Source: a virus
IMG/VR virus record: IMGVR_UViG_3300030202_002357
Location: 647-27,200 of that record
Length of the DNA: 26,554 nt
Direction: 5' to 3' (one strand)
The position numbers were made by a program, and so were the translations under genes. The notes under the pieces are model-generated. The model ran no database searches, was not told the DNA's origin, and worked only from the letters and a program-made list of their open reading frames with translations. How positions within the stretch are numbered: the stretch's first letter is position 1; each line of letters opens with the position of its first letter. Below are positions 1 to 26,554 of the stretch, in pieces.

Positions 1-18
1 CCATGAACTATTACTTAA

Positions 19-1098
19 ATGACTGCTGTACTTTCAAGACCACAAAAACTAAATAACTGGGAAGCCTTTTGTAACTGGGTTACCTCTACTAACAACCGTC
101 TGTATGTCGGTTGGTTCGGAATCCTAATGATTCCTACGCTGCTTGCAGCTACCACTTGTTTCATTATTGCCTTCGTTGGCGCACCACCTGTTGATATTGA
201 TGGCATCAGAGAACCAGTCGCAGGATCATTACTCTATGGAAATAACATCATCTCCGGAGCAGTTGTCCCATCTTCAAACGCCATCGGTCTACATTTCTAC
301 CCCATCTGGGAAGCATCAACTCTTGATGAATGGCTCTATAACGGTGGACCTTTCCAACTTGTCATCTTCCACTTCCTTATCGGTATCTACAGTTACATGG
401 GAAGAGAGTGGGAACTTAGTTATCGCCTTGGAATGAGGCCCTGGATCTTTGTCGCATACTCCGCACCAGTCGCCGCTGCATCAGCGGTCTTTCTTGTCTA
501 TCCATTTGGACAAGGTTCTTTTTCAGATGCAATGCCTCTCGGGATATCCGGCACGTTTAATTACATGCTCGTCTTCCAAGCGGAGCATAATATTCTTATG
601 CATCCTTTTCACATGCTTGGTGTTGCCGGCGTATTTGGTGGGTCTCTTTTCTCTGCTATGCACGGTAGCCTTGTCACGTCTTCACTTGTTCGTGAAACGA
701 CTGAGCAAGTTAGTCAGAACCAAGGTTATAAGTTTGGACAAGAAGAAGAGACGTACAACATCGTAGCCGCACACGGTTACTTCGGTCGATTGATCTTTCA
801 ATATGCTTCATTTAATAACTCGCGTAGTCTCCACTTTTTCTTGGCTGCATGGCCTGTGCTTGGCATTTGGTTTACAAGCCTGGGTGTTAGCACTATGGCT
901 TTCAATCTTAACGGATTCAACTTTAATCAATCCATTGTCGATACTGGGAACCACATTGTCCCTACTTGGGCTGACATTCTTAACCGTGCGGGACTGGGAA
1001 TGGAAGTAATGCATGAGCGCAATGCTCATAACTTCCCACTTGATCTGGCAGCAGCGTCTACCACTGAGGTAGCACTGACTGCACCATCTATTGGCTAA
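19..1098 (+). CDS. psbA: Photosystem II reaction-centre protein D1 (phage-encoded)
   Basis: D1 binds P680, pheophytin, QB and most ligands of the Mn4CaO5 cluster in the thylakoid membrane. Phage copies are understood to replace light-damaged host D1 during infection. At 359 residues it is full length (host D1 is about 360). Key residues sit at standard numbering: Tyr161 (TyrZ), Asp170, Glu189, His190, His198, His215, Ser264, His272, His332, Glu333, His337, Asp342, and Ala344 followed by a 15-residue extension expected to be cleaved by CtpA. Residue 130 is Glu, the high-light D1 form, rather than Gln. Five hydrophobic helices are visible. There is no intron. It lies directly upstream of a riboswitch-like leader and the T7 gene 3 homologue. 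Only 18 bases precede the start in this window, and no ribosome binding site is seen in them. Confidence 0.98.
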
Positions 1099-1100
1099 GA

Positions 1101-1172
1101 AACGTACGTTCATCCTTCGGGACGCATAACATCTGATCATGGAACGGGGATCAGGTACTTCGGAGATTTATC
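1101..1172 (+). promoter_or_regulatory. Downstream-peptide type glutamine riboswitch (glutamine-II class)
   Basis: This 74-base gap between psbA and a short ORF folds as a compact three-stem element. The outer stem P1 pairs GTAC 1104-1107 with GTAC 1155-1158. P2 is TCC 1113-1115, a TTCG loop, and GGA 1120-1122. P3 is CTGATC 1133-1138 with GATCAG 1149-1154. The stretch GTTCATCC..GGACGCATAAC resembles what I recall of the conserved core of the cyanobacterial and cyanophage Downstream-peptide motif, which binds L-glutamine and sits upstream of short ORFs. A GGAG Shine-Dalgarno (1162-1165) lies just past P1, seven bases before the ATG, so control of translation initiation is plausible. No U-tract follows, which argues against an intrinsic attenuator. 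The class assignment is from memory of the motif, not from a covariance search. Confidence 0.78.
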
Positions 1173-1283
1173 ATGCCTACAGTTGAACTACGTCAACGGG
1201 TACGTGAACAGCAGCAAGCCGAAAAGGTCTTGAAACTGAAGTATCGTGGCGTTTCTTACCTTAAAAAATATACTAAAAATTAA
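1173..1283 (+). CDS. 36-residue YRG peptide, DUF4278-like, under the riboswitch
   Basis: A short ORF starts at ATG 1173 behind a GGAG ribosome binding site and ends at TAA 1281-1283, which overlaps the next ATG as TAATG. The peptide is basic, with a Gln/Glu/Arg-rich N-terminal helix and the C-terminal motif LKYRGVSYLKK. That motif resembles the YRG(V)xY signature of small cyanobacterial DUF4278 proteins. Its place directly behind a glutamine-type riboswitch is the arrangement for which the Downstream-peptide motif is named. The biochemical function is unknown. By analogy with glutamine-riboswitch control of a glutamine synthetase inactivating factor in cyanobacteria, it could adjust host nitrogen metabolism, but that is inference and no glutamine synthetase inactivating factor signature is visible. 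Confidence 0.75.
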   Translation: MPTVELRQRVREQQQAEKVLKLKYRGVSYLKKYTKN

Positions 1284-1636
1284 TGGCATTTCGATCAGGC
1301 CTTGAAGAAAAGGTTGCTGATCTGATGGTTGAATTGGGAGTGAAGTATGAGTATGAATCTACCAAGGTTCCTTACACAATTGCTCATAACTACACTCCTG
1401 ATTTTTTACTCCCTTCAGGTATTTTCCTAGAATGTAAGGGGTATTGGGATAGCGATGATCGCCGCAAGATTAGGAATGTTAAACAACAGCACCCTGAACT
1501 TGATATTCGTATGGTCTTTCAAGCTCCTTTCAACACTATCAGCAAAAAATCAAAGACTACATACGCACAATATTGCGATCGTTTAAATATTCCTTGGACA
1601 TCATGGGCCAACATTCCTATTAATTGGTTGATTTAA
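1283..1636 (+). CDS. Endonuclease I, Holliday-junction resolvase (T7 gp3-like)
   Basis: T7 endonuclease I cleaves branched DNA, resolves replication intermediates and helps degrade host DNA. This 117-residue protein aligns with T7 gp3 through most of its length: AFRSGLEEKV, KVPYTI, YTPDFLLPSGIFLECKG, DDRRK and QHPELDIRMVF all have close T7 counterparts. The PD-(D/E)XK-type catalytic set is intact: Glu8 (T7 Glu20), Asp40 (Asp55), Glu50 (Glu65) and Lys52 (Lys67). It is shorter than the T7 protein (149 residues) because it lacks the N-terminal dozen residues and the basic C-terminal tail. The ATG overlaps the previous stop (TAATG), and its own stop overlaps the next ATG the same way. Confidence 0.95.
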   Translation: MAFRSGLEEKVADLMVELGVKYEYESTKVPYTIAHNYTPDFLLPSGIFLECKGYWDSDDRRKIRNVKQQHPELDIRMVFQAPFNTISKKSKTTYAQYCDRLNIPWTSWANIPINWLI

Positions 1637-1812
1637 TGAATTCTAAGTTCAAAAAAAACAGGAAGCGTAGAAAACTGCGGATAAGAAATGATTATCTAGA
1701 AGAAGTGCGCTGGGCTAAACGTGTTATCTCGGGTATGCAAAAACCCGATGACTATATGACTCTTAATTTTGCACTCGAAAAACTTAAAGTTTATGAGTCA
1801 AAGCGAATTTGA
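1636..1812 (+). CDS. Small basic protein of unknown function
   Basis: A 58-residue ORF between endonuclease I and primase-helicase. I use ATG 1636, which overlaps the gene 3 stop as TAATG; an in-frame TTG at 1624 is the only upstream alternative. The N-terminus is strongly basic (KFKKNRKRRKLRIR), followed by a mixed, probably helical segment containing EEVRWAKRVISGM. There is no transmembrane segment or Cys/His motif. The stop lies 20 bases inside the helicase gene, so the two are probably translationally coupled. The basic tail suggests nucleic-acid binding, but no family is recognised. Confidence 0.7.
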   Translation: MNSKFKKNRKRRKLRIRNDYLEEVRWAKRVISGMQKPDDYMTLNFALEKLKVYESKRI

Positions 1813-3364
1813 AAGGCACATTGCCTGCGACGAGTGTGGTTCATCTGATGGCAACAGCCTATATACAGATGGACACACCTTTTGTTTTGTATGTCACACC
1901 TGGAAAGGCGGAGACAACAACAATCACAATCACAAAACCACCAACTATGTACAGCGAATGGAATCCAGAGGAATTGCTCGACGATTGTCAAAGCGAGGAA
2001 TTTCTGAAAGAGTATGTGAAGAGTATGGGATCCATGCCGATGGAGAGATCCTATGCTTCCATTATCGAGATGGCAGTGGACGCAATCTTGGGATAAAAAC
2101 TAAAACTAAAGATAAAGACTTTAGATACGAAGGGGAATCTGACGGAAAATTTTTTGGCCAACACTTATTCCGTAATAAAGGAAAAAGAATGGTCATCTGC
2201 GAAGGCGAGCTCGATGCTGCAACATGCAGGGAGGCTTTTCCTACGTGGGAAGCAGTTTCTCTTCCTTATGGTGCAGCCGCTGCAAAAAAATCAATCAAAC
2301 ACAACTACGAATGGTTGGAGAATTGGGATGAAGTTGTCCTGTTCTTCGATAATGATGATGCAGGTCACCAAGCTACACAGGAAGCAGCAAGTATCTTACC
2401 TCCTGGTAAGGTAAAGATTGCAGATCTAAAAGGCTATAAAGATGCTTCAGAGGCTGCTCAAGACGACAATTTTGAAGCAGTACGTCAAGCTATTTGGAAT
2501 GCACAGGTCTACAAACCTGACGGCATTGTTGATGGTAAGACTTTACTTTCATTAGTTATTGAACCTCAACAAGATTGCATACATGAATACCCATACGCAG
2601 GGCTACAAGAAAAACTACAAGGGGTCCGGGCCGGAGAACTTGTCACGATTACTAGTGGAACTGGTCAAGGAAAATCATCCCTATGCCGTGAACTTGCAGC
2701 TCACTTCCTCAGTAAAGGGGAACGAGTTGGGTATGTGGCACTTGAAGAGTCAAATAGACGCACAGCACTCGGATTAATGTCCGCCGCTTGCGGTAAACAA
2801 TTTCACATAGGTAATCATGAACGATCTGATCTCACCGAGGCTTATCAAAGTACTCTTGCTGAGTGGAACCTCTATCTTTTTGATGGCTTTGGGTCTTTTG
2901 ATCCTGATAACATCATCTCCAGAATTCGCTACCTCGCTGCGGGACTCGACTGCAGGGTTGTATTTTTAGATCACCTATCAATTCTGTTATCAGGATTAGA
3001 TGGAGACGAACGCAAAATGATTGACAACACAATGACTAAGCTCAGGTCGTTGTGTGAAGAGACAGGAATTTCAATGTTCCTTGTGTCTCATTTACGTAGA
3101 GCACAAGGTGATAAAGGACATGAAGATGGGGCAAAAGTTTCACTTGGACAGCTGCGCGGAAGCCACAGTATTAGTCAAATATCTGACGCCGTTATTGGGC
3201 TCGAGCGAGATCAGCAGAGTGGAGATGAACACGCTGATACAACAGTGCGAGTCCTTAAAAATCGCTTTACTGGCGAGACGGGCATCGCATGTCAATTGAA
3301 ATACGACAAAGAAAAATGCAAATTCTATGAATCAAAATCTTTCGACCCACAAACAGATTTTTAA
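1793..3364 (+). CDS. DNA primase-helicase (T7 gp4-like)
   Basis: This protein unwinds the fork as a hexamer and makes RNA primers for the phage polymerase. From ATG 1793 it has 523 residues (T7 gp4A 566). Domains in order: a Cys4 zinc ribbon (Cys12, Cys15, Cys31, Cys34) for primase template recognition; a TOPRIM fold with CEGELDA near residues 136-142 and DNDDAG at 186-190; then the RecA-like helicase with Walker A SGTGQGKSS (about 287-295), Walker B VVFLDH (about 389-394), a likely sensor/H3 stretch MFLVSHLRR, and the LRGSHSISQISD segment. An in-frame TTG at 1769 would add eight residues with no support, so the ATG is preferred. The full primase part with zinc ribbon is present, and I see no internal Met clearly positioned for a short helicase-only form. 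Confidence 0.97.
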   Translation: MSQSEFERHIACDECGSSDGNSLYTDGHTFCFVCHTWKGGDNNNHNHKTTNYVQRMESRGIARRLSKRGISERVCEEYGIHADGEILCFHYRDGSGRNLGIKTKTKDKDFRYEGESDGKFFGQHLFRNKGKRMVICEGELDAATCREAFPTWEAVSLPYGAAAAKKSIKHNYEWLENWDEVVLFFDNDDAGHQATQEAASILPPGKVKIADLKGYKDASEAAQDDNFEAVRQAIWNAQVYKPDGIVDGKTLLSLVIEPQQDCIHEYPYAGLQEKLQGVRAGELVTITSGTGQGKSSLCRELAAHFLSKGERVGYVALEESNRRTALGLMSAACGKQFHIGNHERSDLTEAYQSTLAEWNLYLFDGFGSFDPDNIISRIRYLAAGLDCRVVFLDHLSILLSGLDGDERKMIDNTMTKLRSLCEETGISMFLVSHLRRAQGDKGHEDGAKVSLGQLRGSHSISQISDAVIGLERDQQSGDEHADTTVRVLKNRFTGETGIACQLKYDKEKCKFYESKSFDPQTDF

Positions 3365-3473
3365 ACCTAATCCTCCCACTGAGGAGATGGTAAAGAAAGC
3401 TCAATTTATCGATAAAACTTACGTTTGGAAACATGCTCGTGTTCGATCTGGAGACGGACGGTCTCCTGAATGA
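3327..3473 (+). CDS. Possible 48-residue overlapping protein
   Basis: An ORF starting at ATG 3327 covers the 68-base gap between primase-helicase and the polymerase exonuclease ORF, and overlaps both neighbours in a different frame. The peptide is hydrophilic and basic in its second half (EEMVKKAQFIDKTYVWKHAR near residues 19-38). The middle third lies outside any other gene. Almost every other gap in this genome is filled by a small ORF, which favours it being real. Against it are the short length, the overlap at both ends and the lack of a clear Shine-Dalgarno. No function is recognised. Confidence 0.4.
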   Translation: MNQNLSTHKQIFKPNPPTEEMVKKAQFIDKTYVWKHARVRSGDGRSPE

Positions 3474-3948
3474 TGTTACCTGTATTCACTGTATGGTCAT
3501 CTATGATTCTGAAACTGATGAAACATACGTCTACAACGATCAAGGCGACCAAGAACCAATTGTCCGTGGCGTGCAGTTACTTGAAGAAGCAAAGGTTATT
3601 TGTGGACACAATGTAATTCAATACGATCTACCAGTACTAGAAAAAATCTATCCATGGTTTAACCCTGCTGGATTTGTTTTAGATACATTACTTTTGTCTC
3701 GCTTGTATCATACAAATATGATGGAAGTGGATAAAAAATTAGACATAAGTTATATGGCATCTCAATTACGAGGTAGACATTCGCTTGAAGCATACGGTTA
3801 CAGATTAGGTGAATACAAAGGAGCATTTGGCAAAACAAGTGACTGGAAACACTGGTCACAAGATATGCAGGATTACTGCGTACAAGATGTCAACGTTACT
3901 AAAAAATTATGCGACCACTTCCACAAATACCTGAGTGGGTCCTACTAG
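3433..3948 (+). CDS. DNA polymerase, 3'-5' proofreading exonuclease part (T7 gp5 N-terminal domain)
   Basis: This 171-residue ORF corresponds to the proofreading domain of T7 gp5 (about the first 200 residues). The DnaQ-type exonuclease motifs are complete: Exo I FDLETDG with Asp5 and Glu7 (same numbers as T7), Exo II CGHNVIQYDLPVL with Asp65, and Exo III YCVQD with Tyr148 and Asp152. HSLEAYGYRLGEYKG and VQDVNVTKKL also match T7 closely. The frame ends at TAG 3946, where T7 gp5 would continue into the polymerase domain; the polymerase continues in the -1 frame, which is open from 3903. One extra C at 3930-3931 would join the two as KYPEWVLLEHD. It may be a truly separate subunit, a frameshifted product or a sequence error. 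Confidence 0.9.
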   Translation: MLVFDLETDGLLNDVTCIHCMVIYDSETDETYVYNDQGDQEPIVRGVQLLEEAKVICGHNVIQYDLPVLEKIYPWFNPAGFVLDTLLLSRLYHTNMMEVDKKLDISYMASQLRGRHSLEAYGYRLGEYKGAFGKTSDWKHWSQDMQDYCVQDVNVTKKLCDHFHKYLSGSY

Positions 3949-5177
3949 AGCACGATGTTGCTCACATTTTATCTATACAAGAACGGCATGGCTGGCATTT
4001 CAATGAGCGGGCTGCATGGCAACTTGCATCGTCTCTCGAACAAGAACTTCAAGATCTTAAAAAGGTACTTCGCAAGAGATACCCTTACGTCGGAGGAGCT
4101 GAATTCACTCCAAAGCGAGATAACAAAACTAGCGGCTACATCAAAGGTGCAACCTTTACTCGATTAAAAGAAACAAACATCACTTCACGAGATCATATTT
4201 CATGGATATTGCAAACATTTTGTGGTTGGAAGCCGACGCAGTTGACAGCTACTGGGAAACCTATCATCGACGAAGTTGTGCTGACGGAGATTGGATCTCC
4301 GATTGCTACGGAGTTCGCGAGATGTTTGACGGTAATGAAAATGCTTGGGATGTTATCGAACGGCGTGAACGCATGGCTCAGGCTTGTTACGACTGCTAGT
4401 CGGATACATCACCATTGTTCAGTCACTACAGCTACGCATAGAGCGAGCCATCGAAACCCAAATTTAGCTCAAGTACCTAGTAACAATGAATTTAGAAAAT
4501 TATTCCAAGCATCCCCTGGTCAAATTATGGTGGGTGCCGATCTTAGTGGGATTGAGCTACGGATGCTCGCCCATTACCTTGGAAAATTTAGTCCCGAGTT
4601 CGGAGATACCCTTCTTACCGGAGACATCCATCAAGTCAATGCCGATAAAGTCGGTGTTACAAGACGAGCTATCAAAACAATTACCTACGCCTGGTGCTAT
4701 GGGGCTGGAGATGAAAAAATAGGTCATAGTTTTGACCCACAATTATCATCAGCTAAAGCTAAAAAGCGAGGCAAAGAAATACGAGCGGCATTCGTAGATG
4801 CTATCCCTGGCATGTCTGAATTATTAGATAGTATTAACATAGCAGCTAAACGTGGTTACATCAAATCTATTGATGGCCGCAAGATTCAGCTTGATAGTCC
4901 ACATAAGTCACTCAACTATTTGCTTCAGTCAGGAGCCGGTGTAGTTGCAAAGAGGTGGCTCATTATCAATCAAAACAACATTACACAACTAAAGCTGTGT
5001 GCATCACAGCTGGCATTTATACATGACGAATTACAATTTGAATGCAACCCTGAACACTCAGGAGATTTATCAACATCCTTGGTATATTCAGCAATCGCTG
5101 CTGGAGAATACTACGGACTCAGAGTCCCAATCGCCGCAGAAGCTAAAGTCGGAAGGGACTGGTCCGAGGTACATTAA
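3909..5177 (+). CDS. DNA polymerase, family A polymerase domain (T7 gp5 C-terminal part)
   Basis: This is the catalytic domain of the replicative polymerase. The 422-residue ORF carries motif A (GADLSGIELR, Asp211), motif B / O-helix (RRAIKTITYAWCYG, Lys256 and Tyr260) and motif C (FIHDELQ, Asp373, Glu374). Other T7-like stretches are GDIHQVN, GAGDEKIG, IDGRKI and the C-terminal GRDWSEVH. Tyr260 is at the position of T7 Tyr526 / E. coli Phe762. Only about 30 residues separate GG62-63 from SRDHI 93-97, against about 75 in T7, so the thioredoxin-binding loop is largely absent. The first ATG (3909) lies inside the exonuclease ORF in another frame, with no Shine-Dalgarno. Homology to T7 begins about residue 8 (PEWVLLEHD). 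See the exonuclease entry for the split. Confidence 0.95.
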   Translation: MRPLPQIPEWVLLEHDVAHILSIQERHGWHFNERAAWQLASSLEQELQDLKKVLRKRYPYVGGAEFTPKRDNKTSGYIKGATFTRLKETNITSRDHISWILQTFCGWKPTQLTATGKPIIDEVVLTEIGSPIATEFARCLTVMKMLGMLSNGVNAWLRLVTTASRIHHHCSVTTATHRASHRNPNLAQVPSNNEFRKLFQASPGQIMVGADLSGIELRMLAHYLGKFSPEFGDTLLTGDIHQVNADKVGVTRRAIKTITYAWCYGAGDEKIGHSFDPQLSSAKAKKRGKEIRAAFVDAIPGMSELLDSINIAAKRGYIKSIDGRKIQLDSPHKSLNYLLQSGAGVVAKRWLIINQNNITQLKLCASQLAFIHDELQFECNPEHSGDLSTSLVYSAIAAGEYYGLRVPIAAEAKVGRDWSEVH

Positions 5178-5499
5178 AAGTATTGAATGGGCAGCGGGTT
5201 TATTTGAAGGTGAGGGTTGCCTTTGTTACCACAAATCTGGAAATGGTTGGCACTGTATGATTGAAATGACAGACTATGATTGTCTGTACGATTTTTATAC
5301 AACTATTAATTGCGGCTCTCTTTGTAAATTAAATAAGAGACCTAATGCGCCATCGCATTACAAACCTGTTTATAGATGGGTTGTAAATAAAAAAGATCAT
5401 ATCTTTAATTTTGTTCAGCATCTATTTCCTTACGTTAATGAACGCAGACAAGAAAAATTCAAAGAGTTTCTTGCTTGGTATTTTAAAAGAGCTGCATGA
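5023..5499 (+). CDS. LAGLIDADG homing endonuclease, single motif (start uncertain)
   Basis: The C-terminal 110 residues look like a one-motif LAGLIDADG endonuclease. The motif is IEWAAGLFEGEGCL (5182-5223), followed by a beta-rich core and helical tail (VYRWVVNKKDHIFNFVQHL, NERRQEKFKEFLAWY). Such proteins act as homodimers that cut a long target and promote their own spread. The ORF is open from 4993 and overlaps the polymerase gene in another frame. No ATG, GTG or TTG lies between 5041 and the motif; the first upstream ATG is 5023 (used here), giving a 50-residue leader made of shifted polymerase sequence. ATT 5173, which overlaps the polymerase TAA, or a frameshift from the polymerase are alternatives. 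The stop overlaps the next ATG (ATGA). No intron or intein is seen, so it is free-standing. Confidence 0.82.
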   Translation: MTNYNLNATLNTQEIYQHPWYIQQSLLENTTDSESQSPQKLKSEGTGPRYIKSIEWAAGLFEGEGCLCYHKSGNGWHCMIEMTDYDCLYDFYTTINCGSLCKLNKRPNAPSHYKPVYRWVVNKKDHIFNFVQHLFPYVNERRQEKFKEFLAWYFKRAA

Positions 5500-6254
5500 A
5501 ATTACTGGTAGACGCAGACTACATAGTCTATAAATCGTGTGCTGGTGCTGAGACAGAAATTGACTGGGGCGACGATGTCATCCTGGTTACAAGTAAGTTC
5601 AGTGAAGCGTACAACAATGTTCTGAGAGAATTAAATAAAATCAAGAATGAGTTTATTTGGGACACACCAGAACTAATACTATTCTTTAGTGACTCGAAGA
5701 ATTTTAGGAAGAAAATTTTTGGGGCATATAAAGGACATCGAAATCGTAAAAAGCCCTGTGGTTATCGAAGGGTCATTAATGAGCTATCAAAAGACCACGA
5801 GGTAATCAAGCTGCCTGAGCTTGAAGCTGACGATGCCATGGGTATCTACGCAACAGAACATCCAGGCAACATTATTGTCAGTCCTGATAAAGACATGCGT
5901 CAAATCCCTGGGCGTTTATATAACATGGATGAAATGATCACAGTGACACCTACTGAAGGTGCTAAGTGGCATCTCATACAGACACTAGCTGGTGATCAGA
6001 CTGATGGATACAGTGGCGTTCCTGGTATAGGAATTAAACGTGCTGTGTCATTGTTTGATGAGCATGGCTACAACTGGCAAACAGTTATCAAAGCATTCAA
6101 AGATAAAGAACTAACAGAAGATGATGCGTTAATGAATGCCCGTCTTGCTCGCATCCTTACATGTACTGACTATGACTCAGAAAAACAAGCCGTCATTCCT
6201 TGGACCCCCTCCACCGATTACAGAATTGACGATGGAACAGGAGTTCAAAATTAG
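5496..6254 (+). CDS. 5'-3' exonuclease (T7 gp6-like, FEN/PIN family)
   Basis: T7 gp6 removes RNA primers and degrades host DNA to nucleotides. This 252-residue protein has the FEN-family acidic pattern: Asp6 in LLVDADYI, GAYKGHR near 76-82, ELEADDAMG (Glu110, Asp112, Asp113), SPDKDM (Asp131, Asp133), and AGDQTDGYSGVPGIGIKRA (Asp167, Asp170, with the helix-hairpin-helix GVPGIG from 174). T7 gp6 is slightly longer (about 300 residues). ATG 5496 overlaps the homing endonuclease stop as ATGA. It sits right after the polymerase, as in T7, apart from the inserted endonuclease. Confidence 0.94.
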   Translation: MKLLVDADYIVYKSCAGAETEIDWGDDVILVTSKFSEAYNNVLRELNKIKNEFIWDTPELILFFSDSKNFRKKIFGAYKGHRNRKKPCGYRRVINELSKDHEVIKLPELEADDAMGIYATEHPGNIIVSPDKDMRQIPGRLYNMDEMITVTPTEGAKWHLIQTLAGDQTDGYSGVPGIGIKRAVSLFDEHGYNWQTVIKAFKDKELTEDDALMNARLARILTCTDYDSEKQAVIPWTPSTDYRIDDGTGVQN

Positions 6255-6444
6255 AAGACTGGAGGATCTTCTACCAAATGCAGACAAAAAGGACATCATC
6301 ACTTTGTATATGGCATTGCAACGTCAATGCTTTGTTCTTTCTAATTCTATCTCTAACCTAGTTAAACAATGGCCCACTACTCACCCACTTATTACACCCG
6401 AGGATCAATTGAATGTTGGGATGCAATCAGAGACTGGGGATTAA
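6232..6444 (+). CDS. Hypothetical protein, 70 residues
   Basis: The ORF starts at ATG 6232, 23 bases inside the gp6 homologue, and ends at TAA 6442-6444 inside the next gene. The protein is mostly helical in appearance: a charged N-terminus (MEQEFKIRRLEDLLPNADKK) then an amphipathic stretch with IITLYMALQRQCFVLSNSIS and a conserved-looking NLVKQW. A longer frame upstream (from 6136) would lie wholly within gp6 and is not favoured. I recognise no family and assign no function. The tight overlap with both neighbours supports expression in the replication/nucleotide operon. Confidence 0.65.
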   Translation: MEQEFKIRRLEDLLPNADKKDIITLYMALQRQCFVLSNSISNLVKQWPTTHPLITPEDQLNVGMQSETGD

Positions 6445-6671
6445 ACTATCATCTTGGCTGTGCTGTTAAATATATTTGCAGAGCCGGTTACAAAGATGCT
6501 AACTCGAAAGCGTCTGACCTTAAAAAGGCTATCCACTATCTTGAAAATGAGCTTAACAACACCACATCTACAAAACCAATCTCTCCAGGAACAGTCGATC
6601 GAATTCCGGGACGCTTATGGGATCCAGAACAGTTCGGCCAACCGGACTATGCAACGGGATTTGATCGTTGA
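6369..6671 (+). CDS. DUF3310 protein
   Basis: A 100-residue protein whose first 62 residues match the DUF3310 pattern common in phages: an IECWDAIRDW start, a central YHLGCAVKYICRAGYK segment with the GxxxKYxxR(A/Y) signature, then LKKAIHYLENEL. The family is phage-enriched and has been linked loosely with nucleotide metabolism, but its reaction is not established. The last 38 residues (TSTKPISPGT onward) are polar and lie outside the domain, and partly overlap the MazG-like gene in another frame. ATG 6369 lies inside the preceding ORF. The neighbours (gp6 exonuclease, MazG, ribonucleotide reductase) suggest a nucleotide-related role. Confidence 0.85.
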   Translation: MAHYSPTYYTRGSIECWDAIRDWGLNYHLGCAVKYICRAGYKDANSKASDLKKAIHYLENELNNTTSTKPISPGTVDRIPGRLWDPEQFGQPDYATGFDR

Positions 6672-6927
6672 AGAGTTTAAGGAGTTTATGTATGCAGCTA
6701 CTGAAGAGACCTACGAAGCTGAACTGAAAGAGCTAGCAGATCTTGTCTATGTCTGCTTTCAGTATGCAGAGAACATGGAATGGGATTTAGAAGTTGCATT
6801 GAAACGAGTACATGAATCCAATTTGTCTAAGCTTGGTTTAGATAACAAACCTATCCGTAGGTCCGACGGAAAGATTATGAAAGGACCAAACTACCAACCA
6901 CCTAATCTCGAAGATCTTGTTAAATGA
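6547..6927 (+). CDS. MazG-like nucleoside triphosphate pyrophosphohydrolase
   Basis: From ATG 6547 this is a 126-residue all-alpha protein with the MazG/HisE metal-binding pattern EExxE (Glu42, Glu43, Glu46) followed by ExxD (Glu62, Asp65). Downstream, FQYAENMEWDLEVALKRVHESNLSKLG and a C-terminal KIMKGPNYQPPNLEDL are typical of phage MazG proteins that bind substrate through this tail. The family hydrolyses nucleotides to monophosphates, and cyanophage MazG has been proposed to clean or reshape nucleotide pools or (p)ppGpp. The frame opens further upstream (Met at 6454), but the sequence before 6547 is shifted DUF3310 sequence, and EQSIEFRDAYGI is where family members normally begin. The stop overlaps the ribonucleotide reductase start (ATGA). 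Confidence 0.85.
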   Translation: MSLTTPHLQNQSLQEQSIEFRDAYGIQNSSANRTMQRDLIVEEFKEFMYAATEETYEAELKELADLVYVCFQYAENMEWDLEVALKRVHESNLSKLGLDNKPIRRSDGKIMKGPNYQPPNLEDLVK

Positions 6928-8294
6928 GTCAATTAATTTCTAGAACTGGACGTGTTCAGGCATGGATGGATGATCCATCTGGCCGTCTCCCCGTGTCGTG
7001 CACGGTAATGAACGTTGCAAATGAATTAGAAGGTTTACATGGTATCCAAAACTCCTGGAAGTTCTGTAGCACAGCTCTCCGCAACGGCGCGGGAGTTGCA
7101 ATCCACCTATCACAACTTGACCCACGAAACTTCGAGAGAGACTCTGGCGTCATTGCGAGTGGTCCTGTATCATTTGGACGAATCTATTCGGCTCTTAACG
7201 AAACTCTCCGACGTGGGGGAAAATATAAAAATGGAGCAGTAGTTTTACATTTAGATGCAAACCATCCTGATATTGTAGAGTTTATTGAAACACCTCGTAT
7301 TCAATTGCCTTGGGCAAAACGTTGTGTTGACATTTCTCAGGAATGGTGGGATGAACTTGATACTGAAGTGAAATCTAAACTTCTCATTGGCATGAGACGT
7401 GGTGATGTATGGCTAAACAAAGTTAAGTATGACAATGAAGGACAAAGAATCTTCGGAAATGTATGCCTTGAGGTTTACCTGCGATCACGTGGCAGTTGCT
7501 TGTTGCAACATGTCAACTTATCTGCCTGTGAGTTCGACTCAATCCCTCAAGCTTTCGTTGAAGGTATGCAGGAATTGTGTGCCCTCCACCCTTGCACTGG
7601 TGTTGGCAATACGGGAGAGTATCTCCCCCCAGAAACAGACCGTCAGGTTGGACTTGGGATGCTCGGACTTGCAAACCTCCTCCGTAGATACGGAGTAACT
7701 TACAAACAATTTGGTAATGCTCTTGAGTCATATAACAATGGCGAATTAAAAGCATCACCTGCCTTCGAGCTGGCCTCCCAGCTTGCTTCTGGAATTGACC
7801 AGGCAGCACTCATCGCTAGGCAACACAATATGGTGCGAGCATTTGCTATCGCTCCTACAGCGTCTTGTAGCTACCGCTCAAAGGACGTTGATGGTTACAC
7901 ATCAACACCTGAGATTGCACCACCGATTGCACGTACTGTTGATCGTGACAGTGGCACCTTTGGAGTGCAGACATACGACTATGGTGAAGTAGAAATTGCA
8001 TCCGAAGTTGGGTGGGATAACTTCATCAAAGTTGCAAATAATATTATGATTTTATTGGATAGGACTGGACTTCTGCACGGTTACTCTCTGAATTGGTGGT
8101 CGGATTTGATCACCATGGATGAGAGTTTCATTGAAGAGTGGCTTGAATCGCCCCAGACTTCCCTCTACTACAGCCTTCAAGTTATGGGTGACGTACAGGA
8201 TAAGTCAAGCGCGTATGCCGCTTTAGATGAAACTGAGGTTAACGATTACTTGGAGAAACTACTAAATGAACCACAATGTGATTGTCAAGAATGA
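6924..8294 (+). CDS. Ribonucleotide reductase alpha (catalytic) subunit, short phage form
   Basis: This subunit reduces ribonucleotides to deoxyribonucleotides for phage replication. The 456-residue protein carries the ten-stranded barrel features: RLPVSCTVMN, FCSTALRNGAGVAIHLS, GGKYKNGAVVLHLD and FIETPR, the finger-loop signature NVCLE (Cys181 thiyl site, Glu183), and FAIAPTASCSYRS. It ends in CDCQE, a Cys-x-Cys pair suited to re-reduction of the active site. It is much shorter than E. coli NrdA (about 760) and lacks an ATP-cone at the N-terminus. Enzymes of this cyanophage type were long labelled class II; the beta-like gene overlapping by ATGA fits the later class I reassignment. The start overlaps the MazG stop. 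Confidence 0.93.
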   Translation: MSQLISRTGRVQAWMDDPSGRLPVSCTVMNVANELEGLHGIQNSWKFCSTALRNGAGVAIHLSQLDPRNFERDSGVIASGPVSFGRIYSALNETLRRGGKYKNGAVVLHLDANHPDIVEFIETPRIQLPWAKRCVDISQEWWDELDTEVKSKLLIGMRRGDVWLNKVKYDNEGQRIFGNVCLEVYLRSRGSCLLQHVNLSACEFDSIPQAFVEGMQELCALHPCTGVGNTGEYLPPETDRQVGLGMLGLANLLRRYGVTYKQFGNALESYNNGELKASPAFELASQLASGIDQAALIARQHNMVRAFAIAPTASCSYRSKDVDGYTSTPEIAPPIARTVDRDSGTFGVQTYDYGEVEIASEVGWDNFIKVANNIMILLDRTGLLHGYSLNWWSDLITMDESFIEEWLESPQTSLYYSLQVMGDVQDKSSAYAALDETEVNDYLEKLLNEPQCDCQE

Positions 8295-9004
8295 ACCCCT
8301 ATCAAAAACTACTAAACAGAAAAAGAAAATGGACACCAGTTCAAGTGACTGCTGGTGCATGTATGGAGGGAGCAGAGAAAACCATCCTGCGTGCTCTTGC
8401 ATTGCGACATATGGAACTGCCTGTGGGAGATTTTATAACTGATGCCCTCTCTAATGACGTTCCAGAAGTGGCACGGGAACTACTCGAATCCAATGTCCGG
8501 GACGAAGAAAACCACGACGTGGCTCTTGGCTACATCGCCAATGCTTACGGGGTGGATGAGAAGGCTGAAGCCGAAGCGTTACGGCTACGTGATGCTTGGG
8601 TCTCGCATCCAGATCACACTATCACCAAAGCAATGGTGGCCGAGCGTGCAGTGTTCTTCGTTCTTTTACCATTCTTTCGCGCTAATGGTGACGCTGGAAT
8701 GCGCACGACAAGTGCCGATGTGTCGCGAGACGAACAGATTCACGTAGCAACTAATAGTCTTGTTTGTCAAGAGTTAGGGTTAGATATTAGCCCTAGTCTT
8801 GATAAGCTACGACTCGCAACAATTAACTGGGTGATGCAACCTTTGGGTCGCAGCACTAATAAATATTTAGATAAAAAATTCTGGCTGGATTCTAGTGATC
8901 GACTCATGTATGAAGGTAAAGCTCCCGAGCTTTCCTTTACTAAGTCAGCACGGATGCCTGCCTTCTTTGAGCATAGCAATGTCAATCTCCCCCAATACGC
9001 TTGA
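8291..9004 (+). CDS. Ribonucleotide reductase beta (ferritin-like) subunit
   Basis: From ATG 8291 (ATGA overlap with alpha) the protein has 237 residues. It shows a four-helix carboxylate-bridged di-metal pattern: Glu26 or Glu29 in MEGAEK, Glu72-x-x-His75 in RDEENHD, Glu119 in AMVAERAVFF, and Glu148-x-x-His151 in RDEQIHV. This fits a class I radical-generating subunit. The residue four after His75, where E. coli NrdB has radical Tyr122, is Leu79, so a conventional tyrosyl radical at that site is not possible. The protein is shorter than E. coli NrdB (375). An in-frame TTG at 8282 is a weaker start. Function with the alpha subunit is inferred from the adjacency and the motifs. Confidence 0.85.
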   Translation: MNPYQKLLNRKRKWTPVQVTAGACMEGAEKTILRALALRHMELPVGDFITDALSNDVPEVARELLESNVRDEENHDVALGYIANAYGVDEKAEAEALRLRDAWVSHPDHTITKAMVAERAVFFVLLPFFRANGDAGMRTTSADVSRDEQIHVATNSLVCQELGLDISPSLDKLRLATINWVMQPLGRSTNKYLDKKFWLDSSDRLMYEGKAPELSFTKSARMPAFFEHSNVNLPQYA

Positions 9005-9014
9005 GGTTTTCGGG

Positions 9015-9167
9015 ATGCAATCTCGTGGACTTATACATGCACTTGAGGAAACATTCCCACCCACTAATCCAACAGCTGATGATTCAATGGCAAAAATTAT
9101 GTACCGCTCTGGTCAACGTAGTGTTGTGGAGTGGGTGATCAAATACATGGAGGATAACGATGGCTAA
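9015..9167 (+). CDS. Hypothetical protein, 50 residues
   Basis: A small ORF ending at TAA 9165-9167. ATG 9015 has a GAGG Shine-Dalgarno eight bases upstream (9003-9006). In-frame ATG 8979 would give 62 residues and overlap the beta subunit gene. The peptide contains GLIHALEETFPPTNPTADDSM near its start, then KIMYRSGQRSVVEWVIKYM, which looks like a short helical domain. I recognise no characterised family. The stop overlaps the start of the following Lys-rich gene by eight bases. Its position at the boundary between the nucleotide and head genes gives no strong functional hint. Confidence 0.65.
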   Translation: MQSRGLIHALEETFPPTNPTADDSMAKIMYRSGQRSVVEWVIKYMEDNDG

Positions 9168-9969
9168 AGGAAGTAAGAAAAATAAAGAAAGGGCAGCAGC
9201 TCAAGCAAAAAAAAAGAAACGTGTCGAGAAGCGTAAGGCTGCAGAAACAAAGCCAGACGCACCTGAGGTCAGACGTAGTGGTAATCAGTCTGGGTTGACC
9301 ACTGCTGAGATTAAAGAGAAAAGAAAGTTAAAAGGTATTGGTAGGTTTGCTGACGACAAAGGTAAAGGTAAAGGCAAAGGTAAATCATTAACAGACCAGC
9401 CTAATGTCGTAGGTGGTTTGACTCCTAAACAGCGCGACCAAAAAATATTTCAACGAGTGCTTGGTAAAGATGGTGAGTTAACTAAAAAAATACAAAACTA
9501 TCAAGATGCGTATTCTGGCGATACTAAATTTAGCAAGAAGTATCTTCAAGATTTAAAAGATTCTGCATTAAAGCGCATGAAAATTAAGCCTGGTAAATAT
9601 GGTCGCAGAGAAAAAGGTACACCATATGAAAAGCTTTCCATGGCTGAACAGTATGACAAAAATACTGACAAGTTAATGAGTAAATTAGAAAAACCCTTAA
9701 CAAGTTATATCGATAACCCTGGTGACACCAAAGGTTTAAATATGTTTGATGGTAATAGAGAACTTAAGTTTGATAGTGCCAAGCTTCGCAAATTTACTAG
9801 CTCTCCTCGTATTGCTTCTACTGTTAAGGATAAAGCTGAAGGCTTTGGCGCATCTTATCGTGCCCCTAATCGTGTATCTAAATCCTTAGAAGGAATAGGT
9901 AAAGTCAAAAATAAAAAGTCTTCTGATTTAAAATCAAAGTTCGCACAAGATCTTAAATTTATTGTTTAA
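9160..9969 (+). CDS. Lys-rich hypothetical protein upstream of the portal
   Basis: A 269-residue, strongly basic and hydrophilic protein. Residues 1-35 are nearly all Lys, Arg, Ala and Glu (a KKNKERAAAQAKKKKR-type tract), and residues about 67-75 are a KGKGKGKGK run. The rest is rich in Lys, Asp, Gly and Ser with no hydrophobic core obvious by eye, suggesting a partly disordered, DNA- or capsid-associated protein. It occupies the position of T7 gene 7.3, a small virion/tail assembly protein that also begins with a basic tract, but it is much longer and sequence homology is not evident. Its stop is adjacent to the portal ATG (TAAATG). The virion assignment is inference from position and composition. 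Confidence 0.8.
   Translation: MAKGSKKNKERAAAQAKKKKRVEKRKAAETKPDAPEVRRSGNQSGLTTAEIKEKRKLKGIGRFADDKGKGKGKGKSLTDQPNVVGGLTPKQRDQKIFQRVLGKDGELTKKIQNYQDAYSGDTKFSKKYLQDLKDSALKRMKIKPGKYGRREKGTPYEKLSMAEQYDKNTDKLMSKLEKPLTSYIDNPGDTKGLNMFDGNRELKFDSAKLRKFTSSPRIASTVKDKAEGFGASYRAPNRVSKSLEGIGKVKNKKSSDLKSKFAQDLKFIV
9358..9384 (+). repeat. AAAGGY hexamer repeat coding for Lys-Gly
   Basis: Four tandem hexamers (AAAGGT, AAAGGT, AAAGGC, AAAGGT) followed by AAA encode the Lys-Gly run inside the Lys-rich protein. Such a tract can expand or contract by replication slippage in units of two residues. Confidence 0.85.
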
Positions 9970-11508
9970 ATGTCCACAGCAAAATCACGATATGATGCCC
10001 TGTCTAGTGGCCGTAACCAATTTCTACAAACCGCAATTGATGCTGCTAAGCTGACACTGCCTTATTTAATTAAACAAGACGAGGAAGATAGTAATTACAA
10101 AACACTACTTACACCTTGGCAAAGCGTTGGTGCTAAAGGAGTAACAACACTTGCATCTAAATTGATGCTTGCTTTACTACCTCCTCAGACAAGTTTTTTT
10201 AAACTTCAGATTGATGAATCAACCATTCTATCTGGTGAATTAGACCCTGCTATTCGCTCTGATCTTGATGCTTCTTTTGCTAAGATCGAACGTACTATTC
10301 TTGAGTCTATTGCTGCATCAGATGACAGAGTAATTATTCATCAAGCTATCAAACATTTGGTAGTGTCTGGCAATGCCCTTATCTATATGGATAAGGATAA
10401 ACTTAAGTTGTATCCATTGAGTCGGTACGCTGTAGAAAGAGACGGCCTAGGCAACGTCATAGAAATCGTAACTAAAGAAAAAGTACATAAGTCTCTCATC
10501 AAAGGTATGCTCAAAGATCTTGATGCTGCCGAAGTTAATCGTGTTGATGATGAGAGCACAGGATATAGTCGGGATGACGTTGATGTGTACACAATTATCA
10601 AGCGAGACAACAATCGCTTTGTGTGGCACCAAGAAGTTTACGACAAAATTATTCCTAACTCACAAGGTAAGGCGCCCTTAGATACCACACCTTGGTTGCC
10701 ACTACGCTTTAACACTGTAGACAATGAAGCCTACGGCAGAGGAAGAGTAGAAGAATTTATGGGTGATCTAAAGAGTTTAGAAGCCCTGTCACAAGCTATC
10801 TGCGAAGGTAGTGCAGCAGCCGCTAAGGTTGTATTTACTGTCTCTCCTAGTAGCACTACTAAACCATCAACACTTGCAGCTGCAGGCAATGGAGCCATTG
10901 TAGCTGGAAGACCTGATGATATTGGTGTTGTTCAAGTTGGTAAGCAAGGTGACTTTGGTACTGCTTATCAGATGATCCAACAGTTTGAACGTAGGCTTGG
11001 TGAAGCATTCCTTGTATTAACAGTCAGGCAGTCTGAACGGACTACTGCTGAAGAGGTGAGGATGACACAGATGGAACTAGAGCAACAGCTCGGTGGTCTA
11101 TTTAGTTTGCTTACCGTTGAATTTCTCGTTCCATATCTAAACAGGAAGCTAAGTGTATTTCAAAAGACTGGTGAAATTCCACGTCTTCCAAAGAACATCG
11201 TTAAACCAACAATCGTTGCTGGTGTTAGTGCACTTGGTCGTGGTCAGGATCGTGAGAGTCTGCAGATGTTTATGCAGACCATTGCACAGACCATGGGTCC
11301 TGAAGCCATCGCTCAATACATTAACCCTGAAGAGGTTGTCAAACGATTGGCGGCAGCTCAAGGTATCGATACTCTGAATCTAGTCAAGACAGCTGAGCAG
11401 TTACAGCAGGAACAACAAGCACAATTTGAACAGCAACAGCAGATGTCTCTTACTGATCAGACAGCACAGATGACAGCTGCACAAGCACGTCAACAACCAC
11501 CACAATAA
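9970..11508 (+). CDS. Portal protein, head-tail connector (T7 gp8-like)
   Basis: The portal forms a dodecameric ring at one capsid vertex, through which DNA is packaged and ejected and to which the tail attaches. The 512-residue length is close to T7 gp8 (536). Recognisable podovirus portal stretches include the N-terminal LTLPYLIKQDEEDSNY, LTPWQSVGAKGVTTLASKLM with LLPPQTSFFKL, PWLPLRFNTVDNEAYGRG, and ERTTAEEVRMTQMELEQQLG. The C-terminal 45 residues are Gln-rich (many QQ and QQQ pairs), probably a flexible tail. It is followed after nine bases by the scaffold gene, as in T7. No Shine-Dalgarno is clear; coupling to the preceding gene is likely because stop and start are adjacent. Confidence 0.96.
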   Translation: MSTAKSRYDALSSGRNQFLQTAIDAAKLTLPYLIKQDEEDSNYKTLLTPWQSVGAKGVTTLASKLMLALLPPQTSFFKLQIDESTILSGELDPAIRSDLDASFAKIERTILESIAASDDRVIIHQAIKHLVVSGNALIYMDKDKLKLYPLSRYAVERDGLGNVIEIVTKEKVHKSLIKGMLKDLDAAEVNRVDDESTGYSRDDVDVYTIIKRDNNRFVWHQEVYDKIIPNSQGKAPLDTTPWLPLRFNTVDNEAYGRGRVEEFMGDLKSLEALSQAICEGSAAAAKVVFTVSPSSTTKPSTLAAAGNGAIVAGRPDDIGVVQVGKQGDFGTAYQMIQQFERRLGEAFLVLTVRQSERTTAEEVRMTQMELEQQLGGLFSLLTVEFLVPYLNRKLSVFQKTGEIPRLPKNIVKPTIVAGVSALGRGQDRESLQMFMQTIAQTMGPEAIAQYINPEEVVKRLAAAQGIDTLNLVKTAEQLQQEQQAQFEQQQQMSLTDQTAQMTAAQARQQPPQ

Positions 11509-11517
11509 TCCACACCT

Positions 11518-12162
11518 ATGGCTGAAACACTTTCATATCAAGAGGCTCCACAGCCTGAACTAAATGCAGATGAGCAAAACTCCTTAGAGATTGGAGAACA
11601 GATGCAGCAAGACCAAGAGCAACTCTTGGCTGGTAAGTACAGTTCTCCTGAACAATTGGAGAAAGCTTATCTAGAACTGCAATCCAAACTTGGATCACAA
11701 GAACCTGAACAGGAAGAGGAGCCTGTTGGAGAGGCTGAACCTGAAAAGGCTGAACCTGAAGAACCTGAACCTGAAGAGGTTGAGGAATCTAAACCCCAAC
11801 TGACACAAGAGGACGTTGACTATCTGCAAGACCTTGCTGGAGGTAAAAGCGGTTACGAGTCTATGTTGAAATGGGCAGCTTCATCTTTAGAGCAAAAGGA
11901 AATTGATATGTACGATGCTGTCATGGAAGACGGCAATCCTAATTCAGTTTACTTTGCTGTTCAAGCTATGTTGTCTAGATACAATGATGCTACTGGTACT
12001 GAAGGTAAATTACTTACTGGTAAAGGTTCTAGCAATACTCAATCTGAATTTCGTAGTCAGGCTGAGTTAGTTAAAGCTATGTCTGATCCTCGTTATGACT
12101 CAGACCCTGCATACCGAGATGACATTATGCAGCAACTAGAACGTTCTAATCTTAATTTCTAA
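11518..12162 (+). CDS. Capsid scaffolding protein (T7 gp9-like)
   Basis: The scaffold guides procapsid assembly and is lost before maturation. The 214-residue acidic protein (T7 gp9 about 307) lies between portal and capsid, as expected. Its centre is a Glu-Pro-rich tract (about residues 60-90), and it ends in SDPRYDSDPAYRDDIMQQL and RSNLNF, which resembles the conserved C-terminal helix of podovirus scaffolds that docks on the coat protein. The first third contains YSSPEQLEKAYLELQSKLG, a segment common near the N-terminus of such scaffolds. The stop overlaps the next small ORF as TAATG. Confidence 0.9.
   Translation: MAETLSYQEAPQPELNADEQNSLEIGEQMQQDQEQLLAGKYSSPEQLEKAYLELQSKLGSQEPEQEEEPVGEAEPEKAEPEEPEPEEVEESKPQLTQEDVDYLQDLAGGKSGYESMLKWAASSLEQKEIDMYDAVMEDGNPNSVYFAVQAMLSRYNDATGTEGKLLTGKGSSNTQSEFRSQAELVKAMSDPRYDSDPAYRDDIMQQLERSNLNF
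11701..11787 (+). repeat. Imperfect GAACCTGAA repeat coding for Glu-Pro
   Basis: Several imperfect copies of GAACCTGAA and GAGGCTGAACCTGAA encode the Glu-Pro-rich tract of the scaffold. The low complexity suggests slippage-driven length variation and an extended flexible linker. Confidence 0.75.
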
Positions 12163-12266
12163 TGTCTCAACAATCTGATGTAGTAAAGGCTTTTGTGACT
12201 AGCTATGGTCCTGAGCCTGAAAAAAAAGAAGAAGAGAAAGAAGAAGAAACTCCTGAAGAGGAGTGA
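12162..12266 (+). CDS. 34-residue acidic mini-protein
   Basis: A short ORF starting at ATG 12162 (TAATG overlap with the scaffold stop) and ending at TGA 12264-12266. The first half is ordinary (MSQQSDVVKAFVTSYGPEPE); the second half is a Glu/Lys run with EEE triplets. Translational coupling to the scaffold is likely. Its charge resembles the scaffold's acidic tract, so it may assist or duplicate a scaffold function, but this is inference. No family is recognised. Its opposite strand yields a spurious ORF rich in Phe, which is not a gene. Confidence 0.6.
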   Translation: MSQQSDVVKAFVTSYGPEPEKKEEEKEEETPEEE

Positions 12267-12335
12267 CAGCTTGGGAGGCACCTCAGAGTCGGACCTCCCC
12301 GGCATTGGCATTGGCCCGTACGCGGATACCCTTTG

Positions 12336-12347
12336 CCGTCTAGACGG
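12336..12347. repeat. Perfect 12-bp palindrome CCGTCTAGACGG
   Basis: Exact self-complementary sequence upstream of the capsid gene. In RNA it would give a short CCGU/ACGG stem, and flanking CCC (12329-12331) and GGG (12349-12351) could extend it across an internal loop. It could be a protein-binding dyad or a processed hairpin. Confidence 0.8.
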
Positions 12348-12368
12348 TGGGACAGACCACAAAAATTT

Positions 12369-12380
12369 CTAAGATCTTAG
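12369..12380. repeat. Perfect 12-bp palindrome CTAAGATCTTAG
   Basis: A second exact palindrome, 33 bases (centre to centre) downstream of the first and 28 bases before the capsid ATG. It is AT-rich, so a DNA dyad or weak hairpin is more likely than a stable RNA stem. Confidence 0.8.
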
Positions 12381-12408
12381 TCCTGTTTATATTTAATTAA
12401 CCAATACA

Positions 12409-13533
12409 ATGGCACAACAAAATTCTACACTGACCACGAGCCTTACACGGCCGGGTCAGGCTAATAGCACGGGTGATGCCCGCGCTCTTTATTTGAAGTT
12501 GTTCTCTGGGGAGATGTTCAAAGGCTTCCAGAATAACACAATTGCTCGTGATTTGATCATGAAGCGTACACTTAAGAACGGCAAATCTCTACAATTTATC
12601 TACACAGGCCGTACCAAAAGTGAATTTCATACACCTGGCAACAGCATTCTTGGTAACTCTGATGGTGCACCTCCAGTGGCTGAAAAGACAATCACTGTTG
12701 ACGATCTTTTGATCTCCAGTGCATTTGTCTACAACCTTGATGAAGTACTTTCTCACTACGATTTGCGCGGGGAGATCTCACGTAAGATCGGATATGCACT
12801 CGCAGAAAAGTATGACCGTCTTGCATTCCGTGCAGTAGCACGTGGTGCACGTCAGGCATCACCTATCACCAAGACTGGCTTTGTTGAGCCAGGTGGTACA
12901 CAGATTCGCGTTGGTTCTACAACGAACGATTCTGATGCTTTCAACTCTGGCAACCTGGTATCCGCCTTCTACGACGCAGCAGCTGCTCTAGATGAAAAGG
13001 GTGTTACCTCTGATGGCCGAGTGGCTGTTTTGAACCCACGTCAGTACTACGAATTGATCCAAGCTGTCGGTTCCTCTGGCCTCGTAAACCGTGACGCTCA
13101 GGGCTCTGCTCTGCAAGGCGGCAACGGAATCATCGAGATCGCTGGTATCAAGATCTACAAGAGCATGAACATCCCGTTCCTGGGTAAGTACGGCACTGCT
13201 TACGGCGGCACCACTGGTGTCACCTCTCCTACCAACGTAGGTTCTTTCGTGGGTGAAACCATGGAAGATGCCTCTGGTGCTCAAACCGGTATCAACAACG
13301 ATTACGGCACCGCCTCTGAGGTTGGTTCCAAGTCCTGCGGTTTGATCTTCCAGAAGGAAGCAGCCGGTATGGTCGAAGCAATCGGTCCACAGGTGCAAGT
13401 CACCAGTGGAGACGTAAGTGTGGTTTACCAAGGCGACGTGATGCTCGGGCGTCTCGCGTGCGGTGCGGATTATCTGAACCCTGCAGCCAGCGTTGAGCTG
13501 TATGTAGGTGCTTCTGCTCCATCTGCATTCTGA
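12409..13533 (+). CDS. Major capsid protein (T7 gp10-like)
   Basis: The HK97-fold coat protein forms the icosahedral head. Length is 374 residues (T7 gp10A 345, gp10B 398). T7-like features include an N-terminal arm with GDARALYLKLFSGEM, then GKSLQFIYTGRTKSEFHTPG (E-loop region), KTITVDDLLISSAFVYNLDE with HYDLRGEISRKIGYALA, and a C-terminal VVYQGDVMLGRLACGADYL segment. I see no clear sign of a gp10B-type frameshift extension: the gene ends at TGA 13531-13533 and a terminator follows. The second half (about 13000-13530) uses visibly more G/C-ending codons than its neighbours. It is preceded by a structured non-coding region, in keeping with high expression. Confidence 0.97.
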   Translation: MAQQNSTLTTSLTRPGQANSTGDARALYLKLFSGEMFKGFQNNTIARDLIMKRTLKNGKSLQFIYTGRTKSEFHTPGNSILGNSDGAPPVAEKTITVDDLLISSAFVYNLDEVLSHYDLRGEISRKIGYALAEKYDRLAFRAVARGARQASPITKTGFVEPGGTQIRVGSTTNDSDAFNSGNLVSAFYDAAAALDEKGVTSDGRVAVLNPRQYYELIQAVGSSGLVNRDAQGSALQGGNGIIEIAGIKIYKSMNIPFLGKYGTAYGGTTGVTSPTNVGSFVGETMEDASGAQTGINNDYGTASEVGSKSCGLIFQKEAAGMVEAIGPQVQVTSGDVSVVYQGDVMLGRLACGADYLNPAASVELYVGASAPSAF

Positions 13534-13547
13534 TTTTATTCATACAC

Positions 13548-13575
13548 AAGGGATCCTTCGGGGTCCCTTTTTTTT
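13548..13575 (+). terminator. Intrinsic terminator after the capsid gene
   Basis: A nine-base-pair stem (AAGGGATCC at 13548-13556 with GGGTCCCTT at 13561-13569, one G-T wobble) is closed by a stable TTCG tetraloop and followed by an eight-T tract (13568-13575). It sits 15 bases past the capsid stop, in the position of the T7 terminator T-phi, and would lower transcription of the tail genes relative to the capsid. Confidence 0.93.
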
Positions 13576-13590
13576 ACTTATTAGTATCTC

Positions 13591-14256
13591 ATGGCTACAA
13601 TTCCAAATAATCCGACTACCGAACAATTAGATGCAGTTAATGAGATGCTTGCGGCTGTCAGTCAAGCTCCTGTTAACCAATTAGAAGCAACCAACCCGGA
13701 AGTTGCACTTGCCTTCGATACGTTGACACGAGTGTCACGTGAGGTGCAGGCAGAAGGATGGACATTCAATACTGAATATCATGTCAAACAGTCACGTACA
13801 AACGTTACTGTTGCTGGTGTTACACAAACACGAATAGCTATTCCTGATGATATTATCCAAATTGATCTGACAAATGATCACAATAATGCAAGTCATAACT
13901 CAGTAGTTAGGAACGATACTGACTGCACTCCTTCAGGTTTGTATCTTTATGATCGTCAACTGCATACATTTAATTGGGACTATGATCCTGATTGCGATGT
14001 TCGTAAATTATATGATTATATTTACCTGCCAAAACCTATTCAAGATTATATATTAGCTCGTGCTACAACCCTTTTCTCCAACAGAGTCGTGGGAGACACA
14101 AACCAATATTCGATTCTAAAAGGAATTGAGGCAGAAAAGAAAGCAGTAGCACTTGAGTACGAATGTAGTCAGGGTGATTTTACATTCTTTGGACATCCTG
14201 AAGGTGGTAATTTTTATACTAGCTATCAACCTTATACCGCACTCTCTCGTTATTAA
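13591..14256 (+). CDS. Tail adaptor protein, tail tubular protein A (T7 gp11-like)
   Basis: The adaptor forms a ring joining portal and nozzle and anchors the tail fibres. The 221-residue protein (T7 gp11 196) opens with an helical LDAVNEMLAAVSQAPVNQLE segment and ALAFDTLTRVSREVQAEGWTFN, both typical of gp11, including the WxFN motif. Near the C-terminus, LPKPIQDYILARATTLFSNRVVG is the expected conserved helix. It follows the capsid terminator by 15 bases, and its stop overlaps the gp12 ATG (TAATG). Confidence 0.94.
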   Translation: MATIPNNPTTEQLDAVNEMLAAVSQAPVNQLEATNPEVALAFDTLTRVSREVQAEGWTFNTEYHVKQSRTNVTVAGVTQTRIAIPDDIIQIDLTNDHNNASHNSVVRNDTDCTPSGLYLYDRQLHTFNWDYDPDCDVRKLYDYIYLPKPIQDYILARATTLFSNRVVGDTNQYSILKGIEAEKKAVALEYECSQGDFTFFGHPEGGNFYTSYQPYTALSRY

Positions 14257-16337
14257 TGGCAAACATCACTCAACAAATACCTGACTTCCTGGGTGGTGTA
14301 TCAACACAACCAGACGATCAAAAAACAATAGGTCAAGTTCGAGACATTGTAAATGGTTATTTAGATCCAACGTTCGGACTTGTGAAACGTAATGGGTTTG
14401 AATGGAAATCAAATCTTGGATCTAATACTGCTACAACTTATGCCAGTGGTCACTGGTTCTACTATCGATTTGATGCATCGGAAGCGTTCGTTGGTGTTAT
14501 TAAAAATCAAACAGTAAAGATGTGGAATGTCAGTACTGGTGCTGAAAAAACAATCAGCAATCAGACTGGACAAGCATATCTAAATGGCAACATGAATGAC
14601 TTTCATGTTGTATCACGGCTTGATCAGATACTAATTGTTAATAAAACTATTACTGTAACTACTGCTGGCACAACACCTGGCAGTAGTTTTACCACTGTTG
14701 CTAGCGTTGCTGACCTACCAGCTGCTTCATCTAATAGTGGTGCGTATTACAAAGTATCTAATACTAGTGCTGCTGAAGATGACTTCTATGTCAAGTCAGA
14801 TGGTACTACTTGGCAAGAGGCTGCTCAACCTAATATTACTTTAGGTTATACAGCTTCTACATTACCTCACCGGATTAGACGTGATAGTAGTGGCAACTTT
14901 ACTTTTGAAGTTTGTCCTTACACCAATCGTACAGTAGGTGACTTAACTACTAATCCTAACGCATCTTTTACTGGCAAGAAAATATCTCATCTATTCTTCA
15001 GCAATAACCGTCTCGGTCTCTTGGCAGATGAGAATGTAATTATGAGTCAGCCAGATGACTTTTTTAATTTCTTCTCAGTTTCAGCTCAGGTTCAATCCGA
15101 TGCTGATCCAATTGATTTGTCTTGTGTAAGTCTACGTCCTGTCAAACTTTCAGCTGCTATGCCTGTTACACAAGGCATCGTGCTGTTTAGTAGACAGCAG
15201 CAGTTCATGCTGTTCTCTGACACTGGTGTGCTTACACCCTCTCAGTCAGTGATTAAATCTATTTCTAACTATGAAATAGAAGAATCTATACCACCTGTTG
15301 ATATGGGTTCGAGTATTGTTTTTGTAAATAAAACTGCTGATTATTGCCGTACCTTGGGTATGGTTACTCAGGGTCAGAATGCTAACCCTGTTATTTCTGA
15401 TATTGGTAAACAGGTCACACAGTATATTCCTAATACTGTTGATGCTCTTTTCTCAAATACGCAAAACTCTTTTATTGGTCTTTATGATCAATCGGCACGT
15501 AAAGCTTACTTCTATAGGAACTACGTAGAAGGTCAAGAGTTACTAATGCGTGGCTGGTATAGCTGGGAACTACCTGGTGACATTCAGTTTATGGAAACTG
15601 ATAATGATGAGATGTTTGCTGTAACAAAGCAAGGTACTCAACTCACCTTATTAACTTCTCAATTAAATACTATCCCTACTGGTACACAAGTTTCTTCCGG
15701 TAGTATTAAAGAATCTAATCCTTCATTTGACTTTATTGCTGAACCTAAAGCCACATCTAGTTATGCATCTGGTAAGCGGTATGTCAATGGAGAGACTCGT
15801 ATTTATATTCCTTTTGAGATCATCTCATCTTTGACACCAATTGCAGTGCAGGATGTAGCATCAGGATCTACTTTCTCTGGTTTTTTCCAGACGTGTACAA
15901 CAGGTACAGATAGTGAAGGTGCTTACTTTGCAATCGTTGGTAAAGACTTGTCTGCACTTGACTGGTTAGTTGGTTATAAATTGAACTTTTCAGTTGACAT
16001 GCCTAACCTTTATTTTAGGCGTAATAATGTACCAGATGTTTCCGCCTACTTGAGTATCCATAGAATTAAATTTTCTATGGCTTTGTCTGGTTTATGTTCA
16101 TTCAAGTTAACTCCTGTTAATCAGCCACAAGTTACTAAAAGTTCTTCGGTTGTAAAAGCTAATGCTTATAAGTACGATCGTGTACCAATCAATGATCTTG
16201 TAATTTTTACTTTACCAATACTGCAAAAAAACACTGAATATGATTTGCAATTATTTAGTGACACACCGTACATCGTATCTTTATCTTCCGCTCAATGGGA
16301 AGGTAAATATTCGGATCGAAATTATAGGAGAGCTTGA
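14256..16337 (+). CDS. Tail nozzle protein, tail tubular protein B (T7 gp12-like)
   Basis: Nozzle proteins form the hexameric tip of the short tail. The 693-residue protein (T7 gp12 794) starts with ITQQIPDFLGGVSTQPD and YLDPTFGLVKRNGFEW, the hallmark podovirus nozzle N-terminus. Internal beta-propeller-like stretches include KISHLFFSNNRLGLLADENV with MSQPDDFFNFF, and VLFSRQQQFMLFSDTGVLTP. MRGWYSWELPGDIQFM and the C-terminal EGKYSDRNYRRA also fit the family. The stop TGA 16335-16337 overlaps the next ATG (TGATG). Confidence 0.95.
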   Translation: MANITQQIPDFLGGVSTQPDDQKTIGQVRDIVNGYLDPTFGLVKRNGFEWKSNLGSNTATTYASGHWFYYRFDASEAFVGVIKNQTVKMWNVSTGAEKTISNQTGQAYLNGNMNDFHVVSRLDQILIVNKTITVTTAGTTPGSSFTTVASVADLPAASSNSGAYYKVSNTSAAEDDFYVKSDGTTWQEAAQPNITLGYTASTLPHRIRRDSSGNFTFEVCPYTNRTVGDLTTNPNASFTGKKISHLFFSNNRLGLLADENVIMSQPDDFFNFFSVSAQVQSDADPIDLSCVSLRPVKLSAAMPVTQGIVLFSRQQQFMLFSDTGVLTPSQSVIKSISNYEIEESIPPVDMGSSIVFVNKTADYCRTLGMVTQGQNANPVISDIGKQVTQYIPNTVDALFSNTQNSFIGLYDQSARKAYFYRNYVEGQELLMRGWYSWELPGDIQFMETDNDEMFAVTKQGTQLTLLTSQLNTIPTGTQVSSGSIKESNPSFDFIAEPKATSSYASGKRYVNGETRIYIPFEIISSLTPIAVQDVASGSTFSGFFQTCTTGTDSEGAYFAIVGKDLSALDWLVGYKLNFSVDMPNLYFRRNNVPDVSAYLSIHRIKFSMALSGLCSFKLTPVNQPQVTKSSSVVKANAYKYDRVPINDLVIFTLPILQKNTEYDLQLFSDTPYIVSLSSAQWEGKYSDRNYRRA

Positions 16338-17752
16338 TGGCTAAAAAAAACCCAAGACTTAATACTGGAAGGAATAATAGAGGAGGCTTTCAGTCCATAG
16401 TTACCAATGAACCTACAACTGATCTAAAAATAGATTATGGTTCAACTGGTAAAGCTGGAAGTAAAAGTGCAAACCGGAACATCAAAAAATATCAAGATAC
16501 TGCTGCTATAGCAAATTTTGAGTTTGCACTTGATGAAAATGCAAGAGAATTTGAGACAGCAACGGTAACCCGTGAGTTACAGAAAGATCAAGCTAGGTCT
16601 ACGTTTATAGACCAGATGAAGCAGCGTGACATTCAGATGAATGCACAGCTTGAGGCTTACAAACAAAATCAGCAGCTTGTTGCTAACCAACTTGCATTTA
16701 ATCAGCAGGGTGCAGAGCGTGCTTTAAAGGATAGTGAAACAGTCCTAGGAGATCGTTTCAAGCAACTTCAGTTCCAAGAACAGGAGCTAGGTTTTAGACG
16801 TGAAGAGCAGGCTATTGCGACAGCTTCTCAATTAGCTTCACTACAGGTCGGTGACTTTGAAGCTCAACAAAGCAGACGCCTTACTGATGCAGATGCAGAA
16901 AAAACTAAATTCCTGCGTGATACAGCAGCTAATCTCCAGTACAGACAGGATATTAGTAGTGCTGATTATGAGCTTGAAACTCAACAGGCTGAGACTGCGT
17001 TTCAGCAGCAACAAACTAATATCCAAGAGATTGTTAATTTAGGAAAGGCGCGCTCTTCAGGTAGAACTGGTGTCAGTGCTGGACGTGCTGAGCAAACTAT
17101 TATGGCTTTAGCTGGTCTTAATACTTCTAAGTTAAATAATTCACTGAATAGGTTTACTCTTAATACAGCTAAAGAAAAAGGTTTTATTGGTGAACAAGAG
17201 GCTAATACTAAAGCTTCAAATCAGGCTGAATTTACTTCTACAACCAATCGTGCAGCAGCCCAAGAGCAAGTTGCATTAGCCAAGTCCTCTATTGACAATA
17301 CAAGGTTGAAGGAAATTGAGACTGTCACTAATAACCGTTTTGAAATGAATAGAGAAGAGTTAGGGGAAACTCTTATTAGTGCTCTTAATGGTTATGAGCA
17401 ATCTAAAGAACAAATTTTCTTTGATAAATTTAAAGCAGACTCACAAGCTTATGCACAACGCATGGCAGAACCACAGTTTGCTGATGCTCCTAAAGAACCT
17501 TTTAAAATTCCTAAGGTTAAGTACATTCAACCACCACTTCCTCTTGAAACACCGATGGCTGGATCTGCACGACAACCACAAAACAAGACAAGTACCTTTG
17601 GTAAGATCTTACAGATTGGTGGGATGATTGCTTCTGCTGTTGCTATACCTTTAACTGCTGGTGCTTCTGCTCCTTTAACTGTTGGGTGGGGTGCAGCTCT
17701 TGCAGGTGGTGGTGCTGCTGCTACAGGTATTGGTGGTTCAGGCTGGATCTAA
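16337..17752 (+). CDS. Internal virion protein, ejectosome component (T7 gp14 position)
   Basis: From ATG 16337, with an AGGAG Shine-Dalgarno at 16326-16330, this gives 471 residues; an in-frame TTG at 16334 would add one. Most of the protein is Gln-, Glu- and Ala-rich helix, likely coiled coil (about residues 60-340). The last 50 residues form a hydrophobic Gly/Ala stretch (MIASAVAIPLTAGASAPL and following) able to enter a membrane. T7 gp14 is a 196-residue internal core protein that inserts into the host outer membrane during ejection. The call rests on position between gp12 and gp15, composition and the C-terminal hydrophobic segment rather than on clear sequence identity. It is over twice the T7 length. 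Confidence 0.78.
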   Translation: MAKKNPRLNTGRNNRGGFQSIVTNEPTTDLKIDYGSTGKAGSKSANRNIKKYQDTAAIANFEFALDENAREFETATVTRELQKDQARSTFIDQMKQRDIQMNAQLEAYKQNQQLVANQLAFNQQGAERALKDSETVLGDRFKQLQFQEQELGFRREEQAIATASQLASLQVGDFEAQQSRRLTDADAEKTKFLRDTAANLQYRQDISSADYELETQQAETAFQQQQTNIQEIVNLGKARSSGRTGVSAGRAEQTIMALAGLNTSKLNNSLNRFTLNTAKEKGFIGEQEANTKASNQAEFTSTTNRAAAQEQVALAKSSIDNTRLKEIETVTNNRFEMNREELGETLISALNGYEQSKEQIFFDKFKADSQAYAQRMAEPQFADAPKEPFKIPKVKYIQPPLPLETPMAGSARQPQNKTSTFGKILQIGGMIASAVAIPLTAGASAPLTVGWGAALAGGGAAATGIGGSGWI

Positions 17753-17769
17753 TTATTATTCGTTAACTA

Positions 17770-20700
17770 ATGGCACAATTTTATACTAAAGAGCGTTCTG
17801 TTACAGGCGCTAGCCCAAAGATTTATGATGACTCTCAGCGTATTTTAACTGAAGCTGAGAATATTATTGAAAGTATGCGTGCCGTTAGTTCTATCGAAGA
17901 ACAACAGAACGCTACTCTTATCGATAACCTACGCGCTCATAGGCAGCGTGAAAAGGAACTGAATACTCGTAACCATCGAATGCTCATGGACAACATGCAG
18001 CAGGTTGCAGAGGCTCAGCAACGTAAGGATCAGATTGCTCTTGATAATAAAACTTTAAAACGTAAAGAGGATATAGCGAAAGAACAGCGCACGATGGAGA
18101 CGTTAGCAACGTTGTCTCAAGTTGCTGGTAAAGCTGCGGGGGCATTGGTTGAACAAGGCCTTGCCAAGGCTGATGAGCAGATGAAGGTTGATCTTGCTAA
18201 TCAACATAAAATTCAACAAATTCTTCCTCAAGCTAAAGATGCTACAGGTCTTGCTGTAACTTCTCAACTTGCAATTGATGATCAAGTTGAAATGGCTGAG
18301 CTTACAACCGCTTCCATGGCTGAAAGAGCAGGCAAGGAAATGAATTTTGTAGCTAGGATGTTTGTCAGGCCTGATCGTTTAGAACGAAGGGCTGTACAGT
18401 TACAAGCAAGTGATCTGGCGACTAGAGTTGAAAGTGGACTTTTAGAAGATATTATTCGTCAAGATCCTACTAGAACTATTTCCTATGTTTTTAATGGGGA
18501 ACTGAAAGAAGTACCTTTAAGCGATATGCTCGAAGGTAAAATTCAATCCTCAGAAGAACTAAATAGATTTTATACTACTCTTAATGACGAAGAATTTTCT
18601 AGTCTAAAAGAAGGTAGGGATCCGGCTTTATTTCTTAAAGCAGATGAACAAACACGTAATTATATTAATACACGTGCATTGCAATACGGTGATAAACTTA
18701 CTCGTAATGCGATTGAAAGGTTTAACACAGTTAAAATTCAAACTGTTCTGCTAGGTGATTCACCAGAACAAGTAGCAAAAAATGCAGTTCAATATATCAC
18801 TGAGTCTGGTATGAACCCGACAGTAGGACATGGAAATGCTTTGACTAATATTACTAACTCAATCTTGCCTAATACAAAAAGTCCTGTTGCTTTTGTTGAA
18901 GCAATAGGAGAACTTGAGTTTGGTCATATGCCTGATGTCAAAATTAAAAAAACACCATTTTTTAAGAAACTTCAACGCGAAGCCTTACGTCTACAACAAC
19001 AAAAATCTGCTGACTATTTAAGAGAGCAAGAGTCTATTGGGGATAAAGTTGGTCTGGAACGATTTAAAGCGGCTTTTAGTGATAATCAACTTTTTGATGC
19101 TGCTGAATATAATGCATCTTACAATGATGTCCGTGAAAGAGAAAGAAATGGTACCTTAACTTTTGAGGCAGCGAGGAGAGCTGAGCTTGTACTTGATTCT
19201 AAATATGACGCATACTCTGACTCTAAACTTACTAAGGAATTAATTTCAGATTTAAGCGAACAGCAAGAACTTAGCCAGCCTGTATTAGATAGTGCATTTC
19301 AAGCTGGTCATATTAATAGAGAGACCTATGACTCAGAGACTGAAAAACTTAAAGCACTAGATACAGTAAAACTTCCTAATGGTCTTAGGTATTCTCAAAA
19401 AACTATTAGGTCACAAGCTTTAGTTATTGCTTCCAACGCGGTTGGACGTTTCGATGTTTCAGGACAACCTAAACATTTTTCTGCACAAGCTGCTGCTGAT
19501 CTGGCTGCTGATATGTACATACAAAAGTTTAATACATATGCTGAAGAATTTACCCCTGATGTTGCTGCTAAAAAAGCTTGGGCTGATATTCAAAGTGAGA
19601 TGCTTAGAGAAGAGGGTATGTTCTTTGTTGATAGAACAGATGACACACGTGGAGCAATTTATTCACAATTAACTACTGGCGACCATACTAAAGCCATGAG
19701 AGTACCTACCAGAAGTGTTAACACTGCTAATCAAGTAGGGCTTTCTCTTCGTGGTGATGGTGCTGGCTTATTAGATGTCAAGGAATGGACAGAGCTTGAT
19801 TCGAGTATGCCATCCTATGCTGCACAAATCAATAGTGGTAAACCGATTAAGCTAACAGCCTTTGATCAAGAAGCATTTGATGCTGCAGGTATTCCTGCAT
19901 ATGAAGCACTTAATCGTCGGTTCAAAGTTCTTGGTATTGATGCTGAGGCTAAAGAAGGCTCATTTGATATTCTTAGGAAAAATGTTTCTGAGATATCTCC
20001 TGAACTGAAGCGAGTTATTAATAGCCCTAAGACTTGGAACAAACTCAGTAGTGTCATTGATCGTTCTCCAAATTTAATGCCTGCTCGGACAGGTACAGAT
20101 GCTACTTATTTTAATAATATGAGTAGTATATTCAAGAAACTTAATCATCCTAACTCTGAATTGATGGCCGCTATTGGGTCAGTTCAAACAGACAACGGTA
20201 GGAACCAACCAAACTTAACTCCACTACAACAAGCTATTCAATTAGCAGAACAATACCCTGGCTATGCTAAATCTATTATTCCTTATGGTCAAATTGCAAG
20301 TACAGATCCCAAAGTTGCAGTTGCCTTGAGTAAATACGCTGATTCTCATACTCCCTTTGCAGGTGCAAGTAAAACAATTGCTCGTCTTTCTTATCGTCTT
20401 GGCCCACAAGATATGCGTTCTGGAGCTAATTTCTTGCAAAGTAGTTTAGGTTTTAGTCCTCAAGGAGCTGCAGTTCTCGCTGGTAATATTCAACAAGAAT
20501 CATCTTGGAATGGTCAACGTGATTGGGGACAGGTTTTGGGAGATGGAACTAGTCGTAATGGAGGTTTAGTATCTTGGGCATCTTGGTCCGATAATCCAGC
20601 ACGCTTAGGTAAAATTGAAAAATATTTAGGTAAGAATATATCTCAAGCAAGTCATTCAGAACAACTGTCGGCTATGCAATGGGAAATGAAAAATTTTTAT

Positions 20701-20838
20701 CCTGAAGCTTATGAGATATTTACCAACCCAAATTCTTCAATGTCTCAACTTCGTACTGCTAGCAAACAATATTGGGGATACGGTGAGGAAGGTGACAGGT
20801 TTACTTATGCCAACCAACTTTTAAATATTAATGAATGA
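17770..20838 (+). CDS. Internal virion protein with C-terminal tail-lysozyme domain (T7 gp15 position)
   Basis: A 1022-residue protein. The long N-terminal part (1 to about 880) is helical and charged, consistent with the ejectosome core protein gp15 (T7 747 residues), which spans the periplasm during DNA entry. The C-terminal 135 residues look like a phage tail lysozyme: an N-terminal helix, AAVLAGNIQQESSWNG with candidate catalytic Glu910, then GDGTSRNGGLVSWASW, ARLGKIEKYLG, EQLSAMQWEMKNFYPEAY and a final YWGYGEEGDRFTYA. T7 instead carries its peptidoglycan-cleaving domain at the N-terminus of gp16. The domain probably opens the cell wall locally for DNA entry. Position between gp14 and gp16 supports the call. 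Confidence 0.85.
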   Translation: MAQFYTKERSVTGASPKIYDDSQRILTEAENIIESMRAVSSIEEQQNATLIDNLRAHRQREKELNTRNHRMLMDNMQQVAEAQQRKDQIALDNKTLKRKEDIAKEQRTMETLATLSQVAGKAAGALVEQGLAKADEQMKVDLANQHKIQQILPQAKDATGLAVTSQLAIDDQVEMAELTTASMAERAGKEMNFVARMFVRPDRLERRAVQLQASDLATRVESGLLEDIIRQDPTRTISYVFNGELKEVPLSDMLEGKIQSSEELNRFYTTLNDEEFSSLKEGRDPALFLKADEQTRNYINTRALQYGDKLTRNAIERFNTVKIQTVLLGDSPEQVAKNAVQYITESGMNPTVGHGNALTNITNSILPNTKSPVAFVEAIGELEFGHMPDVKIKKTPFFKKLQREALRLQQQKSADYLREQESIGDKVGLERFKAAFSDNQLFDAAEYNASYNDVRERERNGTLTFEAARRAELVLDSKYDAYSDSKLTKELISDLSEQQELSQPVLDSAFQAGHINRETYDSETEKLKALDTVKLPNGLRYSQKTIRSQALVIASNAVGRFDVSGQPKHFSAQAAADLAADMYIQKFNTYAEEFTPDVAAKKAWADIQSEMLREEGMFFVDRTDDTRGAIYSQLTTGDHTKAMRVPTRSVNTANQVGLSLRGDGAGLLDVKEWTELDSSMPSYAAQINSGKPIKLTAFDQEAFDAAGIPAYEALNRRFKVLGIDAEAKEGSFDILRKNVSEISPELKRVINSPKTWNKLSSVIDRSPNLMPARTGTDATYFNNMSSIFKKLNHPNSELMAAIGSVQTDNGRNQPNLTPLQQAIQLAEQYPGYAKSIIPYGQIASTDPKVAVALSKYADSHTPFAGASKTIARLSYRLGPQDMRSGANFLQSSLGFSPQGAAVLAGNIQQESSWNGQRDWGQVLGDGTSRNGGLVSWASWSDNPARLGKIEKYLGKNISQASHSEQLSAMQWEMKNFYPEAYEIFTNPNSSMSQLRTASKQYWGYGEEGDRFTYANQLLNINE

Positions 20839-21007
20839 AATTGATGACATTAATTCATTTTACTCAATCAAGGAAGATACAGAGTCTTTATCTAAGGATT
20901 GGGACTCTGCCTTGCCAGTAAAATTGAAACGAGGTTCCCGTGTTATTGGAAAATACAGGGGACAATCCATTGTTCAGCTGCCTGATGGCAGTATCTATAA
21001 AGTCTAA
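20831..21007 (+). CDS. Hypothetical protein, 58 residues, between gp15 and gp16
   Basis: ATG 20831 lies eight bases inside the gp15 homologue, and the ORF runs to TAA 21005-21007, filling the gap to gp16. The peptide begins MNEIDDINSFYSIKEDTESL and ends with a compact basic/beta segment, LKRGSRVIGKYRGQSIVQL then PDGSIYKV, which looks like one small beta-sheet domain. A second ATG at 20835, in another frame, gives only a 28-residue alternative. No family is recognised. Its place inside the ejectosome cluster makes a virion or assembly role likely, by inference. Confidence 0.65.
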   Translation: MNEIDDINSFYSIKEDTESLSKDWDSALPVKLKRGSRVIGKYRGQSIVQLPDGSIYKV

Positions 21008-21018
21008 GGATTTACAAA

Positions 21019-24000
21019 ATGGATAGTTATAACCCTTCTGGATTGTCAGAAGAGGAATTGAAGCGTCTTTACGACACAGAGGTACAGGAATATACAGGTG
21101 ATCCTAACGATTCCAGTACACCTAATACAACACCCGGACAAAAACGACTTAAACAAAGAGAGGCTGAAAGACTAGAAAAAGAACGTGTTGAAGAAGAAAA
21201 AAAAGAACAAGCCCAATATAATTACAGCACTCAATCAGGTAGATACTCCGCCGGTACTGAAGCCGACTATAAGGCTATGGAAGTACTTGCACCTGTTGTT
21301 ACAGCAGCAGCTGGTCTTCCGTTCATTGATCTTGGTATGGACGTTGTCGGCATGGCTGGCGGTCAAGCTATTGACGATGCATGGGATGAAAAAACTAAAT
21401 TCCAATCACCTCTTTCTCAAGGCATCCGTGAAGTAACGGGTGTCATTGTGCCTTCTATTGTTGGTGCTGCTGCGCTTGCTCCTCGTGTTGGAAGTATGGT
21501 CTTTAACGCTACTAAAGGCAGCGGCATTGCCCGTGGTCTAGCAAAAGTATTTACAACTGCTGCAGTTGATGTAGGTGTAGTAGGTGTTAGTGACTATAGC
21601 GAACGTGATGAAGGTGTTGCTTCCGCATTAGACGGATTTCTAGATGACATGGGGAATCCACTTGGCATGAACATTCCAGATGCTTGGCAGGTAATGGATG
21701 GTGATTCACCTCCAGTACGTCGCGTCAAGTTGATGATGGAATCAGGTATCTTTTCCTTAGCTGGTGATGCTGTCGGATATTTACTGCAACGCGGTAAAGG
21801 TCCTATGGAATGGATGATCCCGAAAGAAGAAATTGCTGAAAACTATAAACTTAATGCTGCACTAGAAAACCCTGATCCATATAGCGTAAAGCGTACTCAT
21901 CAAATCGATGAGGAATTACTTCTAGCCAACGAAACTCGTCTTGGTAAGTTTTTATCTAAACAAGAGGAAGAGGTACTAGACGCTAAGGTTACACAACTGC
22001 AACAAGAGAAAGATGAAATCATTGATGAAGTAGTACGTACTGGTAACTCACGTGTTACTGAAGATCCACTTGAAAGCTATGTGCAAAAACAAGATGCCTC
22101 GCGTGATTGGCAGACAGATGAGATTGGTAGTCGGAAGCTTATGGCTGATCCTCAGTACAATAAGTTTGATCCTCCACCTGGTGCAGCAGCTCGTAACGCA
22201 GCTGACATTGCAACAATGGAATTGATGCCACAAAAAGGTGTTCCTACACCGGTTGTGACTGATCCTATGTTGCAAGACGGCTTAGGTGTTAATGGCAGCA
22301 GCCGAGAAGTGATTGTGAGTATTGCAGAGGACAAAGCACAGGCTGGTATTTATGACGCTGCCTGGGGTAATATGCGGCTTACTAGTCAAAGTATTGAAGA
22401 TAGTGGGTGGCGCACATTACGAGAAATCCTTGAGGCAGAAGATGTTGATCAGCTTAAATCTCTTTTTTTAAATAAACGTGAAAACCGTGAACTTGCTAAA
22501 GGTGTTAATGCTTTAGTCCTTACAGACCCTGAGGCTATGGAAGTTGGTCCTGCGTTGCAGGCACTAACAGCTATGTATCTCGATGGAGATGTAGCTAAAA
22601 CTTCTGCACGTGTGATGAAGACTACGGGACTTGAGATTGAAGCTATTTCTGAATCACTCAATAAATTCAAAGGTGCTGTTGATCCTGACCGTGCTACTCA
22701 GATTATTACTGACAAGATGTCGTTTTTGTTTGAAGAGTACGGCTTGAACAAGTCTATTGCAGGTTGGTCGCTTGCTAATAAGCGTTTTTGGGGTTTTAAA
22801 AAAAAATCTCCGAAGCAAACTTATGACGAGATAACTGAACTTGTCACTAAGAACCGTGAGAATGCTATAAATATGTATTCCAATATGAAGCGGTTGAGAG
22901 AGCAGAATCCTCAGGCTGCACACACACTAGCTATGGCATATGACCTTACAAATGGTGAGGTAGATACGCTTGTTAAGATGACCAAATGGGCTAGAAAGCA
23001 AATGAACCCCGGTTCACTGCTTTATAACGCTGATGGTAATCTCAATCTCTTTGCTAAAGGACTTAAACAGATTCGTTATAACAATGTTCTCAGTGGCCTA
23101 TCTGCTATGACAGCAGCTGTAGGTAACGGTTCTGCACTTATCCTAAAACCAATTGAATATATGGCTGGTGCTGGTCTATCAATGGACACTCACCGTATGC
23201 GTGCTGGTCTATATGCATTCAATTCATTTGATGCACAGGGTCCTGCGTTGAAAGATGCATTTGAAATGTTTAAAAAAGCAAGTAAAGATCCTCAATCAGT
23301 AATGGATCGTCTTCGCAAAGACTATCAATTCTCTGATGATGCACGTTGGGAGGTTCTTGAACGTATAGAGGATCTTGCACTGCAGGAAGGTAAAACTGGT
23401 GATGCTTATATGATCCGCTGGATGCGATGGAACCGTCATATGGGTCATAATCCTGTTATGCGTTGGGGTACTAACGCTATGCTTGGTATTGATACTTACT
23501 CAAACACTCTACTTGCTACAGCTAACAGTAAGTTCCGTGCTTATGACGAGGTTCTATCTGGTGGTGGTAATTTAACCAAGGGTAATTTAGACGCAGCAGC
23601 AAAAAAACACTACAAAAATATTTTCGATGATAACGGTATGGTCAGCGATAAATGGCTGAAACATACTTCTGGTGAACTGGCATTAAATGCTGATACTTCT
23701 ATTGCTGATTCAATTACGGCAATTACTAATAGGATCCCACCGCTTACACCTTTCTTTATGTTCCCCAATACGGGTGTGAACTGGGTTCGTAAGTCACTTA
23801 CATACCTACCTGTAGCTAATTTAGTAGATAGTCGTACTAGAAAAACCTTACTTGCTGGTAATAATCAGGAAAAAATTATTGAGGCATTAGCGGCACACGG
23901 TATTGATGCTAGTAAAGAGCCTCAATTCATGATGATCTATAAGAACCTCAAGGCTGAATACAATGGTCGTCTTGCTATGGGCACTGGCCTCAGCTTAGGT

Positions 24001-25029
24001 CTTGCTCAATACGCTCTTGCAGGCAATATTCGTGGCAACCTACCTCCTGGTAAGCAAGACCAACGTTACTGGAGACAAAATAATATTCAGCCAAAGATGA
24101 TCAAGATCTTAGGTAATTGGGTTTCGTATGACGGTATCCCACCGTTCGATCCTGTTCTATCGATCATTGGTGATATGGCGTACCACGCTAATCACATTGG
24201 CCCTAAGGCTATAGAAGATACGATGGGTCAAATAGCTTGGACATTTGCCCAAAGCTTTACCGAATCAACTCCTATTCAAGGCTTAGAACCACTTGTACAA
24301 ATAGCAGGTGGCGATAGAGGCGCTGCATTACAACGATTTATCGCTAATGAAACACGTTCAATGATCCCGATGAGTGGTGCTCTTGGAGCTACTGCTAATG
24401 CAGTCAGTATTGCCCAAAAAGATATTTATAATGATTGGCGTACTTATTTAATGAACCGGTTACCTGGTGTCAATACGTTGCTTCCTGAGCAAATTGACCC
24501 CTGGACTGGTGATTCTATTCGTGATATCGATAATCCTATGCTTAGGATCCTTAATGCTTTGAGCCCTATCAAAGTGAGTGGTGAAAAAGAAGACTGGCGT
24601 CAATGGTTACTTAGTACAGGCTTTAATCAAACCTCTATGCTTCGTAAAGACTCTAGTGGTGAGTATGAATTTTCACCCACTGAACGTGAAACCATCATGA
24701 AATATGTTGGTGAACAAGAGTTGTGGCGTGAAATTGATAAAATTAAAGATGATCCTGAATATAATGCCTTCTTAGATGATCTTCGTAATCATCGTAACTC
24801 AGGCAAGGATTCTAATGTGGTTGATTTGCCACCAGGCACAGGTCCAGTCTATGACAAGATCCGAAAAATACTTAAGCAAGGTTTAGAACGAGCTGAACAA
24901 AAGGCTCTGCGTAACGGTGACATTCCTGTCGATACTATTCTTGGAGCAAAACTTGCGAAGAAATATCTTCGTTTCGGTAATATTCAAGAGGCTATCAACG
25001 TACAACAAGAAACTCTTCAACAACAATAA
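21019..25029 (+). CDS. Large internal virion protein, DNA ejection (T7 gp16-like)
   Basis: At 1336 residues this matches T7 gp16 in length (1318) and position. gp16 is ejected first and forms the channel across the cytoplasmic membrane. The N-terminal 70 residues are a charged Glu/Lys/Gln segment, followed by hydrophobic segments at about 88-117 (LAPVVTAAAGLPFIDLGMDV) and 138-157 (REVTGVIVPSIVGAAALAP). There is no N-terminal lytic transglycosylase motif of the T7 kind; a lysozyme domain is found on gp15 instead. The central and C-terminal parts (RWMRWNRHMGHNPVMRWG, PPLTPFFMFPNTGVNWVRKS) resemble internal proteins of cyanopodoviruses. An AAGGA Shine-Dalgarno lies at 21006-21010. The stop overlaps the tail fibre ATG (TAATG). 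Confidence 0.88.
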   Translation: MDSYNPSGLSEEELKRLYDTEVQEYTGDPNDSSTPNTTPGQKRLKQREAERLEKERVEEEKKEQAQYNYSTQSGRYSAGTEADYKAMEVLAPVVTAAAGLPFIDLGMDVVGMAGGQAIDDAWDEKTKFQSPLSQGIREVTGVIVPSIVGAAALAPRVGSMVFNATKGSGIARGLAKVFTTAAVDVGVVGVSDYSERDEGVASALDGFLDDMGNPLGMNIPDAWQVMDGDSPPVRRVKLMMESGIFSLAGDAVGYLLQRGKGPMEWMIPKEEIAENYKLNAALENPDPYSVKRTHQIDEELLLANETRLGKFLSKQEEEVLDAKVTQLQQEKDEIIDEVVRTGNSRVTEDPLESYVQKQDASRDWQTDEIGSRKLMADPQYNKFDPPPGAAARNAADIATMELMPQKGVPTPVVTDPMLQDGLGVNGSSREVIVSIAEDKAQAGIYDAAWGNMRLTSQSIEDSGWRTLREILEAEDVDQLKSLFLNKRENRELAKGVNALVLTDPEAMEVGPALQALTAMYLDGDVAKTSARVMKTTGLEIEAISESLNKFKGAVDPDRATQIITDKMSFLFEEYGLNKSIAGWSLANKRFWGFKKKSPKQTYDEITELVTKNRENAINMYSNMKRLREQNPQAAHTLAMAYDLTNGEVDTLVKMTKWARKQMNPGSLLYNADGNLNLFAKGLKQIRYNNVLSGLSAMTAAVGNGSALILKPIEYMAGAGLSMDTHRMRAGLYAFNSFDAQGPALKDAFEMFKKASKDPQSVMDRLRKDYQFSDDARWEVLERIEDLALQEGKTGDAYMIRWMRWNRHMGHNPVMRWGTNAMLGIDTYSNTLLATANSKFRAYDEVLSGGGNLTKGNLDAAAKKHYKNIFDDNGMVSDKWLKHTSGELALNADTSIADSITAITNRIPPLTPFFMFPNTGVNWVRKSLTYLPVANLVDSRTRKTLLAGNNQEKIIEALAAHGIDASKEPQFMMIYKNLKAEYNGRLAMGTGLSLGLAQYALAGNIRGNLPPGKQDQRYWRQNNIQPKMIKILGNWVSYDGIPPFDPVLSIIGDMAYHANHIGPKAIEDTMGQIAWTFAQSFTESTPIQGLEPLVQIAGGDRGAALQRFIANETRSMIPMSGALGATANAVSIAQKDIYNDWRTYLMNRLPGVNTLLPEQIDPWTGDSIRDIDNPMLRILNALSPIKVSGEKEDWRQWLLSTGFNQTSMLRKDSSGEYEFSPTERETIMKYVGEQELWREIDKIKDDPEYNAFLDDLRNHRNSGKDSNVVDLPPGTGPVYDKIRKILKQGLERAEQKALRNGDIPVDTILGAKLAKKYLRFGNIQEAINVQQETLQQQ

Positions 25030-26554
25030 TGGCAACATTTCAGACTTACAATGGGAATGGATCTACTACGGCTTTTACGTTTACCTTTCCCTATATTAAT
25101 ACAGACGACATAAAAGCTAGTATTAGTGATGTTGTTACTACAGCTTTCTCTGTTAGTGGCTCTACTCTGACTTTTAATACTGCACCTGCATCAGGCACTA
25201 ATAACGTAAAAATTTTTAGGGAAACAAATAACACCACTATCCAGGCTGACTTTCAGTCTGGTAGTGCTTTACGAGCTGTTGACCTAAACGATAACTTCAC
25301 CCAAGTTCTATATGTAACGCAAGAGGCTACTGACGACGCTGACAGTGCAAAAACTGAAGCAACCACTGCTTCTACAAATGCTACTGCTGCAGCTGCTTCT
25401 GCATCTGCTGCTCAGACTAGTGCTAGTGCTGCTCAAACCAGCGCTAGTGCTGCTCAAACCAGCGCCACCTCAGCTCAAACTTCAGCTACAGCTGCTTCAC
25501 AAGACGCTACTTCAGCGTTAGCAACCGCAAATACTGCCAACACTACAGCTAATACTGCTTCTACTAATGCTAGTGCTGCAGTTTCTACAGCTAATACAGC
25601 ATCAACTAATGCTACAACTGCACTTACTAACTCTCGTGAATCTGATGGTAGTGGTGGTTTTAATACAGCTATTAGTATCGCAAATAATGCATCAACTAAT
25701 GCTACTAATGCTGTATCTACGTCTAATACTGCGTCTACAAATGCATCAAATGCTGTAAGTACAGCTAATACTGCTGCTAGTAATGCTTCTACTGCATTGT
25801 CTACAGCAAACACGGCATTAACTAATGCAAATACTGCTGTAACTACAGCAAATACAGCTGATACTAATGCAACTGCAGCTCAATCTGCTGCGTCTACTGC
25901 TGCGTCTAACGCAACAGCTGCTCAAACGAGTGCCACTTCTGCACAAACCAGTGCTACAGCGGCTCAAACTTCAGCCACTGCGGCTCAAACCTCAGCTGCT
26001 GCTTCTGAAAATGTTGCTGAAGCATTCACTGCAACTGGTACTCCTGCAACTGCACTGTTAGTTGATGTACCAATCGATGTTGCAAATGGTGTAAAGCTAC
26101 CTACTAATGCCAATAGCTACGATCAAGAAGGTGCTATTCGCTATAATACCACTCTAGATAAGATTGAGATTCGCAAAGGTAGCGGTTGGAGCACTGCTGC
26201 AGGTGGTGCAAATATTAGTTCCACACCGCCTACACTCGCTAGTGCTGGTGATGTTTGGTATGACCATGATAATGGACGTGCATATGTCTATTATAATGAT
26301 GGTGATAGTAACCAATGGGTTGAGATGAACCCAAGTTGGAATGGATATGTAGCAGATAATAGTATTAGTAGTGCTAAGATTATTGATGGTTCAATTGTTG
26401 ATGCTGATATTAATGCGTCAGCAGCAATTGCTGGTACGAAGGTAAGTCCTAATTTCGGTAGTCAGAATGTATTGACGACTGGATCGGTTGGGATTGGAAC
26501 GTCGTCGCCTAATGCTGAACTACACGTTGGTGGAACTGAGCCCCACATTGACAT
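25029..26554 (+). CDS. Tail fibre protein, N-terminal part (T7 gp17-like), cut by the window end
   Basis: ATG 25029 overlaps the gp16 stop (TAATG), and the frame stays open to the end: 508 codons. Residues 1 to about 105 match the T7 gp17 tail-attachment domain: an ATFQTYNGNGSTTAFTFTFP start, then DFQSGSALRAVDLNDNFTQV, which aligns with the T7 DGSILRAYDLN segment. Residues about 110-323 are pure Ala/Thr/Ser/Asn/Gln heptads, a likely trimeric coiled-coil shaft. Then come SGDVWYDHD-like and NGRAYVYYNDGDSNQWVEMN segments and a repeat-prone beta segment (KIIDGSIVDADINASAAI, VGIGTSSPNAELHV), both common in cyanophage fibres. The receptor-binding tip is outside the window. Confidence 0.92.
   Translation, partial: MATFQTYNGNGSTTAFTFTFPYINTDDIKASISDVVTTAFSVSGSTLTFNTAPASGTNNVKIFRETNNTTIQADFQSGSALRAVDLNDNFTQVLYVTQEATDDADSAKTEATTASTNATAAAASASAAQTSASAAQTSASAAQTSATSAQTSATAASQDATSALATANTANTTANTASTNASAAVSTANTASTNATTALTNSRESDGSGGFNTAISIANNASTNATNAVSTSNTASTNASNAVSTANTAASNASTALSTANTALTNANTAVTTANTADTNATAAQSAASTAASNATAAQTSATSAQTSATAAQTSATAAQTSAAASENVAEAFTATGTPATALLVDVPIDVANGVKLPTNANSYDQEGAIRYNTTLDKIEIRKGSGWSTAAGGANISSTPPTLASAGDVWYDHDNGRAYVYYNDGDSNQWVEMNPSWNGYVADNSISSAKIIDGSIVDADINASAAIAGTKVSPNFGSQNVLTTGSVGIGTSSPNAELHVGGTEPHID
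25404..25487 (+). repeat. 21-bp tandem repeats in the tail fibre, first block
   Basis: Four 21-base units (starting 25404, 25425, 25446, 25467) encode variants of SAAQTSA. Units two and three differ by a single base. The 21-base period equals one coiled-coil heptad, so unit gain or loss keeps both frame and heptad register. Confidence 0.85.
25914..25997 (+). repeat. 21-bp tandem repeats in the tail fibre, second block
   Basis: Four 21-base units (starting 25914, 25935, 25956, 25977) encode TAAQTSA or TSAQTSA. They are more diverged in DNA than in protein, suggesting an older duplication held by selection on the heptad. The region between the two blocks continues the same seven-residue period with NTASTNA-type units. 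Confidence 0.83.

Follow-up and report, generated by a model that had tools for sequence, protein, structure and literature searches.

A glutamine-II riboswitch and YRG micropeptide gene overlapping endonuclease I in a T7-like cyanophage, and sister phages whose aptamer encloses a gene

Riboswitch and YRG micropeptide behind psbA

The window, i.e. the whole stretch of DNA analysed (26,554 nucleotides), covers 26.5 kb of a viral record that is 27.2 kb long and comes from a T7-like cyanophage; it encodes psbA, endonuclease I, primase-helicase and DNA polymerase, followed by the structural genes. The features from psbA to endonuclease I all lie on the plus strand. The DNA polymerase is present as two overlapping ORFs, exonuclease and polymerase (3433–3948 and 3909–5177); a separate DnaQ-like exonuclease is also annotated in relatives.

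The phage psbA gene for the photosystem II D1 protein (19–1098; Pfam Photo_RC, 1.2e-86) lies directly upstream of a Glutamine-II riboswitch aptamer (RF01704; 1104–1156), with only 5 nt between the psbA stop codon and the match. Alignment by cmscan covered the full length of the model (positions 1–60) with 51.3 bits and an E-value of 6.9e-10, the gathering cut-off being 33 bits, and thus confirmed the original prediction of a glutamine riboswitch; RF01704 was the sole Rfam family matched in the whole window. The three stems of that prediction were found as elements, but they correspond to P1, P2 and a pseudoknot and not to three nested stems. The P1 hairpin (1113–1122) consists of the strands TCC and GGA (1113–1115/1120–1122) closed by a UUCG loop, the same loop as in the crystal structure (PMC6698751), and represents the plain form of an element that carries a nested gene at this site in sister phages. 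The eight pairs of P2 (1131–1138/1149–1156; element 1131–1156) enclose the 3' pseudoknot strand GAACG (1142–1146) together with G1147, and the 5' pseudoknot strand CGTTC (1107–1111) equals C1–C5 of the crystal structure (PMC6698751).

In that structure, the pseudoknot comprises C1–G40, G2–C39, U3–A38, U4–A37, C5–G36 and C19–G41, with an A33–G42 pair and a triple formed by G18 (PMC6698751). All of these pseudoknot and ligand-site nucleotides are present in the window, where the equivalents are C1107–G1146, G1108–C1145, T1109–A1144, T1110–A1143, C1111–G1142, C1125–G1147 (read from the sequence as an extra pair besides CGTTC/GAACG), A1139/G1148 and G1124. Given the identical ligand-site nucleotides, the window element would be expected to bind L-glutamine. 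Across the phage members (279 loci with 96 distinct P2 sequences), the covariation seen at P2 pairs 2–7 was reached by none of 2000 shuffles.

A Shine-Dalgarno sequence, GGAG (1162–1165; anti-Shine-Dalgarno duplex energy −6.6 kcal/mol), precedes the ATG at 1173 of a 36-residue ORF (1173–1283; MPTVELRQRVREQQQAEKVLKLKYRGVSYLKKYTKN) with a single DUF4278-type YRGxxY motif, both as originally predicted. The only Pfam match of the peptide is to the C-terminal part of DUF4278 (PF14105, profile positions 37–57 only), at 17.8 bits and therefore below the gathering threshold of 25.3, whereas 18 of 21 phage relatives matched the family at E ≤ 0.1 (best 4.9e-7) in the shared YRG motif region. The suspected DUF4278 affiliation thus holds for most of the relatives, and the window product may be regarded as a DUF4278-type YRG peptide without being filed as a full member. 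AlphaFold predicted only a helix, with the YRG end uncertain, and gave no insight into the peptide.

A pattern scan of IMG/VR for the plain riboswitch gave at least 120 contigs, or 125 loci once the window and four phages known by name are added; among the matches listed, the YRG peptide follows straight after the riboswitch in 121 of them, and the remaining four run off the end of their contigs. Podovirus records (n = 18) contained a full-length RF01704 match above the cut-off in 14 cases; S-SBP1 scores on the 3' half of the aptamer only, and no match was obtained in S-B28, DSL-LC07 and 7B11-B. In T7-like cyanophages the cassette usually separates scaffold/psbA from the major capsid gene, and the model phage P-SSP7 possesses an unannotated 17-residue copy (MKVTFVYRGVAYTRVIG) in the interval from psbA to the capsid gene. 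Phage YRG peptides vary from 13 to about 50 residues, and in the host loci of Prochlorococcus and Synechococcus a YRG ORF was found in 115 of 120, mostly of 55–65 residues with three YRG-type repeats. As far as could be found, the near-universal occurrence of the pair in T7-like cyanophages, as it appears from these scans, and peptides of as few as 13 residues are new. Sub-threshold Glutamine-II matches were seen in three records of T4-like cyanophages, at 29–30 bits in S-SM2 (186778–186827) and S-BM1 (91131–91180), and one contig of a Porticoccaceae MAG, perhaps a binned phage contig, has the riboswitch with a YRS instead of a YRG peptide (L239).

In 201 sequences, the first tyrosine, the arginine, the glycine and the second tyrosine of Y-R-G-x-x-Y are invariant while the codons for arginine and glycine vary, and pN/pS of the ORF is 0.60 in frame against 1.2–1.3 out of frame. 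Since the peptide also follows every uncut plain locus, the ORF is not a product of chance, and, as judged from sequence comparison, the riboswitch–YRG pair is maintained by selection. The occurrence of the same pair in hosts might suggest a degenerate, host-derived module carried along with psbA and functionless in the phage, but such a passenger is scarcely credible in view of the P2 covariation in phages, the purifying selection on YRG and the presence of the riboswitch in most of the named podoviruses.

The closeness to psbA, with the riboswitch beginning about 12 nt past the psbA stop in many relatives and still nearer in the window, would also agree with an RNA structure whose chief role is to form the 3' end of the psbA mRNA or to direct its processing. 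This is very improbable, since riboswitch–YRG pairs occur apart from psbA or in its absence (S-TIP28, MedDCM-S28-C3 and several IMG/VR loci) and YRG is found in every uncut plain locus listed. The tie to psbA drawn earlier accordingly stands as adjacency but not as an essential link, considering the pairs without psbA, the occasional extra gene in between and the capsid gene as the usual next gene. The extra gene, seen in L128, L129 (and L024), is an ORF of about 70 codons separating psbA from the riboswitch; its product belongs to PHROG_961 and is probably membrane-spanning.

Overlap with endonuclease I and the proposed control

In the group of phages to which the window belongs, the cassette precedes endonuclease I and not the capsid gene. 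The YRG ORF ends in a TAATG stop/start overlap (1281–1285) with a T7-type endonuclease I (gp3; 1283–1636; Pfam Phage_endo_I, 1.5e-38) that lacks its own Shine-Dalgarno sequence (energy 0), an arrangement on which the original prediction was silent. Overlap was found in all 23 distinct YRG–endonuclease I loci, the YRG stop being located at +1 relative to the endonuclease ATG (TAATG) in 4 and at +38 in 19, and a gap between the two ORFs in none. The Shine-Dalgarno energy of the endonuclease is 0 kcal/mol in 23/23 of these loci and averages −3.2 where YRG is absent (54 loci; p = 3e-10), a comparison that overstates independence and a p-value that ignores kinship, the 23 loci being related. Because endonuclease I overlaps the end of ssb in ordinary relatives, it habitually follows an upstream cistron, and the cassette has replaced ssb as the leading one. 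A single origin of this location was considered and rejected: on the psbA tree the endonuclease-type loci are scattered (9 changes for 14 tips), pointing to several moves or to psbA recombination. The YRG–endonuclease I overlap is, from the genomes and literature covered, apparently new.

At the usual, capsid-side site, the next gene begins 137–1306 nt after the YRG stop, behind a conserved leader of its own. This leader, which separates the major capsid gene from the YRG stop, contains a GGGAGG...CCTCCC hairpin and GCCGTCTAGACGGTGGGATAGACCACA (223 loci), with CCGTCTAGACGG in 168 of the 223; the window retains it at 12335–12352 although its riboswitch cassette is located elsewhere, and no Rfam family matched it there. 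Direct control of the capsid gene by the riboswitch was therefore judged unlikely, the gene keeping its own leader even in the window phage.

According to PMC6316151 and PMC6698751, type 2 glutamine switches are linked to short DUF4278 ORFs and are ON switches, as measured for a Prochlorococcus member. For the window it is proposed that psbA, the riboswitch and the 36-residue YRG gene probably share one transcript, that plentiful L-glutamine would stabilise the pseudoknot so that the ribosome-binding site of YRG is then used, and that ribosomes finishing the YRG ORF may re-initiate at the overlapping endonuclease I start. With no ribosome site of its own, the nuclease would obey the same glutamine signal; the overlap of the YRG stop with its start and the missing Shine-Dalgarno sequence in 23/23 loci make it probable that glutamine gates the nuclease through the micropeptide gene. 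The most likely targets or competitors of the peptide itself would be the DUF4278 nitrogen-control proteins of the host. Free-energy folding of 102 loci without the pseudoknot gave no clear switch to an alternative fold hiding the Shine-Dalgarno sequence, which was unpaired with a probability of 0.25 when free and 0.27 when the pseudoknot strands were held out; in the window, a forced-pseudoknot fold even reduced its accessibility, nested folding models being poor at handling pseudoknots.

Taken as a whole, the explanation that the riboswitch governs the YRG micropeptide and, through the overlap, endonuclease I is considered the likely one. Control of the micropeptide alone, the overlap being incidental compact packing, is rather unlikely, yet it has several points in its favour: the distant capsid-side gene with its own leader indicates that the ancestral output was the peptide alone, endonuclease I overlaps ssb elsewhere too, and TAATG-type overlaps are common in phages. 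Against incidental packing stand the uniform lack of a Shine-Dalgarno sequence and of any gap between the ORFs in the 23 loci. A leader-peptide model, in which YRG translation or ribosome pausing regulates and the product is functionless, could draw on the shortness of some peptides (13 residues) and on the endonuclease overlap in this group, but is improbable: the same motif is conserved before quite different genes at variable distances, selection acts on the residues while the arginine and glycine codons are free to vary, the host versions are longer and have three repeats, and host DUF4278 proteins are reported as separate genes (PMC6316151).

If joint control of micropeptide and nuclease is correct, the virus reads the nitrogen state of its host and responds with a micropeptide that is widespread in the commonest podoviruses of the ocean, P-SSP7 among them; in one group, this reading would also be tied to a nuclease that, by analogy with T7, degrades host DNA.

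Sister phages with a gene inside the aptamer

In five relatives (L165, L167, L197, L204 and L205), psbA and endonuclease I are separated by two aptamer halves whose P1 strands flank an ORF of 54 codons, another feature absent from the original prediction. Scans for such inserts yielded 108 contigs at 130–160 nt, 91 at 161–191 nt and one at 99–129 nt, and the nested form, with PHROG_628 in the P1 loop, amounts to 154 distinct loci from 199 contigs (L165, L197, L204, L335, L346–L451 and L456–L547) and occurs in the isolate S-SBP1 (MT424636, about 18978–19178). S-SBP1, which infects Synechococcus WH7803, has the nested form as gp32 together with an unannotated YRG ORF. An intact nested ORF of 43–62 codons, as a rule 53–62, is present in 153 of the 154 distinct cores. 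In most loci its start codon ATG is within or next to the 5' P1 strand, and its last codons, GAC GCA and the stop, coincide with the GACGCAT(GA/AA) that is conserved in the aptamer; a subgroup (e.g. L470 and L518) has the ORF entirely inside the loop. Cmscan reported none of the five loci named first (0/5), and standard Rfam searches would seem to miss nested aptamers as full-length matches.

All 29 nested representatives matched PHROG_628, a family that T4-like cyanophages also carry as a gene by itself. The 54-codon set has a pN/pS of 0.24 in frame against 1.2–1.8 out of frame. The protein is confidently predicted as a helical hairpin (AlphaFold, pLDDT 93); no Pfam family, no solved relative by sequence and no significant fold match in the PDB were found for it, and its viral matches are unnamed cyanophage proteins. 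Across the nested gene, P1 is kept by compensatory changes: there are 56 distinct strand pairs (e.g. TCTTTT/AAAAGA, TCCTTT/AAAGGA and TCGTAT/ATACGA), and at positions 3–6 the observed pairing was reached by 0/5000 shuffles, a test that ignores kinship, although the variety of pair types would be hard to explain otherwise. Nested forms were found in 0 of 300 host genomes, which is weak evidence as the search pattern was the phage-type GACGCAT that host aptamers mostly lack. At L202 (4811–4875), the P1 of the riboswitch resembles what a deletion would leave behind of the nested gene (ATGTTTGACATAACATAGACGC), which suggests that the gene can be lost again.

An aptamer divided in the linker can still be put together in vitro from its two separate halves (PMC6698751), and a gene-sized P1 loop is plausible for this reason. 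A ribosome starting or ending in the P1 strands would block their closing, and a closed aptamer would bury the nested start; this leads to a model of the cyanophage Glutamine-II locus as a two-output switch, nested gene versus YRG, plus the nuclease in endonuclease I-type phages. At low glutamine, P1 would be open and the PHROG_628 hairpin gene translated, its ribosomes keeping the aptamer apart. At high glutamine, P1 and the pseudoknot would close, the nested start region would be buried in many members, and the YRG peptide would be turned on, as would the host-DNA nuclease in endonuclease I-type phages. While the gene plainly lies within the aptamer loop, mutual exclusion of the two outputs is put forward tentatively, as a possibility somewhat short of likely. 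The sister loci thus present a conserved gene lodged in a ligand-binding RNA, for which no earlier description was found in the literature covered, subscription papers lying outside it.

Relation to known systems

Earlier work has established this class of riboswitch, the ligand that it binds and, in marine cyanobacteria, its association with short ORFs of the DUF4278 type, and glutamine riboswitches have been reported in marine phages, namely T4-like cyanophages and Melnitz (PMC9602691, PMC9004378). The switch of Melnitz is of the glnA type (type 1) and located at a tmRNA gene, whereas that of the window, a T7-like phage, is of type 2 and accompanied by a YRG micropeptide. Glutamine-II (RF01704, also Downstream-peptide or type 2 glutamine) resembles the window element in aptamer sequence, P1, P2, pseudoknot and ligand-site nucleotides, as well as in the short DUF4278-like ORF downstream. 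It differs in that the window copy is inside a phage operon behind psbA and its cassette overlaps endonuclease I, and the phage ORF has one YRG repeat where the host ORFs have three; in sister phages, but not in the window, the P1 loop also houses a gene.

According to PMC6316151, host DUF4278 proteins under Glutamine-II control (e.g. Prochlorococcus PMM1846) have the same YRGxxY motif and the same riboswitch class, and IF17, with its DUF4278-bearing N-terminus, has the motif in common with the phage peptide. The phage version differs from both in its length of 13–50 residues and its single motif, and the Pfam search of the window peptide showed no IF7-like region of the kind that inhibits glutamine synthetase. 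The two-piece Glutamine-II aptamer assembled in vitro is similar to the nested forms in that the halves need not be one chain, but it was cut in the linker after A20, while the natural nested forms are interrupted in the P1 loop (PMC6698751).
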